DNA of 64,000 nt, taken from assembly GCA_913043025.1 (NCBI GenBank), contig CAJWLM010000001.1:186001-250000 (forward strand), read 5' to 3'. Numbering within the stretch: position 1 is the first letter of the stretch; every line of letters starts with the position of its first letter. Made by a program: the position numbers and the translations under genes. This stretch comes from an uncultured Rhodospirillaceae bacterium. GTDB lineage: Bacteria > Pseudomonadota > Alphaproteobacteria > UBA8366. The notes below the pieces were generated by a model. That model ran no database searches. It was not told where the DNA came from and worked only from the letters and a program-made list of their open reading frames with translations. Positions 1-64,000 of this stretch are shown here, piece by piece.

Positions 1-2
1 GC

Positions 3-1100
3 GTTAGGCGGTTGCAGGATGCTGGCGCAATAATGATAGGTAAATGTAATACCGCTGAATTCGCGGCGGAGTCTTGCACCAACAATCCGCACTATGGAGC
101 GTGCAGAAATCCGTGGGATACAAGCCGTGTTCCTTCAGGTTCAAGTGGTGGTTCTGGTGCTGCGGTTGCCGCTAAGATGGTGCCAGGTGCTCTTGGCACT
201 GACACTGGTGGTTCGGTGAGAGGGCCAGCGGCTATTTGTGGCACGGTCGGGCTTAAGCCCACTTACGGTCGTGTCAGTGTCCGTGGCGTCTTTCCAAATG
301 CTACGAGCTTGGACCATGTAGGTCCCTTGACGCGAACGGTTCAAGATAATGCCATTTTGTTACAGGGTATCGCGGGGTTCGATCGTGCAGATCCTTTTTG
401 CCTAGACCTGCCCGTGCCGGATTTTAGCGCAAAACTTGATATGGGTATAAAAGGTGTAAAACTAGCGGTTTGCCCCGACCTTATTGACGTAGAGATAGAC
501 AAGCCGATTTTAGATGCTTTTGATAAAGCAGTTGAAGTTTTCCGTGACCTGGGGGCAACGGTTGACACAATTCCATGCAGCTTTGCTGCGGAAATAAATC
601 CTCATCGACGTGCTATTGCTAATGCAGAGTTTTTCAGTGTTCATTGCGATCGGTATGGTGAAAACTTATCTGGATTTGGCAAACGACTTCAAGATCGTTT
701 GGAGAATGCTCGAAGCACAACGCTTAGAATGTATATCAGTTCGCTTGAACGGCGCAGGTCTCTGAGGCGGCTGATGGTCGACCTCTTAGAGGGGTATTCC
801 GCACTCTTGACACCGGGCTATCCTTGTTTAGCAGCACCAATAAATACCGAAATGGCTTCTGTGAACGGTAAGGAGGTAGATTTCGTTGGGTTAGGTCGTA
901 ATTTAGTCGGCCTTCAGAATTTTGTGGGCTTCCCTGGGCTTACTATGCCAACTGGGTATGATCCGGTGTTTGGATTGCCAACGAGTTTACAGATAACAAC
1001 GCTTCCAGGTGAAGAAGCAGAAGCGTTCCGTATAGGCCATGCTTTTGAAGAAGCGACTCCAGACCTTCGTAATCGCGAATGTTTGATCGACAAAGTTTAA
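3..1100 (+). CDS. Amidase signature family hydrolase, 5'-truncated by window edge
   Basis: C-terminal part of an amidase-signature enzyme (Ser-cisSer-Lys hydrolase of amides). The frame is open to the first base of the window, and the residues before the first possible start (TTG at 12) still read as amidase (V-R-R-L-Q-D-A-G), so the gene begins upstream. The GSSGGSGAA segment carrying the cis-Ser lies about 31 residues after the TTG, followed by TDTGGSVR with the nucleophile Ser at about residue 68. The catalytic Lys must lie in the missing part. A second amidase follows after 25 bases on the same strand, so the two are probably co-transcribed. The natural substrate cannot be read from the sequence; a GatA-like tRNA role is unlikely because gatB and gatC are absent. 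Confidence 0.93.
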   Translation, partial: VRRLQDAGAIMIGKCNTAEFAAESCTNNPHYGACRNPWDTSRVPSGSSGGSGAAVAAKMVPGALGTDTGGSVRGPAAICGTVGLKPTYGRVSVRGVFPNATSLDHVGPLTRTVQDNAILLQGIAGFDRADPFCLDLPVPDFSAKLDMGIKGVKLAVCPDLIDVEIDKPILDAFDKAVEVFRDLGATVDTIPCSFAAEINPHRRAIANAEFFSVHCDRYGENLSGFGKRLQDRLENARSTTLRMYISSLERRRSLRRLMVDLLEGYSALLTPGYPCLAAPINTEMASVNGKEVDFVGLGRNLVGLQNFVGFPGLTMPTGYDPVFGLPTSLQITTLPGEEAEAFRIGHAFEEATPDLRNRECLIDKV

Positions 1101-1125
1101 CAAAAATGAATAAGGAAAAAATCAA

Positions 1126-2412
1126 ATGGCTGAAGCCTATGAACTTACTGCAACTGAGGGGCTCAAGGAAATTGAGGCGGGACACCTAACCGCGGAAGCA
1201 TGGATGGGGAGCTGCCTGGAGAGAATTTCTGACCGAGAAGGAGAGGTTCTTGCTTGGGAGTATATCGATCGCGAGGGAGCATTAGAGAAAGCCCGCAAAG
1301 TTGATAAACTGGGAGCGGCAAGTCTAGCTGCAGGTATACCTTTTGGCGCCAAAGATATTATCGATACACACGACATGCCAACTAGTTATGGCTCACAAAT
1401 ACATCAGGGTTTCCAGCCCGGCCGCGATGCTGGCTGCATAGCAATAACTCGTGCAGCCGGAGCTATACTTGTTGGAAAAACAGTAACTACTGAATTTGGC
1501 CATCGGTTCCCAGGTAAAACCAAAAATCCTTTTAATCCGGCCTTTACACCTGGCGGCTCTTCTTCCGGTTCTGCTGCTGCAGTGGGTGACAGAATGGTTC
1601 CGATGGCCTTCGGAACACAGACGGGCGGCTCAGTTATAAGACCGGCAGCTTATTGTGGAACCGTTGGGTACAAGCCCACATTTCAGGATATCAATCGTAA
1701 TGGCGTGTTGCCTAATTCGCCAAGCTTTGACACCGTAGGAATAATAGCTCGATCCGTTGATGACCTTGCCCTTTTTAGGTCGGTGGTTTTAGAGGAGAGG
1801 CTACATCCGGTTTTGCCAGCTGACGTAACTAATCTGAAGTTGGCTTTTTATCCAACGCCGAATTGGGAAAAGGCGGACACATCGACTCATGAAATGCTCG
1901 AAAGCGCTTCGGCCGCTCTAATAGATGCTGGTGCAAATGTAACGGAACTGACTTTACCATCAGAGAATGATTTTGATCGGCTACACAAAACTATAGCTGG
2001 GTGGGAATTTGCCCGAACTGTAGCATGGGAACGGTTGAACCGGCACGATCAGCTTAGTGATGATTTACGCGATGGACGCATGCAGAATGGAGTAGATACT
2101 TCCTACGATCAATACCGCAAAGCAACTGCGGACCTCGAAGTTCTCAAACTCAAGGTGGATGCAATACTTGCTAACTATGATGCAGTTTTATGTCCTTCGG
2201 CGCCAGGTGAAGCACTCAAAGGTCTTGCCTATACTGGCAGCGCTATCTTTAATGGGTTGTGGACTATGTTAGGAGTTCCATCTGTAACTCTTCCAGTTCA
2301 GACGGGCCCCCAGGGTCTCCCGATGGGAATACAACTTGTCTCTGCCCGGAATAGCGACCGAAATTTATTCGACGTTGCGCAATCTGTATCCCTAAGGCTC
2401 AGAGATGTTTGA
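1126..2412 (+). CDS. Amidase signature family hydrolase
   Basis: Complete 428-residue amidase-signature hydrolase with the whole Ser-cisSer-Lys set: Lys76 in AKDIIDT, the cis-Ser in GGSSSGSAA (about 145-146), and nucleophile Ser169 in QTGGSV. The ATG at 1126 has a purine-rich AAGGAA about 10 bases upstream. It differs clearly from the truncated amidase before it (TQTGGSVIRP rather than TDTGGSVRGP) and resembles the third amidase at 9128-10444 more closely, so the two neighbours are not a simple tandem copy. It likely hydrolyses a small amide in the cytoplasm; no signal peptide is seen. The gene ends with TGA, which shows TGA acts as a stop in this genome. Confidence 0.94.
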   Translation: MAEAYELTATEGLKEIEAGHLTAEAWMGSCLERISDREGEVLAWEYIDREGALEKARKVDKLGAASLAAGIPFGAKDIIDTHDMPTSYGSQIHQGFQPGRDAGCIAITRAAGAILVGKTVTTEFGHRFPGKTKNPFNPAFTPGGSSSGSAAAVGDRMVPMAFGTQTGGSVIRPAAYCGTVGYKPTFQDINRNGVLPNSPSFDTVGIIARSVDDLALFRSVVLEERLHPVLPADVTNLKLAFYPTPNWEKADTSTHEMLESASAALIDAGANVTELTLPSENDFDRLHKTIAGWEFARTVAWERLNRHDQLSDDLRDGRMQNGVDTSYDQYRKATADLEVLKLKVDAILANYDAVLCPSAPGEALKGLAYTGSAIFNGLWTMLGVPSVTLPVQTGPQGLPMGIQLVSARNSDRNLFDVAQSVSLRLRDV

Positions 2413-2560
2413 ATGTCTTCGTTAAAAATATTTAAAAAACACAATACGTCTCCGAACTCCTGTTTTAGTGTATGGTGTGCACGGACTACTTTGAGCTAGT
2501 TAAAAATGGCATTCTGGTATTGATTGCTGATAACAAGAAAATCAATGCTGGTTGTCAGAA

Positions 2561-3685
2561 CTAAAAGCCTGGACCACGGGCATCAATGGGCCAAATGTCC
2601 TCGACCTTGTTTTTTCTTATGCAAACAACCCAGTCATGAAGATTAAAAGTTGGATCAACATGGCCTGGTATGAGCTTTAATTTTTTACCTATTTTAAGTG
2701 CCTTTGCATTATGCCCAATCTCCAATGCAGTGTGCTCGTCAGACTGCCCTGTCACCTCTATACCATCAAGGCCGGATACAGTGGCTAATCCTGAGTCCAT
2801 GCTATGCCCCTTATGCCCAACATCAAGGAATGCCTGACCAGCGCGAGGACTACTTATTACGCTCGACCACAAAAAGAGTGAATGTGAAAAGATTGTGAAG
2901 GGATTGCCATCATCACCTTTTATCTTGGCATAGTCCCCATCCATGAATGCATAAGAACCAGCTTGTACCTCTGAATACACGCCGCTGTCGCGCTCAAAAG
3001 TGAAACTGCCTGTGCCGGCACCTGTAATCCATTTTCTATCGAGGCCTGCGGCAGCAAGCGAAGCTTTGCTGCGTTTAACCTTTGCGATTGTGCTTGAAAT
3101 TTTTACTTGACGATCGCGTGCCGAAACAAGGTGTTGCGCGCTACCGTGATAAGCTTGTAAGCCAGCAAAGTGTAAGCCGGGAGCCTTATCAACTTCTGAA
3201 GCAAGCGAAGCTACTGGGTCGCCAGCGTCCACGCCGCACCTGTTTGCCCCAACATTAACTTCTATGAGTATTTTGAGTGTTAACCTATTGGCGGTTGCCG
3301 CTTTGCTTAGTAGCGGTATTGCCTCTTTCGAGTCACACAAAACAGCAATCTCAGTCTTTTCTCCGAGTGAGCACAATCGCTGAATTTTCACTGGGTCAAC
3401 AATCTGGTTGGTAATCAAAATATTTTTGATGCCGGCTGCCGCCATTGTAACAGCTTCTGATACTTTCTGGCAGCATACACCAACTGCACCGGCGGCGACT
3501 TGTCGTTTAGCAATTTCGCTGCACTTATGGGCCTTTGTGTGAGCACGAAGTCTAACGCCCGAGCCTGCCAATGCATTCTCCATGGTAATAAGGTTCTTCT
3601 CAAAGATGTCCATATCAAGCAATAGTGCCGGCGTTTCAACCTCGTTTAGATTAACTTTTGGTATTGCGGGTTGGAAGGAGGGCAT
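2561..3685 (-). CDS. D-threonine aldolase / D-serine dehydratase-like PLP enzyme
   Basis: 374-residue fold-type III PLP enzyme of the alanine-racemase-like DSD1 group. The PLP Lys is K51 in RAHTKAHK, in the usual N-terminal barrel position. Near the C-terminus the metal-binding segment reads GHVDPTFNLHDW, with His342 and Asp344. His-x-Asp is the pattern known for D-threonine aldolase, whereas D-serine and D-hydroxyaspartate dehydratases use His-x-Cys. This favours an aldolase acting on D-3-hydroxy amino acids and giving glycine plus an aldehyde. Only 9 bases separate it from the TauD-type dioxygenase upstream, so the pair is probably one operon. The function call is by motif only. Confidence 0.85.
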   Translation of the reverse strand: MPSFQPAIPKVNLNEVETPALLLDMDIFEKNLITMENALAGSGVRLRAHTKAHKCSEIAKRQVAAGAVGVCCQKVSEAVTMAAAGIKNILITNQIVDPVKIQRLCSLGEKTEIAVLCDSKEAIPLLSKAATANRLTLKILIEVNVGANRCGVDAGDPVASLASEVDKAPGLHFAGLQAYHGSAQHLVSARDRQVKISSTIAKVKRSKASLAAAGLDRKWITGAGTGSFTFERDSGVYSEVQAGSYAFMDGDYAKIKGDDGNPFTIFSHSLFLWSSVISSPRAGQAFLDVGHKGHSMDSGLATVSGLDGIEVTGQSDEHTALEIGHNAKALKIGKKLKLIPGHVDPTFNLHDWVVCIRKNKVEDIWPIDARGPGF

Positions 3686-3694
3686 GTCGGAGCC

Positions 3695-4552
3695 TTAAAA
3701 AGGTGAATCGCCGCTGATCTGTGTGCGGTGCATATAACGGCGTTTGATATTATCGAAGGGGTCACGACGGTGCATTGCGTTTCGATTATCCCATAATAAT
3801 ACGTCACCTTTACGCCACTTGTGTTCCCATATGAATTGGCTCTGCGTGATATGGGACCAAATACGATCAAGCAGAAACTCGGATTCAGACGAACTAAAAC
3901 TTTCAATATAGGCGTTCGGGCGGCGCCCTAGAAAAAGCGATTTACGACCTGTTTCGGGATGAGTTCTTATAATCGGATGGTATGCGCCGGGGCTCTTGGT
4001 TACATCCTCAGGCTTGGTCATTCCTTGTCGCATTTGACCGGCGCTGTTGTGAGTAGCATCGTGTTTAATACGTTTTCCAGCTAACGTTTCTTTAAGATCA
4101 GCGGGCAGTGTTTCATAAGCACGTTCCATATTTAGAAACCCAGTATTGCCACCCTCGTCGGGAACTTCGATCGCGTAAAGACAGCTGCCCATAGGTGGCT
4201 TGGGGTTGTAGGACATATCTGTATGCCATTCACATTCCAAATTTCCTAAAGAACCAACAGCAGTACCGTTCTCCTCTATGTTTGATACGATGAGTAATTC
4301 AGGAAACCCATCTACCATCATTTTTCCATCCTTATCTAAGGGAGCCTCGTCTAGTACTCCGAGATTCTTACTAAAATTAACATACTGTTGATTTGTTAAG
4401 GATTGTGAACGGAACAGAAGAACGATGTATTTTTTCCAGGCTTTTTTAATTTCATCAACCGTTTCCGAATCTAATTCAGAGCTAAGGTCAACGTTTGTTA
4501 TTTCCGCGCCGAGCCTCTTTGAAAGAGGTGCAATATCGATAAAATTTGCCAT
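3695..4552 (-). CDS. TauD/TfdA family Fe(II)/2-oxoglutarate dioxygenase
   Basis: 285-residue TauD/TfdA dioxygenase. The iron-binding facial triad is visible as His110-x-Asp112 (EWHTD) and His261 (NRNAMHRR), and Arg272/Arg276 in RRYMHR fit the 2-oxoglutarate carboxylate site. The family hydroxylates a substrate next to a sulfonate, ether, amine or similar group, using O2 and 2-oxoglutarate with release of CO2 and succinate. It lies first in a two-gene unit with the D-threonine aldolase-like gene, which may process its product: a beta-hydroxylated amino acid would be a logical link. Taurine itself is not shown as the substrate. Confidence 0.93.
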   Translation of the reverse strand: MANFIDIAPLSKRLGAEITNVDLSSELDSETVDEIKKAWKKYIVLLFRSQSLTNQQYVNFSKNLGVLDEAPLDKDGKMMVDGFPELLIVSNIEENGTAVGSLGNLECEWHTDMSYNPKPPMGSCLYAIEVPDEGGNTGFLNMERAYETLPADLKETLAGKRIKHDATHNSAGQMRQGMTKPEDVTKSPGAYHPIIRTHPETGRKSLFLGRRPNAYIESFSSSESEFLLDRIWSHITQSQFIWEHKWRKGDVLLWDNRNAMHRRDPFDNIKRRYMHRTQISGDSPF

Positions 4553-4722
4553 TCTCTATTAATACCTCAATCAACTGGCTCAGAAAAGGCGGCTTTCTCA
4601 TTTTGTTTTATAACAAATAATCAATCCACATAAAGCGTTTCGTGGCATTGATTTTCCTCAATAACAACGAAATGGACATGCAGAATATAATTAGAGGCAG
4701 GACTGAATTCTAACCCGCGTAT

Positions 4723-6177
4723 TTAAGTCAAAAACTCTGCATCCTGTCCAGGTGTCGGAGTCCCCTGATATTTTCCCCGTGCCATAACAGCATCCCTTCC
4801 TCCTGCTGCCTGGACTTTGGCGCATTGAGAAATGTAAGCCTGTTCATCAACGGATTCAGGATCGCAGATTGAACGTAAGTCCGCCTCTAATTGTTCGAGG
4901 GTGGTGCAGTGGTTTGGATCACTGTGCAAACTATTGAGTTCATCTGGGTCGGCTTCGAGATCAAATAATTCTGGTTCATAAGAAACGTAATGAATATATT
5001 TGTATTTTCCTTTCCGAATCATGAATGCCGAACGGTCGGCAGCAGCGGCATGATATTCGGTAAAAGCTATCCTATTAGCGTCATTTTTTGTTTGCGCGAG
5101 GTTTAGCAATGAACTTCCCGGAAGTCCATGGGACTTGCTCACTTCGAGCAGGCCTTGGGAATCCAAAATGGTTGGAGCAATATCAACTAGCGTAACGGGG
5201 GTGTCCGAAACTTTTCCTTCCGGCACACCTGGGCCCGAAAGGATCATCGGAATGAAGGATGCTTCCTCATACATGTTTGACTTCTGCCAAAGCCGCCGTG
5301 TGCCGAGATTCTCGCCATGGTCAGAGGTGTAAATGATAATCGTGCTATCGCGCAGGCCAGTTTCTTCAAGGGCTGTGACCACTCTGCCTATATTTCTGTC
5401 TAAGTAGGATATTGATCCATAGTAGGATCGCATGAGAACGGGCAAAGAATCCTCCGTAACAAAATCATCAAAATTACGCTGCGATTGGCCCAACTTTATC
5501 CAGGGGTGATACTCCACATCTGGATTGCGTAGTTTCGGTTCTGGCATCTCTATTTTGCTGTAGAGATCGTAGAATTCTGCTGGTGCCTTATAAGGGGGGT
5601 GAGGGCATACAAAGGAAACAAATGCGCAAAATGGGTCAGTGTTCGGATCCTCGGCTTTAGCGCGAAGCCATTCACAAGCTCGGGTTGCTATGTCATTGTC
5701 ATATTTCTGGTAAGAAGTCTGGCCGGCCCCTATATCGGTCATAGTTTTGCTTTGTGTCATAGGTGGAGTCATGGGCCGTTTGATACAGCTTCGGGCATCA
5801 CCCTTGCCTTCAACCACGTGCATCGGAATAACCTGTTCCTCAAATCCCGTGTTATCCGTTTCATTCCGAAAATGAAGCTTGCCGATTGATGTGGCAGAGG
5901 AACCATTCTCTCTTAGCATGTGATGCCATGCTTTGACCCGGCCCTCGTAGGGATGCCCATTATCCCAGTATTGTGTTTGATGAACATATCTTCCTGTAGC
6001 TACGGCAGCGCGAGCTGGAACGCAAATAGCAGAATCCGTGTATGAATTAGTAAAACGGGTTCCTGAGGTAGCAAGATAATCAATATTTGGGGTTTGAACG
6101 AAATCGTGTCCATAACAACCAGATGCTTTTCCTTGGTGTTGATCAGACATGATAAATAGTACGTTCATCTTTTCCAT
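4723..6177 (-). CDS. Sulfatase (formylglycine-type, alkaline phosphatase superfamily)
   Basis: 484-residue type I sulfatase. Cys52 in CVPAR fits the C-x-P-x-R signature that is converted to formylglycine by a maturase; no maturase is in the window. Metal and substrate ligands are seen as Asp12, then Asp286-His287 in TSDHGEN, and Lys299. No signal peptide is apparent, so the protein probably acts in the cytoplasm on an imported sulfate ester. The ATG at 6177 has GGGGA 8 bases upstream; ATG at 6168 is an alternative. It is the second gene of a tandem pair with a close paralogue 21 bases upstream, and the two are very probably co-transcribed. Confidence 0.93.
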   Translation of the reverse strand: MEKMNVLFIMSDQHQGKASGCYGHDFVQTPNIDYLATSGTRFTNSYTDSAICVPARAAVATGRYVHQTQYWDNGHPYEGRVKAWHHMLRENGSSATSIGKLHFRNETDNTGFEEQVIPMHVVEGKGDARSCIKRPMTPPMTQSKTMTDIGAGQTSYQKYDNDIATRACEWLRAKAEDPNTDPFCAFVSFVCPHPPYKAPAEFYDLYSKIEMPEPKLRNPDVEYHPWIKLGQSQRNFDDFVTEDSLPVLMRSYYGSISYLDRNIGRVVTALEETGLRDSTIIIYTSDHGENLGTRRLWQKSNMYEEASFIPMILSGPGVPEGKVSDTPVTLVDIAPTILDSQGLLEVSKSHGLPGSSLLNLAQTKNDANRIAFTEYHAAAADRSAFMIRKGKYKYIHYVSYEPELFDLEADPDELNSLHSDPNHCTTLEQLEADLRSICDPESVDEQAYISQCAKVQAAGGRDAVMARGKYQGTPTPGQDAEFLT

Positions 6178-6198
6178 TACGAAATCCCCAAAAAATTT

Positions 6199-7641
6199 TT
6201 ATTGAATATATTCTGCTGTTTCTCCTGGCGCTGGTGTTCCTTGAAACGAACCTTTGGCAAGAACAGCCTCGCGCCCTCCCGCTGCATTTACCAGTGCAGC
6301 CTGTGATTTCTGTGCAGCGTCATTTACGGCTTTTGGGTCAACCCTCGCATAAAGCTCTTTTTGAAGATCCGTCAAAATATTCGAAAGATCAGGGTTATTA
6401 ACCACATTTTCCTCCTCTTCCGGATCATTAACCTGATCAAAAAGTTCCGGTTCGTAATCCACATAATGAATGTATTTGAAGTTACCTTTACGGATCATAA
6501 ATGCGGCAGTGTCGGCCCCAGTTGCGTGATATTCGCTGAACGCAACACGTTCTAAATCATCACCCTCATTGGCTATCTTGCGTAACGAACGTGTTTCACC
6601 TCTTGAAATATTGTTGAGTCCCAACGCGTCTAGAATTGTTGCAGATCCGTCCGCTAATGTAACTGGAGTGTTAACGACTTTGCCCGATGGTATTCCGGGC
6701 CCTGACAGTATCATTGGAATAGCAGCAGCCTCTTCGTACATGTTTGACTTACCCCAAAGGCGCCGCGTTGCAAGGTTTTCGCCATGATCTGCGGTATAAA
6801 CAATTAAAGTGTCATCACGAAGCCCCGCCTGTTCCAGTGCTAGGAGTACTTTGCTGATATTGGAATCTAGATAGGAGCACAGACCGTAGTACGAAGCCAT
6901 GGCTACTTTACGGCTCTCTTCAGTGAAAAAATCGTCATGGCATTGTAGCTTCTGAAATTTATCAATCCAAGGATGCAAAGGATAATCTGGATCGTTTCCT
7001 TTTGGATGGGGAAGCATATCGTGGGGGTACAGGTCATAGAAATCTTGTGGCGCGATCAGGGGAAAATGCGGACAAACAAAGGAACAAAATAGAGCCCACG
7101 GTTTATCTGTAAGGCGTGTGGCTTCAGTCTTAAGCCATTCTACAGTTTTTTCCATTATCGACTGATCGTATTGAATGTAGCCGGAGTCACCTGGACCAAT
7201 GTTAGTTACAAGTTTGCTTTTCGTAATGGGAGGAGCTAGAGGCTGTTTCACACTACCGCCGACACTTCCTTTTCCGTCAACAATGTGAAGGGGCACAATT
7301 TGTTCGTTGAATCCAGTTGGGTCTTCTTCGCTGCGATAGTGCAGTTTCCCGATAGATAGGCAATGCATTCCTGCCTTCTGCAAAGCATGTCCCCATCCTT
7401 CAACGCGTCCCTCGTATGCATGGGCATTATCCCAATAACCTATATCGTGGACATACCGACCCGTGGCGAAGCTAGCCCGGGCAGGCACGCAAATCGGCGA
7501 GTTGGTATATGCATTTGTAAAGCGCGTTCCGCTTGCGGCGAGCTTATCGATGGTGGGTGTTTTTACAAACGGATGTCCATAGCACCCACTTGCTTTTTGT
7601 TGATGCTCATCTGACATTATAAATAAAACATTTTTAGCCAT
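6199..7641 (-). CDS. Sulfatase (formylglycine-type), tandem paralogue
   Basis: 480-residue sulfatase, closely similar along its whole length to the following gene: same N-terminal MSD-x-HQ-x-KASGCYGH block, same CVPAR motif (Cys51), same ADHGENLATRRLW block and same GTPAPG-type C-terminus. This points to an old tandem duplication with divergence of substrate range. I place the start at ATG 7641 because the AAGGGGG ribosome binding site lies 8 bases before it; ATG 7645-7647 sits too close to that site. Cytoplasmic by lack of a signal peptide. The real substrate (choline sulfate, an aryl sulfate or a sugar sulfate) is not known. Confidence 0.93.
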   Translation of the reverse strand: MAKNVLFIMSDEHQQKASGCYGHPFVKTPTIDKLAASGTRFTNAYTNSPICVPARASFATGRYVHDIGYWDNAHAYEGRVEGWGHALQKAGMHCLSIGKLHYRSEEDPTGFNEQIVPLHIVDGKGSVGGSVKQPLAPPITKSKLVTNIGPGDSGYIQYDQSIMEKTVEWLKTEATRLTDKPWALFCSFVCPHFPLIAPQDFYDLYPHDMLPHPKGNDPDYPLHPWIDKFQKLQCHDDFFTEESRKVAMASYYGLCSYLDSNISKVLLALEQAGLRDDTLIVYTADHGENLATRRLWGKSNMYEEAAAIPMILSGPGIPSGKVVNTPVTLADGSATILDALGLNNISRGETRSLRKIANEGDDLERVAFSEYHATGADTAAFMIRKGNFKYIHYVDYEPELFDQVNDPEEEENVVNNPDLSNILTDLQKELYARVDPKAVNDAAQKSQAALVNAAGGREAVLAKGSFQGTPAPGETAEYIQ

Positions 7642-7647
7642 TCCCAT

Positions 7648-7972
7648 ATCCCCCTTAAAAATTTTGATTATGTTAGCACGGCTCGACCAGCTGTCAGGAT
7701 AGATAATCGATCATCAAACATGTTTCTTCAAATAGCTATATGCAATTCTCAATGCTTATGACCACGTAGAGGCACTTTTTGGAAAAATATAATGCACTAG
7801 GCTACCAGTTTTGGGCTTACTAAAATTGAATCTAAAAACTCAAAAGAGTTATTGAAATAGATTAGTTAGGTAATGCGAGGAGATCGATATAAATTTTTTT
7901 TCACTCAATCATTGTCATTCAAAGATTTGCTTACAAATACTTAAAATTGATATAAAAATAAGTATGTATTTC
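7648..7972. other. Intergenic, AT-rich, presumed promoter region of the sulfatase pair
   Basis: About 325 bases without a convincing gene. The part next to the sulfatase start must hold its promoter, but I can identify no clear -35/-10 pair, repeat or structured RNA. The left side is more AT-rich than the neighbouring genes and merges into the AT-rich folB-like gene. Confidence 0.5.
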
Positions 7973-8335
7973 TTATTTATCAAATATTACTTCAAAACCT
8001 ACAGTATCACAGTCTTCATATATGTCCGGTTTACTTGTAGAAACAATAATTTTACTGAATAATTGTTTTTCTTTACATATACTTATTATTTCGTTGCAGA
8101 GTGTTTCTTGTAGATTAAAATGTCGATCTTTTACGAGAATTTCTATTTCTGATCTTAGAAAGTCATAATTTATAGTGTTTTCAATGTTGTCGTTGCGATT
8201 AACGTCGGCATTTTCAAGATACATTTCGATGTTGATTATAACCGTCTGACGGCGAGCCTTTTCAAAGTCGTGTATGCCTATGGATACGGGCACGGCATAG
8301 TCTTTGAGAAAAAACTTCGAAGCGGAAATGGGCAT
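7973..8335 (-). CDS. Dihydroneopterin aldolase family protein (FolB/FolX-like)
   Basis: 120-residue protein of the FolB family, the usual length for this enzyme. Recognisable segments are GIHDFEKARRQ near residue 20 (with the conserved Glu), NYDFLRSEIEILV in the middle, FNLQETLCNEI with the substrate-binding Glu, and the VSTSKPDI strand with the conserved Lys. FolB splits 7,8-dihydroneopterin to 6-hydroxymethyl-dihydropterin and glycolaldehyde in folate synthesis; FolX-type relatives epimerise the triphosphate. It follows a pteridine-reductase-type SDR by 19 bases, which supports a pterin role. It is more AT-rich than the SDR and amidase upstream of it. Confidence 0.85.
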   Translation of the reverse strand: MPISASKFFLKDYAVPVSIGIHDFEKARRQTVIINIEMYLENADVNRNDNIENTINYDFLRSEIEILVKDRHFNLQETLCNEIISICKEKQLFSKIIVSTSKPDIYEDCDTVGFEVIFDK

Positions 8336-8354
8336 AACAAAATACTTTCGTAAG

Positions 8355-9125
8355 TTACGTTAAAAAAGCGATATCGCGTGGCAGGTTCTGTAACTTTTGA
8401 CCTCCATCTAACACAATGATTTCGCCGGTCATCGAAGGGCAGTCAAGTATAAGCTTTAACGCAGCGGCAATTTGTCCGGGAGTGCAACCTTGTTTTAATG
8501 GGTTAGTTTTGTGCGCGATGTTAAATCGAAATTCTGACTGTTCCCCGGACAAAAGTGTGATGCCAGGTGCAATACCATTCACTCTTATTTGGGGCGCCAT
8601 GGCCATTGCTAATATTTCGGTTGCACCCTTGAGGGCAAATTTGCTGAGGGTGTACGACATGTAATCCGGATTTGGTGCCAATACCTTGTTATCAAGAATA
8701 TTTACTATGTTGCCTTTAACCTTTTTAGGAATTCTTTTTGAGAAGGCTTGCGATAAAAGAAGCGGTGCGCGTAGATTTACTGCGTGATGTAGATCAAGAA
8801 TTTCTGCGTTTAAACTATCAACGTCATCATACTCGAAAATAGATGCATTGTTGATGAGGCAACTAAGTGGCCCAACCTTATCTTGGCATCGCATAATTAA
8901 GTCCTCTGGTCCCTCTGCTGTAGCGAGATCGGCATGGAATAGGTTTGCCTTTCCACCTTTTGAGATGATGGTGTCTAACACCTTTTCTGCTTCAGCTTGC
9001 GATGCGTTGTAATGAATGCACACGTGCCACCCTTCGGCAGCCATTTCTTCTGCGAGAGCGGCACCGATACGCTGAGCAGCCCCGGTAATGAGCATATTGT
9101 TGGTCATGGGCAGTGTTTTTGTCAT
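8355..9125 (-). CDS. SDR oxidoreductase of the pteridine reductase / FolM type
   Basis: 256-residue short-chain dehydrogenase. The nucleotide motif is TG-x3-R-x-G (TGAAQRIG, 14-21) with Arg in place of the usual Gly, the signature of pteridine reductase PTR1 and FolM. NNAS is at 92-95. Asp145, Tyr158 and Lys162 reproduce the Asp-Tyr-Lys triad of PTR1 with the same 13-residue spacing. It therefore probably reduces a dihydropterin or dihydrofolate with NADPH. Start: ATG at 9125; a TTG at 9131 that overlaps the amidase stop is possible. It overlaps or abuts the amidase upstream and precedes the FolB-like gene, making a three-gene operon. Confidence 0.85.
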   Translation of the reverse strand: MTKTLPMTNNMLITGAAQRIGAALAEEMAAEGWHVCIHYNASQAEAEKVLDTIISKGGKANLFHADLATAEGPEDLIMRCQDKVGPLSCLINNASIFEYDDVDSLNAEILDLHHAVNLRAPLLLSQAFSKRIPKKVKGNIVNILDNKVLAPNPDYMSYTLSKFALKGATEILAMAMAPQIRVNGIAPGITLLSGEQSEFRFNIAHKTNPLKQGCTPGQIAAALKLILDCPSMTGEIIVLDGGQKLQNLPRDIAFLT

Positions 9126-9127
9126 AG

Positions 9128-10444
9128 TCAAATAACCGTATCCAGCCCAAGTTTCTTAGCACACCAAACCCCAGCGGAAAGCAAACGAGCTTCGTTATTG
9201 TGCGGGTCCACCAATTGGATCCCAATTGGCAACCCATTCGGGCCAGAAGTAACCGGCAAATAGAGACATGCTACGCCCAGAAAAGTCCATGCCCTATTAA
9301 AAATTGAACTACCTGTGGATCCTATGCCTTTTGGTGCTTCGCCAGGTGCGCCAGGAGTAAGTAAAATTTCACCGTCTTCAAATATTTCAGACAAATTGCC
9401 TCGTGCGTATTTGAGCAAACCCTCAGCTTCCCCTCGCTCCTCAGGAGTTGTCTCGAAACCGCGTAGCATTAAATTCTGGAATGGTTTGCTTAACAAATCC
9501 TGGTGGTTCATCCACTCTTCCTTAAACTCCCGGCAGGCCTCTACTGCCATGACTATTCTCTGAGCTGCTTGTAAGTTATCATAGGGTGGAATAAAAGTAT
9601 GATCACGAACCTGTGCACCAGCAGAGGAAAAAGTTTTGGCACAATCTTCAATTAGTGTCTGGATATAGTCCTCTGCAGCATCCCATTGGTCTGTTCGATG
9701 AAAAAGCAAATTCGGTGCATTTTCGGTTATCAACTTTTCTGGTTCCAGTCCGGAGAGAGCGCTGGAAAGTATTCCAACATCTGAAATGGTACGGACCATT
9801 AGGCCGACTGTGTCCATAATGGGAGCGAGTGGTTTGACTCCTACTTTATCGTAGGTATTGTAAGCAGGTTTGTAACCTACCGTGCCGCAATAGGCATTAG
9901 GGCGAATTACCGAGCCGCCAGTTTGTGTGCCTAATGCACCTTGCACCATAAAGTCAGCTACTGCAGCAGCAGATCCTTGAGAGGAACCACCGGGGGTGTG
10001 GGCTGTATTAATGGGGTTACGGGTTGGCCCGGGGTAGCTTGAGGCAAACTCTGTAGTTACGGTTTTACCCATAATTATCGCGCCGGCTTGACGCAGTCTG
10101 GCTACACATGCTGCATCGACAGATGGCATGTGGTTTTTGTATATGGGTGAGTTGTATTCGGTGGGCATATCCATGGTATCGATAATATCTTTTATTCCGA
10201 TCGGCACTCCATGCAGCGGTCCATTAGGCTGTGCCTTATCTCGATCCCGTGCTTGGGCCAGCGCAACTTCAGGGTCGAAAAATGCCCATGCTTTCACTGT
10301 ATTCTCTCGCGCCTCAATTTGATCTATGCAGGACTGCACTAGTTCTTCTGAGGAGAGACTTCCTGCTGCAATAGCTGAAGCTGCTTCGCTTAATGATAAC
10401 TTATTAGGAGATTTATCCACTGAAGTACCTTTTCTTTCATTCAT
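9128..10444 (-). CDS. Amidase signature family hydrolase
   Basis: 438-residue amidase-signature enzyme with Lys85 (GIKDIIDT), cis-Ser in GGSSQGSAA (about 154-155) and nucleophile Ser178 (QTGGSV). It is the paralogue most like the amidase at 1126-2412, sharing KTVTTEF and the SIFN-x-WT-x-LGV region. It is first in an operon with the pteridine-reductase-type SDR and the FolB-like gene, with stop and next start touching, so its substrate may be linked to pterin chemistry. That link is inference. Divergent to it, 58 bases away, is a flavoprotein oxidoreductase, so the two may share a control region. Confidence 0.93.
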   Translation of the reverse strand: MNERKGTSVDKSPNKLSLSEAASAIAAGSLSSEELVQSCIDQIEARENTVKAWAFFDPEVALAQARDRDKAQPNGPLHGVPIGIKDIIDTMDMPTEYNSPIYKNHMPSVDAACVARLRQAGAIIMGKTVTTEFASSYPGPTRNPINTAHTPGGSSQGSAAAVADFMVQGALGTQTGGSVIRPNAYCGTVGYKPAYNTYDKVGVKPLAPIMDTVGLMVRTISDVGILSSALSGLEPEKLITENAPNLLFHRTDQWDAAEDYIQTLIEDCAKTFSSAGAQVRDHTFIPPYDNLQAAQRIVMAVEACREFKEEWMNHQDLLSKPFQNLMLRGFETTPEERGEAEGLLKYARGNLSEIFEDGEILLTPGAPGEAPKGIGSTGSSIFNRAWTFLGVACLYLPVTSGPNGLPIGIQLVDPHNNEARLLSAGVWCAKKLGLDTVI

Positions 10445-10502
10445 ACTACATTGAGGTTAATTTGTAGCACGCGATTACAAACTGAAACAGGAGGTAACGA
10501 TC

Positions 10503-11801
10503 ATGGAACGCGACATCTTTTCCTCTGACGTTGCATTCACACCTTACTGGTGGTTGGCTGCTCCAAGGCCCGAGGCCAATATAAACGACCTACCCCTAAC
10601 AACCGATGTTGCTGTTGTCGGGGCTGGCTATGCCGGTTTATCAGCAGCGCTTACGATTGCCCGTGGTGGGCGAAGTGTTGTTGTGTTAGAGGCTGGTCGT
10701 CCAGGCGAGGGAGCAAGTTCTCGTAACGGGGGAGCAATTGGCGCCACGCTGAGACACTCTCTTACAAAATTGATCAAAATGCATGGCTTAGAAACAGCAC
10801 TGAAGTTTTATCGTGAAGCACGCGAAGGGCGGGACTGGCTGAAGAATTTTATTGTACAAGAGAAAATTGACTGTGACCTGCATCCGGCTGGAAGATTTAT
10901 TGGTTGCCACAGAAAAAATGATTACGAGACACTTGGCTATGATCTGGACCTGCAATCAAAACACCTCGGGGTTGAGGGTGAAATGGTTACTGCGGAGGAG
11001 CAACATAAATTTATCGGGTCAACTGCATATTTCGGAGGTCGCTTTTTAGCAGAGGATGGGAACCTTCATCCCGGCAGGCTGCATCAAGGCTTGTTGGATC
11101 TAGTTTGTGCAGAGGGTGTTCCCGTGGTTGCTCGTGCTCCAGTCGAAGAAATAACACGTGAGACGAAGGGCTTTAAACTTGTGTGCAGATCTTCCGCTCT
11201 GCGAGCTCGGCAAATAGTAATCGCCACAAACGGATATACTGGCCGTGAGTCACCTTGGTTGCGTCGTCGTGTGTTACCAATGCAGAGCCAAATAATTGCA
11301 ACAGAGCCTTTAGGCTCAAATATCATGGCTGATTTAGTGCCTGGCAATCGCCAATTAGGAGACACTTGTCGTTTGCATTACTACTATAGGGGATCACCTG
11401 ATCATGACCGTATTTTGTTCGGTGGCAGGGCTGGAGCAGCAGAAATCAGCGACCGGCGTAGAAGCGGGCGAATGCTTTACCGGCGGTTGCTAAGAATATT
11501 TCCATCTCTTGAAGGTACCAAAATTACCCATAGTTGGGGAGGCTTTATTGCCTACACGTTGGACCACATGCTTCATATGGCGCAAGATGAGGACATTTTT
11601 TATGTTGCTGGTTTTTGTGGGTCGGGTGTAGTGAACGCTAATTACTTGGGGCACAAAACCGGCCTCAAGGTTTTGGGGCAAAAAAATGGAAACACCATAT
11701 TTGATAGCGAGCATCCAACACATCCGATTTATTCAGGCAATCCGTGGTTTTTGGCGCCAATGGTAGCACTTAAAAACCTGCAGGATCGTTTCCGAATTTA
11801 G
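10503..11801 (+). CDS. FAD-dependent oxidoreductase, DAO family (amino acid/amine oxidase-like)
   Basis: 432-residue flavoprotein of the D-amino-acid oxidase/glycine oxidase group. The FAD motif GAGYAGLSAAL begins at residue 40 and is followed by the E-A-G-R-P-G-E-GASSRNGG block typical of PuuB-like gamma-glutamylputrescine oxidases. The C-terminus carries the second FAD contact (GFCGSGVVNANYLG). It probably oxidises a secondary or primary amine or amino acid to an imine with O2 or a membrane acceptor. A strong AGGAGG ribosome site precedes the ATG. Transcribed divergently from the amidase operon. Confidence 0.9.
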   Translation: MERDIFSSDVAFTPYWWLAAPRPEANINDLPLTTDVAVVGAGYAGLSAALTIARGGRSVVVLEAGRPGEGASSRNGGAIGATLRHSLTKLIKMHGLETALKFYREAREGRDWLKNFIVQEKIDCDLHPAGRFIGCHRKNDYETLGYDLDLQSKHLGVEGEMVTAEEQHKFIGSTAYFGGRFLAEDGNLHPGRLHQGLLDLVCAEGVPVVARAPVEEITRETKGFKLVCRSSALRARQIVIATNGYTGRESPWLRRRVLPMQSQIIATEPLGSNIMADLVPGNRQLGDTCRLHYYYRGSPDHDRILFGGRAGAAEISDRRRSGRMLYRRLLRIFPSLEGTKITHSWGGFIAYTLDHMLHMAQDEDIFYVAGFCGSGVVNANYLGHKTGLKVLGQKNGNTIFDSEHPTHPIYSGNPWFLAPMVALKNLQDRFRI

Positions 11802-11917
11802 GGACTAGTTAACAGCAACGCCAAGGAGGTTCATTCCCACTTGGAAAAGACAGATTCTAGGTGTTGAGTTTTCCTAAAGCCCCCAAAATAGGGTCCATAT
11901 ATTTCCAAGTATTATAA

Positions 11918-13471
11918 TCAGTTATTCCAATCCTTCAGAGCACTAGCCTCTCTGCCGGAAACGCGACCTCCGACAAAGCACTCGGTCAGATTACCACCTG
12001 CCAAATACAAGAAGCCCCAGATTCCTCCGCACTCGCCCGCTGCGTAAAGACGGGGTATTGGCTCGTTAAAAGCGTTGCAAATCTGATACTTCTCATTGTG
12101 TCGCGGACCTCCTTGAGTATTGGAAACAACTGGCCAAATTTCTCCAAGATAAAATGGAGGGCGCTCGATCTTGAGACGGGTTTTGGGTGGACGGCCAAAT
12201 TTATCCTCCAAGCCGCTATCGGTAGCTGAATTATACTCCTCGATAGTTTTTTTCAAATTTACAGGGTCACAGCCAATAAGATCAGCTAATTCTTCAATTG
12301 TGTTGGCCTTTTTTAGGATCCCGTTTTGTACCTCTTTGAGGTTATCTTCGCTCCACTCATACGGCTCTATTGTGCTGTCATTATATATTGTGGCGCCAAA
12401 ACGATATCGCTCGCGACCATCCTCATCTGCGATCATAAAGCAGGGCACGTACGGGAATTCCATTCTGCCAGTGTCATAAACATCAAGGGCCCGGTGACCC
12501 GTGTCCTGAGTATACGGCTGATATTCATTCATAAAACGATTGCCCCTTTTGTCGGCTAGAATCCATGCCATTGGAATTTCAGCTTCTTTCTTTGTTGGAA
12601 CCCAGTCGGGATGGCGTTTCATACGTATTCCAAAGGGATAATCTGGGTCAGGATGTCGGAAACCATAAGTGCCGTGGTAATGCCACATGTGCCATAGATC
12701 TGCCCCCACATCAGTTGCCATCTTTATTCCATCGCCGGTATTTCCTTGATGGGCGGCAGAGAGAACCGGATTCATCTGCCAATACTGGCGTTGCATATCC
12801 GGTGCCGCCTCTAGTCCGCCACAGGCAAGAATGACACCTTTGTTACATTTGATAGCTTTGCGGCCATCTGGCCCATCAATCCAAAGGCCTCTTACTTCAT
12901 TGGTGTTTTGAGTAATTAATCTTAGAGCTGGTGTGTTCAGACGAACTTCAATGCCACGCGAATTGACATTGTCATGAACAACTTTGAACAGTTTAGTTCC
13001 ATTACGATGGGATCGGGCATGTGGATACACTTTTAAGACGTCAACGCCTGGAATGTCTTCTACTTCAACAAACCTCATTTGATCAAACCCTGTAAACGGG
13101 TAGTTTGCTCCTCGTCCTTCGATAGTTATGGTGCTTGCATTATTTACTTTGCAGAGTTCTTCTAGGTAGTCATCCAGCAGCATCATTTCATCTACGAATG
13201 CTTCAATAATATTTCGTGACGTCGTGCCGTCATTCGTTTCGTATAAATGTTCAACGACTGGATCTCGTTCTAAAGCTAGCCTCACTCCACCACCAGCACA
13301 AATCGAAATGCCGCCCGGCATTGGCATTTTTTCAATCAGAAGTGTTTTTGCACCCCCATCACACGCGGCAATGGCGGCGGCGCCGCCCGCGTAGCCAAAG
13401 CCAACCACCACTACGTCGTATTCCTCATCAAAACTATCCACATGCTGTGGCGGAATGTAAGTTGATGTCAT
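11918..13471 (-). CDS. FAD-binding dehydrogenase, fumarate reductase/ketosteroid dehydrogenase-like
   Basis: 517-residue flavoprotein of the FAD_binding_2 family (fumarate reductase flavoprotein subunit, 3-ketosteroid dehydrogenase, TcuA). The dinucleotide motif GFGYAGGAAAIAA is near residue 24, followed by EKMPMPGG and an AGGG loop; the C-terminal YAAGECGGIWG and GGNLTECFVGGR segments bind FAD. It should introduce or remove a double bond in a carboxylic acid or cyclic ketone. No signal peptide is seen. It stands alone, convergent with the DAO-type gene. The specific substrate is unknown. Confidence 0.88.
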   Translation of the reverse strand: MTSTYIPPQHVDSFDEEYDVVVVGFGYAGGAAAIAACDGGAKTLLIEKMPMPGGISICAGGGVRLALERDPVVEHLYETNDGTTSRNIIEAFVDEMMLLDDYLEELCKVNNASTITIEGRGANYPFTGFDQMRFVEVEDIPGVDVLKVYPHARSHRNGTKLFKVVHDNVNSRGIEVRLNTPALRLITQNTNEVRGLWIDGPDGRKAIKCNKGVILACGGLEAAPDMQRQYWQMNPVLSAAHQGNTGDGIKMATDVGADLWHMWHYHGTYGFRHPDPDYPFGIRMKRHPDWVPTKKEAEIPMAWILADKRGNRFMNEYQPYTQDTGHRALDVYDTGRMEFPYVPCFMIADEDGRERYRFGATIYNDSTIEPYEWSEDNLKEVQNGILKKANTIEELADLIGCDPVNLKKTIEEYNSATDSGLEDKFGRPPKTRLKIERPPFYLGEIWPVVSNTQGGPRHNEKYQICNAFNEPIPRLYAAGECGGIWGFLYLAGGNLTECFVGGRVSGREASALKDWNN

Positions 13472-13541
13472 TGTCGGCCCTCCTAAAAGGTGAAAGTACG
13501 TGTTGTTGTGTCGTCGGGTTTATTTATCCATATTGTTTATT

Positions 13542-13558
13542 TGTCCAATAGTAGGACA
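13542..13558. promoter_or_regulatory. Possible operator: short perfect inverted repeat
   Basis: TGTCC and GGACA arms separated by 7 bases form a 17-base palindrome about 70 bases upstream of the flavoprotein start at 13471. Its size and place suit a dimeric repressor site over the promoter of that gene. No regulator gene lies adjacent, so this is only a positional suggestion. Confidence 0.3.
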
Positions 13559-13818
13559 GAGTGTCTGTACAGTGCATATCAATATTTTTCAATTATACGG
13601 TTTTGCGGTTCCTAAATTACTACCCCTCGATGAAAATACACGCCTTATTTAACCCCGAAACTATCATCTTAAATGGTTCAATCTAATGATATTCAGGTGT
13701 TTGCGACATCGCACAGGGTATTAAATATTTTCTAGTACACGAAAGCTAATTTCCCACAGATGCTTGCCTTGGCGGCATTCACATTACATACTGCTCTCAA
13801 GTAAGGAGGGCAATAATT

Positions 13819-14619
13819 ATGACAGAACCGCTATACGTTTATTGGCAGCCAGGATGAACTAGTTGCCTGAGACTTAAAGAGTTTCTTACGGCCCGTGGGG
13901 TTGTTTACGAATCGGTAAATGTTCATGGAAATCCAGAAGGGATGGCCATGCTCCAACGCATTGGAATTAAACGTATTCCTGCCATTTCTCGCGGAATGAA
14001 TTATGTTATGGGGCAAAAGTTAAAGGACGTTTGTGACTTTGTCGGAATTCCTCTTGGCGACATTAAAGAGTTTAGTGTAGATGAGCTGGCAGCCAAGATG
14101 GATATCATTCTTTTTGCAGCGATATCTTACATGAAAGAGATGCAGGATGAAGACCTCGAGCCTAAGCTCCCTAATCGGGACCGTAAAATTAGGCAACTTT
14201 GCTACCATGTTTACCGCATAGTTGAAGCATTCTGTGAGCTTATGGATGGAGAAGCGGAGGAATATCACACGACCATCGCAGACATACCTCATCCGAAAGA
14301 TATAATAAGCGGTACTGATCTTGCAAATTATGGTCTCGCCGTGCTGAAGCGTTTTCAAGGCTGGCATTCGTCTTATGCAGGAGACGGCACCGAGCCTGCT
14401 AATGCTTATTGGGGTGATGTTACATTGAGGGAACTTCTTGAACGGGTAACGTGGCACCCTGGACAACACGTACGGCAGATTAAGATGTATCTAGAGAACA
14501 GAGGTCACCCGCCCTCAAAGCCAATTGACGAGAGTGTATTCATAGGGTTGCCAATGCCGAAAAAAATTTGGGATGATGAACCGATGGATGAGAATAATGA
14601 AACCATGCAAGCAGTATAG
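13819..14619 (+). CDS. Glutaredoxin-DinB fusion with in-frame TGA at the active-site Cys (candidate selenoprotein)
   Basis: Read through one TGA (13855-13857), this is a 266-residue protein. Residues 1-80 form a glutaredoxin domain: strand YVYWQPG, then the redox motif U13-T-S-C16 where TGA replaces the first Cys, then LRLKEFL and the cis-Pro loop KRIPAI (Pro54). Residues from about 90 onward form a DinB-like helical bundle with the metal-binding His set H130, H213 and H217 (HPGQHVRQ). DinB proteins include thiol-dependent S-transferases, so a redox or thiol-transfer role is likely. A strong TAAGGAGG site lies 9 bases before ATG 13819, and the frame is uninterrupted on both sides of the TGA. 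Without recoding, only an internal ATG at 13942 would give the rest, lacking the redox motif. Selenocysteine fits best; a nonsense mutation is the alternative. Confidence 0.8.
13869..13885 (+). promoter_or_regulatory. Candidate bacterial SECIS-like hairpin after the in-frame TGA
   Basis: Seven-base arms GAGACTT and GAGTTTC pair with two G-U wobbles around an AAA loop. The hairpin starts 11 bases after the TGA and its loop begins about 18 bases after it, which is within the usual distance for bacterial SECIS elements. A short outer GCC/GGC pairing (13865-13867 with 13890-13892) may extend it. The loop lacks the G expected near its 5' side, so support is only moderate. Confidence 0.4.
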
Positions 14620-14764
14620 TAAGAAGCCTCAAAGTAATGACTTCGCGAAGATTTTGAGTTTTATTCCGATTTTGAATTTGATCCCAGAGTATCAAAATAA
14701 GTTTTTTATCTAAATCAGAAACTGAGGCAGTAAGTCTGTTTAGATCGTTCATAGGAGTTTTTTT

Positions 14765-16189
14765 ATGAGTAACGTTGTAACACCTTCTGAATTCCAGCAG
14801 TCTAAAACTGAAAAAACTCTAACAGTTTCTCAACAGGTAGCAGAGTTTGTTGAAGGTTTTTCTTTAAGAGACGTACCAAAAGAAATCATCAAGTTGGCAA
14901 AACTTCATGTTTTGGATAGTTTTGGAATTGCGCTTGCGTCATCCACAAAAGATTACGGTCATAAGGCAGCAAGCGCGGGGTTAGACCTTGGTGGAGAAGG
15001 AGACTTCCCTGTGGTTGGGCTTGCACATCGCTTGCCGCTTCGTGATGCAGTAATGGTAAACGGAGTATTAGTGCATGGGCTTGATTTTGATGACACTCAT
15101 ACAACCGGTGTCATTCATATTTCAGGAAGTACTGTGCCCACTGCATTTATTTCAGCGATGGCAAATGCAAAAACTGGCTACGAGGCATTAGAAGCTTATT
15201 TAATAGGTGTTGAGACCGGATCGCGTCTCGCAAAGGCGGCTGCTGGAGGTATCCACGCAAATGGTTTTCACACTACTGGAATAATAGGTGCGTATGGCTG
15301 TGCGATGGTTGCTGGCAAACTTTGCGATCTTACCGTTAATCAATTAACTCAAGCTCAGGGTCTTGTGGCGAGTTTCGGTGGCGCTACTCGTGCCTACCAT
15401 GCGAATGGTGCTTGGGCAAAGCGTATGCATACTGGGATTGCGGCCGTTAACGGTATAAATGCTGCAATGTGGGCTCGCCACGGTTTCACTGGGCCGGAAA
15501 CAATATATGAATATGAGCAAGGTCTTTACGGATGCTACGCTCATGGACAGGAGATTGACTTAGATGTTGTGACTAAGGGGTTTGGCAATGAATGGGAGAT
15601 ATCAAATGTTGCTTACAAACCTTATCCGGCATGCCATTGGTTACACGCTTTTATAGAAACTGGTATAAAGCTTCGGGAAGAGTACAAGTTAAAGCCTGAC
15701 CAAATTGAATCAATAATCGTATTAGCACACCCTAATCAAACCGCAGTTTGTATTCCTGAAGAGTCTAAGCGTCGACCACAAAGCCCTTATCAGGCACAAT
15801 TTAGTGTGCATTTTGCTACGGCCGCCGCGATCTGTCGGGGCCAATTTACGTTGGCCGAAATAGAGCCAGATGCTTACGGTGATCCCGACATACTAGGTCT
15901 TTGTGAGAAGATTCATTACGACACAACGACTGAGACCCTATATCCAGATTATTTCTCAGGTACAGTCGTCGTCCGAACAAAAGATGGGCGCGAGCTGAAA
16001 CATGCGCAGGAGTACAATCTTGGTACGGACCAACACCCTATAAGCGAAGAACAGGTGCTCGATAAATTCATGAATAATGCGACTATTGCGGTCTCAACCC
16101 GTCGCGCTGAGGAAATTCGTTCCATGATTTTAAGCATTGAAGATCAGGCTGATCTTGATGAATTTGATTCATTAATCAGTTTGTCATAA
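14765..16189 (+). CDS. MmgE/PrpD family protein (2-methylcitrate dehydratase-like)
   Basis: 474-residue MmgE/PrpD protein, the normal length for the family, which includes 2-methylcitrate dehydratase and cis-aconitate decarboxylase. Typical segments are VLDSFGIALAS, NG-x-LVHGLDFDDTH (the conserved D-D-T-H substrate loop), GVETGSRLAKAA, GFHTTGIIGAYG, and KPYPACHWLHAFIE. It should eliminate water from, or decarboxylate, a tricarboxylate-like substrate. ATAGGAG lies 8 bases before the ATG. It lies in a region with a TcuA-like flavoprotein, a 2-hydroxyacid dehydrogenase and acyl-CoA genes. True substrate unknown. Confidence 0.92.
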   Translation: MSNVVTPSEFQQSKTEKTLTVSQQVAEFVEGFSLRDVPKEIIKLAKLHVLDSFGIALASSTKDYGHKAASAGLDLGGEGDFPVVGLAHRLPLRDAVMVNGVLVHGLDFDDTHTTGVIHISGSTVPTAFISAMANAKTGYEALEAYLIGVETGSRLAKAAAGGIHANGFHTTGIIGAYGCAMVAGKLCDLTVNQLTQAQGLVASFGGATRAYHANGAWAKRMHTGIAAVNGINAAMWARHGFTGPETIYEYEQGLYGCYAHGQEIDLDVVTKGFGNEWEISNVAYKPYPACHWLHAFIETGIKLREEYKLKPDQIESIIVLAHPNQTAVCIPEESKRRPQSPYQAQFSVHFATAAAICRGQFTLAEIEPDAYGDPDILGLCEKIHYDTTTETLYPDYFSGTVVVRTKDGRELKHAQEYNLGTDQHPISEEQVLDKFMNNATIAVSTRRAEEIRSMILSIEDQADLDEFDSLISLS

Positions 16190-16200
16190 TAAAACTTCAG

Positions 16201-16638
16201 TTAGCGCCTGAAAACTCCAGGGCTTTCTTTTGTGTCTGGACTTAGAATCTTATAGGTGCATTGGCCGGTAGCGATCAGTTTTTGTGATTCTTTCTCCAGA
16301 ATATCTACTTTTGTAAATTGTAGTTTTTCGGTGTTTTGGGTGCGTTTTCCTATGGCAATGATCGTGTCAACTTCACTATTGTCAATAAAGCTAATATTTA
16401 GATTGATCGTTACCGAACGTCCGGGACCATTGGGAGACCAGTCACCACCAAGAAAGCCTGCAATATCAATGAGTGATGATATAATTCCATCGTGAATAAA
16501 ATTTTCGTTATCACGGTGCTCTGGCTTCACTTTAAGTTCCATCAAAACATGGCCATCACGCCACTCAACCACTTTGTAGTCTAGTACTTCGTGAAAAGTA
16601 CCCCTGATGTCTTCGCGCTCATATACAGATTCCAACAT
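16201..16638 (-). CDS. PaaI-like hotdog thioesterase family protein
   Basis: 145-residue single hotdog-fold protein. The helix signature reads FIHDGIISSLIDIAG: His49, then Asp50 in place of the first Gly of the usual HGG, while the catalytic-type Asp58 is kept. The family hydrolyses acyl-CoA thioesters. It follows a paralogue on the same strand by 17 bases. The two share the RTINLNI/SVTINLNI strand and the GGDW/AGNW block, so they are a duplicated pair that may form a heteromer. Confidence 0.82.
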   Translation of the reverse strand: MLESVYEREDIRGTFHEVLDYKVVEWRDGHVLMELKVKPEHRDNENFIHDGIISSLIDIAGFLGGDWSPNGPGRSVTINLNISFIDNSEVDTIIAIGKRTQNTEKLQFTKVDILEKESQKLIATGQCTYKILSPDTKESPGVFRR

Positions 16639-16655
16639 TCTTATGATGTCTTCCT

Positions 16656-17087
16656 TTATTGATTAGCATGAGGACGTGTTACCTCTGAGCGTAAAAGCTT
16701 GAATACACCTTGGCCACTGGCAATCACCATGCCAGTATCCGGAACAAAAATTTCTACATCAGAAAATAATGTGCCTTTTGTTGCATGGGCGCGGCGGCCA
16801 CGGACATGTACCAAATCGGCGCTTGTTCCTGAAATGAAATTTATATTGAGGTTGATTGTTCTTGTTTTGCGTTCTCCGCTGGAAGTCCAGTTTCCTGCCA
16901 TTTTGCCAGCGACGTTTACAAGAGATGCGATTACGCCGCCATGTATAGACCTACCCCTATTTCGGTGCTTTTTCTGTATGGGAATTGCCAATAGTGAGCA
17001 TCCATCAATCCACTCCAGCACTTCGTAGCCAAGAACTTGATTGTAATTTGCAACGATTTTATTTCGATTTTTATTTGTTTTAGTCAT
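16656..17087 (-). CDS. PaaI-like hotdog thioesterase family protein, paralogue
   Basis: 143-residue hotdog protein. It keeps the HGG (SIHGGVIASLVNVAG) but has Asn where PaaI thioesterases have the catalytic Asp, the reverse of the change in its downstream partner. Start taken at ATG 17087; the frame also allows GTG 17099. The next gene on the other side, a 2-hydroxyacid dehydrogenase, is divergent. The pattern suggests that one of the two paralogues supplies each half of an active site or that this one only binds acyl-CoA. Confidence 0.82.
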   Translation of the reverse strand: MTKTNKNRNKIVANYNQVLGYEVLEWIDGCSLLAIPIQKKHRNRGRSIHGGVIASLVNVAGKMAGNWTSSGERKTRTINLNINFISGTSADLVHVRGRRAHATKGTLFSDVEIFVPDTGMVIASGQGVFKLLRSEVTRPHANQ

Positions 17088-17190
17088 AGTACCAATCACA
17101 TCGCGTGAATTTGCGATTGCGTCAAGTCAATCTCTAGACATATTTAACTTTGCGCAGTAACAAATGTCATCGAAAGCAAGAGAGGGTTCC

Positions 17191-18255
17191 ATGCCTGATA
17201 ATTTAAAAGATAATGCACGTCACGTTTTTTGGTTCGATGATAATAAGACGCCCAACGTTTACGATGCTCTATCGAAGGTAGATTCCGTAACGGCACATAA
17301 GCTTTATTTTGACGCTCCCCAGGATGCAAATTGGGAGATTATGGAGACTTGCCATGCCTACTGCATCACAGCAGCTCGTGACGAGGTGGGTGATCAATAT
17401 AAAGGCCATGGGGAGCTACTCGATAGGTGTAAGAAACTATTAGTTTTGTCATCTTCTGGCGCTGGTTATGACCCTATTGATGTGGCAGCCTGCACTGAAC
17501 GTGGTGTTTTGGTTGTTAATCAAGCTGGTGCTAATGCGGAGGCTGTTGCGGAGCATGCCGTCGGAATGATGCTGTCGCTTACCAAAAATATTCCACAAAC
17601 CGACAAGTCGCTACGCAGCGAGCGAGGTGTGGATCGTGAGACTTTCAAAGGCTGGAATATGGAGGGCAAAACCGTCGGCATCGTGGGACTTGGTAATACT
17701 GGAAGTAGGGTGGCGCGCATATGTCAGAGGGGTCTTAGTATGCGTGTTCTTGCTTACGACCCTTATATTGCAGCAGCTAATTTTAAGGAATACGGGGCTA
17801 TTGAGGCGGATCTCGAGGAATTGCTAGCACAATCAGACTTTATCTCAATAAATTGCCCTTTCAATTCTGAAACAAAGGATTTGATAAATCGTGCGGAGTT
17901 TGCGCTAATGCAACCCTCTGCGTTTCTTGTAAATTGCGCTCGTGGTGGTATTGCCAATGAGGCCGCAATGATAGAAGCATTAGAGGACAAGCAAATTCGC
18001 GGTATAGGTCTTGATGTGTGGGATCAAGAGCCGCCTCCATTGGATCATCAGCTGCTGCAGTTTGATAACCTTATTGCCACTTATCACACAGCTGGTGTGA
18101 CTTTTGAGTCACGAGAAAATATGGCGTTTTGGAATGCTGACCAGGTCGTAAAGATACTTAGCGGCGAGAAACCAGAGCGCTTAATTAACCCTGATGCTTG
18201 GGATAAATTCTGTGATCGATACGAAGCATTATTTGGTGACCGGCCGCGTGATTAA
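17191..18255 (+). CDS. D-isomer-specific 2-hydroxyacid dehydrogenase
   Basis: 354-residue NAD-dependent dehydrogenase that interconverts a 2-oxoacid and a D-2-hydroxyacid. The Rossmann motif GIVGLGNTGSR, the catalytic Arg in NCARGGI, the Glu in WDQEPPP and the His in TYHTAGVT are all present. The start at ATG 17191 follows GAGAGGG; an upstream ATG at 17164 would add nine residues. It is followed after 89 bases by the TcuA-like flavoprotein on the same strand, so the two may work in one organic-acid pathway. It could equally be a phosphoglycerate dehydrogenase-like or glyoxylate reductase-like enzyme. Confidence 0.92.
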   Translation: MPDNLKDNARHVFWFDDNKTPNVYDALSKVDSVTAHKLYFDAPQDANWEIMETCHAYCITAARDEVGDQYKGHGELLDRCKKLLVLSSSGAGYDPIDVAACTERGVLVVNQAGANAEAVAEHAVGMMLSLTKNIPQTDKSLRSERGVDRETFKGWNMEGKTVGIVGLGNTGSRVARICQRGLSMRVLAYDPYIAAANFKEYGAIEADLEELLAQSDFISINCPFNSETKDLINRAEFALMQPSAFLVNCARGGIANEAAMIEALEDKQIRGIGLDVWDQEPPPLDHQLLQFDNLIATYHTAGVTFESRENMAFWNADQVVKILSGEKPERLINPDAWDKFCDRYEALFGDRPRD

Positions 18256-18344
18256 AAAGGTTATATTGATCAAGTTGATTATTTAGGTTTTTTTAAATAG
18301 GTATAGCCTATTATTTATTTTTTCAAAGCCAAGGGGTTTTTCAG

Positions 18345-19850
18345 ATGGCGAATATCATTGGATCTGATGTCGACGTTGTTGTGGTCGGGGCGGGGAATGC
18401 GGCGTGTGCGTCCGCAGCGTCGGCGGTGGAAAATGGTTCCAGTGTGGTGATGATTGAGACCGCGCCTGAGGACATGCGGGGCGGTAATTCTGCTTTCACT
18501 GGTGGTGCCTTTCGCTTTGCGCACAATGGCGTAGACGATTTAATGCATTTATGTCCTAGTCTCGCGGACGAAGATCTTGAAAACATAGATTTTGGCACGT
18601 ACACGCATGACCAGTACTATGACGATGTCTTCCGCATGACACAGTATCGAGCCGATGGCGACATGTGTGAAATCTTGGTTACAAATTCTTACGAGACCGC
18701 CAAGTGGATGACCACTTATGGCGTAGACCTAATTCCTGCCATGGGACGCCAGGCTTTTAAGGTAGATGGAAAATTTCGGTTTTGGGGAGGGTTGGCTTTA
18801 CGCATTAATGGTGGCGGCGAGCAATTAGTGAAAAATTGGCACGAACAAATGAGTAAGATCGGTGTCGATGTATTGTATGAGTGCACAGCAATAGGGCTTC
18901 TCCATGATGAGGGTAAGGGGGTTCACGGGGTGCGTGTTCGCTATCAGGGACAGGAACATGACATTGCAGCAAAGTCGGTTATTTTAGCATGTGGTAGCTT
19001 CGAGAGTAACGCAGAAATGAGGGCTCGTTATCTTGGTCCGGGTTGGGATCTAGCAAAGGTTCGAGGTACAGCCTTCAACAATGGTGCAGGGCTTCAAATG
19101 GCACTTGATCTGGGAGCTATGCCTTATGGTCATTTTTCAGGTGCCCACGCAGTGGCATGGGATCTTAATGCACCTCCTTACGGGGATATAACTATTGGGG
19201 ACCAATTTCAAAAACATAACGTGCCGTTTGCTGTAGTGCTCAATTCGAAGGGGGAACGTTTCCGTGACGAAGGAGAGGATTTTCACTCATATGTTTATGC
19301 ACGTTACGGTGGTGAAATACTCAAGCAACCCGGAATGTGTGCGTTCCAAATTTTTGATGCTAAAGTCCAGCATCTTCTCCGCTCAGAATATCGTTGTCGG
19401 TTCTTAACCAAATATTCCGCTGATACTATTGAGGAATTAGCAGGTAAAATAGAAGGAATGGACTCGGCTCGAATGATCAAAACGATCGAAGAATTTAACT
19501 CAGCGTGCCGTACGGATATTCCTTTTGATCCAAACGTGCATGATGGTAGATGTACCGAGGGGCTGTCTATCGATAAAAGCAACTGGGCTAATCCTATAGA
19601 TGAACCGCCTTTTGACGCATATGCTGTCACTGCGGGTGTTACCTTCACTTTTGGTGGTGTTAAGGTTTCCGGCCGAACAGAGGTCGAGAGGGCTGACGGT
19701 TCTGCAATTAAGGGTTTGTACGCAGCTGGTGAAATGGTCGGAGGATTATATTTTCATGGGTATGCATCTGGCACGGGATTAATGGCTGGGGCAACATTCG
19801 GACGCATTGCTGGTCGTGAGGCTGCTGTGCATGCAGGGACATCAAATTAG
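18345..19850 (+). CDS. FAD-dependent dehydrogenase, tricarballylate dehydrogenase (TcuA)-like
   Basis: 501-residue FAD_binding_2 flavoprotein. The FAD motif is GAGNAACASA at residue 15 (GxGxxA, as in TcuA), followed by MRGGNSAFTGGAFRFAHNG, a block I associate with TcuA. The C-terminus has GLYAAGEMVGGLYFHGYASGTGLMAGATFGRIAG. TcuA oxidises tricarballylate to cis-aconitate, usually with the electron carrier TcuB, which is not seen here. Together with MmgE/PrpD and the 2-hydroxyacid dehydrogenase, it suggests catabolism of a tricarboxylate or other unsaturated organic acid. It could be any related FAD dehydrogenase. Confidence 0.88.
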   Translation: MANIIGSDVDVVVVGAGNAACASAASAVENGSSVVMIETAPEDMRGGNSAFTGGAFRFAHNGVDDLMHLCPSLADEDLENIDFGTYTHDQYYDDVFRMTQYRADGDMCEILVTNSYETAKWMTTYGVDLIPAMGRQAFKVDGKFRFWGGLALRINGGGEQLVKNWHEQMSKIGVDVLYECTAIGLLHDEGKGVHGVRVRYQGQEHDIAAKSVILACGSFESNAEMRARYLGPGWDLAKVRGTAFNNGAGLQMALDLGAMPYGHFSGAHAVAWDLNAPPYGDITIGDQFQKHNVPFAVVLNSKGERFRDEGEDFHSYVYARYGGEILKQPGMCAFQIFDAKVQHLLRSEYRCRFLTKYSADTIEELAGKIEGMDSARMIKTIEEFNSACRTDIPFDPNVHDGRCTEGLSIDKSNWANPIDEPPFDAYAVTAGVTFTFGGVKVSGRTEVERADGSAIKGLYAAGEMVGGLYFHGYASGTGLMAGATFGRIAGREAAVHAGTSN

Positions 19851-19959
19851 TGTAAAGATGTAAGGTGGTTTGATTTGACGGCCCTGCCATTCCTATGCAG
19901 CTTATGGGAATGAAGGCGTAATTATTGTTTTCTCTTGTTCTGGGGGCTGATCGGGCCGA

Positions 19960-21150
19960 TTAAGTTTCTCCATACTGGACAACACTACCCGTTTTCAAAA
20001 AATCTTCGATTTCTTTTAAACTATAGCCATACTCAGAAAGTATTTGCTCAGAATGTTCCCCAAGATGTGGCGCATGAGCCAAAATTCCGTCTGCGAATGG
20101 TGAGTGCCCTGGTATGGTCGCCATAGGAATATTACCAAGAGATTCGTGATTGACCCAATTAATATAATCAGCAGCCTTCGTTTGGGGGTGGTAAAGAAAA
20201 TCATCAAACGTAGCAGTGGGACTATTAATTATATCGAGTTTATCAAGTTCTTTTGTCCAGTAGGCATTTGATTTGGTTATTGTTGCTTCGGAAATGATCG
20301 CAGTCAATTCATCGACATTTGCTATTCGTTTATCCCATTCATTGAAACGGGGGTCGTGCTCTAACTCAGGTTTCTCTATAAGTTGGCACAAAGCGTGAAA
20401 TTTATCCGGTTCTCTCGCACTTAAGTTTATTGAACCATCGTTGGTTGGGAAAGTGCCGGTTGGTGCGCCCAATACCGTTATTTTTCCCTCTTGCTTTACG
20501 TGTTCGATAATTTTTTGTCCCATAAAGGCGGCAGCAGCTTGCATCATGTTCATTTCAATTAACTTGCCACTGCCTTTAACGGCACGACGGTAAAGCGCTG
20601 TTGCGACGGCTTGATAAGCGTAAAGACCAGTGATTACATCCATGGCCGTCATCCCGACTTTATGCGGGATACCGTCATTTCCTTTATTGAGTGTCATCCA
20701 GCCCGTAAAACTTTGTGCCACTACATCTGTTACTGGTTTGTCCCTGTTAGGTCCCTTGGTCCCAAAGCCCGATATCGAACAATAGATAACTTTTGGGTTC
20801 GTTTTTTTTACCGTTTCGTAATCAAGTCCAAAACGGCCCATAACGCCGGGTCGAAAGCTCTCTATAACAATGTCCGATTGCGATACTAATCTTTTGCCAA
20901 TCGCTAGTCCGCCTTTGGTTTTAAAATTTATGCATAGTGCTCGTTTGCCGCGATTAAAATTTACATAACCGGCTGCCAAGTCGCCATACTTCTTACCGGC
21001 TTGACGCACCCAATCGCCACGAGGGGGTTCAACTTTAATAACGTTGGCCCCGTATTGTGCAAGCAGAAATGCGCAACTAGGCCCCGCAACACCTTGTGAT
21101 GCATCAAAGACATTTAACCCCTCCAGCGGCGGTTCTTCGCCTGTGTCCAT
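19960..21150 (-). CDS. CaiB/BaiF family CoA-transferase (class III)
   Basis: 396-residue class III CoA-transferase. It has the N-terminal GVAGPSCAFLLAQYGANVIKVEPP block, NFNRGKRAL, SDIVIESFRPGVMGRFGLD, and the Asp of PVTDVVAQSFTG (about D142), which forms the acyl-aspartyl intermediate. It moves CoA between an acyl-CoA and a free acid. It is the last gene of an operon: the FMN oxidase stop lies 5 bases before its start, and a crotonase precedes that. The operon could activate and degrade a hydroxy or branched acid. Confidence 0.94.
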   Translation of the reverse strand: MDTGEEPPLEGLNVFDASQGVAGPSCAFLLAQYGANVIKVEPPRGDWVRQAGKKYGDLAAGYVNFNRGKRALCINFKTKGGLAIGKRLVSQSDIVIESFRPGVMGRFGLDYETVKKTNPKVIYCSISGFGTKGPNRDKPVTDVVAQSFTGWMTLNKGNDGIPHKVGMTAMDVITGLYAYQAVATALYRRAVKGSGKLIEMNMMQAAAAFMGQKIIEHVKQEGKITVLGAPTGTFPTNDGSINLSAREPDKFHALCQLIEKPELEHDPRFNEWDKRIANVDELTAIISEATITKSNAYWTKELDKLDIINSPTATFDDFLYHPQTKAADYINWVNHESLGNIPMATIPGHSPFADGILAHAPHLGEHSEQILSEYGYSLKEIEDFLKTGSVVQYGET

Positions 21151-21155
21151 CGTAA

Positions 21156-22304
21156 TTAGCCCCCGTACGGATGTGCCGGCAACTGCGTCATTATATGGCT
21201 TGACCAGACGCTGGGCTCGTGGACTGGATCAGCAGCGCGAAGGTTATCTGCACCAACCTGAGCCCAGTTAGTTACTCCCATGAGCCCAAACGCTATGCTT
21301 AATTCTTCTTCTAGGATTTCTAAAAGGCGGACGAGGCCATCTACACCAGCGGCCGCGCATCCAATACATTGAAGTCGACCTATACCGACCATATCTGCAC
21401 CTAATGCTTTAGCTTTTACAATATCCGTGGCACGCTGTATCCCGCCGTCTACAATAATCTTTGTTTTGCCCTTACACTCCGCGACCACCTCGGGAAGGAT
21501 CTCTATGCTCCCCCTACCATGATCAAGAGCCCTGCCACCATGATTGGAGATATAAACGCCGTCTACCCCTTCTTCGCATGCCCGGCCCGCATCATCAACG
21601 TCACCAATTCCTTTCAGAATGAGTGGAATGTCCCATTTATCTTTGAAACGCTTTACGTTATCCCAGGTCCATTGGGCCTGCCAGACATTCTCATCCGTGG
21701 TAACGTTAGAACGCCATTTCTTAAGGTAGCGATTAGCAAGATCGCGTTCGCGACGGCTGTAGGTTGCGGAGTCAACTGTAACCGCAAATGCATCATAACC
21801 TGAGTCAATAGCACGTTTTGCATGGTCATCTACGAATTCATCTCCACCGCGGACGTAAAGTTGGAAAATCCTAGGATTATCAGCGGCCTGTGCCACAGCT
21901 TCTAAGCCTGGTGTGCAGCGAGAGCTAAGCATATCGAAGACATTGAAACGTTCGGCAGCTTGAGCTGTTACAACACCTCCTCCTTCTGCAAAAGTTTCAA
22001 TTGACCCTACAGGTGCTAGGATTAGTGGCAGCCGTATTTTTTTCCCCATGAATTCAACCGATGGATCAAATGTACTGACATCTACCATGGCTCGCGGACG
22101 AAGCGCTAATTTATCGTAGCCATGGCGATTACGTCTGAGTGTGGTTTCACTGTCAGAGCCGCCTGCGAGGTAATCCCAGGTTCCTTGGCTGCACGTTTTA
22201 TGAGCTGCGTGTATCAATTCGTGGATTGTCGCGAAGCGATAACTTAGGTCAGCCTGGTTTGCCATTTCCGTGTCAGTAACCTGTTTCTTTTCTTGTTTGC
22301 TCAT
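21156..22304 (-). CDS. FMN-dependent alpha-hydroxy acid dehydrogenase/oxidase
   Basis: 382-residue FMN enzyme of the lactate dehydrogenase/glycolate oxidase family, oxidising an L-2-hydroxyacid to a 2-oxoacid. The catalytic His-Gly-Gly-Arg is in ISNHGGRALDHGRGS, FMN-phosphate binding in IIVDGGIQRATDIVKAKALGA, and APVGSIE in the first strands. I use ATG 22304 because AGGAGA lies 6-8 bases before it; an upstream extension would overlap the crotonase gene by 68 bases. The middle gene of a three-gene operon with the crotonase and the CoA-transferase. Confidence 0.93.
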   Translation of the reverse strand: MSKQEKKQVTDTEMANQADLSYRFATIHELIHAAHKTCSQGTWDYLAGGSDSETTLRRNRHGYDKLALRPRAMVDVSTFDPSVEFMGKKIRLPLILAPVGSIETFAEGGGVVTAQAAERFNVFDMLSSRCTPGLEAVAQAADNPRIFQLYVRGGDEFVDDHAKRAIDSGYDAFAVTVDSATYSRRERDLANRYLKKWRSNVTTDENVWQAQWTWDNVKRFKDKWDIPLILKGIGDVDDAGRACEEGVDGVYISNHGGRALDHGRGSIEILPEVVAECKGKTKIIVDGGIQRATDIVKAKALGADMVGIGRLQCIGCAAAGVDGLVRLLEILEEELSIAFGLMGVTNWAQVGADNLRAADPVHEPSVWSSHIMTQLPAHPYGG

Positions 22305-22326
22305 AAACATTCTCCTGGGTTTTGGT

Positions 22327-23118
22327 TTACTTGCCCTTAAATTCGGGATAGCGCTTTTCGAGGAAAGCATTAACAGCTTCGGAATGATCTTCACTGGCGC
22401 GCGCTAATGTCATGTGTGATGATATTTGGTCAAGATGTGCTCTTATATCCATATCCATTCCCTGATACATGGCGCGTTTTATTAACCTCACTGAAATTGG
22501 AGCTTTTCGGGAAATTTTACGCGCAAGTTTGTAGGTTTCTTCCATCAAATCCTTTTTTTGGTAAACATGGTTTACCAATCCTATGCGGAGTGCTTCATCT
22601 GCATCGATTAAATTGGCTGAAAAAGCCAGCTCTAAAGCCATTGGCAAGCCTACGACCCGCGGCAAAACCCAACAGCCTCCAGCGCCAGGAACGAGGCCCA
22701 TATTCACGTAACTTTCTGCAAACCGTGCCTCATCTGATGCCAGTCTAAAGTCACAGTGACAAGCAATATCGAGCCCTGCTCCTGTGGCAGGTCCGTTTAT
22801 AGCCGCTATAATTGGTTTATCGAAATCTACTAATAAACGCGGAATTCTTTGAATACCATCATATAAACTGTATTTCGCGATCATCGGACTTTTTTTCTCA
22901 ACCGCTTCCTTCATCGCTTTGATGTCCCCACCAGCGCAAAAAGAATCGCCGTGCCCAGTTAGAACAACAACTTTAATTTCAGTGTTGGCCTGTATTGCTT
23001 CGAGCTGCTCCACCATTGCGTCAAGCATTTCTGGCGAGAGGGCATTACGCACATCGGGCCGATGAAGCGTCAAAGTGGCAATACTATCTTCAACCTTATA
23101 TTGGAGGTGGTCAGTCAT
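22327..23118 (-). CDS. Enoyl-CoA hydratase/isomerase family protein (crotonase)
   Basis: 263-residue crotonase. The oxyanion-hole segments are FCAGGDI (61-64) and GPATGAGLDIA (113-115). Of the two catalytic Glu of classic hydratase, one position is Asp117 and the other is Tyr137 in FAESYVNMGLVPGAGG, so it is more likely an isomerase, hydrolase or other crotonase activity than a standard enoyl-CoA hydratase. First gene of the operon that continues with the FMN 2-hydroxyacid oxidase and CoA-transferase. Confidence 0.9.
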   Translation of the reverse strand: MTDHLQYKVEDSIATLTLHRPDVRNALSPEMLDAMVEQLEAIQANTEIKVVVLTGHGDSFCAGGDIKAMKEAVEKKSPMIAKYSLYDGIQRIPRLLVDFDKPIIAAINGPATGAGLDIACHCDFRLASDEARFAESYVNMGLVPGAGGCWVLPRVVGLPMALELAFSANLIDADEALRIGLVNHVYQKKDLMEETYKLARKISRKAPISVRLIKRAMYQGMDMDIRAHLDQISSHMTLARASEDHSEAVNAFLEKRYPEFKGK

Positions 23119-23491
23119 TGATTTCCCCTGATTTTAGTTTCTGAATTTTAACCTGGATTAACTTGGAAATTGGAACTTGTCTAGTCGCCGGGAACGCCGT
23201 TTAGCCGGGCTGTGACTACTTAGACTGCAATCCGCAGTTCTATAAGATTATTTTACACAACTACTAAACAATAAGATTAGTAATACGAATAAACTAATCA
23301 TAATTATCAATAAAAAAGTGACAAGGCAGTGTATTATAAATAAGAATAATAAATAATCTATTTTTATTTATAATAATCAAGTATAAAAATAGTGTGTATT
23401 GCTATCAAAACCATTGAGAAATGTTAAGATATTATGCTACCTTAAAAGATTACCAATCATTTTTGCGAATAACATTTTTAACAGGTATGTC

Positions 23492-24154
23492 ATGGCTTTA
23501 CCAAAGAATGTGTTTATGTTCGGCAAATCAAAAGCCTTGGAACATAAAATCGATGAGTTTCTCGACAGGTTATCCGAATCTGCTTTGCTGTTTGACTTAG
23601 CTATAAAGTCCTATCTTTCAGACGGCTATAGCGAGGATTTTGCAGCGAAACGCAAAGACGTTAATGATAATGAGAGTGCAGCGGATGTATTGCGTCGTGA
23701 AATTGAATCACAGCTTTATTCGCAAACTTTAATTCCTGAAAGTCGAGGAGATGTTTTAGGTCTCATCGAAACATTGGATGATGTGCTCAATCTCTGCGAA
23801 AGCTCACTTTGGGCCTTTGATATAGAAAAGCCAAAAATCCCCGATGAGCACCATGCTCTTTTCAAGGAACTGACCGAAATGGTTGTACAATCTGTGGAGG
23901 CGTTGGCCCGATCGTCGCGCGCTTTCTTTCGCGATTTTGATAGGGTCACTTATCATAATCACAAAGTAATGTTTTACGAAACTGAGGCTGACAAAGTTTC
24001 TACAAAATTAAAGCGGCAGATATTTGCATCAAAACTAGATCTGGCTCACAAAATGCACCTGCGATTCTTTGTCGAAAGTATAGATAATATCGCCGATTGG
24101 TCAGAGGATGTGGCTGATCGTTTGGCAATTTATGCTCTGAAGCGTTCGGTCTAA
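23492..24154 (+). CDS. PhoU-like DUF47 family phosphate transport regulator
   Basis: 220-residue all-helical protein of the DUF47/PhoU-like group, which pairs with PiT phosphate permeases. Recognisable segments are the N-terminal FGKSKALEHKIDEFLDRL helix, the E-x-AADVLRREIE block with conserved acidic residues for metal or phosphate control, and SIDNIADWSEDVADRL near the end. I set the start at ATG 23492; the longer frame from 23399 adds a lysine- and isoleucine-rich stretch unlike the family. The PiT gene follows after 6 bases, so the two are coupled. It is likely a cytoplasmic regulator of the permease. Confidence 0.9.
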   Translation: MALPKNVFMFGKSKALEHKIDEFLDRLSESALLFDLAIKSYLSDGYSEDFAAKRKDVNDNESAADVLRREIESQLYSQTLIPESRGDVLGLIETLDDVLNLCESSLWAFDIEKPKIPDEHHALFKELTEMVVQSVEALARSSRAFFRDFDRVTYHNHKVMFYETEADKVSTKLKRQIFASKLDLAHKMHLRFFVESIDNIADWSEDVADRLAIYALKRSV

Positions 24155-24160
24155 CATACA

Positions 24161-25630
24161 TTGGAAGCCGGTGTTCTCATATTTTTAACTAGTGGCCTAT
24201 TTTTAGGGTGGGCATTGGGTGCTAACGATGCAGCCAACGTATTTGGTACCGCTGTAGGGACTAGGATGGTGAGATTTTCTACGGCCGCCATTATCTGTTC
24301 AATTTTTATTATTATAGGAGCTGTATGGGGTGGTGCCGGTGCCGCTAGCACCCTTGGTAAGCTAGGTGCGGTAAATGCATTACCCGGCGCTTTCATGGCA
24401 GCTTTCTCTGCTGCGTTATCCGTTTATTTGATGACAAAAGCGGGTCTGCCGGTGTCTACCAGCCAAGCAATTGTCGGAGGTATTATAGGTTGGAATTTAT
24501 TTAGTGGCACGCTTACTGACGCTACGACGTTGACAAAAATAATAAGTACCTGGGTTCTGTGTCCGGTTCTTGCTGCTATTTTTGGTGCAGCAATATTTAA
24601 AGTTACAGTTAAGTTAATGAGATTAGCCAAAATACATTTGATAAGGGTCGACGCCTATACCCGGTTAGGATTGATAGTAGCTGGGGCATTTGGATCTTAT
24701 AGCTTAGGGGCAAATAACATTGCCAATGTAATGGGTGTTTTCGTTTCCTCATCGCCATTTGATGATATATCTATCGGCGGCTTTTTTACTTTGTCTTCAA
24801 TGCAACAGTTATTTTTGATAGGTGCTATCGCCATAGCGGTTGGCGTTTTTACATATTCAAAGCGGGTAATGATGACAGTTGGGAACGACTTACTTCCTTT
24901 ATCACCTGTGGGCGCCTGGGTTGCTGTGGTCTCCCATTCGATTGTTCTTTTTTTATTCGCTTCGGAAGGATTAAAATATGCATTGGAGAGTAATGGGTTG
25001 CCGTCCATACCGTTGGTGCCCGTTTCGAGTTCACAGGCTGTCGTTGGAGCGGTTTTAGGTATTGCACTTGTTCAAGGTGGACGAGGATTTAGGTGGAGAG
25101 TATTCGGTTCAATAAGCTTGGGCTGGATTGTGACACCGGTAATCGCGTGTGCAATTTGCTTCGTAGGGCTTTTCTTTTTACAAAATGTTTTTAAACAACA
25201 AACCTTTCGTGACGCACCCCATATTCTCAGTAATGACGTTCTTGATCGAATTGCAAAGGAAGGAGTGTCAGAATCCGCGTTAGGCGCAATCAAAGGTCAG
25301 CGATATGATAATGCGGTAGCGTTGGATCAAGCCTTGACGAAAATCGGAAAATACAGCACGCGCGATCGAGAGAAAATAATGGAGTTTTCTCGACGTGCCC
25401 CGATTATGATTGATCAAAAATTTTTTACTAAGCTAAATCGTGGGCCACTTAGCCCTGAACGTTTAGAATCAGTATACCAACTAAATGGTCGTTATTACCC
25501 CTATGAGTGGATGTTTAGAGATGATCTTTCCAAATCCTCGAGATCATGGAGAAAGAAGGGAGACGAACGCTACAATCAAATGTTAAAACAAGATTTACAG
25601 TTTCTCATTAGATTATTTCGTGCAAAATAG
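24161..25630 (+). CDS. pit: PiT family inorganic phosphate permease
   Basis: 489-residue membrane transporter with both halves of the PiT repeat: GANDAANVFGTAVGTR at residues 21-36 and GANNIANVMG in the second half. About ten hydrophobic segments are visible. It moves phosphate (often as a metal-phosphate complex) with H+ or Na+. The start is TTG, six bases after the stop of the PhoU-like gene, so translation is likely coupled. The C-terminal 110 residues or so after the last membrane segment are soluble and charged, longer than in minimal PiT proteins. Confidence 0.93.
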   Translation: MEAGVLIFLTSGLFLGWALGANDAANVFGTAVGTRMVRFSTAAIICSIFIIIGAVWGGAGAASTLGKLGAVNALPGAFMAAFSAALSVYLMTKAGLPVSTSQAIVGGIIGWNLFSGTLTDATTLTKIISTWVLCPVLAAIFGAAIFKVTVKLMRLAKIHLIRVDAYTRLGLIVAGAFGSYSLGANNIANVMGVFVSSSPFDDISIGGFFTLSSMQQLFLIGAIAIAVGVFTYSKRVMMTVGNDLLPLSPVGAWVAVVSHSIVLFLFASEGLKYALESNGLPSIPLVPVSSSQAVVGAVLGIALVQGGRGFRWRVFGSISLGWIVTPVIACAICFVGLFFLQNVFKQQTFRDAPHILSNDVLDRIAKEGVSESALGAIKGQRYDNAVALDQALTKIGKYSTRDREKIMEFSRRAPIMIDQKFFTKLNRGPLSPERLESVYQLNGRYYPYEWMFRDDLSKSSRSWRKKGDERYNQMLKQDLQFLIRLFRAK

Positions 25631-25787
25631 TGTTAGTTACCCGAAAGTTTTTGATATTTAAAAAACTTGACATTTTGTCGTGGGAATAAATGACAATTTT
25701 CGCTCGGTATAGGCAAATATAATTATTAACGCACAATCCAAAGTTTGCTCAAATTCGCTGCTTTCGGCGTAATACTCAAGTTTTTCT

Positions 25788-26615
25788 TTAACTAGTGGGG
25801 TAGTCGTCAGGCAGGTTGGTGCATTTTAATGTCATTGCGCCATCAAGCTTAATCTCACTTCCTGTGACGAATTTAGACTCATCTGATCCAAGGTATACTG
25901 CGGCATATGCAACGTCAAAACCATCGCCCATCTGGCCGAGTGGGATACGGGCATTTCGTGTTGCTATTAATTTTTTAATATCTCCGCCAGTCCGTTGACT
26001 GGCAAGCCGTGTCTCAACCATCGGGGTGTGAAGCTGGCCTGGAATTATTGTATTGCATCGCACACCACGGCCCGCAAATTCAATTGCCACCGCTTCGCTA
26101 AAACGCCTGATCGCAGCTTTGGTTGTACAATAAGCAATTTGAAAAGCGCCGCCATAGGTAAGTCCAGAAGTTGAAGACATGTTAATTATTGAGCCGGTTT
26201 TATTTTTAACCATTATTGGAAGAACTGCTTTGGTAACTAGGAAGACATGCTTAAGGTTGTGATCCATCTGTTTGTCCCAAACCTCTTCCTCCATGTCCAT
26301 TGCTCCGCCCGCGGCTGATCCACCAACATTATTCTGAAGCACATCTATTTGACCAAAACGGTCGACACATGAAGAAATCATCTCATTGACCGATGCGGCA
26401 TTTGTCACATCACAACAATAAGTGATGCATTCGTTACCTTCGTCTTGTATCGTTTTAGCAGTTTCCTCAACAGATTCTTGATTGAGATCAACAGCAAATA
26501 CTTTTGCTCCCTCTCGGGCAAAGAGAGTTGCGGTGGCACGCCCATTACCCCAACCAGGGCCGCATGATCCAGCACCAGATATTAAAGCTACCTTTCCTTC
26601 CAATCGGCCAGGCAT
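25788..26615 (-). CDS. SDR family oxidoreductase
   Basis: 275-residue classical short-chain dehydrogenase. The Gly-rich motif is enlarged (SGAGSCGPGWGNGRATA), NNVGG follows the fourth strand, and the Ser-Tyr-Lys set is SSTSG with YCTTK. It should use NAD(P)H on an alcohol/ketone. The enlarged Gly loop is seen in a subgroup of SDRs with names such as 3-hydroxy acid or glucose dehydrogenase-like, but no substrate can be given. It stands alone, convergent with PiT and upstream of the PP2C-like gene's end. Confidence 0.92.
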   Translation of the reverse strand: MPGRLEGKVALISGAGSCGPGWGNGRATATLFAREGAKVFAVDLNQESVEETAKTIQDEGNECITYCCDVTNAASVNEMISSCVDRFGQIDVLQNNVGGSAAGGAMDMEEEVWDKQMDHNLKHVFLVTKAVLPIMVKNKTGSIINMSSTSGLTYGGAFQIAYCTTKAAIRRFSEAVAIEFAGRGVRCNTIIPGQLHTPMVETRLASQRTGGDIKKLIATRNARIPLGQMGDGFDVAYAAVYLGSDESKFVTGSEIKLDGAMTLKCTNLPDDYPTS

Positions 26616-26718
26616 GTTGTTCTCCCTTTATATTTCACTATACATTAGATTGCATATGCTGGACTCAATAGAAAGCATAGGTACCATTTTTATTTATGAC
26701 TTGGTGAAAATTAAAAAA

Positions 26719-27498
26719 TCATGCAGCGCAGTATCCGTTGGCGCGGTAGCCTCCAAGCATGAGCGTGCAATCTTTTTTAAGATGGTCGATGAAGGGGGCT
26801 GATCGAAGGAATGTTCGAAGTCCGCGGTGGATGTCATCATCTGTTTCTGCCATAGCAGCGCATTGATCAAGTGGACGGAAAAAAGGAGCGCGTGGCCGGT
26901 GTTCAGTTTTCCGGATGGAGAGTGGAATAAGGCCGCCGGTCGATGCGCAGATAAATTCTGCAATTCCGGGTTGGGAAGCAACTTCTATTTTCTCCAGAGC
27001 ATTCGGGGCGGCAATTGAAGTTAGATCTGAATTTTCAGGATTTTGTTGGAACATTGATTCGTAGCTCCTTCCACTCTGCCGATAGACAATAGAGCCATCT
27101 CCAACACGCATTGCGATTGTTCCAGCGGGACTAGCTAGTATGACAATTAGAGTAGGGGATAAAATGAGGGAAGTATGACTGCTGTTAATGATTTGCTCGA
27201 CCAGGGCTGACCTAACACCCTCGCAAAGCTCCTGAAAAAAGGGGGTCGCTATATCTACTTCTGGGCAATCAACGAGTTTTGCCAAGTAATGACGATCCTC
27301 TAAAAGAGTTGTAATAGCCTTTTTTACAACGATTTTTGCTGTGTTTTGTGGATGGATAATGCTCCTAACATCATCAGAAAGTGCTGCTATTATTACCTCT
27401 TCGCCGACTTTGTGGACTTCTCCGTAATCTAATGCAGGCAAAGGAGAAAGACTTCCTGCTTTTGCTTTCCTGTAATCTACGGCAGCATGCCAACTCAT
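26719..27498 (-). CDS. Protein phosphatase 2C-like protein with degenerate metal site
   Basis: 259-residue protein I assign weakly to the PP2C (PPM) fold. The order of segments fits: MSWHAA start, AALSDDVRS (for the usual A-x-D-G-x-G), a long helix VKKAITTLLE, MRVGDGSIVYRQ (for G-D-G-x-I), FICASTGGLIPL (for TDG), and DCTLMLGGY (for DD-x-T-L). Several metal-binding Asp positions are replaced (TDG is TGG, DD is KD), so it may be a pseudophosphatase or use an altered site. Start at ATG 27498, with AGGAA upstream; a TTG at 27534 is possible. No kinase or partner gene adjacent. Confidence 0.6.
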   Translation of the reverse strand: MSWHAAVDYRKAKAGSLSPLPALDYGEVHKVGEEVIIAALSDDVRSIIHPQNTAKIVVKKAITTLLEDRHYLAKLVDCPEVDIATPFFQELCEGVRSALVEQIINSSHTSLILSPTLIVILASPAGTIAMRVGDGSIVYRQSGRSYESMFQQNPENSDLTSIAAPNALEKIEVASQPGIAEFICASTGGLIPLSIRKTEHRPRAPFFRPLDQCAAMAETDDDIHRGLRTFLRSAPFIDHLKKDCTLMLGGYRANGYCAA

Positions 27499-27694
27499 CG
27501 CATTATTGTTCCTATGAAACTGTTTGGCCGACAAGATATGCTAAAAATAGGTACCGAAATATTTCAAATATTCTAATAAACACAAAAACTATATTTTAAT
27601 TGTCGTATAAATACAAGTAATATACTAAAAAATTATGTATTAAGTTACGGTAATTAAAAAATATGCAGCATTCGTAAATATAGAGAGTAACAAA

Positions 27695-28132
27695 ATGACG
27701 GGGATTCCGTTTAGGATTATTGGTTTAGATCATTTAGTACTTCGTGTGCGCAACATAGAGGTAATGATAAATTTTTATTGCGACATCCTTGGGTGTATCC
27801 AAGAACGTGAGGTAGCGGAGTTAGGCCTTGTGCAGCTGCGTGCGGGGACGAGTCTGATTGATTTGGTTGATTGCGCCGGGAAACTTGGACGTAAAGGCGG
27901 GTTGACTGTGTCATCCGGCTCCGAAGGGGGGAGCATGGATCATTTTTGCCTGAGAATAGCCGGATTTGACAAAGAAAAGGCAATGAAACATCTCAGCTCG
28001 GCCGGAGTGCGATTGGGTGATTTTGGGACGCGTTATGGTTCAAAGGGGATGGGGCCGTCACTTTACCTTTATGATCCGGAGGAAAATATGATCGAATTAA
28101 AAGGGCAGAGCGTAAATACGGATGGCAATTAA
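27695..28132 (+). CDS. VOC family protein (glyoxalase/dioxygenase-like)
   Basis: 145-residue protein made of two betaalpha-beta-beta-beta units of the vicinal oxygen chelate fold. Metal-binding candidates are His in GLDHLVLRV, His in SMDHFCLRI, and Glu in ENMIELKG. These match the glyoxalase I/bleomycin resistance/ring-cleavage families. Function unspecified. It is alone between the divergent PP2C-like gene and an AT-rich gap. Confidence 0.88.
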   Translation: MTGIPFRIIGLDHLVLRVRNIEVMINFYCDILGCIQEREVAELGLVQLRAGTSLIDLVDCAGKLGRKGGLTVSSGSEGGSMDHFCLRIAGFDKEKAMKHLSSAGVRLGDFGTRYGSKGMGPSLYLYDPEENMIELKGQSVNTDGN

Positions 28133-28537
28133 TTTATTTGCTCCAAAGTGCTCGCTTTGAGATTAATCGTGGGCACTCTACGCATATTTATTTATCTGTT
28201 TTAGCTGCTGAACAAATTTAGTGATAAGATATAGTTTCAGTGTATGTGCTTTTAACAGCAAACAATCATAAAGCGCGATTTTTCAAAGTAAAAAAGCTAG
28301 TCAGCGATCATGTTATATGTCTGATAGGGTAAATTTTCTTGAAACGAACTTAAACGGCATGAAAATAAAAAAACATTTAAAAATGCGATAATATTAAATA
28401 TTATATAAATAAATTGAATCTTTATTTAATTTTTACTCAAAATATTTTAAAATTTACTTTGTGTTTATATATGTATATATTTACTTCTATTATTAATTTG
28501 TTTATACAGATATTTTTTATTGAGTAGATGTGAATCA
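28133..28537. other. AT-rich intergenic region
   Basis: About 400 very AT-rich bases between the VOC gene and the SPOR gene. I find no gene, no repeat array and no clear terminator. It presumably holds the promoter of the SPOR gene, but AT runs make any single match to -10/-35 uninformative. Confidence 0.4.
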
Positions 28538-29701
28538 ATGTCCTTATTTGACGAATTCGATAAACTCTCGTCTAATGTACAGAGGAGGCGTCAAAGCCCC
28601 TCTAGCTCTCTGCCCAAGCCGAAGAGTAACCGTTCAGTGGCGAGTGCAAGGTCTGTAGCCTCTAAAACATCAACAACGCCGTTACCGCCTATGATTGCCT
28701 CGCAGGGATCAACTAATACGTCTTTAAACCAGACAGAATATTCTCCAACACGTCCCGTTGGGTCTTTCCGGTTTTCATTGAGCAGAGGTGGCGTCGCTGC
28801 AAGTATAGCTGGAACATTAGTGGCTGCGGCATCACTTTTTGTGGGTGGATATGTGACTGCATATGTCGTTTATAATCCTAAGGGTCCGGTTGATGTGGAG
28901 ATTGGGAAAGTTAAGCCATCATCTGGATTTGAGAAGAATTATTCTATCGATCAATCTGGGGGGGCGGGAAGGCTAAAAGCTACACATCGTCCATTAGAGG
29001 TGGTTATGTCGCCAGAAACCTCTGGTGGGAAGGCGGTAGTAGCCCCAGAGCTCAGGGAAGGGGAAATACGTGGATCTGTAGGCAGGACATCTTCCTACGC
29101 AGAATCTTACGGCGAAAAGGACACCAACCACTTGTCGAATTCGGAAAAATTACAAAATGAACTGGATGGGGAGGTGATATCGAAAATACCCGGTAATCGC
29201 CGAAAATCCGTTGAGTATGTCGCTCCTCAAAGAAAACTTGAACGCTTATTAACGGCTCCCAGTAGCGACGACAGCGTCTCTGATTATGTTTTGCAGTCCG
29301 CATTTCCAAAGAAGCAAAATGCAAATAGAACCTCAGAAGATAATGGTAAAAAACCGGCGTCTGATGTCAAAGAGGCCGGCGCAAATAGAGCAGTACCTTT
29401 TAATCAACAAGAAATAGCTCCTAAAAGCGCTTACTCGAGCAACTTTGGTTACTCACTACAGCTAGCTGCATTTTCATCAAAACTTAATGCGTCTCAGATG
29501 ATGAAAAAACTTGAGGGCTTTGTGCCCACTGCCAGAATCGATAAAGGTAGGGGTCAATCAGGGCAAGTACTCTACTTCGTTCGAGTTGGGTACGTTGAAA
29601 AACGTGCAGAAGCTATAATTATGGCAAATCGCTTGAGCGCCGAAAAAAAAATAAATAGTGGATATGTAATGCGGGTAAAAGCTCCTGAGATTGTGCGGTA
29701 G
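28538..29701 (+). CDS. SPOR domain membrane protein
   Basis: 387-residue protein: a Ser/Pro/Lys-rich cytoplasmic N-terminus (1-80), one membrane helix at about 85-112, a low-complexity periplasmic linker rich in Ser, Lys and Glu, and a C-terminal SPOR domain (YSLQLAAFSSKLNASQMMKKL to about 385). SPOR domains bind denuded peptidoglycan at division sites; FtsN-like cell division or outer-membrane lipoproteins use them. The layout matches the FtsN-type form in Alphaproteobacteria. Start at ATG 28538; a TTG at 28520 is possible. No division gene is adjacent. Confidence 0.82.
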   Translation: MSLFDEFDKLSSNVQRRRQSPSSSLPKPKSNRSVASARSVASKTSTTPLPPMIASQGSTNTSLNQTEYSPTRPVGSFRFSLSRGGVAASIAGTLVAAASLFVGGYVTAYVVYNPKGPVDVEIGKVKPSSGFEKNYSIDQSGGAGRLKATHRPLEVVMSPETSGGKAVVAPELREGEIRGSVGRTSSYAESYGEKDTNHLSNSEKLQNELDGEVISKIPGNRRKSVEYVAPQRKLERLLTAPSSDDSVSDYVLQSAFPKKQNANRTSEDNGKKPASDVKEAGANRAVPFNQQEIAPKSAYSSNFGYSLQLAAFSSKLNASQMMKKLEGFVPTARIDKGRGQSGQVLYFVRVGYVEKRAEAIIMANRLSAEKKINSGYVMRVKAPEIVR

Positions 29702-29803
29702 GTCTATTTTAAGGCTAATGATCTGTTGTTTTGTGAGGCGTAATTCAAATAAGATGAACATTACCATAAAAATTAATTTTGAAATTTTGGACTTCCTGCC
29801 GAC

Positions 29804-30505
29804 ATGAAAGAATGCAGTAAATCGATCAATCGACGTATGGCTGATTCAAATTTCATGAATCGTTATTTCTCGGGAAATGGAATCGATATAGGTGGAGCTC
29901 CGGACCCACTATTTCTGTACTCAGAATTATTTCCAAAGATCAGTGAAGTAAGGACTTGGGATTTGGGAGATGGGGACGCCACCTTTATGGAGGGTGTGGA
30001 GAACGACACCTATGATTTTGTCCATTCCAGTCATTGTTTGGAACACTTAAAAAATCCTGAGGCCGGACTCAAGAACTGGTTCCGTATTCTCAAGCCAAAT
30101 GGTTATTTGATTGTAACGGTCCCGGATGAAGATCTTTATGAGCAAGGTGTTTTCCCAAGCACCTTTAATACTGACCACAAATGTACATTTACCATCAGCA
30201 AAAAAGAATCGTGGAGTACAAATTCAATTAATATTTTTGATATATTACCATCTCTCGGTGAGGCAGCAGAGGTTGTCAAAGTAGAGCTACTAAACCACGC
30301 ATACCGCTACGTTTTACCGAGGTTTGACCAGACGTTGACTCCGGTGGCTGAAGCAGGCATCGAATTTGTTGTACGTAAAAGACCGCAGGAGGAAGTAGCT
30401 TTTTGTGGATTGCATAAGCATCCAGGGGAGGTTGATGGAACATTGTTTCAGCTCCTCACCGGTATCAAAAAACCAACCACCAATAAGAAAAAAGAAGAGG
30501 TTTAA
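29804..30505 (+). CDS. Class I SAM-dependent methyltransferase
   Basis: 233-residue Methyltransf_11-type protein. The SAM motif is GIDIGGAPDP and motif post-I appears as EVRTWDLGDGD, followed by the HSSHCLEHLKNPEAGLKNWFRILKPNGYL block that is common in bacterial glycan and lipid methyltransferases. No membrane segment. The last residues are Lys-rich. It ends 4 bases into the convergent nitroreductase gene. Acceptor unknown. Confidence 0.88.
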   Translation: MKECSKSINRRMADSNFMNRYFSGNGIDIGGAPDPLFLYSELFPKISEVRTWDLGDGDATFMEGVENDTYDFVHSSHCLEHLKNPEAGLKNWFRILKPNGYLIVTVPDEDLYEQGVFPSTFNTDHKCTFTISKKESWSTNSINIFDILPSLGEAAEVVKVELLNHAYRYVLPRFDQTLTPVAEAGIEFVVRKRPQEEVAFCGLHKHPGEVDGTLFQLLTGIKKPTTNKKKEEV

Positions 30506-31101
30506 GGATCATTAGATGTTGCCTTTGTAACGTCCGAGGTCCATTCGCTCACGTAATCTGCTGCGGAGGGCCTGATTTTTTTACGCGGCTCATTGGTTGG
30601 TGTGCCAAGGTATAAGAAGCATATAATCTGATCTTTATCTTTCAGACCAAGTGCCGCCTTTACGTGAGGATCATAAGCAGCTGGCCCCGTTAGCATGATG
30701 CCGCCGTACCCTTTGACGTACGCAGCATTGATGATGTTTTGAGCTGCAGCCCCAACAGTTATTATTTGCTCGACCTCAGGAGCCTTTGGGTGGTTTTTGG
30801 TTATTTCTGCGTATATAGTTACGATGAGTGGCGAACGGAGGGGTTTTTGTCGCTGTGACTCAAGTCTTTCTTTGCTTGGATTTTCATCTCGGCGAGCCAT
30901 GCTTTGAGCCATTACTTCCCCAAGCCTCTGTCGGGCTTCCCCCCGAATAAGCAAAAATCTCCATGGTTTAAGCCCTGCGTGATCCGGTGCACGCATTCCT
31001 GTTTCAAGAATTTCCAATAGCTCTTCACCATCCGGAGCGGGATCTGATAGTTGTCGAGCGGGCACAGAATTCCGACTCAATAATAGTTCCATAGCATCCA
31101 T
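30502..31101 (-). CDS. Nitroreductase family FMN protein (YdjA-like)
   Basis: 199-residue minimal nitroreductase. It has the RNSVPARQL N-terminal FMN segment, the GMRAPDHAGLKPWRFLLI block, and GAAAQNIINAAYVKGYGGIMLTGP with the glycine-rich FMN-phosphate loop. This resembles the short YdjA subgroup of NAD(P)H-dependent reductases. The 4-base overlap (TTAA) with the end of the methyltransferase gene is convergent. The real electron acceptor is unknown. Confidence 0.9.
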   Translation of the reverse strand: MDAMELLLSRNSVPARQLSDPAPDGEELLEILETGMRAPDHAGLKPWRFLLIRGEARQRLGEVMAQSMARRDENPSKERLESQRQKPLRSPLIVTIYAEITKNHPKAPEVEQIITVGAAAQNIINAAYVKGYGGIMLTGPAAYDPHVKAALGLKDKDQIICFLYLGTPTNEPRKKIRPSAADYVSEWTSDVTKATSNDP

Positions 31102-31135
31102 ATCTTAGTCCTCACTTCATCTGCAAAAATTAATC

Positions 31136-31831
31136 CTAATGGCCTGGTGGCATTGGAGTGTTAGGTAATCCTCGACCATCAAATGTGCGGCCGACTAAAA
31201 AACCAAAAATGAAGCCACCGATATGTGCCTCCCATGCAATATATTCCAACTCGCTTGAAAGCATGGATCCAAATAACCAAAATATTAAATTTGTTCCAAC
31301 CCAAAAGATCGAAAATAATACCGCTACACGTAGTGGCATAATCGGGTGACATGGATCTGCATGAAACTTTGGAGCGATTGATATGTGAACTAAGGCGCCC
31401 AAAATGCCTGATAGCGCTCCTGAAGAGCCAATTAGTGGCGCAATTTCGTGTGGGTTGCAGCCCATCCAGAAAAAAGCAGAAACGATTCCACTAGATACGT
31501 ATAATAGCAAAAATTTAATTAAGGACATACGGCGCGCCACGGCTGTGCCAAATGCGAGAAGGAAGCAAATATTTAATAGCAAATGGTACATGTCTGAATG
31601 AATGTACGCGTAGGTCAGTGGAGAAAGTGCGAGCGTGATACTCTCGTGATACCATAATTCAGGGTTCTGAAATCTTTCCGGAATAAAGGCAAAGTAGCGT
31701 AAAACATAATTTTCTTGAATTCCGGTTAAAAATATTCCGCAAAAATGTACGAGTATTGATAGTGCGGCAAGTAGCCGGATTATATTGGGTACCTTCAGAA
31801 CTGGCTGATGGATTGGATTTTTAGGGGGCAT
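31136..31831 (-). CDS. Rhomboid family intramembrane serine protease
   Basis: 231-residue membrane protein with six hydrophobic helices. Catalytic Ser137 lies in GSSG (135-138), catalytic His203 in EAHIGGFIFG, and the signature His78-x4-His83-x3-Asn87 (HSDMYHLLLN) in helix 2. Rhomboids cleave membrane proteins within or next to the bilayer. It lies 34 bases from the nitroreductase start and 36 from the ArgE stop, all on the minus strand. Substrates unknown. Confidence 0.93.
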   Translation of the reverse strand: MPPKNPIHQPVLKVPNIIRLLAALSILVHFCGIFLTGIQENYVLRYFAFIPERFQNPELWYHESITLALSPLTYAYIHSDMYHLLLNICFLLAFGTAVARRMSLIKFLLLYVSSGIVSAFFWMGCNPHEIAPLIGSSGALSGILGALVHISIAPKFHADPCHPIMPLRVAVLFSIFWVGTNLIFWLFGSMLSSELEYIAWEAHIGGFIFGFLVGRTFDGRGLPNTPMPPGH

Positions 31832-31867
31832 GGATCTGTGGCCGCTTTGACATTTAGGACGACATCT

Positions 31868-33043
31868 TTACTGCGTCTCGATACATGCGCTTTCTGCAAG
31901 ACGATCCATGAAAGTGCTGCATTTAGCTATTTGTTCAAGAGCAATAAATTCGTCAGGCTTATGTGCCTGTACAATGCTTCCCGGTCCACACACTACAGTC
32001 GGAATTCCAGCGGTCTGTTGAAAAGGCCCGGCCTCAGTTCCGAATGAAACTTTAGCATGATCGTTCATGCCAGTAAGGGACTTCGCAAAACTTACTACGC
32101 TGTCGCCAGGATCAGTATGAAGTCCTGGCATCGAAGATTTGATGCTAAATTCAAAGCCAGCCTCTGCACTCAAAGACTTCATTTCAGGCTCTAACTTCTG
32201 ATTTATAAAGTCTCTAATCTCATTCATGTAAACATCCGAACTTTCCTCAGGAAGATGTCGTATTTCGAATTCGAAGTCACATTCCTTTGGAACAATATTT
32301 AGTACCGTCCCACCCCTAATGGTACCAGTATGAATTGTTGTGTGAGGAATATCAAAGAGCGGATCAAAAGGGCCCTCCCTTTTTATTCGACGTGCCATTA
32401 ATTTGATGTGTGATATCAACTCAGCGGCGAATTCGACTGCATTTACTGCCTCCGGCGCCAGACTTGAATGAGCTTCAGAACCTTTGACCCGACAATGAAA
32501 GCTTGTTTTGCCTTTGTGAGCGATTATTACCTTCATTTCGGTTGGTTCGCCTACAATGCAAAGCTTCGGTTTAACTTTTTTATTATTTATAGCAGCGATT
32601 AAGCGCTGAACTCCAATGCAACCTATCTCTTCATCATATGAAAAAGCTAGGTGAATAGGTGTTTTGAGGCCCCGGTTCAAAAATTCGGGTACATGTGCGA
32701 GAACGATTGAAACGAATCCCTTCATATCACATGTCCCACGCCCATAAAGTTTTTTATCTTTCTCTACAACTTCAAAAGGGTTCGTGGACCACACTTGCCC
32801 GTCAACGGGCACTACGTCCGTGTGGCCAGACAGCATAATGCCGGGACGGTCAGGTGGGCCCAACGTCGCATATAAGTTTGCTTTTTGACCAGTCTCATCG
32901 TGAACTAACTCACTTTCAACATTAAAGTTAGCTAGATAATTTTGAATAAAGCCTATGAGCTCGAGATTAGAATTTCTGCTCGTAGTATCAAAAGACACCA
33001 GCACTTTCATTAAATCTACAGCAGACATCAAAGTTCTCATCAA
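31868..33043 (-). CDS. argE: Acetylornithine deacetylase (ArgE)-like M20 peptidase
   Basis: 391-residue M20 metallopeptidase with the ArgE-type motifs: SGHTDVVPVDGQ (first metal His/Asp and catalytic Asp), YGRGTCDMKGF (bridging Asp), DEEIGC (general base Glu) and GEPT. The C-terminal lid domain includes RGGTVLNIVP and the last metal His near VQAHKPDEF. It removes acetyl from N-acetylornithine in arginine synthesis, or a similar N-acyl group. Start may be ATG 33043 or ATG 33025. Preceded by the MlaC-like gene with 27 bases between, on the same strand. Confidence 0.9.
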   Translation of the reverse strand: MMRTLMSAVDLMKVLVSFDTTSRNSNLELIGFIQNYLANFNVESELVHDETGQKANLYATLGPPDRPGIMLSGHTDVVPVDGQVWSTNPFEVVEKDKKLYGRGTCDMKGFVSIVLAHVPEFLNRGLKTPIHLAFSYDEEIGCIGVQRLIAAINNKKVKPKLCIVGEPTEMKVIIAHKGKTSFHCRVKGSEAHSSLAPEAVNAVEFAAELISHIKLMARRIKREGPFDPLFDIPHTTIHTGTIRGGTVLNIVPKECDFEFEIRHLPEESSDVYMNEIRDFINQKLEPEMKSLSAEAGFEFSIKSSMPGLHTDPGDSVVSFAKSLTGMNDHAKVSFGTEAGPFQQTAGIPTVVCGPGSIVQAHKPDEFIALEQIAKCSTFMDRLAESACIETQ

Positions 33044-33070
33044 ACCATCCTGTAACTTACTTTTTAATAA

Positions 33071-33682
33071 TCAACCAGTAGACTTACGCATTTTGCCGAT
33101 AATTGTTCTTAAGCTATCAAAGAACCCTTCTACCCCTCTTTGCCGAATCACGGTTCGAAATTCTGAACGCTGTGTTACGGCCATGCTGATACCCTCAACT
33201 ATGACATCGATAACGTAATAAGCATTATTTTGCCGGCGTACTCGCCAATAAGTCTCGAGTGGTTCGCCCGAGGCCTGGTTTATCAACGTATAAACTAATG
33301 CATCACGCCGAATTGGCCTAGACTTTACGACGTTAAACGTTTCCCCATCATAAGATAGTAGGCGTTTAGAATATGAATATAAGACATAATCCCGAAATAA
33401 TTTTAAATAACGAGCTTTTTGCTCATCATCAATCTCACGCCACGTTTTGCCAAGTGCGAATCGTCCAATAGTTTTCATATCAATACTTTTGTTGAGGATT
33501 TGTCTGAGTTCCGCCTCTTTTTCTATTTTTGGACGCGATCTATCCTTTAGTAAAAATATGGTTTCATCACCAACCTTACGAAGAAATTCTGCCGCTCCGT
33601 CTGGTGATGTCTGAGCTTGAGCTGTTGAAAAAACACCGATTAACCAGAGCGCAAGGCAAATGCGTGGGCAGTGCTGAAACAT
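33071..33682 (-). CDS. MlaC/Ttg2D-like periplasmic phospholipid-binding protein
   Basis: 203-residue protein with a signal peptide (LALWLIGVFSTAQA, likely cleaved after Ala23) and the MlaC domain: IGRFALGKTWREIDDEQKARYLKLF and YWRVRRQNNAYYVIDVIVEGISMAVTQRSEF. MlaC shuttles phospholipids between the outer membrane and the inner-membrane MlaFEDB complex. The other mla genes are not in the window. Some related proteins carry hopanoids (HpnM), which is an alternative. Confidence 0.88.
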   Translation of the reverse strand: MFQHCPRICLALWLIGVFSTAQAQTSPDGAAEFLRKVGDETIFLLKDRSRPKIEKEAELRQILNKSIDMKTIGRFALGKTWREIDDEQKARYLKLFRDYVLYSYSKRLLSYDGETFNVVKSRPIRRDALVYTLINQASGEPLETYWRVRRQNNAYYVIDVIVEGISMAVTQRSEFRTVIRQRGVEGFFDSLRTIIGKMRKSTG

Positions 33683-33797
33683 GATTTTCCCCAGTTACTT
33701 TTACTTTGTAATATTGCAACATAAACTACATATCCTAGATCATAATGAATTTGTAGGTTGAATAACAACGGTGTTTGGTTGAACATTAGATAATTCA

Positions 33798-34958
33798 GTG
33801 ATTGTAGGGGCAGAATTTATTGTGTTAAATCTTCCTAAGTATGTGAACCCACGAACCGATTCGGTTTGGCACGTAAATACTGCGCTTTGGCGCGCGCCAG
33901 ATGATGGAGGTTACGTTAATTTAACCGATGGCGAAGGGTTAACCCAAAATTCGATTGATGTCGGTTCAAATTCATTATGGCGCTATCGTAAGGCTATTAG
34001 GCTACCCAGTGAAAATATATTTTCTTTGGGCGAAGGCTGGACCCCTATCGTGCGAGGTGAATGGGCCGGCCGTGAAGTGATATTTAAAATGGAGTATATG
34101 ATGCCCTCGGGGTCTTACAAAGATCGAGGCTCTGCGGTAATGATGAATTACCTTAAGCAGGTAGGAATAGACTCCATACTTGAGGACTCTTCTGGGAATG
34201 CTGGATCTTCAATAGCAACTTATGGTGCTTTTTTAGGTTTAAAAAGCCGTATATTTGTACCTGCGAATGCTCCGATTGCCAAACGACGGCAGATAGCTGC
34301 CGTGGGTGCTGATGTTGTTGCTGTGAAGGGCAGTAGAGATGATGTTGCGGCTGCAGCATTAAGCGATGCTGAGAAGACCTTTTATGCTTGTCATAATTTA
34401 CAGCCATATTTTTTAGAGGGCACCAAAACACTCGCTTTTGAAATATGGGAACAACTCAATTTTGATCTGCCAGATGTGATTGTTATACCCATGGGGCAGG
34501 GTGCCAATGTAATGGGGTGCCATATAGGGTTTTGTGAACTAAAACGTGCCGGTGTGATTGATCGATTGCCCCGACTTTATGCCGTACAAGCAGTTAATGC
34601 AGCGCCTTATCACGCTGCATGGTCTGTAGACTCCGCGACACCGATAGCAATCGAAGCAAGCCACACTATCGCTGACGGAATAGCCTCCTCTAGACCAATA
34701 AGGCTTCGAGAAGTATTTATTGCTTTGCGTGAAACCGATGGTGATATCGTAGCAGTTACCGAGGATGAAATAGAGGGCTCTTTGAAAGAGCTTTGCCAGA
34801 AAGGGCTTTTTGTGGAACCCACAACAGCGGCGGGGGCGGCGGGCCTAAAAATATTGTTTGAAGATGGGTCTATTGGTCATAGTGAAAAAGTGGTCCTTAT
34901 ATTAACTGGTAGTGGACTGAAAGCGGTTGATGCTATAGCGGGAGCGTTAGAGCTTTGA
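33798..34958 (+). CDS. PLP-dependent threonine synthase-like enzyme (fold type II)
   Basis: 386-residue Trp-synthase-beta-family enzyme. The PLP Lys is K108 in PSGSYKDRG, the phosphate-binding region includes DSSGNAGSS, and the Ser/Gly loop near the C-terminus is LTGSGLK. Overall it resembles the threonine synthase of the ThrC type. The N-terminal region lacks the CxxC zinc-ribbon cysteines that many such proteins have, leaving VNPRTDSVWHVN in that place. It acts on an O-phosphohomoserine-like or other beta-eliminating substrate. Start at GTG 33798. Confidence 0.85.
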   Translation: MIVGAEFIVLNLPKYVNPRTDSVWHVNTALWRAPDDGGYVNLTDGEGLTQNSIDVGSNSLWRYRKAIRLPSENIFSLGEGWTPIVRGEWAGREVIFKMEYMMPSGSYKDRGSAVMMNYLKQVGIDSILEDSSGNAGSSIATYGAFLGLKSRIFVPANAPIAKRRQIAAVGADVVAVKGSRDDVAAAALSDAEKTFYACHNLQPYFLEGTKTLAFEIWEQLNFDLPDVIVIPMGQGANVMGCHIGFCELKRAGVIDRLPRLYAVQAVNAAPYHAAWSVDSATPIAIEASHTIADGIASSRPIRLREVFIALRETDGDIVAVTEDEIEGSLKELCQKGLFVEPTTAAGAAGLKILFEDGSIGHSEKVVLILTGSGLKAVDAIAGALEL

Positions 34959-35087
34959 GAAATTAGTTTTGGGTTATGAACCTTGCTACATTGATTGTGG
35001 TCGTGGCAAGACCTTCACCGGCAAAAACCAGCACATTATATCCGGTTATTTCTATGAAATGTTTGCATTAGTGAAAGCGGCGCAAGA

Positions 35088-36002
35088 ATGAAGAGTAAAA
35101 AATTTCACTATAATTTTGCAGAAGGATTGCATTCTATATCAATACCCAAGGTCTTAAAAAGAGTAGCTCCTGAGAAACCAGTAGCGCCTATCATAGTAGA
35201 CTCGCCTCATAGTGGCACAGATTACCCTACCGACTTTGACTGTTTGGTTCCAAACATTATGTTGCGCCGAGCCGAGGATAGTTATGTTGACGAATTATTT
35301 AGTGATGCGCCTCAGCACGGCGCTACCTTCATAGAAGCACTTTACCCGCGAAGCTATATCGATCCTAATCGATCACTTGACGATCTTGATCCGGATCTCT
35401 TGGATGATGATTGGCCTGCACCAGTATCTATGGGCGAGAAAGCCCGATTGGGTCATGGATTAATTTGGCGACTGTGCCCACCGGCAATGCTTATGTATCG
35501 GCATCGTTTGACGGAGGCAAAAGTTCGTCATAGGATTGAAAAATATTGGCGGCCCTATCACCGATGTCTCTCCACAACGATTGATATGCTGCACAAACGG
35601 TTCGGTGGGACATGGCATATTAATTGTCACTCTATGCCGAGCGGAAGTGCCCCAAGTGTTATGACCCGCACGGGAAGGGTGCCTGCGGATTTTGTGCTGG
35701 GAGACCGAGACGGAACAACCTGCGACATAAGATTACGTCAAGTCGTTTTAAAAACACTGGAAGAGATGGGATACGCGGTTGCTGTGAATGATCCGTATAA
35801 AGGAGTTGAGCTTGTTCGGGCTTATTCAGACCCAGCATGTGCTCGGCACTCCATACAGATAGAAATCAACCGTGCTATTTATATGAATGAACGCAGCCTA
35901 GAACGCCTCGCGAGTTTTGAAATATTAAAAGCTGATATAAACCACCTTCTGTATGAACTAGTCAGGTTTTCAAATCAGCGGATTTCGGTTGCTGCAGAAT
36001 AG
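35088..36002 (+). CDS. N-formylglutamate amidohydrolase family protein
   Basis: 304-residue protein with the FGase-type fold. Key segments are IIVDSPHSGTDYP near the start, EALYPRSYIDPNR, and HINCHSMPSGSAPS, which carries the zinc His. The family hydrolyses N-formyl-L-glutamate to glutamate and formate in histidine breakdown, or other N-acyl amino acids. No hut genes are nearby. It ends 5 bases before the convergent nadK gene. Confidence 0.88.
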   Translation: MKSKKFHYNFAEGLHSISIPKVLKRVAPEKPVAPIIVDSPHSGTDYPTDFDCLVPNIMLRRAEDSYVDELFSDAPQHGATFIEALYPRSYIDPNRSLDDLDPDLLDDDWPAPVSMGEKARLGHGLIWRLCPPAMLMYRHRLTEAKVRHRIEKYWRPYHRCLSTTIDMLHKRFGGTWHINCHSMPSGSAPSVMTRTGRVPADFVLGDRDGTTCDIRLRQVVLKTLEEMGYAVAVNDPYKGVELVRAYSDPACARHSIQIEINRAIYMNERSLERLASFEILKADINHLLYELVRFSNQRISVAAE

Positions 36003-36006
36003 AAAA

Positions 36007-36774
36007 TTATAAGGTGAACTGTTCTTTAAGGATACGTGACTCAAGATTATGTTCTGGATCGAACAATAAAGTCATGGATACGGTCTGAGCTTGCTCAATG
36101 CTCACACTGACTATTTGCCGGACCTCAAAATCATCGGCACTTGCACAAACTGGTCTCTTCGTTGATTCGAGAATTTCAAAGCGAATTTTCGCCTGACAGG
36201 GAACTATAGCGCCCCGCCAACGCCGAGGACGAAAAGCGCTGATTGGTGTAAGGCACAAAACATTTGCATTTAATGGGAGGATCGGGCCATGAGCTGAAAG
36301 GTTATATGCAGTGCTGCCGGCAGGTGTGGCTACTAGGACACCGTCGCAGATCAACTCTGGAATACGTTCAATGTCATCAACTACAACCCTGATTTTAGCA
36401 GCTTGTTGCGTTTGCCTCAAAATAGCGACCTCGTTTATGGCGTGTGATGTTTTAATAGAACCATCGGCGAGTACTGTCTCCATTACCAATGGGTGAACTT
36501 CGACTGGCTCAGCTTGAGAGATACGACGGTCTAGATTAGTGACGTTTCTTGTATTCATCAAAAACCCAACCGACCCGCAATTCATCCCATAAATTGGAAT
36601 TTTCCGCGCTTTATACTGATGCAGCATTCGGAGCATAAAACCATCGCCACCCAGAGCGACAATTACATCAGCATTTTCGGGCACAACATTTCCGTAGCGC
36701 TTCTCAAGTGTTTTGAGAATTTCCTGTGCCTCAATAATATCGGCAGCTACGAATGATATCTTCTTTTTTTTCAT
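36007..36774 (-). CDS. nadK: NAD kinase
   Basis: 255-residue NAD kinase, the usual length for Alphaproteobacteria. The GGDG motif is at 42-45 (VALGGDGFMLRML), the NE/D region is INEVAILRQ, and the ATP/NAD loop TPAGSTAYNLSAHGPILP is intact. It phosphorylates NAD to NADP with ATP or polyphosphate. Single gene, convergent with the N-formylglutamate amidohydrolase gene. Confidence 0.95.
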   Translation of the reverse strand: MKKKKISFVAADIIEAQEILKTLEKRYGNVVPENADVIVALGGDGFMLRMLHQYKARKIPIYGMNCGSVGFLMNTRNVTNLDRRISQAEPVEVHPLVMETVLADGSIKTSHAINEVAILRQTQQAAKIRVVVDDIERIPELICDGVLVATPAGSTAYNLSAHGPILPLNANVLCLTPISAFRPRRWRGAIVPCQAKIRFEILESTKRPVCASADDFEVRQIVSVSIEQAQTVSMTLLFDPEHNLESRILKEQFTL

Positions 36775-37138
36775 TAAATTCCAAAACTAAAAAATCAATT
36801 AAAAACATAAAATAAAGTCAGGTAATAGTCATAGGCAAGAAGCATTGTAACAATGCTGGCTAAAACAGTTACTCAGCAGATCCATACCATTAAACTAGTT
36901 TTGAAAAAGCTGAAGTGGATTTTTTACATATTGCAAGGAGATAAGCAGAACAATAGTGTAACGTGGCAATAGTAATCACCTCAATGATCATCATTTTGCA
37001 CCTCTCTTAAGAAAAGTCGAGGGATACTATCCTCAAATATGAATAAACGGAAAAATATATGCTCCCAAACTGAAGTTAGCCTCCATGTTAGAAGTTCTTT
37101 TGAAACCTACTTTTCAAAAAAAGAAAGAATATGTAACG
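36775..37138. other. Intergenic region with a possible 34-residue small ORF
   Basis: No standard gene. On the minus strand, 36994-36890 encodes a 34-residue peptide with a hydrophobic first half (MMIIEVITIATLHYCSAYLL) preceded by AGAGGTG about 6 bases upstream, so a small membrane peptide is conceivable. It is not matched to any family I know. Otherwise AT-rich sequence that must contain the promoters of nadK and the SnoaL-like gene. Confidence 0.25.
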
Positions 37139-37540
37139 ATGAATGATCAAGAGGCGATTTTATTTAATAATGATGCGTTTTACGCTGCGTTTTCTTGTGG
37201 GGATATTGCCGCAATGTCTTCTCTTTGGGCACAAACAGAAGACGTTAGCGTTATTCATCCTGGTTGGGAGCCGTTATTCGGTCGAGAGGCGGTTCTCAAC
37301 AGCTGGGCTGATATCGTTTCTGAGGGAAGTTCTTCGTCAATTATATGTAGAGAACCACATTTATTCGTTAGGAATGATTGTGCTACCGTGGTTTGCTTTG
37401 AAGATATTAATGGAATTTTCTTAGCTGCGACGAATATTTTTGTGAAGCAGGGAGGATCTTGGAGAGTAATTCATCACCAAGCAGGGCCAACTAGTGGCAG
37501 ACCATTAAATCAAAAAGAGTTGCCACAGTCTGTCAATTAA
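37139..37540 (+). CDS. SnoaL-like / NTF2-like fold protein
   Basis: 133-residue protein of the SnoaL_3/DUF4440 type: a cone-shaped alpha+beta barrel. Characteristic segments are NNDAFYAAFSCGDIAAMSSLWA, the SVIHPGWEPLFGREAVLNSWADI block, and GSWRVIHHQAGPT. ATG 37139 is preferred over ATG 37085, which would add a basic tail unlike the family. Such proteins bind small ligands or are isomerases, but no substrate can be given. It lies 8 bases from the end of moaA on the other strand. Confidence 0.85.
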   Translation: MNDQEAILFNNDAFYAAFSCGDIAAMSSLWAQTEDVSVIHPGWEPLFGREAVLNSWADIVSEGSSSSIICREPHLFVRNDCATVVCFEDINGIFLAATNIFVKQGGSWRVIHHQAGPTSGRPLNQKELPQSVN

Positions 37541-37548
37541 AACTTGTA

Positions 37549-38574
37549 TCAACCGCCAGTAACACTCATATGCCGATCAATTGGTATTACTTCTCTCCTT
37601 CTATCGACAGAGAAATCGTGCCCCTCCGGTTTCCTGCTAATGGCCTCACGTATTGCTGCCTCCAGTGTGCACGGAAAGGTCTTGTCCCTGAGGGCGTTGC
37701 GTAGCTCGGCACGGTCATGTTGTCCAAGACACATATAAAGTGTGCCCGTGCAAGTGAGACGAACTCTGTTGCAGGACTCACAAAAATTGTGGGTAAGAGG
37801 TGTAATGAAACCTATGCGGCCACCAGTTTCTTCAATTCGCCAATAACGTGCGGGCCCGCCGGTACGGAAATCTGTTTCTGTGAGTGTCCAACGTCTCCGT
37901 AAATCTGCACGTAACATGGAAAGAGGCCAGTATTGATCAAGGCGAGTTTCATTGCCTATATCACCCATCGGCATCACTTCTATGAAGGTAAGATCAAATC
38001 CCCTTTCACCACACCAAGTAACCATATCGTGGATTTCATCATCATTAAAATCTTTAAGAGCGACACAATTAATCTTGATACTAAGGCCGGCGGATACTGC
38101 TGCATCAATTCCCCTCATCACTTTGTCGAAGTTACCCCAGCGAGTGATGTGAGAAAATTTATCTTTTTGAAGTGTGTCTAAGGATACATTGATTCGTTTC
38201 ACGCCAGCTTCTGCCAGTCCGGCGGCATGTTTTTCTAACTGGCTGCCATTTGTTGTAACTGTTAATTCGTCGAGCGCTCCGCTGTCCAGGTGTCGCCCAA
38301 GCCTATGTACTAACCACATAATATTACGTCGCACTAAAGGCTCACCACCCGTTAGGCGAAGTTTTCGAACGCCGAGCCTAACAAATGTACTACATGCCTG
38401 GTCCAGCTCTTCCAAAGTTAAAACTTCGGCTTTTGGAAGAAACGACATATCCTCCGACATACAGTAAACGCAGCGAAAATCACATCGATCAGTAACTGAT
38501 ACGCGCAAGTATGTAATAGCTCGTTCAAATGGGTCAATTAATGGGGGTACTGAAGTTTTGCTAATTTTTTGCAT
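37549..38574 (-). CDS. moaA: GTP 3',8-cyclase MoaA
   Basis: 341-residue radical-SAM enzyme of molybdenum cofactor synthesis. The N-terminal cluster ligands are Cys31, Cys35 and Cys38 (CDFRCVYC), and the C-terminal cluster is [14 protein letters not shown]. The C-terminal Gly-Gly (SVTGG) needed for the reaction is present. It converts GTP to 3',8-cyclo-7,8-dihydro-GTP with MoaC. Start at ATG 38574; ATG 38601 adds nine residues. mobA follows nearby in divergent orientation, so Moco biosynthesis is split across strands here. Confidence 0.96.
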
Positions 38575-38976
38575 GGCAGTGTTATAACAACTTTGTTTCA
38601 TTTTATAAGTATTTCAACCATTTTTATTTTTATAAAGTCAAAAACTAGGTGTCTAATATGAAATGGGACTCTACCTGCAATCATAGCCATAATATAAACC
38701 AAAAAAAGAGGACTGATGGACTATAGAAAATTTTGTATTGGATATCAAAAGTGATGGTAATGAAAATATTGGTCGACCGGAAGTAAGGTCAATTTATACA
38801 AGTTTAACGACAATTACGGTTATTACAAACCACGCGCATATTAAATCCTTATGTCGTGGCGACTGTGTGAAGGTCAGGATGGGGCATATGACCGATTATT
38901 TCACCGAAGCGACAATACGTCTTTTCGTTCTAGAAAGCATCATCAACTTTGATGCATGTATGATAGACGCGTAACC
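38575..38976. other. moaA-mobA divergent intergenic region
   Basis: About 400 bases between the divergent moaA and mobA starts. A 78-residue frame at 38738-38974 overlaps the region up to mobA but resembles no family, lacks a good ribosome site and I leave it uncalled. I see no Moco riboswitch-like structure that I can support. Confidence 0.4.
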
Positions 38977-39588
38977 ATGTCTTCGCTGGTAAATGGTGTT
39001 GTACTTGCGGGTGGAAGAAGTCGACGGATGGGTGGAAAACAAAAGCCATTAGCACTGTTGCATGGGCAAACTCTAATCCAACATGTAATCAACATTGTGC
39101 AGCCTCAAGTGAATAGACTTCTCCTTAATGTAAATGACGGCCCGTTGTCTCTTTCAAGTACCGGGTTGCCGACACTGTCTGACTCTTGCTCGGGACACCT
39201 AGGCCCATTAGCAGGTATACTCACTGGCATGGAATGGACTGCTCGTGAATATCCCGATATTAATTATATCTTTAGTACTCCTGTGGATTGTCCATTTCTC
39301 CCTAAAGACTTGGTTGGGAAGTTGCTGGCAGAGAGAGAGGCAAAACAGGCAGATCTAGCGCTCGCTACTTCGGCGGATCGTATCCACTATACGGTCGGCC
39401 TGTGGCCTGTTAGCCAGAAAGATAGGTTGCGGTCGGCTTTACTGTTCGGCGGCATTAGGCGAGTAGAAGCCTGGGTAAAGCGTCATAGTATCGTTTTAGT
39501 TGATTATAAGGTTGAAAGGATTGATCCATTTGCCAACATGAATTCCCCCGAGGACCTCTTGTTGGCAGAAACGCTCATGCGCGGTTAG
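38977..39588 (+). CDS. mobA: Molybdenum cofactor guanylyltransferase MobA
   Basis: 203-residue MobA. The nucleotidyltransferase motif LAGGRSRRMGGKQKPL (L-A-G-G-x-S-x-R-M-G-x-x-K) is at the start, the Mg-binding TPVDCPF is in the middle, and EDLLLAE ends it. It attaches GMP from GTP to molybdopterin cofactor to form Mo-bis-MGD or MGD. ATG 38977 starts the family-like sequence; the upstream ATG 38956 is less likely. Its stop overlaps the stop of the DUF364 gene by 4 bases. Confidence 0.94.
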   Translation: MSSLVNGVVLAGGRSRRMGGKQKPLALLHGQTLIQHVINIVQPQVNRLLLNVNDGPLSLSSTGLPTLSDSCSGHLGPLAGILTGMEWTAREYPDINYIFSTPVDCPFLPKDLVGKLLAEREAKQADLALATSADRIHYTVGLWPVSQKDRLRSALLFGGIRRVEAWVKRHSIVLVDYKVERIDPFANMNSPEDLLLAETLMRG

Positions 39589-40283
39589 ACTTGATGCAAA
39601 CAAATATTTCGTCCACACTTTCGCAATTGATTTATTGAGCCACCTTGTACAACAACATCGATGGCGTGGCTGGGTTTCGTAACAATGAAGCCGGCTAAAA
39701 TCGAAATTCCATTTTCAAATAGGCCCGGGGTCATTGGAGTGCCGGGACCAATGAGCATTACTTTAGCATTCGAGGCGGCATTTAAGTAATCAACAATTTC
39801 TCGTGACGACAATACTGAAGCCGAAATAATGACCTGGTCGGCACTTACTAATAATTGAGCAGCTTTGCTAGTCGGATAATCATTTTGGCCAGGATTTTTT
39901 TCTATCACTTTGACATTTGGAAAACGGACCTCAATGTTGGGAAATCTGCCAATCGCCACGGTATTGATACTACCATTATTGGCGAATAGATCGAGCCCAT
40001 TGCCGATTGTGCCTTCTTGATCCGGTCGATTAAAATGCGCATTCAAAGAAGCTAAAGCCAGTGCTCGATCAAAAGGATTATCTGAATAAATGCTCGCAGC
40101 CAGTTCGGCAAGTGGTTTGCCGCGTTGTTGCCCTGCACCTCTTAGGTTGTAGCAACCAGATGTTCCCTTTACTGGGCTATGTGCCAGTCCTATTCCATCC
40201 GGTCCCTCGACCAAGGTCCAATTAAGGCCAACTGCAACCATAGAAGCTTTTCCAGAAATCGATTCCGCCAAACGTTTAAGCAT
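39585..40283 (-). CDS. DUF364 / DUF4213-type protein (putative heavy-metal chelation)
   Basis: 232-residue protein with the DUF4213-DUF364 layout: an N-terminal half including RALALASLNAHFNR, and a C-terminal half with VAIGRFPNIEV, SADQVIISASVL and MLIGPGTPMTPGLF. The family is often described as a putative heavy-metal chelation domain and neighbours nitrogenase or molybdenum genes in other bacteria. Proximity to mobA and moaA is consistent with a metal-related role. Experimental function unknown. Confidence 0.75.
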   Translation of the reverse strand: MLKRLAESISGKASMVAVGLNWTLVEGPDGIGLAHSPVKGTSGCYNLRGAGQQRGKPLAELAASIYSDNPFDRALALASLNAHFNRPDQEGTIGNGLDLFANNGSINTVAIGRFPNIEVRFPNVKVIEKNPGQNDYPTSKAAQLLVSADQVIISASVLSSREIVDYLNAASNAKVMLIGPGTPMTPGLFENGISILAGFIVTKPSHAIDVVVQGGSINQLRKCGRNICLHQV

Positions 40284-40641
40284 GGAAATTAGCCTTCAGA
40301 AAAATTATTACGATATGATTAATGCGTTACGGTGTCTGTCAAATAAGACAACAGTTACGTAAAAAAGCTTTGGTGGTTGCTCACGTGATTGGAGGGTTAA
40401 TCCCTCGCGGCACACCACACTATTTGCAAGGCGACTTTTTTCTTAGTGTGCTGCACATGTCGTTATATAAAAATTGAGAAAAATTCATGGTAAACCTTTT
40501 TCTTCATCAGTGCTGTGTTTTAAAACGTTTAAAGATGGAAATTATCGCTTTTAATGCCACCACGTCTCAATCAGACAATTATAATTAAAATTTATATACA
40601 TCTTATTTTGCTATACGTGCCATAAACGATAAAATATCGAA
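40284..40641. other. Intergenic region upstream of fliI
   Basis: 358 bases with no gene. GAGGG-5-CCCTC (40392-40406) is a short inverted repeat. The region is expected to hold the fliI-fliJ promoter. I looked for a sigma-54 site and found only partial matches, e.g. near 40410-40430 with wrong spacing. Confidence 0.35.
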
Positions 40642-42225
40642 ATGGATGATAATCTGAAAACTGTTATCGATGAGATATCCCGACTAGACAAGCTAAAGCT
40701 TTATGGTCGCGTAAAAGCAATACAAGGCTTGCTAGTTGAGATTGAGGGCCTCGGAGAGAGATTAGCAATAGGTGAACGCTGTCACCTTGAAGTCCGTGGC
40801 CGACCTTCTGTCACCTGTGAAATTGTTGGATTTCGCGACAACCGTGCTCTTGCGATGCCATTCGGACCACTCGATGGGGTGGGTCTAGGGAGCCGGGCTT
40901 TAGTGGGTGAGAGCCAGCCGGCTGCTTACCCGAATGACAAATGGTTGGGGCGTGTGATTAACGCGCTTGGTGAACCTCTGGATGGTGGTTCCCCAATATT
41001 GAAGGGTGCGGAGGCATATCCACTATGTGCCTCACCGCCTCCAGCACACCAACGTAAGCGTGTGTCCGGAAAGATAGACTTAGGTGTTCGTTCTATTAAT
41101 ACCTTTATTACATGCTGCCGGGGCCAACGAATGGGTATCTTTTCGGGTTCGGGGGTTGGTAAATCAATTTTGATGTCAATGCTTACCCGGCATTCTACGG
41201 CGGATGTCATTGTTCTCGGTTTGATCGGCGAACGAGGGCGTGAGGTAAAAGAGTTTATTGAGGAAGATTTGGGCCCTGAGGGCTTGGCGCGGAGTGTTTT
41301 AGTCGTGGCAACTTCAAATGAATCTGCGCTCATGCGGCGGCAAGCAGCATTCATGACCATGGCTGTCGCTGAATATTTCCGGGACCAAGGTCGTGATGTA
41401 CTCTGTCTGATGGATAGCATTACACGTTTCGCTATGGCGCTACGTGAGATTGGATTATCTGCGGGAGAACCTCCAGCGAGTAAAGGGTATACGCCGACCG
41501 TATTCTCAGAGATGCCGAAGCTTCTAGAACGAGCTGGTCCTGGGGTAGGTCAAGGAAGTATTACAGGATTATTTACGGTTTTAGTCGAAGGGGACGATCA
41601 CAACGAGCCTATTTCAGATTCGGTCCGTGGTATAGTAGACGGGCACATTGTTCTTGATCGTACAATTGCTGAACGTAATAGGTATCCCGCTATCAATATC
41701 CTTCGAAGCGTTTCAAGAACTCTTCCCGCCTGCAACTCAGCTGATGAGAATAGGATAATTGATCGGGCGCGGAGCCTAATGGCGGTGTACGAGGATATGG
41801 CCGAATTAATTCGCTTAGGCGCATATCGTAATGGAAGTGATCCAGCAGTAGATGAGGCTATTCGTTACCATCAAGGTATGGAGAAATTTTTAAGTCAAAA
41901 TAAACAGGACAAGGCATGTTTGGAGGAAGGGTATCGGGAATTGGCTGACATTTTAGAAATTCCAATGGAAGGAATAAGTGAAGACGGTGTCAACCATCTG
42001 AATAATGAACAAAAGGCTGAGAATTCTACTGATATAGTTGAGGGTGCGCCACCGGCAGTACCAGCTGTTGCGACACCTCCTGAAACTACGGATAACTTGC
42101 TCCAAAAAGCTTCTGGGGCTGTGCCCAATTTTCAGGAACCCCGCGTTTCACCTGCGGGGTCAGAAGTTGAAATTGAGCCTTTGAAATCAGCACCGAAGCC
42201 TACATCTAGTGAAGATTCTTCCTAA
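40642..42225 (+). CDS. fliI: Flagellar type III secretion ATPase FliI, with C-terminal extension
   Basis: 527-residue FliI, about 80 residues longer than usual. The Walker A motif GSGVGKS is at 169-175 and Walker B in VLCLMDS; IGERGREVKEF, ASKGYTPTVFSEMPKLLERAGPG and LFTVLVEGDDHNEP are typical. FliI powers the flagellar export gate with FliH. The final part, from about residue 445, is Pro/Ala/Glu/Ser-rich and not part of the ATPase. The stop overlaps the ATG of fliJ by one base (TAATG), indicating translational coupling. Confidence 0.96.
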   Translation: MDDNLKTVIDEISRLDKLKLYGRVKAIQGLLVEIEGLGERLAIGERCHLEVRGRPSVTCEIVGFRDNRALAMPFGPLDGVGLGSRALVGESQPAAYPNDKWLGRVINALGEPLDGGSPILKGAEAYPLCASPPPAHQRKRVSGKIDLGVRSINTFITCCRGQRMGIFSGSGVGKSILMSMLTRHSTADVIVLGLIGERGREVKEFIEEDLGPEGLARSVLVVATSNESALMRRQAAFMTMAVAEYFRDQGRDVLCLMDSITRFAMALREIGLSAGEPPASKGYTPTVFSEMPKLLERAGPGVGQGSITGLFTVLVEGDDHNEPISDSVRGIVDGHIVLDRTIAERNRYPAINILRSVSRTLPACNSADENRIIDRARSLMAVYEDMAELIRLGAYRNGSDPAVDEAIRYHQGMEKFLSQNKQDKACLEEGYRELADILEIPMEGISEDGVNHLNNEQKAENSTDIVEGAPPAVPAVATPPETTDNLLQKASGAVPNFQEPRVSPAGSEVEIEPLKSAPKPTSSEDSS

Positions 42226-42638
42226 TGAGTGCAATTAAAAAATTAATTCGCTTCCATCGTTTTCAATTAGACGAAAGGCGCCGAGGCTTAAAAAGGTTAG
42301 AAGAAAAATTGATTGAGGTTGACGCAGAAATATCTGCAATCAACACCCAAATTGAGGAAGAAAAATATTTTGCATCGCAAAATTACGAAGGAAATCGCGA
42401 CCTAAATAATTTCCTCTCAGCTTCATTTGCACGAATAAAACAAAAACGGAAGGATCGTGAGTTAGCATTGGGGCAGGTAGAGGCAGCGCGGGAAGAAGTG
42501 CGGGAAGCATTTGCTGATGTAAAAAAATATGAAATTACTGAAAGTGTTGGAGTGCAAAAAGAGCTTCAAGAAAATGAACGCCGAGAGCGTAATGACTTGG
42601 ATGAAATTGCGCTCAATAGCCATAGGAGAAAAAATTAA
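42225..42638 (+). CDS. fliJ: Flagellar export protein FliJ
   Basis: 137-residue coiled-coil protein starting IRFHRFQLDERRRGLKRLEEKL and continuing with charged heptads, ending in RRERNDLDEIALN-type sequence. This is the FliJ length and the gene directly follows fliI, as in most flagellar operons. FliJ is a chaperone escort and central shaft of the FliI ring. Sequence identity is low in FliJ, so position adds much of the confidence. Confidence 0.88.
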   Translation: MSAIKKLIRFHRFQLDERRRGLKRLEEKLIEVDAEISAINTQIEEEKYFASQNYEGNRDLNNFLSASFARIKQKRKDRELALGQVEAAREEVREAFADVKKYEITESVGVQKELQENERRERNDLDEIALNSHRRKN

Positions 42639-42659
42639 CCCGCTGGTGCAACGTTAATT
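42633..42659. terminator. Possible convergent terminator (AT-rich inverted repeat)
   Basis: Seven-base arms AATTAAC and GTTAATT separated by 13 bases, overlapping the fliJ stop. It lies between convergent fliJ and the FliK-like gene, where a terminator is expected. The stem is AT-rich and the U-tract is weak. Confidence 0.3.
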
Positions 42660-42719
42660 TGAAATATTGGAAGGGCTGTGGGTTACCTTCTTGATTAGTA
42701 TTCGTTACTTTAAAAAGTG

Positions 42720-44246
42720 TCACACAGAAATACCTCTCTGGGAAGTACCTGCGGCACCTTTTGGCATTTCATCCAAGCTCTCAACTTGGCGGTAGGTAAG
42801 AGTACCTGCGAAACCAAGAGCGGAAAGGGTATCAATATAAATTTTATTTACGCCAAGGCGTAATTCGTCCGGCACTGTAGTTTGTGAGTACATAATTAAC
42901 TCGATTATCTTATTGTGGGCTCGACCTTCTAGTTGAATCTGGCCGAGATTCCCGAGTATTGCCTCAACGATAAATCGGAGAATCGGGTCTTTTTTAGAAT
43001 TCGCATTATTTCGTTTGTCATCGGGGCGTACATTAAGGCGGAACTGTTGTATGCCAGCGTGGGTTGAAAAAGGGATGATAAATGTACGCCAATCTGAGCT
43101 TCGGTGGTCTGAGGCTTGACGTGATACTTGACCAATATCCTCCTGCAAATATTTCCATAGATTTCCTTCCTTTTCCAGAATTCGGCTTGCACTCTGGCCA
43201 AGAAATCGAGACATGCCACCATTTTTCATTGTGTATAAAAAAAGGAGCATAGATGCGGTCAGTTGTGGTCCAGGAGTTGGAATTTTTCTAACTAACGATG
43301 AATGTGCTTTTGGATCGGATTGCCTAATCATATGTATGGCGTCTTGAAGCGATTGCCAATTACCTAGCGGGTTAATAGGCGCCAATGTTGAGCGCTCATT
43401 GGGTTGGGATGAACCAAACACAACCATGGTCAACCGAGTTCCAATTGGCATAGAGCTTTTTATTTCTAATGTAATTGTGGCTACAGGAGTTGTTATAATC
43501 GGTCTACCATCCGGAGTAACATTTGTAACTGTACCAACGAGTTTTGTACCGGTAGACCCAAAAGGGGCCCCCTTACTTGTAAGCGGACTTTTAATTCTGC
43601 CCTCAGATTGACTGACCGATATCACTTGAATGATTAGAGAAGTTCCTGCCGAAAACTGGGGTTGGGTCTTCCCGCTTGCTAGTTTGGGTACGCTTTTGCT
43701 GGTATTTCTGAATTGGGGGCTCGGAGAATAGTTTGTCTGTGTGGGTTCGGTCTGTGGAGGCCCTGAAACCTGACCGGAGAACAACTCTCCTTTGGCTAGC
43801 AAGCCAGACAGATGTACGGGTGGTGAATTGTTTGAATGTAAGGACGAGGAAGCTAATTTTGCCGGCCCAAAGCGGGTATTAGCATGAGAAGGCTCTTCCC
43901 TGACAATAAGGGTTGCGGATTTGTTTAATGAACTATTGCGCGGTAGGCCCGAGTATTTCTGTAATAATATCTGCGGTTGGTCTCCGCCTGATATGACCCG
44001 AATTAATACCTTAGTGCCAGGTGTTAACGAGGCGTCTGATTGTAAAAATATTTCGCCGGTATTTAACTGTACACGGGCCTCACCGGTGACTAATGAGTTG
44101 AGTACGATGCCAGAGATATCCTGTCCGATTTGAAGCGGGGGGTGTCCATTTGGCAGACGAAGGAGGGTTGACTTAGTTGTTGTCGATATTTGCTGCGACG
44201 ATATTTGCTTTGGGTCTCCTTTCGGGGGCTTTATGGATTCTGTCAT
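42720..44246 (-). CDS. FliK-like flagellar hook-length control family protein
   Basis: 508-residue protein: a Ser/Thr/Pro-rich N-terminal and middle part, and a C-terminal Flg_hook-like domain (about 365-495) with WRTFIIPFSTHAGIQQFRLNVR, LGQIQLEGRA, and TLSALGFAGTLTYRQVE. It resembles proteins annotated FliK in Alphaproteobacteria that are placed after flhA. A second, distinct FliK is at 55553-57163, so I do not give a symbol. The gene follows flhA on the same strand with 95 bases between. Confidence 0.7.
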   Translation of the reverse strand: MTESIKPPKGDPKQISSQQISTTTKSTLLRLPNGHPPLQIGQDISGIVLNSLVTGEARVQLNTGEIFLQSDASLTPGTKVLIRVISGGDQPQILLQKYSGLPRNSSLNKSATLIVREEPSHANTRFGPAKLASSSLHSNNSPPVHLSGLLAKGELFSGQVSGPPQTEPTQTNYSPSPQFRNTSKSVPKLASGKTQPQFSAGTSLIIQVISVSQSEGRIKSPLTSKGAPFGSTGTKLVGTVTNVTPDGRPIITTPVATITLEIKSSMPIGTRLTMVVFGSSQPNERSTLAPINPLGNWQSLQDAIHMIRQSDPKAHSSLVRKIPTPGPQLTASMLLFLYTMKNGGMSRFLGQSASRILEKEGNLWKYLQEDIGQVSRQASDHRSSDWRTFIIPFSTHAGIQQFRLNVRPDDKRNNANSKKDPILRFIVEAILGNLGQIQLEGRAHNKIIELIMYSQTTVPDELRLGVNKIYIDTLSALGFAGTLTYRQVESLDEMPKGAAGTSQRGISV

Positions 44247-44341
44247 CTCAAAATACTGCTTTTGAGCTAAGATTGCGGAATATGATGTTGTAATAATGGC
44301 ATACGGGTGTCTTGAGCGTGGGGGCGTCCCTATTTGTTTTA

Positions 44342-46447
44342 TCAGATCTGTTCGAGTGTTTTGATGCGTGCTTTTGGGTGAACTTCATTTTGAGACATTA
44401 CGATTGTGACCGGCCGAAAACGTTCAATTACAGAGCGAACAAATGGGCGGACTGCAGGGCTTACTAATAGTACAGCGGATTCCCCCTGCATTGCATGGCG
44501 TTCAAAAGCAGTCCGTACCGCATTTATAAATTGCTGTAATTGGCTTGGTGCCATCGAGAGCTGTTGTTCATCTCCTTGGCTAACTATTGACTCAGCAAAT
44601 GCCTGTTCCCAATCTGGCGAAAGGGTTATCAGGGGAATGAAACCCTGCTCGTTGGTTGCAGCGTCAGAAATTTGGCGAGCTAAGCGTGCTCTTACATGCT
44701 CCGTTATTTGGCCTATGTTTCTAGTGTAGCCAGTAGCCTCTGAAATACCCTCGAGGATGGTTGATAAATCGCGCACAGATATGCGTTCGCCTAATAGATT
44801 TTGAAGAACTCGTTGTACGCCTCCTACTGAAATCTGCGTAGGTATTAAATCGGTAATAAGCTTTTGCTGCGGCTGAGCCAATTCGTCCAAGAGTTTTTGT
44901 GTTTCAGCGTAGGAAAGTAATTCGGACATATTATCGCGAATAATTTCAGTAAGATGGGTGGTTATTACTGTCGGAGCATCAACCACAGTGTAGCCCCGAA
45001 ACATTGCTTCCTCCCGATGCTGCTCGTTTATCCAAACTGCTGGCAAACCAAATGTTGGCTCTATGGTGGCTTCGCCAGGGAGTGTAATGGGTTCTCCGCC
45101 CGGGTCCATGATCAGGAGCATATTAGGGCGCAATTCACCGCTACCAGCCTCTATTTCTTTTATGCGAATTATATAATTATTGGTTGGTAGTTGTAAATTG
45201 TCTTGGATCCTAACCGCTGGCATAACAAAGCCAAGTTCTCCAGCTAATTGCCTTCTCAAAGCCTTGATCTGATCTGTTAGCCGTGGTTCCCGAGCATTAT
45301 TGATCATCGCAAGAAGGCCATACCCTAACTCGAGCCTTATATTGTCTATTTGCAGAGCTGCTGTGATTGGCTCTTCTGCAGGTACGTCAGGCTCATCGGC
45401 CGCAGCCGCTTCTGCCGCCTCTTCAGCCTTCGTTGTCGCCTCGCGTTGATAGATTAAGAATGCAAGCCCACCAGTAAGTAATGCTAGTCCGAAAAAAGGG
45501 AGCAGTGGTATGCCTGGTAAAAGTGACATCAGAACCAGTAACGTTGCACTCATAGTGAGGGCAGTCGGATAATGCCCCAGCTGACCAAATACCATCTTGT
45601 CTGTTGAGCCTGCCGTGCCCGCTTTTGTAACTAACATGCCAGCGCCGGTAGATACGATAAGCGCTGGAATTTGGCTTACTAATCCGTCACCAATTGTAAG
45701 TAATGTATATGTTGAGGCCGCGTTAGCGAGCGTCATGTCCTGCATCGCAACACCTATAACGATCCCACCAACAATATTGATCAACGTTATGAGTAGCCCC
45801 GCAATTGCATCGCCGCGCACAAACTTTGAGGCGCCGTCCATTGCTCCGTAGAATGAGCTTTCATCCTCTAACTTTGTGCGCCTTGTGCGCGCTTGGTCTT
45901 CATTGATCAGGCCAGCCGAGAGGTCTGCATCTATTGCCATCTGTTTTCCTGGCATTGCATCGAGGCTAAAGCGTGCCGCAACTTCTGCAATTCTTCCCGC
46001 ACCTTTTGTGATTACGACAAAGTTTATTATCACTAAGATTGAAAATACAATAATCCCAATCACATAATTCCCAGAAACGACAAAATTCCCAAAAGCCTCG
46101 ATGACTTGGCCAGCTGCATCAGTCCCAGTGTGTCCATCGGTAAGTATTAATTTGGTCGACGCAACATTGAGCCCCAATCGAAGCATTGTCGCGATTAAAA
46201 GAATGGATGGGAACGAATTAAGCTCAAGTGGATCTTTGAGAAATAGAACTGTCATTAAAATCACAATGGCGAATGTGATCGAAACAGCAAGGCTCGTATC
46301 TAAGAACCAAGTTGGCACTGGTAGTAACAAGAGCGCCAGCATAAAAACAATAGCAACAGCAAGCATTATGTCGCTGCGGCTACTGATGGCTGCAAGCAAA
46401 CCGTTCTCAGAACTGCGTGGAGCCTGATCCGGGCTAGTATCCGTCAT
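44342..46447 (-). CDS. flhA: Flagellar export gate protein FlhA
   Basis: 701-residue FlhA. The N-terminal half has about eight membrane helices, with the FHIPEP signature region RFSLDAMPGKQMAIDADLSAGLI (conserved charged loop) at about 150-175, and the C-terminal half is the cytosolic substrate-binding domain (PAVRIQDNLQLP... ISVRDLSTILEGI). It forms the nonameric ring of the flagellar export gate. Located after flbD in the operon with 38 bases between. Confidence 0.97.
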   Translation of the reverse strand: MTDTSPDQAPRSSENGLLAAISSRSDIMLAVAIVFMLALLLLPVPTWFLDTSLAVSITFAIVILMTVLFLKDPLELNSFPSILLIATMLRLGLNVASTKLILTDGHTGTDAAGQVIEAFGNFVVSGNYVIGIIVFSILVIINFVVITKGAGRIAEVAARFSLDAMPGKQMAIDADLSAGLINEDQARTRRTKLEDESSFYGAMDGASKFVRGDAIAGLLITLINIVGGIVIGVAMQDMTLANAASTYTLLTIGDGLVSQIPALIVSTGAGMLVTKAGTAGSTDKMVFGQLGHYPTALTMSATLLVLMSLLPGIPLLPFFGLALLTGGLAFLIYQREATTKAEEAAEAAAADEPDVPAEEPITAALQIDNIRLELGYGLLAMINNAREPRLTDQIKALRRQLAGELGFVMPAVRIQDNLQLPTNNYIIRIKEIEAGSGELRPNMLLIMDPGGEPITLPGEATIEPTFGLPAVWINEQHREEAMFRGYTVVDAPTVITTHLTEIIRDNMSELLSYAETQKLLDELAQPQQKLITDLIPTQISVGGVQRVLQNLLGERISVRDLSTILEGISEATGYTRNIGQITEHVRARLARQISDAATNEQGFIPLITLSPDWEQAFAESIVSQGDEQQLSMAPSQLQQFINAVRTAFERHAMQGESAVLLVSPAVRPFVRSVIERFRPVTIVMSQNEVHPKARIKTLEQI

Positions 46448-46485
46448 AACCTAAGTGCATTTTCCATTTTAAATAAATTTACCAG

Positions 46486-47826
46486 TTATCCCTCGCCAGG
46501 CATTGGCACAGAAACGCCTTCTTCGCTGTAGATTTTTAGTTTGTTACGCAATGTTCGTATTGAAATACCGAGAATATTAGCTGCATGGGTTCTATTACCA
46601 AGACAGTGTTCCAAGGTTCCTATTATTAAGTCTCTTTCAACCTCGGCAACAGTCTTACCAACCATAGTTTCAGCCTTGCTTGCTGCTGCTGCAGCAACGG
46701 AGGTTGCGTCGTCAGCGGGTAAGCCTTCACTTAAGTTCAACATTATCGCGTCAGTATCAATCTCACCACCTTGCGCTAAAAGCACTGAGCGATGGACCGT
46801 GTTTTCAAGTTCACGCACGTTTCCGCGCCAAGTATGGCATTTCAATGTTTCTTCGGCCGATTTAGTAAATGGCCGATAGTCGACACCGTTTGAGTCCGCA
46901 TATTTTTTTGCAAAATATTTGGCTAGAGTTAGGACGTCCTTCGGCCGCTCGCGCAGCGGTGGCATAGCAACGTTGACGACGTTAAGACGAAAAAAAAGGT
47001 CTTCTCTGAAATCATTTTCATTTACTGCTTGCTCTAAATTACGATTTGACGTTGCAAGAATTCGCACATCAACTGGAATGGTTTGTGTGCCACCAACTCG
47101 GTCGATTTCACGTTCTTGTATAACCCTTAGCAGTTTGGCTTGAAGGCGTGGGTGCATCTCACTTATTTCATCTAATAAAAGTGAACCACCATTCGCTTCT
47201 TCGAACTTTCCAATACGCCTGGCTACTGCACCGGTGAACGCTCCTTTCTCGTGCCCAAACAACTCTGACTCAAGGAGGTTTTCCGGGATCGCAGCACAAT
47301 TGACCGCCACAAATTGAGCAGTTGATCGTTTACTCTTTTTATGGATGTGATTGGCCATAAGCTCCTTGCCCGTTCCGGACTCACCGGTAATCAACACTGA
47401 TGCCTCAGATGGCGCTATTTTATTGGCAAGCGCGATTACAGCGTCCATGACTGGGTCCTGGAATACAATCTTACTACTTTCTTCGGAAACAGCCTCAAGT
47501 ACTGCTGCAATTAATTCTGCGTCTGGAGGTAGGGGTATGTATTCTTTAGCCCCTTGTTTAATTGCTGCTACGGCAGCATCCGCATCAGTTCCAATACCAC
47601 AAGCGACAACAGGCACAGCTATGCGTTCAGTATCTAAGCGCTTTATCATGCTTCCGATGTCGAGCTTGACATCGATCATTACTAAATCTGCACCTTGCCC
47701 TGTCCGAAGTGCATTCATCGCTTCATCAATGCTGCCTGCTTGAGCAACTTTGGCGCCTCGTGACAATGCAATTTTACCTGCAGTAGTGATATGTCCCTCA
47801 AGGGTTCCAACAATTAATAATCTCAT
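46486..47826 (-). CDS. flbD: Sigma-54-dependent flagellar regulator FlbD
   Basis: 446-residue NtrC-type activator. The receiver-like N-terminus reads MRLLIVGTLEGH with no acidic pair, as in known FlbD, and Asp52 is the only phosphoacceptor-like residue. Then come AAA+ motifs: Walker A GESGTGKE (148-155), the sigma-54 contact GAFTGA (195-200), and Walker B SLLLDEIS. The C-terminal Fis-type helix-turn-helix is NRTHAANILGISIRTLRNKL. FlbD switches on late flagellar genes and represses fliF in Caulobacter. Two sigma-54-type promoters downstream in this window fit its role. Confidence 0.94.
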   Translation of the reverse strand: MRLLIVGTLEGHITTAGKIALSRGAKVAQAGSIDEAMNALRTGQGADLVMIDVKLDIGSMIKRLDTERIAVPVVACGIGTDADAAVAAIKQGAKEYIPLPPDAELIAAVLEAVSEESSKIVFQDPVMDAVIALANKIAPSEASVLITGESGTGKELMANHIHKKSKRSTAQFVAVNCAAIPENLLESELFGHEKGAFTGAVARRIGKFEEANGGSLLLDEISEMHPRLQAKLLRVIQEREIDRVGGTQTIPVDVRILATSNRNLEQAVNENDFREDLFFRLNVVNVAMPPLRERPKDVLTLAKYFAKKYADSNGVDYRPFTKSAEETLKCHTWRGNVRELENTVHRSVLLAQGGEIDTDAIMLNLSEGLPADDATSVAAAAASKAETMVGKTVAEVERDLIIGTLEHCLGNRTHAANILGISIRTLRNKLKIYSEEGVSVPMPGEG

Positions 47827-47887
47827 TTCTTTTCCCGTTCTGACGCTTTGAGGCGTAAATGTAATTTGTCCAAAATATCCGGCAACA

Positions 47888-48730
47888 TCAGTCGAAATAC
47901 TTGATGCGGTGGTCTGGAGGGAGCACTGTATTTAACAACATTTCCAATCGCCTTGGACTTTCTTGTCGTCCAATTGAGGCAGCCGACATCACATAGATGG
48001 AGGCGATTAACATATTTTCTGAGGAATTTCGTTCGAGTTTTGAAGCCAACGGTGTAAACACCATGTTGGCAAGAATAACCCCATAAAAGGTGGTGAGCAG
48101 TGCAATTGCCATACTCGGTCCCATTGTGCTGGGATCCTCAAGATTACCCAACATTTGCACCAGGCCAACCAGTGTTCCAATGAGCCCCATCGCCGGCGAA
48201 ATGTCAGCGGCTTTTCGTAAAATCCTTATTGTACAATCATTACGATGGGCCAAGGTTTGGTATTCTTGCTTCATCATAGCTTCTACATCATCACCAGATG
48301 AACCATCAATAACCATTTCTATACCTTTGTATAGCATGCCCGAGTCTTTGAGGTGAGGGAGATGTTTTTGAAGAGCTAGGACACCTTTTTTCTTTGCTAT
48401 TTCTGCTATTTGAAGCAGGTGCTTTGCTGTTGCGTCGGTGTCTCGAGAAGCATGAAAGAAAGCTTGTAGAACAATCTTAAACGAGCCCTTAATTTCGCCT
48501 AGTGAGAAGCACGCCGTTACAATCCCTAATGTGCCGCCAAATACAATGAATATTGATTTTAAATCGAGGAAAGTGTCCGGTGAACCTCCCAGGGTTATGG
48601 CAGTTATGACCAGCAGAAATGCACCTGGTATACCAGCTATAGTAGCAAAGTCGATTGATGTCTTTGCGCGGGGTGCCCGGGGTAGACTGGCGCTTACCAG
48701 ATTTTCACCGGGGCCAATATTTGAAACCAT
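47888..48730 (-). CDS. motA: Flagellar motor stator protein MotA (PomA/ExbB-type)
   Basis: 280-residue membrane protein with four hydrophobic helices: two N-terminal (IAGIPGAFLLVITAITLGG, SIFIVFGGTLGIVTACF) and two C-terminal (SPAMGLIGTLVGLVQML, MAIALLTTFYGVILANMVF). The cytoplasmic loop carries charged residues for the FliG contact. This is the MotA/PomA stator. No motB lies adjacent. Position between fliN and flbD matches several Rhodospirillales-type flagellar operons. Confidence 0.9.
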   Translation of the reverse strand: MVSNIGPGENLVSASLPRAPRAKTSIDFATIAGIPGAFLLVITAITLGGSPDTFLDLKSIFIVFGGTLGIVTACFSLGEIKGSFKIVLQAFFHASRDTDATAKHLLQIAEIAKKKGVLALQKHLPHLKDSGMLYKGIEMVIDGSSGDDVEAMMKQEYQTLAHRNDCTIRILRKAADISPAMGLIGTLVGLVQMLGNLEDPSTMGPSMAIALLTTFYGVILANMVFTPLASKLERNSSENMLIASIYVMSAASIGRQESPRRLEMLLNTVLPPDHRIKYFD

Positions 48731-48747
48731 ATTCTAGCTGCAACTCC

Positions 48748-49125
48748 TCACGTGTTTTGATCAGTCTTGATTATTTCTGTCATGGTGATGCCTAGTTTAT
48801 CATCAACAACAACTACTTCGCCACGAGCAACAAGTCGATTATTAACATATATATCAATGGCTTCACCAACCTTGCGGTCAAGCTCAACGACCGCACCTCT
48901 TCCAAGCTTCAAAAGCTGATTAACTTGCATGGTTGCAGTGCCTAGAACTGCAGAGACACGAACTGGGATTTCATAAACTGCTTCTAAATCCTGCGCGCCA
49001 GTTGGCCCCTCTGAAGTCTCATCATCAACCTGATCTTGGCCACTGCTCTGCTGCGCTTGATCTGGAGCGCTATCTGCTTCATCGTCGATTTCATTCAATT
49101 CCAGATCAGTTTCATCAGCCATCAT
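48748..49125 (-). CDS. fliN: Flagellar motor switch protein FliN
   Basis: 125-residue protein with an acidic, low-complexity N-terminus (1-45) and a C-terminal SpoA domain: VYEIPVRVSAVLGTATMQVNQLLKLGRGAVVELDRKVGEAIDIYVNNRLVARGEVVVVD. This is the FliN C-ring subunit. It lies 17 bases before motA and 15 after fliH on the same strand. Confidence 0.94.
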   Translation of the reverse strand: MMADETDLELNEIDDEADSAPDQAQQSSGQDQVDDETSEGPTGAQDLEAVYEIPVRVSAVLGTATMQVNQLLKLGRGAVVELDRKVGEAIDIYVNNRLVARGEVVVVDDKLGITMTEIIKTDQNT

Positions 49126-49140
49126 GGCCTCCTAATGCCG

Positions 49141-49917
49141 TTAGATGCCGGCAGGTTCTGTTTCGGGTATTTTGTTGTCGAGTGCGTCATGCTTAAATTC
49201 AGCTCCCAAAGGGTCTTTCTTTCGATTTATCTCCGCCTTATGTTGGTTTTCTTTGGTATTTTTTTCAAATTTGGACAACATGGCGTCGATCGTGGCCCAA
49301 AGACCATCGAAATCACGTTCAGCACCCCCATCACCCCACCTAATTGCGCAATCTGCGGGGCCCATTTTGTCATCGCTAATTACGGTGATGTCTGCCTCAC
49401 ATTTATGGCTTTTAAGCATATTTTGAAAGCGTTCCTCTATGTTCGCTGCGCAATCAGTGTGAACTTGAATTGTAATTTTCGCATCCTCATTTATCAAATC
49501 TAAGCACTGCTCAAGGGCATGTTCAATTTCCTCAAATCCATGTACGGCTGCTGTCTGAGGAAGCAAACGCCCAACAATGCGACGAACTAACTCACTCGCT
49601 AATGCCTGCATACTGCCTTGCAACCGTTGTTGTTCGTTTCCTAGAACATTTATTTCATAAGCAATTTTTTCCAGGGCTTCTTTGATTTTAGATTCCAAGC
49701 AATTATGAGCAATCTCGTTAGCGGCTGCCTGCCCTTCAGCGAAGGCTTTTTTTCTGGCCTCTTCGACCTCTTCCATTGAGAATGTTGGTTCTGCCTCAAT
49801 TTCATCGACATCCTCTTGTTCAATGACTTTTGGCTTGTCAAATGACACGCCAAAATCAAAAGGCTGTGCATCCTGATCACTGTCTTGAGTTCGATGTGGT
49901 TTTGCCACTGCGTTCAT
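49141..49917 (-). CDS. fliH: Flagellar assembly protein FliH
   Basis: 258-residue protein, acidic N-terminus, then EEVEEARKKAFAEGQAAANE with Ala/Glu coiled-coil sequence and a C-terminal FliH/HrpE domain (HGFEEIEHALEQCLDLINEDAKITIQV ... CAIRWGDGGAERDFDGLWATIDAML). FliH regulates FliI and anchors it near FliN. Placed between fliG and fliN as usual. Confidence 0.88.
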   Translation of the reverse strand: MNAVAKPHRTQDSDQDAQPFDFGVSFDKPKVIEQEDVDEIEAEPTFSMEEVEEARKKAFAEGQAAANEIAHNCLESKIKEALEKIAYEINVLGNEQQRLQGSMQALASELVRRIVGRLLPQTAAVHGFEEIEHALEQCLDLINEDAKITIQVHTDCAANIEERFQNMLKSHKCEADITVISDDKMGPADCAIRWGDGGAERDFDGLWATIDAMLSKFEKNTKENQHKAEINRKKDPLGAEFKHDALDNKIPETEPAGI

Positions 49918-49989
49918 TTTTACCTTACAATCAAAACGGGTTTAAAAAACACTTCCAGATGAGCTTTTCATCTACCTTAAATATCGCCT

Positions 49990-51009
49990 CTAATAAATTA
50001 ACTCGTCATCTTTGTCGTCGCCTTCAGCAATGAGAATATCTCCACGTTCAGCAAGGTCTTTTGCAGCCGTTACCAATTCTGATTGTGCCTCGTCGACTTC
50101 AGACAACCTTACGGGTCCCATTGCTTCCATGTCTTCACGAAGAATTTTAGCTGCACGTTCAGACATATTACTGAAAAAGAGATCGCGTAAACTATCAGTC
50201 GCTCCTTTGAGAGCAATTCCAAGCGTCTCTGTATTGACTTCGCGTAAGAATGTTTGGACGCCCTGTGGGTCGAGTTTGGCTAAATCATTGAACGTGAACA
50301 TTAGCGATCTGATTTTTTCAGATGCTTCAAGGTTTCGTTCTTCAAGCATAGTCATAAATCTCTCTTCAGTGTTACGATCCAGACCATTAAAAATTTCCGC
50401 CATCATTTCGTGGCTATCAGGACCTTGCGCACGTGCAAGATTAGTCATGAATTCTTTTCGCAAGGTCATTTCGACATCATCCACTACTTCTTGTTGCACT
50501 GTTTCCATGCGGAGCATACGCATAACAGCTTCCATTGCGAAGTTCTCTGGCAAAGATGCGAGTACACGAGAAGCGTGATCAGGTCGAATTTTTGACAATA
50601 CTACGGCGACTGTCTGTGGGTATTCATTTTTTAAATAGTTTGCGAGGACAACTTCATTTACGTTAGCAAGCTTGTCCCACATGGTGCGTCCGGCAGGCCC
50701 ACGAATTTCTTCGAGCATGTCGCCAACTTTTTCTGAACCGAGCACTTTTTCAAGAAGACGTTCGGTGCTTTCGAAAGTGCCCACTAAAGACCCACTGGCC
50801 CCCAGTTGCTCGGCGAACTCGACAAATAAGCGCTCGACCAAATTGGAGCTAACATTCCCAAGGCTAGACATTGTCGTAGACAATTCTCGGATTTCTTCCT
50901 CGTCTAACCGCGAAAAAAGAGCGGATGAGTGTTCTTCATGAAGCGCGAGCAGCAAAATTGCAGCTTTCTCTAGGCCCGTCAGGCCTCTGATATCCTCGCG
51001 TACGCGCAT
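49990..51009 (-). CDS. fliG: Flagellar motor switch protein FliG
   Basis: 339-residue FliG. It has [23 protein letters not shown] at the N-terminus, the central EHPQ-like motif region as [20 protein letters not shown], and a C-terminal domain with SDRAAKI-like [28 protein letters not shown]. The C-terminal charged helix contacts MotA to generate torque. Follows fliF by 26 bases. Confidence 0.96.
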
Positions 51010-51035
51010 TTACCGCCACCTACTCTCTGTCTGAC

Positions 51036-52772
51036 CTAATAGCCCTTGTCCTGGGTTAGCCAATTTCGAATAACCGCAATGGCTGCTTCCGGGTGCTTGT
51101 CTACAATTTCACCAATTTTCATGAGCGAAGTTTCTTCCAAGTTACCTTCAAGGGCATCGAGGTTAATGTCGATACGGCTCGCTTTCTTTGGCGTAACTGG
51201 CATAACACTCTCTTCCCCTGAATCTAGAGTTGACGTTGTTGGCTCGGTTGCGGATACCTGAGCAGGCATCCCGTTTTCATCAACCTGCCCTTCAGCGGGG
51301 CCCGGTATTTGAGCCATGCCAGCACCTGCAAGTAATTGTGCTTCCCCGTCCGCTCCTATCCGTGCTCTCGATGCTGCCTGAGTGCTTTCAAAGATCTTAA
51401 GCACCATGGGTCGAACAAATAACAGCATTACCAGGATCCCGACAAAAGCGAGTGCAAGCACTTCGATGATACGACGTATGTCAGCCGTGGTGAAGCCAAA
51501 GAACGTAGTGCGCTCATCATCTAGTGTTTGTGGTAACGGTGCGAAACGCATATTTACCACTTCAATTTTATCGTTTCGACTTGCGTCGAACCCGATGGCA
51601 GACTTTACTAGTTTTTCTATATTATCCAATTCTTCTTTCGAGCGGGCCTTATATATCTCTTTGCCGTCCGCCTCAGTGGTGGTAGTTCCATTTATGAGGA
51701 CCGCAACGGAGAGTCTCCTAACGGTTCCTATTTCTTTCACATGATTTGTTACTGTCTTCGAAATTTCAAAATTTGTAGATTCCTCTGTCCGCTGGCTTCC
51801 CGTTTGGGCTCCGCCTTGACCGGCTTCTTGGTTAGGCGCATCTGGCAAGTTTTGGGCTACAGATACGGCATCATTTTTTGCCTCGGTTGAGCTTGATGAC
51901 TCTGTTATGTTTTGTGATGATCGAATGACCTGGCCTTGGGGGTCGTACTTTTCCTCTTGCGTCACGATACGGTCAAAATCCATATCGGCCCGCACTTCTG
52001 CACGCACATTACCCATACCAACACTGGGCTCTAGTAGCTGCTCCAAGGTTCTAGTCATCCGTCCCTCAAAAGCAACTTTAAGCTCGTTTGCAGTTTCGCC
52101 TGCTCCTTGCCCATCACCTTTGTCGCCGCCACGCGCAAGTAGTGCACCTCGGTCATCAACAATCGAAATTCGGCTGGCTTTTAATGATGGAACGGCGTTA
52201 GCTACAAGGTGTTGTACGGCTTGAATTTGAGCGCGATCAAGTCTGACCGCTCCCCTCATGCGTAATATTACCGATGCGCTTGGCTCAACTTGTTGGCGGG
52301 AAAATAATTCACGCCTTGGTAGAACAAGATGTACTCGTGCACTACGCACCGACTGAAAACCAGCTATAGTTCGAGCAAGTTCGCCCTCCAAAGCACGAAT
52401 ACGGTTAATGTTTTGCACGAAACTTGAAGTGCCAATTGACTGATCACGATCGAATAATTCATAGCCGATTGATCCTGACGCTGGTATTCCCTGTTGCGCT
52501 AAACTAAGGCGTAGCTGGTTAACTTGGTCTGAAGGCACCATTATTCGACTGCCGTCTTTTGAAACCTTGTGGTGAACATTGGCACCCTGCAAATTTGCAA
52601 CAATCTGATTGCTATCGCGACTATCAAGATCAGTGAAAAGTACGGCAAGTTGACCGGTGCTCAGCCTATTCCACATGAAAAGGAAAAAACCTATTATCGC
52701 AAGGGTGACCCCTGCCATTGCGACGAGGCGTCCGACCCCTAGGTTTCTAATTGTTTCAAACAACGAATTCAT
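51036..52772 (-). CDS. fliF: Flagellar MS-ring protein FliF
   Basis: 578-residue FliF. An N-terminal membrane helix (VGRLVAMAGVTLAIIGFFLFMW) is followed by ring-building domains with ALEGELARTIAGFQSVRSARVHLVLPRRELFSRQ, and a second membrane helix (VLALAFVGILVMLLFVRPM) precedes the C-terminal FliG-binding tail. It forms the MS ring and the base of the flagellum. First gene of the long minus-strand flagellar operon. Confidence 0.96.
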   Translation of the reverse strand: MNSLFETIRNLGVGRLVAMAGVTLAIIGFFLFMWNRLSTGQLAVLFTDLDSRDSNQIVANLQGANVHHKVSKDGSRIMVPSDQVNQLRLSLAQQGIPASGSIGYELFDRDQSIGTSSFVQNINRIRALEGELARTIAGFQSVRSARVHLVLPRRELFSRQQVEPSASVILRMRGAVRLDRAQIQAVQHLVANAVPSLKASRISIVDDRGALLARGGDKGDGQGAGETANELKVAFEGRMTRTLEQLLEPSVGMGNVRAEVRADMDFDRIVTQEEKYDPQGQVIRSSQNITESSSSTEAKNDAVSVAQNLPDAPNQEAGQGGAQTGSQRTEESTNFEISKTVTNHVKEIGTVRRLSVAVLINGTTTTEADGKEIYKARSKEELDNIEKLVKSAIGFDASRNDKIEVVNMRFAPLPQTLDDERTTFFGFTTADIRRIIEVLALAFVGILVMLLFVRPMVLKIFESTQAASRARIGADGEAQLLAGAGMAQIPGPAEGQVDENGMPAQVSATEPTTSTLDSGEESVMPVTPKKASRIDINLDALEGNLEETSLMKIGEIVDKHPEAAIAVIRNWLTQDKGY

Positions 52773-53340
52773 GACGGTATTTCCGGAACGCTCTCGGAAC
52801 TGTTTAGCGTTCTACTGACACTTTTGTCGATCATTAGAAGCATCCCAAGGCATTTTTGGAGAACTCAAAGTCTTCGTACTTAAACATGCAAAAGCATCAC
52901 TATCTTTTCTTAATTTCTAAAGCCAGAACCAATGACTCTGTAAATTTTATAAAATATTATAAATAAAATAAAGCAATTTGAAATATAAATGAAGTTAAAA
53001 CTGGGTAAAAATTGCCTACTAAAGAGAATAAATTAAACAAAGGCAAGCGTTAATTTCAAATTCAATGTAAATTGCGCTGGAAACTCTTCAAAAATCTATC
53101 CTAATACAAAGTTAAGCGCAGGTTGTATTTGATAATGGGCTGTTTATGGGTGCTTTAAAAAAACTCCACCTATTCTGCTATTCAAGTGCTTTATATACTC
53201 ACTAATTGATTGTAATAAGGAGTTGAGGACTGCAGGACACGATGTATTTCAGATGTTTAAATTTCGAATTCTACTTTTTGAAATACAAGAAAAAATTCAA
53301 TAAAGGTTTGGCGGTTTCATAAGACATGTGCGACGCCATG
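52773..53340. other. Long AT-rich intergenic region upstream of fliF
   Basis: Some 570 bases between fliF and the flgE terminator with no gene I can support. The promoter of the fliF operon must lie in its left part. I looked for CtrA-type TTAA-N7-TTAA and sigma-54 sites and found no clear match. Strong AT bias in 52900-53050. Confidence 0.4.
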
Positions 53341-53370
53341 AAGAAAAGCGGCCTGCTTTTGCAGGCCGCT
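53341..53370 (-). terminator. Rho-independent terminator of the flgE group
   Basis: Perfect 10-base stem AGCGGCCTGC/GCAGGCCGCT with a 4-base loop (53347-53370), followed on the minus strand by TTTTCTT. It lies 30 bases after the flgE stop and ends the flaG-fliK-flgD-flgE group. The GC-rich stem and U-tract make it a confident call. Confidence 0.9.
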
Positions 53371-53399
53371 ATATTCAATTATATTTTTACAACCTCTCG

Positions 53400-54728
53400 T
53401 TAACGCACAGACCTTACGAGTTCCTCGAGCATTTCATCGCCAGTAGTAATCATTCTTGTATTAGCTGAAAATGCACGCTGTGTCATGATCATCCGAGTGA
53501 ACTCATCTGCTAGATCAACCGTTGAAGCCTCTAATGCATTAGCCTGTATGAGGCCTGCCCCACCGGAATTTGCGGTCTTTATCAGAGCCGATCCAGACTC
53601 TGCATTTTGTTTGTAAACGTTGCCAGTTTCCTCAGTAAGCTCATTGGGGTTGGCAAATGTCACTATGGGCACCTGGCTGACAACGCGTAACTCGCCGTTG
53701 TCAAATTGCGCCGTTACAACGCCATCATCCGCGACGGACACCCCAGTTATAGCACCGAACTGTCTACCGTCTTGGTTAATGTAGTTGGGCGTATAAACTC
53801 CTTCAAATTGGTGTAAGCCTAATGCAGTATCTACAGTACCCAGGTCAAGTGTAATTGATGTTCTGTCCTCAGATGTGCCAGTTGCAAAATCGTTATCAAA
53901 GTCGAGGCTGAACGTAAATCCATCAACATCGGTTGTAAGTGCAGTATCGATGGTTTGGCTTGTTAGATTTGTAGAATCGAGCGTTCCGTCAGCGTTAAAT
54001 ACTACCTGACCTAGGGCTTGAGTGCCCGTTAGAAGGGCGCTCGACGCAGTATTAACGAAACTTGCATTAGTTACTGCAGCTGTTATGTCCCAGGTATTAA
54101 CTGTGGCATTCTTGGTGAACGTTAATGTAAGTGTTTCAGGTGTACCCTGTTTATCGATAACTTGTATGCCGAGGTCGAAAGTGTCACCAGTTGCAGCTGA
54201 TGCTTTTAAGTTTGCACCAAGGTCGATAGTCGTGGTTTCAGCTGGTACGCCGACATTATCGGAAATATTTACTACCTCGAGTTCAGTCAGGATATTTGTT
54301 TCCTGAGGTACTTGGTTTGTAACTGGAAATCCTAAAAGATAATAACCTCCAGCATTTACAAGGTTACCATCAAGGTCTGCGCGAAATGAACCGGCTCGGG
54401 TAAAAAGGTATTCGCCAGTACTATCAGCTTCAGCATTTACTGCAAACATTCCATTGCCAGAGATTGCTAGATCAGTTGACGAGGACGCTGCTTCAAGCAG
54501 ACCCTGCTGGTCAACTCCCCTCAGCACGTTAGACTGCACTCCTCCTGGGGAATGCGTTGTTTGATTTGATGCGGTCGTTACAAGGGATGAGAATCTGTTT
54601 CGGACCGCCTTATAACCGTGTGTATTTACATTGGCAATATTATCTCCAATCATTCCAAGTGATTGGCTTTGCGCAAATAGGCCAGACACTGCTGCCCGCA
54701 TGCCACCGAATAAACTAAATGCACTCAT
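53400..54728 (-). CDS. flgE: Flagellar hook protein FlgE
   Basis: 442-residue FlgE. It has the N-terminal rod/hook signature GGMRAAVSGLFAQSQSLGMIGDNIANVNTHGYKA, the D1 region beginning FTRAGSFRADLDGNLVN, a Thr/Ala-rich variable middle part and the C-terminal helix NALEASTVDLADEFTRMIMTQRAFSANTRMITTGDEML. Length is in the usual range. It is the hook subunit, exported and capped by FlgD. Last gene of its unit, ended by the hairpin at 53341-53370. Confidence 0.94.
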   Translation of the reverse strand: MSAFSLFGGMRAAVSGLFAQSQSLGMIGDNIANVNTHGYKAVRNRFSSLVTTASNQTTHSPGGVQSNVLRGVDQQGLLEAASSSTDLAISGNGMFAVNAEADSTGEYLFTRAGSFRADLDGNLVNAGGYYLLGFPVTNQVPQETNILTELEVVNISDNVGVPAETTTIDLGANLKASAATGDTFDLGIQVIDKQGTPETLTLTFTKNATVNTWDITAAVTNASFVNTASSALLTGTQALGQVVFNADGTLDSTNLTSQTIDTALTTDVDGFTFSLDFDNDFATGTSEDRTSITLDLGTVDTALGLHQFEGVYTPNYINQDGRQFGAITGVSVADDGVVTAQFDNGELRVVSQVPIVTFANPNELTEETGNVYKQNAESGSALIKTANSGGAGLIQANALEASTVDLADEFTRMIMTQRAFSANTRMITTGDEMLEELVRSVR

Positions 54729-54838
54729 ATCATGTCCCTCTTAATCTTAACCCGTGTTATGGTTTATTTAAATGGTGTCCCCTGTGACTGGGTGTTTTGG
54801 TTTGATAAAGCCTCGCTGATACTAATAAAATTTTTTCT

Positions 54839-55519
54839 TTATTCCGTATCGTGGATCTGTGTGACATTGGTCAAAGGTACCTTGACGGATCCTATGCTGA
54901 GAACGGCAGTTCCTCCGTCAAACTCGACCCCAGTTACAGAACCGGTAATTCCGTAGGACGGCGTAATAGGCTGTCCGTCAGGATTTGTTGCATTGATTGT
55001 AAGTTGATATTTACCATCAGGTTGCGCCACACCTGTCGTAGAACTTCCGTCCCATACAAAAGAATGTTTGCCTGAAGTCGTTTCCGCTGCGCCGTAGTAA
55101 ACTGTGCTGCCAGCTTCATTAGTGATTGTTGCCGATGCCGCCGCTGCATTCTGAGGAAGGGTATAACTAAATGTTGATTGCCCCTCCTCTAGCATATTCT
55201 CCTGGCCTGTGGCCGATACTTGCTTGCCCATATATGAAACTGCCGAGATCGCCATAGCATTTTGTTGTAACTCTATTATGCTTTCGAGATTCTTATTTTG
55301 GGCAATCAATTGTTCTACTGAACTAAACTGAACCAATTGTTGGGTGAACTCATGGGTGTCTAGTGGCTCCAGTGGATCTTGATGCTGCAGTTGTGTCGTA
55401 AGAATAGTTAAGAAATTGTCCAAGTCCTCAGTCAGTTGTGATAATGCGGATTCTGACTGAGTATTGTTTGCTCCGGCTAATGCCGTTGCAGTTGAGGTAA
55501 GTGCTGCGATGTCTGACAT
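54839..55519 (-). CDS. flgD: Flagellar hook cap protein FlgD
   Basis: 226-residue FlgD. The N-terminal QLTEDLDNFLTILTTQLQHQDPLEPLDTHEFTQQLVQFSSVEQLIAQN is the standard hook-cap signature; the rest is beta-rich with FVWDGSSTTGVAQPDGKYQL (FlgD Ig-like/tudor domain). It is a scaffold for hook assembly. It lies between fliK and flgE on the same strand. Confidence 0.95.
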   Translation of the reverse strand: MSDIAALTSTATALAGANNTQSESALSQLTEDLDNFLTILTTQLQHQDPLEPLDTHEFTQQLVQFSSVEQLIAQNKNLESIIELQQNAMAISAVSYMGKQVSATGQENMLEEGQSTFSYTLPQNAAAASATITNEAGSTVYYGAAETTSGKHSFVWDGSSTTGVAQPDGKYQLTINATNPDGQPITPSYGITGSVTGVEFDGGTAVLSIGSVKVPLTNVTQIHDTE

Positions 55520-55552
55520 CTATTTAAACTCCAGCATTTTTTAGTAACTTTG

Positions 55553-57163
55553 TTAAACTTGGACGTCTATCTTGTCGTCGCTGACAATTTGGCGGTCTAT
55601 CGGTGTTGAGCCAGTTTCGGCATCATTGCCCAATGCTTCTGCTTCTTCGGCTTCATCTTTGTCATCTTTGCCGAGTGCTTGCTGGAAGCTGTTGTCTTGA
55701 TTTTTGAGCGTGAAGCTCAGGCTAGACGAGTCAGCATTTAGACCGGCACCCTGCAAAGATTGCTGTAAATGGCGCGCGTCCTGACGCAGCAAATCTAAAG
55801 TGTCGGAGCGCTCAGCAGCGATTACAGCATTTATTTTGCCGTCATGCGCGACTTCAAGCTTCACCTCGATTCTGCCAAGCTCTGCTGGTTTTAATTGTAT
55901 ATTAATGCGGTCGGTGCCTTGACCGAGAGCACGTTGAACCTGCACCGAGATTTGTTCGCTTACAAATCGAGGAGGTAGCTGGGGTCGCGCTCTTTGTGGC
56001 TGGGGTAGTTCAGTTGCTCTCGTGGGCTGTTGTTGTCCATTAGTCGCATTACCTATTCCAAGATCCCCACCAACCGGTTGTATACTAGGTTGATTTTGTG
56101 TGACGCCAGAGCGGGCGAGCGTTGCTGCGAAGAGATTATTTCGTTGAGTAGCTGCTGCCAATGCTTGTTCAGCTGAATGTTGGGCGCCTGATGCAGTGCC
56201 CTGAGAGTCACCTTTAGCCTGTGTTCCTGGTTGATTAAGTGAATTATTGTTTTGTTGGTTGGCCGCGCCTTGCTTGCTTCCTTGTCTAGTCACGGCACCG
56301 TTCAACGCCATGTCTCCATCATTGGCGAGATCACCTGCCGGTAGGCGCACCGTGTCTCCCCCAACTCGATTCTGCTGATTTGCCTGAGCAGAAACGGTGG
56401 CACTAGCTGCGAGGTTAGCGGATGGTTGGGATACTAATTCCTCAGGTGCCTCCGTAACCTTAGCTCGTAAGTCACTACCCTTCGCATTTCCCGCATTGCG
56501 CAATACTGCATTAGAACTTACTTCTTCCGCCTTAATAACTTGCAAAGCGACAGGGTCCCGATTTTGAGCCTGATTGATATTGACAGCGTTGTTTGCACGG
56601 CCAACCTCTCGTGGTCCTTGAATTACGGACTCTGGCCGCGATGTTGTTGTTGCCGCAACCTGCATTTCCGGAGTTTGTGTCGTGATGGACGTGCTATCGT
56701 GTGCCAATTCCGCTGGGTTTATTGATCTATTCTCTTTAACTCCAGATACTGGGCTTTGATCAATGTCAGACTCAGAAACGTAATTATTCTCAAGCTGGAG
56801 AGCTGCATTTTCAGCTACACTCTCCTCAACTGGCTGTTCATTATCTGAAGTGAGCGGTGCATCTTCCAACTTGGTGACTGTATCTCTCTTGTCCGGGGTT
56901 GTCGTGAATACCTGGTTGTGAGAAGTGTCTTGGTCGGCTGAACGCAAATCACCGTTAAAATTGTTATCTTGCAGGGATAAAGTTAGATTAAATTCTTGAC
57001 TGAGGCCTGCGTAAGCGATTTGGCTTAATGAGGCTCCATTAACTAAACTCGAAAATAATTCCCGTCGGTCTATGCCGTCTTCTTTAATGACGTTTCGACG
57101 TTTTTCTGCACCGCTAGTTGCGTACAAAGTTTCGATCGGAGAGACATTGGTTGGCGTGTTCAT
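55553..57163 (-). CDS. fliK: Flagellar hook-length control protein FliK
   Basis: 536-residue FliK. Long Gln/Asn/Ala-rich low-complexity central part and a C-terminal Flg_hook domain (about 410-500): RINIQLKPAELGRIEVKLEVAHDGKINAVIAAERSDTLDLLRQDARHLQQSLQGAGL. FliK is secreted and acts as a ruler to stop hook growth. ATG 57163 fits the leader given by the sigma-54 promoter upstream; a TTG at 57175 is the only longer option. Followed by flgD after 33 bases. Confidence 0.92.
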   Translation of the reverse strand: MNTPTNVSPIETLYATSGAEKRRNVIKEDGIDRRELFSSLVNGASLSQIAYAGLSQEFNLTLSLQDNNFNGDLRSADQDTSHNQVFTTTPDKRDTVTKLEDAPLTSDNEQPVEESVAENAALQLENNYVSESDIDQSPVSGVKENRSINPAELAHDSTSITTQTPEMQVAATTTSRPESVIQGPREVGRANNAVNINQAQNRDPVALQVIKAEEVSSNAVLRNAGNAKGSDLRAKVTEAPEELVSQPSANLAASATVSAQANQQNRVGGDTVRLPAGDLANDGDMALNGAVTRQGSKQGAANQQNNNSLNQPGTQAKGDSQGTASGAQHSAEQALAAATQRNNLFAATLARSGVTQNQPSIQPVGGDLGIGNATNGQQQPTRATELPQPQRARPQLPPRFVSEQISVQVQRALGQGTDRINIQLKPAELGRIEVKLEVAHDGKINAVIAAERSDTLDLLRQDARHLQQSLQGAGLNADSSSLSFTLKNQDNSFQQALGKDDKDEAEEAEALGNDAETGSTPIDRQIVSDDKIDVQV

Positions 57164-57199
57164 GGTGGCACCCAAATATTATTAGTCGCCCCCAAACCC

Positions 57200-57214
57200 G
57201 CAAGAGATGGGCCA
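57200..57214 (-). promoter_or_regulatory. Sigma-54 promoter of fliK-flgD-flgE
   Basis: On the minus strand the 15 bases read TGGCCC-ATCTC-TTGC, matching the -24/-12 consensus TGGCAC-N5-TTGC at 9 of 10 defined positions with exact spacing. The predicted start lies about 25 bases before the fliK ATG at 57163. The adjacent region otherwise has no gene. FlbD is encoded in this window and is the likely activator. Confidence 0.7.
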
Positions 57215-57449
57215 CACGTATAAACATATGATATATAATATAAAATTCTTTTTGCGTAGCCCAAAAGGCAGGCAAGTTTATCCGCGCGCGGCAAATAATA
57301 CACGCACGTTTAGGCAAATTTTGCCTGTGTTGGGCAGAGTACCGTGGTTTTCTGCTGCCCCTCCCTATGTCAGTTGTGCTCAGCAATTTCTTTGCAAGCA
57401 CTCCAGTCCTATGCAAATACCAAAAAAGAGTTATTCACTAAGATTGGGT

Positions 57450-57884
57450 TTAAACCTCTTTATCAACAGTTGAAGAAGCATTTAGCGCATCCTCGCGTGT
57501 TTCCGGTGGTGCAACCTGATCTTTAAGATGTCGCACCAGAGTTTCCGGCGGAATGGTCTCCACAACTTCATCTGTCCTTGTATCCACAACTTGGAGTAGA
57601 AGCTTATTAAGTTCAGAATTGAAATTGATATCAACCCGGCGCCCCGTAGGCTGCAAGTCGTTTAACGTTTCCTGCGCGCTTACAGCTTGCTCGAATTGTG
57701 CACCCAGTTGGTTTTGTTGTTGCTCTCCGCCGGCGCCGCCGGTTTCTGCAGCCAGGTTGACGGTTGTAGATGCATCGCCTTGCAATGCATTATTTCCGAC
57801 ACTCACCTGAGAAGTCGAAGAATTGTTTTGGGTCTGGCCCGTCTGACTAGAAAGCGACGGTGCATTAGATATTGGAAATTCCAT
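57450..57884 (-). CDS. flaG: Flagellar protein FlaG
   Basis: 144-residue protein with an unstructured Ser/Gln/Asn-rich N-terminus and the FlaG domain at about 78-120: RVDINFNSELNKLLLQVVDTRTDEVVETIPPETLVRHL. FlaG affects filament length and lies near flagellin or hook genes. Precedes fliK on the same strand with about 235 bases between its stop and the fliK promoter. Confidence 0.85.
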   Translation of the reverse strand: MEFPISNAPSLSSQTGQTQNNSSTSQVSVGNNALQGDASTTVNLAAETGGAGGEQQQNQLGAQFEQAVSAQETLNDLQPTGRRVDINFNSELNKLLLQVVDTRTDEVVETIPPETLVRHLKDQVAPPETREDALNASSTVDKEV

Positions 57885-58090
57885 TTTACCCTCCCGAATG
57901 GCCTTCTGCCACCCATGATGGTCAAAAACGCGAATGTGGTATTATTTCCTACATAAATTATTCGCGTATCTGGTTGCGTTTGCCCTTCGTTTTGTGACTT
58001 TCTCTCACTCCGCGAAGAACGCTCGTGAAATCAGGTTTAAATTAGCGAGACAGTGCTATACATCAAACGCGATTTTCAAGATTGTCGAAT

Positions 58091-58105
58091 GCAAACCTGG
58101 TGCCA
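58091..58105 (-). promoter_or_regulatory. Sigma-54 promoter, likely for flaG
   Basis: On the minus strand the 15 bases read TGGCAC-CAGGT-TTGC, a full match to the sigma-54 consensus with exact spacing. Transcription would run toward flaG, whose start at 57884 is about 195 bases downstream of the predicted start. This leaves a long leader in which I find no ORF. FlbD is the probable activator. Confidence 0.75.
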
Positions 58106-58217
58106 TCGACCCAAATGATAGTATTACGGCCAGTTTTTACTAACTTTCGTGCTTTTGATGGCCGCGAAATCAAGTGACCACCCATTTGATAGGTATATTT
58201 TGCCTACTGAAACCAGT

Positions 58218-58243
58218 TTTGCCGGGCAAAGTTTGCCGGGCAA
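58218..58243. repeat. Tandem copies of a palindromic TTTGCCGGGCAA unit
   Basis: TTTGCCGGGCAA occurs at 58218-58229 and again at 58232-58243. Each unit is itself an inverted repeat (TTGCC-G-GGCAA). It lies 3' of the methyltransferase gene on the minus strand, so it could act as a small hairpin cluster ending that transcript. No longer array is present. Confidence 0.6.
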
Positions 58244-58248
58244 CGACG

Positions 58249-58890
58249 TCAAGCGTCTCTATGCACGTAGGCGGTAAACTCATAAAGTCCGTAATCCTCG
58301 CGAAAAAGAAAACTTGGCGAAATCTCTGCAGTTAAAAACTTGGAAAAATCTCTTTTGGACAAATGGAACAGATCTTTGCGCTTCCAATCAACATTGGTTG
58401 ACATAACGTTGACGGCCAGTCCTTTTCTTGCTTTTGACCACATAAGCTTAATTACTCTCTGCATATATGAAAACATAACCTTATTCGGAAGGGTGCATTT
58501 TTCGGTAAATACACCATTCATGATTACATAGTCTGCCTCTGGAATTGTGTCAGATTTCTCCAGCACATCTTCTTTTATAAAATCATGATGAGGCCACTTA
58601 CGCCTACATAGGGCGATAAATTTTGGTGAAATATCGAGACCAATGTAGTCAATATTTTTCATATTATGGGTCTGAATATATTCTAGCAAATGCCCAGCCC
58701 CGCAGCCAAAATCGATTATTGTTTCCCTGCTTGAGCCTTTAACAATATCTAGCATTACCTGATATCGAGTTGCTGCATCACACTTGTCTGGCCAATCAAC
58801 GCCAAGGTTATTGTCGCCATGATTTTCCAAGCAAGTTTCGTAATGATCAATAATCACTTGGTAAGGAGGGCTTGCCTTTTTGGTGTTCAT
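58249..58890 (-). CDS. Class I SAM-dependent methyltransferase
   Basis: 213-residue methyltransferase with the SAM motif IIDFGCGAGHLLEYI and IGLDISPKFIALCRRKWP, followed by ADYVIMNGVFTEK and ARKGLAVNVMS. The acceptor is unknown. It is divergent, 40 bases away, from the PhyH-type dioxygenase gene and close to glycan genes, so a role in surface polysaccharide or flagellin glycan methylation is plausible. Confidence 0.85.
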   Translation of the reverse strand: MNTKKASPPYQVIIDHYETCLENHGDNNLGVDWPDKCDAATRYQVMLDIVKGSSRETIIDFGCGAGHLLEYIQTHNMKNIDYIGLDISPKFIALCRRKWPHHDFIKEDVLEKSDTIPEADYVIMNGVFTEKCTLPNKVMFSYMQRVIKLMWSKARKGLAVNVMSTNVDWKRKDLFHLSKRDFSKFLTAEISPSFLFREDYGLYEFTAYVHRDA

Positions 58891-58930
58891 GAGGGCAGGG
58901 TGCCATGTCTAAGGTTGAGAGAAAAGTCTT

Positions 58931-59740
58931 TTGGATCTTACTGCGCATAAAACGGAATTATGGACGACCGGCATAACAGTTCTGCCGAACGTTTTGTCTT
59001 CTACGGGAGTTTTGGAACTACAGTCCAAACTAGAGGAGCCATTTAGCAAACAGATATCTTATTTGAGACTGAAACCTGAAAATAATCAAAAACTTCAATG
59101 TCTCTTTAATGCGGATATAGAACGTTATTTGGCAGCCGCGAAGCTTGCACAACATACTCCTGCGCTACATGCCATTGGTAGTAGTCAGATTATTATTGAT
59201 CTGGTTTCCGAATTAGGGCTTGAAAGTCCTGTAATATCTACTCGGCCTGTTGTCCACATTGTAGGTAATGGGTTGGCAGTGCCCGAAGGTTACCAAGGAA
59301 CCCCATCGCACCAAGATTGGCGGAGCGTACAGGGTAGCCTTGACAGTCTGGTATTGTGGCTACCATTGACACGGCATGACCGAGCTTTTTGGCCGCTTGA
59401 GGTTGCACGTTTCAGCCATCGGTTGGGCCTTTTGGAGGCAAAGCCGCACGAGTTTGGAAATGCGATATCAGAAGAAAAGCTCGCTGGAGTTCCTTTTACA
59501 CAGGTGATTGCTCATCCCGGAGACGTTGTTGCGTTCTCAATGTTCATGGCTCACCGAACTGGGAGATCTAAGGGTGCAGGGGTGCGCTGGGCGGCTAGCT
59601 TTCGATACAATAATATGCTGGAACCCACCTTTGTAACGCGAGGATTTCCTAATCCCTATATTTATAAACCACAATTTGATTTGATTGATGACAATTTCCC
59701 AGATGTTCATTTGTTAAATCGATTTTTTGATAAGAACTAA
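58931..59740 (+). CDS. Phytanoyl-CoA dioxygenase (PhyH) family protein
   Basis: 269-residue Fe(II)/2-oxoglutarate dioxygenase of the PhyH family. The iron triad is His-x-Asp in PSHQDW and a distal His in FMAHRTGRS, followed by GVRWAASFRYNN with the 2-oxoglutarate Arg. It hydroxylates a small molecule or a sugar-linked group. Start is TTG at 58931. Its last four bases overlap the end of the beta-propeller gene. Confidence 0.88.
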   Translation: MDLTAHKTELWTTGITVLPNVLSSTGVLELQSKLEEPFSKQISYLRLKPENNQKLQCLFNADIERYLAAAKLAQHTPALHAIGSSQIIIDLVSELGLESPVISTRPVVHIVGNGLAVPEGYQGTPSHQDWRSVQGSLDSLVLWLPLTRHDRAFWPLEVARFSHRLGLLEAKPHEFGNAISEEKLAGVPFTQVIAHPGDVVAFSMFMAHRTGRSKGAGVRWAASFRYNNMLEPTFVTRGFPNPYIYKPQFDLIDDNFPDVHLLNRFFDKN

Positions 59741-60645
59741 GAATTTTCGAGAATTGCCAATCCCATCCCCCCTCTGCCGAAGCCATTGCCCGCCGTTACC
59801 ATCCAACGGCTGCCAGCTTGGTCGAAGACGTGCGGGTAAGCACGCATCTCATTTTCCCATTTTCCAGGTGAATTTTTGAATGCAACTTCGTTATCTTTTC
59901 GGCTCCATTGCTGGCCGTCCGAAGATTCTGCGTACGCCAGGCGATAGGGGGAAGTGTCGCCTCGAACAGAGAACCACATATGAAATACCCCCTTCTCAAA
60001 TATTACAGAGGGCCGAGCACAAGCAGTTTCATCTTCATTTGTAGGTTCGAAACGGGTGTTTGTATCTGGATTCCAGATTACCCCATCTTTACTGGTAGCA
60101 TGGGCAATTTTATATCGTGCTTTGGCGGGCGGAGTGGTTGACCATCCAGTGCCAGAAAGATACCAAAGATGCCATGAGGCTCCTATTTTGATGACGCAAG
60201 GTGTTGATACAAAATAAGGGTCAGCCGCACTCCGGTCGAGTATTGGCAACGAAGAGAGACGACAAAGTTGATTTCCATTTTGGGTTGCAAGGCCAATTGC
60301 TACATGAAAAGGCTTGGCGCCGCCGTCACTCCAACCTACGTAATAGTGCCAATTTTGGGTGCCTTTCTTGACAATCCATGAACCCATTACTCCAAGTTCG
60401 TCAAATGTACTTGGAAAACCCGGCGCGAGTGCTGGATGTTGGGACAGTGCCAAAATTTTGCCAGGCTCTCGTAGATCAATTTCAAGCCAAGCCACATGCG
60501 AGTGATTATTTTTATTCCGAGCTGTAAACCAAATCCGACAGTATGTGCCGGCAAGAGGTTCAGCGAAAGGCATTGAGCAGTGGCTTTGCATCCAAGCACG
60601 CTGGCCATTTGCAGTAAAAATATGTCCCAAGCCACGCCACGGCAT
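59737..60645 (-). CDS. Five-bladed beta-propeller glycosidase-like protein (GH43/GH130-like)
   Basis: 302-residue protein with beta-propeller repeats: GTYCRIWFTARN, WHYYVGWSDGG, HLWYLSGTGW, FHMWFSVRGD and RWMVTAGNGFGRGG are successive blades. It resembles the beta-propeller glycosidases/phosphorylases and related proteins of polysaccharide clusters. The start ATG overlaps the stop TAA of the NeuD-like gene by one base (TAATG), so the two are translationally coupled. Enzymatic activity is not certain because I see no standard Asp/Glu pair assignment. Confidence 0.65.
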   Translation of the reverse strand: MPWRGLGHIFTANGQRAWMQSHCSMPFAEPLAGTYCRIWFTARNKNNHSHVAWLEIDLREPGKILALSQHPALAPGFPSTFDELGVMGSWIVKKGTQNWHYYVGWSDGGAKPFHVAIGLATQNGNQLCRLSSLPILDRSAADPYFVSTPCVIKIGASWHLWYLSGTGWSTTPPAKARYKIAHATSKDGVIWNPDTNTRFEPTNEDETACARPSVIFEKGVFHMWFSVRGDTSPYRLAYAESSDGQQWSRKDNEVAFKNSPGKWENEMRAYPHVFDQAGSRWMVTAGNGFGRGGMGLAILENS

Positions 60646-61307
60646 TAGAATGATCTCAGGCGGTCGCTTGTAATACGAGACCTGTAAGTTGGATCTGCCT
60701 TGAAAATTGCCTTGTCATCGGTATCTTTCATTATTAGGGACCCTGCGCCGATGATATTCTCAGCACCTACCGAAATATTGTCGCCTATAGTCGCATTTAC
60801 CCCAAGAAAACTCGCCCGACCTACCCTTACGGATCCAGAAATAACAACTTGGCTTGAAACGAACACATCATTTTCTATGACGGAGTGGTGCCCAATGTGA
60901 TTGCCACTCCACAGTGTTACGTTTTCACCGATGGTTGCATATGGTTGAACATTGTTATTTTCGAGTAGGAATAAATTATCCCGTGCCTTGAAATTATTCG
61001 GTACGAAAGCACGGCTGGAAACGTAATGAGCTATGTCGTATCCTAACGCTCGAGCTGATTCGAGCTTGCCGCGTCGTGCCAAGTTCATCTTTTCATACCC
61101 CACCGCAATAAACATTTTAAATTCATCGGGTGGACATCTTTCAAGAATGTCTTCAAAAGGGATTATCGGCAAACCCAAATGTAATTCACGGTTGATGAAA
61201 CTGCTGTTTGCTGTGAAGCCTGCAATCTCGTACTCACTATCCTCCCTAAAGAAGTAATGCGCTACTTCAGAAATCTGGCCGATTCCAAAGATGATTAGTT
61301 TTTTCAT
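60645..61307 (-). CDS. NeuD/PglD-like sugar O-acyltransferase (left-handed beta-helix)
   Basis: 220-residue acetyltransferase. The N-terminal Rossmann-like part starts LIIFGIGQISEVAHYFF; the C-terminal part is hexapeptide repeats (VIENDVFVSSQVVISGSVRVGRASFLGVNATIGDNISVGAENIIGAGSLI) ending in a catalytic His region GNHIGHHSV. NeuD and PglD acetylate sialic acid or bacillosamine precursors. It leads the two-gene unit with the beta-propeller gene and is divergent to the OGT gene. Confidence 0.85.
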   Translation of the reverse strand: MKKLIIFGIGQISEVAHYFFREDSEYEIAGFTANSSFINRELHLGLPIIPFEDILERCPPDEFKMFIAVGYEKMNLARRGKLESARALGYDIAHYVSSRAFVPNNFKARDNLFLLENNNVQPYATIGENVTLWSGNHIGHHSVIENDVFVSSQVVISGSVRVGRASFLGVNATIGDNISVGAENIIGAGSLIMKDTDDKAIFKADPTYRSRITSDRLRSF

Positions 61308-61352
61308 TCTATATACCTAAAGCATTGAGATATTATTGCGCAAATCCTCTTC

Positions 61353-63461
61353 TTGCCAAAAGATAACGTCACAGTGGTAGACTGTTCGGTAATGGTTGAC
61401 GACTATTTACAGAGAGCTTTGGCTTTACAAAAGATGGGGGATCATAAAAGTGCTGAGAAAGCATTTGAGGTGATGCTCCAAAAAGCCCCGAATGATCCCG
61501 ATGCTTTGCATCTCCTCGGTCTATCATTGCGTGCCCAGGGGAGGTTGAGAGAGGCGGCAGAAAAAATTGATTCCGCTATCACACTTTTACCAGGTCAGGC
61601 GATGTTTCATACACATGCTGGAGTTGTGGCAGTTGCATGTGGAGACTTAGGTTCTGGGGCGAAGCATTACCAAACTGCTATTGAGTGTGATCCAGAATAT
61701 GTCGATGCATACTCTAACTTTGGTGTTCTATTGGACTTGTCTGGACAGTGTGAAGAGGCACTGGTTGTACTAAATCAGGGTCTTGCCCATGATGAACAGT
61801 CAGTAAGTATTTTGGTAAATCGTGGAAAGGTTTTGGTCAAGTTAGGCCGTGATGTAGAGGCCGAGGCCAGTTATCGGGCCGCAATAGAACTTAATTCTGG
61901 CATTGCAGAAGCACATAATAATCTTGGTAATCTGCTAAAACGGCAAAAGCGCTATGATGAGGCCACGACGGCATTTAAAGCTGCTTTGACTGCGCGGCCA
62001 GGGTTTTTAGATGCACGCTACAATTGGGCACTCTCATTGGCTGGCACAGGAAAGGTTGACGAGGCAGATGATATTCTTGCGCGGTTAATAAGCGAGCGGC
62101 CAGAGCCCCATTTTTTCATAGCCCGAGCTGGACTCATGCAAGCAATACCATCCTCATCGGAGGATATTGGGCTATGGCGGCAGCGCTTTGAAGAGGGGTT
62201 CGACGTACTGCATGCAAAGCGCTTGAAATACAGCGGTGATCCGTTGAGCGTTCCGGTTATGAATTTCTATTTAGCGTATCATGGGAAAAACGATCGGCCT
62301 CTTATGGAGAAGTTATCCGAATTCTGGCGTCAAGCATGTCCATCACTGAATTATATTTCTAATTCTATTGCGCCGGCTTCTTCAAGACGCCGTGTTGGGT
62401 TTTTCTCACGTTACCTTAAAAGCCACGCAGTGGGATATACTTTAGAAGGTTTGCTTGAAGGATTAGTCGATGGGGCAGGCGATGAAATTGAGGTGGTCCT
62501 TATTTCTCTTGCCGGTGATGAAGATAAAGGATGGGAAAGGCTCAAGCATAAGGTTGCGCATTCGCTTGCACTGCCGCACGACTTAATGTCCGCTCGTAAG
62601 GTTATCTCAGAATTGAATCTCAATATCTTGATTTATGCGGACATCGGCATGGATCCTTTTAGCTACTACCTCAGCTTCTCACGATTAGCGCCCATTCAAT
62701 GTGTGTTTTGGGGGCACCCCGTCACAAGTGGCGTCAGTACTGTCGATTATTATATATCCAGCGACAAGGCTGAACCCTGCAGAGCGCAGGATCATTACAC
62801 TGAGCACTTAATCCGGCTTGGAGGCGTGCAGACATGCTACCAACGTCCGAAAACGACTGGTAATCTCATACGGCGTGAGGCTAATTTGCCTGAAAACCGG
62901 ACTTTATACATGTGCCCTCAGAGCTTGTTTAAAATTCATCCGGATATGGACCAGTGGCTTGCGAGGCTCATCAAAGCCGACACTAATGGCCGACTTGTAA
63001 TCTTTGAGGGGGACCCACCAACCTTGACTAGCAGACTTATTTCCCGCTGGCGACCGATTTTCGGTAATGCAATTGATCGAGTGATAGTTTTAGAACGAAC
63101 AGACTGGAACGGTTTTTTATCTATACTGCGCCTTGGCGATGTTATCTTGGACACTTGGCCCTTTGGTGGGGGAAATACCAATTACCAAGCTTTTGGGTTT
63201 GGTCTTCCAGTTGTAACTCTACCCGGTGAGTTTATTCGTGGTCTTGGCGCAAAAGCTTTGTATAAGCATATGGGAATATCCGATTGTATTGCAGATTCAC
63301 CCGAAGATTATATTAATATTGCCTTAAATCTTGGACAGAAACAGGAATTACGCTCAAAAATATCATCAAAAATTCTGGAGCGATCGGAATTAATTTTTAA
63401 TGATACGGGCGTTATTGAAGATTTAATAAAATTTCTGCAGTCGGTATCAATCAGTGACTGA
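61353..63461 (+). CDS. TPR-OGT (SPINDLY-type) glycosyltransferase, GT41
   Basis: 702-residue protein. Residues 15-260 are about six TPR repeats (e.g. AEAHNNLGNLLKRQKRYDEATTAF). Residues 330-700 are the GT41 catalytic domain: FFSRYLKSHAVGY, LAPIQCVFWGHPVTSGVSTVDYYI, MCPQSLFKIHPDMD, and ILDTWPFGGGNTNYQAFGFGLPVVTLPG. It transfers a sugar (GlcNAc-type) to a protein or other acceptor. In bacteria such enzymes often glycosylate flagellin or adhesins; the neighbouring flagellar cluster supports this. Start TTG 61353; ATG 61392 is possible. The next gene starts within its last codons. Confidence 0.88.
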   Translation: MPKDNVTVVDCSVMVDDYLQRALALQKMGDHKSAEKAFEVMLQKAPNDPDALHLLGLSLRAQGRLREAAEKIDSAITLLPGQAMFHTHAGVVAVACGDLGSGAKHYQTAIECDPEYVDAYSNFGVLLDLSGQCEEALVVLNQGLAHDEQSVSILVNRGKVLVKLGRDVEAEASYRAAIELNSGIAEAHNNLGNLLKRQKRYDEATTAFKAALTARPGFLDARYNWALSLAGTGKVDEADDILARLISERPEPHFFIARAGLMQAIPSSSEDIGLWRQRFEEGFDVLHAKRLKYSGDPLSVPVMNFYLAYHGKNDRPLMEKLSEFWRQACPSLNYISNSIAPASSRRRVGFFSRYLKSHAVGYTLEGLLEGLVDGAGDEIEVVLISLAGDEDKGWERLKHKVAHSLALPHDLMSARKVISELNLNILIYADIGMDPFSYYLSFSRLAPIQCVFWGHPVTSGVSTVDYYISSDKAEPCRAQDHYTEHLIRLGGVQTCYQRPKTTGNLIRREANLPENRTLYMCPQSLFKIHPDMDQWLARLIKADTNGRLVIFEGDPPTLTSRLISRWRPIFGNAIDRVIVLERTDWNGFLSILRLGDVILDTWPFGGGNTNYQAFGFGLPVVTLPGEFIRGLGAKALYKHMGISDCIADSPEDYINIALNLGQKQELRSKISSKILERSELIFNDTGVIEDLIKFLQSVSISD

Positions 63462-64000
63462 GACGGATACACTCTATCTTTCTGCGCGTCGGCATCATGA
63501 GGCCGGAAGGTCTGATGTGGCTAAGGAAATATACAGGCAAATTATCACTATTAATCCATGCCACGCGGGTGCCTTGCAGATGCTAGGTGTTTTGGCTCAT
63601 AAATCTGGAGAGACATCAGCCGCACTGGAATTGCTCAAACGGGCTGAAAGTGAAGATCCGAAGAACCCCGCACTCCTGATAAATCTTGGTGTTGTAACCC
63701 GCGAAATGGGGGATACGGCAGCAGCTAAAGTTTTTCTCCTAAAGGCCCTTGCCCTTGATCCAAAGCAATCGATGGGACATTTTAACCTTGGAAATTTATA
63801 TAGAGAGACCGGGCATTTTCTGGCTGCACTTGATTCCTATGAAGAAGCACTTTCCTTGTCTCGTGACGATCCAAATTTGCTTCATAACAAGGGGGTTACT
63901 CTGAGAGAGCTCGGGCGCGTAGAGGCAGCTGCTAGAGTGTTTTCTGAGGTCATACGGCTAGCACCCAAGCATGCGGGGGCACTAAATAATCTTGGTGTAA
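63454..64000 (+). CDS. TPR repeat protein, 3'-truncated by window edge
   Basis: GTG start at 63454, overlapping the OGT stop by 8 bases. About 182 residues are visible with successive TPR units (AYRQIITINPCHAGALQML-type; MGHFNLGNLYRETGHFLAALDSYEEAL; LLHNKGVTLRELGRVEAAARVF). It is similar in style to the TPR part of the upstream OGT, so it may be a second OGT-type protein whose catalytic domain lies beyond the window, or a TPR scaffold. The frame is open at the window end. Confidence 0.85.
   Translation, partial: MTETDTLYLSARRHHEAGRSDVAKEIYRQIITINPCHAGALQMLGVLAHKSGETSAALELLKRAESEDPKNPALLINLGVVTREMGDTAAAKVFLLKALALDPKQSMGHFNLGNLYRETGHFLAALDSYEEALSLSRDDPNLLHNKGVTLRELGRVEAAARVFSEVIRLAPKHAGALNNLGV

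Follow-up and report, generated by a model that had tools for sequence, protein, structure and literature searches.

The closest described relatives of the protein reported here are Cys-form proteins annotated as 'DinB family protein' or 'glutaredoxin domain-containing protein' (WP_207446294.1 of Roseomonas marmotae, WP_162571355.1 of Variovorax), which have the same two domains and the same motif spacing at 31-41% identity over nearly the full length. They differ from it in carrying Cys in place of selenocysteine (Sec), and their database annotation is by domain only; in Alpha- and Betaproteobacteria this Cys form is ordinary and already annotated. On the selenium side, the Sec glutaredoxin (PF00462, UxxC; PMC13188914, Table 1) and the GOS 'Grx-like' selenoproteins (PMC2398784) combine a glutaredoxin fold with UxxC, as our protein does, but they are listed as a glutaredoxin domain alone and no DinB fusion is described (PMC13188914; PMC2398784). 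Some of the short marine 'Grx-like' reads (PMC2398784) could be fragments of the glutaredoxin-DinB family. Members of the DinB/YfiT S-transferase-like superfamily (BstA, mycothiol S-transferase, EgtB) share with our protein the four-helix fold and a three-His motif, but those described in the papers searched are not fused to glutaredoxin.

The UXX-star selenoproteins (NF041212, NF041211, NF047338) and the HUGP/GUXX-star fusion (NF045501) are matched weakly, with E from 7e-6 to 7e-4, by the glutaredoxin half of our protein. The latter likewise fuses a Sec glutaredoxin domain to a partner, though to a different one. Our protein falls outside UXX-star, with 26.2 bits against the 66 bits of NF041212 and lower scores on the other models, all far under the curated cut-offs. 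No NCBIfam model passes its cut-off on this protein, and across the family the best NCBIfam matches are glutaredoxin-type models. GOS_C (NF045500) was also considered, as a review lists a Trx/Grx-like UxxC family, and was rejected: the model is Omp28-like with 377 positions and matched neither the source genome nor the family proteins, nor did it match any control genome.

A DinB member is absent from the 119-entry table of prokaryotic selenoproteins in a 2026 review (PMC13188914), and the open-licence papers searched held nothing relevant on a Sec-DinB or Sec-YfiT protein. The preliminary description of this DNA, made from the letters alone, had called the fusion with DinB an unusual selenoprotein architecture; it is absent from published selenoprotein lists. 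The Sec glutaredoxin-DinB fusion appears to be new as a Sec form; the architecture itself was already known as a Cys form.

Gene, reading frame and domains

The gene lies in a 64-kb stretch of DNA (hereafter the window) from a marine alphaproteobacterium. Its features are as follows.

13819..14619, + strand: predicted glutaredoxin-DinB selenoprotein gene, encoding 266 aa including Sec13 and ending with TAG at 14617-14619 (translation, homologues, dN/dS)
13805..13809, + strand: Shine-Dalgarno sequence GGAGG, 9 nt before the ATG (sequence)
13855..13857, + strand: in-frame TGA at the first position of the U-T-S-C redox site, predicted Sec13 (39 homologous genes carry TGA and others TGC/TGT at this codon)
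13864..13866, + strand: Cys16, second (resolving) residue of UxxC (invariant in the alignment)
13834..14062, + strand: glutaredoxin domain covering approximately residues 6-81, with P54 at the cis-Pro position (Pfam PF00462, structure model, PDB profile match)
14077..14571, + strand: DinB/S-transferase-like four-helix domain, about residues 87-251, with H130, H213 and H217 (Pfam, alignment, structure model, fold match)

The ATG at 13819 opens a single 266-codon frame, in which the TGA at codon 13 is the sole interruption; the active-site context reads MTEPLYVYWQPG-U-TSC, with the TGA at the first position of the glutaredoxin UxxC. Under the standard code the gene would be reduced to an N-truncated 225-aa ORF from 13942, comprising the DinB part and half of the glutaredoxin. 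Purine-rich sites resembling GGAGG precede the start in most homologues. The main features named in the preliminary description were all recovered, namely an ATG behind a strong upstream site and TGA-T-S-C followed by a continuous glutaredoxin and DinB-like frame with the three histidines, which remains open to the TAG. A scan of the 64-kb window for other in-frame-TGA redox motifs gave no further convincing candidate, and Rfam at gathering thresholds gave no matches in the window.

Assignment to the glutaredoxins is based on a Pfam profile above cut-off (PF00462, 31.0 bits against 22.9, E=3e-7), on C/UxxC together with the cis-Pro, and on the invariance of residues 13, 16 and 54. In the window protein DinB_2 scores slightly under its cut-off over residues 103-221 (E=1.7e-4), and 36 of 41 family members match this model; a profile or fold match together with three conserved histidines places the C-terminal part in the DinB/S-transferase-like superfamily. 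An alignment of 41 homologues, covering both Sec and Cys forms, keeps H130, H213 and H217 without exception, and its invariant positions also include W9, U/C13, S15, C16, P54, Y197, R209, Q216, R219 and Q220.

Sec and Cys forms and the selenocysteine machinery

The search for homologues in 98 relatives and 385 genomes of the class yielded full-length proteins at 32-98% identity. Among 51 homologous genes, 39 carry TGA precisely at the U codon of W-x-P-[G/H/A]-U-[T/S]-S-C and have no other internal TGA, whereas 12 have TGC or TGT at the aligned codon; one of these Cys forms, L072, was missed by the search motif and assigned by eye (WQTGCTSC). Beyond the 51 there are one more TGA copy (L121), two more Cys forms (L082, L083) and four plasmid Cys forms; plasmids of Burkholderiales carry Cys forms. 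An alignment for Cys or Sec at this position, the check proposed in the preliminary description, finds both in one column, and the in-frame UGA aligns with the conserved catalytic Cys of homologues, as is expected of a bacterial selenoprotein. Several genomes hold two copies, and in G345 these are one Sec and one Cys copy. A tree of 57 proteins requires three changes between the Sec and Cys labels, which may have run in either direction, as support at the deep forks of the tree is weak. In a phylum-wide sample of 398 genomes, searched at a strict E of 1e-20, matches occurred in two genomes only, so that in these samples the family is concentrated in Alphaproteobacteria.

A sequencing or assembly error that turned TGC or TGT into TGA might be suspected, given that the source assembly (G000; 3.08 Mb) is a draft of 65 contigs with 97.4% completeness and that the two relatives from a named collection are labelled MAGs. 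The same TGA is nevertheless present in two other genomes of the window's genus, whose copies are 98% and 91% identical, as well as in further genera and in the single-contig genome G108, and its recurrence in 39 homologous genes of many genomes rules out a single sequencing error; this explanation is in effect refuted and its probability negligible.

It could also be argued that the TGA is a real stop and that the gene is decayed or yields just the 225-aa fragment, since TGA is a normal stop elsewhere and a downstream ATG is present. The preliminary description had named Cys codons in close relatives beside a decayed frame here as evidence against its reading; the relatives instead have TGA and intact frames, with dN/dS of about 0.05-0.11. 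In the comparison of the window gene with its two genus mates, dN/dS is 0.07-0.09 after the TGA and 0.05-0.11 over the DinB part, and purifying selection acts on both sides of the TGA. Selection that persists past the TGA, the retention of the start and of the UxxC region, the maintenance of TGA at one codon in 39 genes with Cys as the alternative, and a covarying hairpin in the TGA forms only (see below) all weigh against a pseudogene, which we consider very improbable.

The machinery for Sec insertion, the search for which had likewise been proposed, is complete in the source genome, with selA, selB, selC and selD all present. The tRNA-Sec gene (selC) scores 71.2 bits, above the Rfam cut-off, and ARAGORN reads its anticodon as TCA; selB (442 bits) and selA (579 bits) adjoin on contig C4 and are clustered with selC. 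The selD domain (309 bits) lies inside a 754-aa oxidoreductase-SelD fusion; Ndh-SelD fusions with CxxC have been described as abundant in marine bacteria (PMC2398784). Because the fusion also scores on the 'oxidoreductase/SelD-related fusion' model, under that model's cut-off, we infer, and do not assert, that this copy is the active SelD of the genome. Immediately downstream of selC lies a 380-aa ORF (L080:9320-10462) with no Pfam or NCBIfam match at E 1e-5.

Moreover, of the 38 genomes that carry a TGA form, 37 have selA above cut-off, against 3 of the 13 with Cys forms only (genomes counted by hand; Fisher P=2.3e-7, relatedness of genomes not corrected). The lone exception, G053, carries the TGA form L035 with an intact hairpin and has neither selA nor selB; its assembly is 77% complete, and L035 may reflect this incompleteness or be a relic.

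Simple read-through of the UGA, or its decoding as a different residue such as Trp or Cys, might seem compatible with the Cys that occupies the position in the alternative form. Each gene, however, has a single in-frame TGA, the presence of the TGA form tracks selA, and a SECIS-type hairpin would be left without a role. In addition, 12 of the TGA-form genes terminate with TGA, so the codon keeps its ordinary meaning, in accordance with the earlier statement that TGA is a normal stop elsewhere. Decoding as a residue other than Sec is, in our judgement, hardly more than a slim chance.

Taken as Sec, as the preliminary description had proposed for the U-x-x-C centre, the codon is in agreement with the sel genes, the Sec/Cys pairing, the SECIS hairpin and the co-occurrence with selA. 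On these comparative data we consider it highly probable that the gene is a genuine selenoprotein gene encoding a Sec redox protein. It adds a well-supported family of selenoproteins, with a gene that is cut short when read by the standard code, and it represents the first Sec member found here in the DinB thiol-transferase superfamily. The natural Sec/Cys pairs, including one genome with both forms, allow the chemical benefit of selenium to be asked.

Hairpins downstream of the UGA

A candidate SECIS element was located in the coding sequence.

13888..13904, + strand: hairpin predicted to act as a bacterial SECIS, its stem formed by 13888-13894 and 13898-13904 and its GUG loop at 13895-13897, 37 nt after the TGA (covariation)

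In the TGA forms of the window's type the stem corresponds to alignment columns 34-40 paired with 44-50, where 96.6% of cells are paired and 12 cells show double changes. This value was reached in 0 of 500 shuffles, sliding the partner by 1-3 columns lowers the pairing to 15-65%, and RNAalifold recovers the same stem independently from these forms. The same columns in the Cys forms are paired in 40.5% of cells, which equals chance, and no consensus fold was found in the Cys forms. Twelve other TGA forms have instead a near-invariant hairpin, CGAAAG-AGUUU-CUUUCG, located about 22 nt downstream of the UGA. Third codon positions are frozen beneath both hairpin types and variable elsewhere.

The published model of the bacterial SECIS demands a 3-9 nt loop with G in the first two loop positions, a spacing of 16-37 nt and at most -7.5 kcal/mol (PMC13188914). 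Both hairpin types conform to its spacing and loop rules, that of the window at the upper spacing limit (37 nt), and the window hairpin alone folds at -7.8 kcal/mol. Single-sequence folding energy was uninformative: the 60-nt region lies within the range of its shuffles (z=-0.41), so the hairpin is supported by comparison.

One family with one UGA has two SECIS positions, about 37 and about 22 nt downstream, and the 22-nt type occurs at two places on the tree; turnover of SECIS elements is here testable. Paralogues within one genome (L026/L028 against L045/L044; genomes G007 and G003) are 93-98% identical over the 18 codons around the UGA and hairpin and 54-58% identical elsewhere, as though exchange or conversion between the copies had affected the UGA-SECIS cassette.

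Structure, proposed working and gene neighbourhood

AlphaFold2 on the family alignment gave a model with pLDDT 91 and pTM 0.88. Its C-terminal part matches the DinB/YfiT structures 2p1a, 1rxq, 3di5 and 6iz2 with probability 1.00 (Foldseek), and its N-terminal part matches the redoxin 3zit; by sequence, redoxins (among them 7c10 and 3zij) are nearest to the N-terminal half, followed by NrdH (PDB profile match). DinB (S-transferase-like) enzymes bind a metal mostly via three His and transfer bacillithiol or mycothiol, and a glutathione-using branch is named in the title of a work cited there (PMC5815605; PMC10950700).

Since DinB enzymes bind metal and transfer thiols, and in view of the model and the invariant residues, we infer that the protein may be an enzyme of thiol transfer or exchange that contains a selenol redox domain of its own. 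The decoding step is strongly supported: UGA codon 13 is read as Sec by SelB and Sec-tRNA(Sec), directed by the predicted coding-sequence hairpin 37 nt downstream. The N-terminal glutaredoxin domain (NrdH/YruB-like) would carry the selenol-thiol pair Sec13-x-x-Cys16. The DinB domain would bind a metal via H130, H213 and H217, and its centre might activate a low-molecular-weight thiol that would be transferred to an electrophilic metabolite or exchanged on it. The selenol would then attack the resulting mixed disulfide and Cys16 would resolve it, which would unite transfer and reduction in one protein. That the fused DinB domain does metal/thiol chemistry, with metal, thiol and substrate taken from family membership only, is a tentative proposal, to which we give somewhat less than even weight.

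Alternatively, Sec may be real and the DinB part a mere scaffold or dimerisation domain, the protein being a glutaredoxin-type reductase. The weak Pfam similarity to DinB, under cut-off in the window protein, and the fact that no substrate is known are in line with such a role, but a scaffold needs neither the three histidines nor the surrounding Q216, R219 and Q220, which are invariant in Sec and Cys forms alike; we regard it as possible, though rather unlikely. Returning to an active DinB domain, the joint reading of a Se-dependent bifunctional enzyme of GST-like character, whose metal-thiol DinB centre and selenol glutaredoxin centre would share one substrate, together with a UGA-SECIS cassette mobile within the family, is doubtful as a whole.

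The neighbours of the gene encode FAD oxidoreductases, MmgE/PrpD, an amidase and a CoA transferase, which suggests just a catabolic setting and names no substrate. The amidase was dropped as a guide to the substrate: six loci have it within 1.4 kb and seven at a greater distance, but five of these loci represent one syntenic block. A block common to five genomes of two genera has the following extent in the window.

8355-21150: block with SDR, amidase, DAO, flavocytochrome-like FAD protein, the glutaredoxin-DinB gene, MmgE/PrpD, hotdog thioesterase-like ORFs, D-2-hydroxyacid dehydrogenase, TcuA-like FAD protein and CoA transferase
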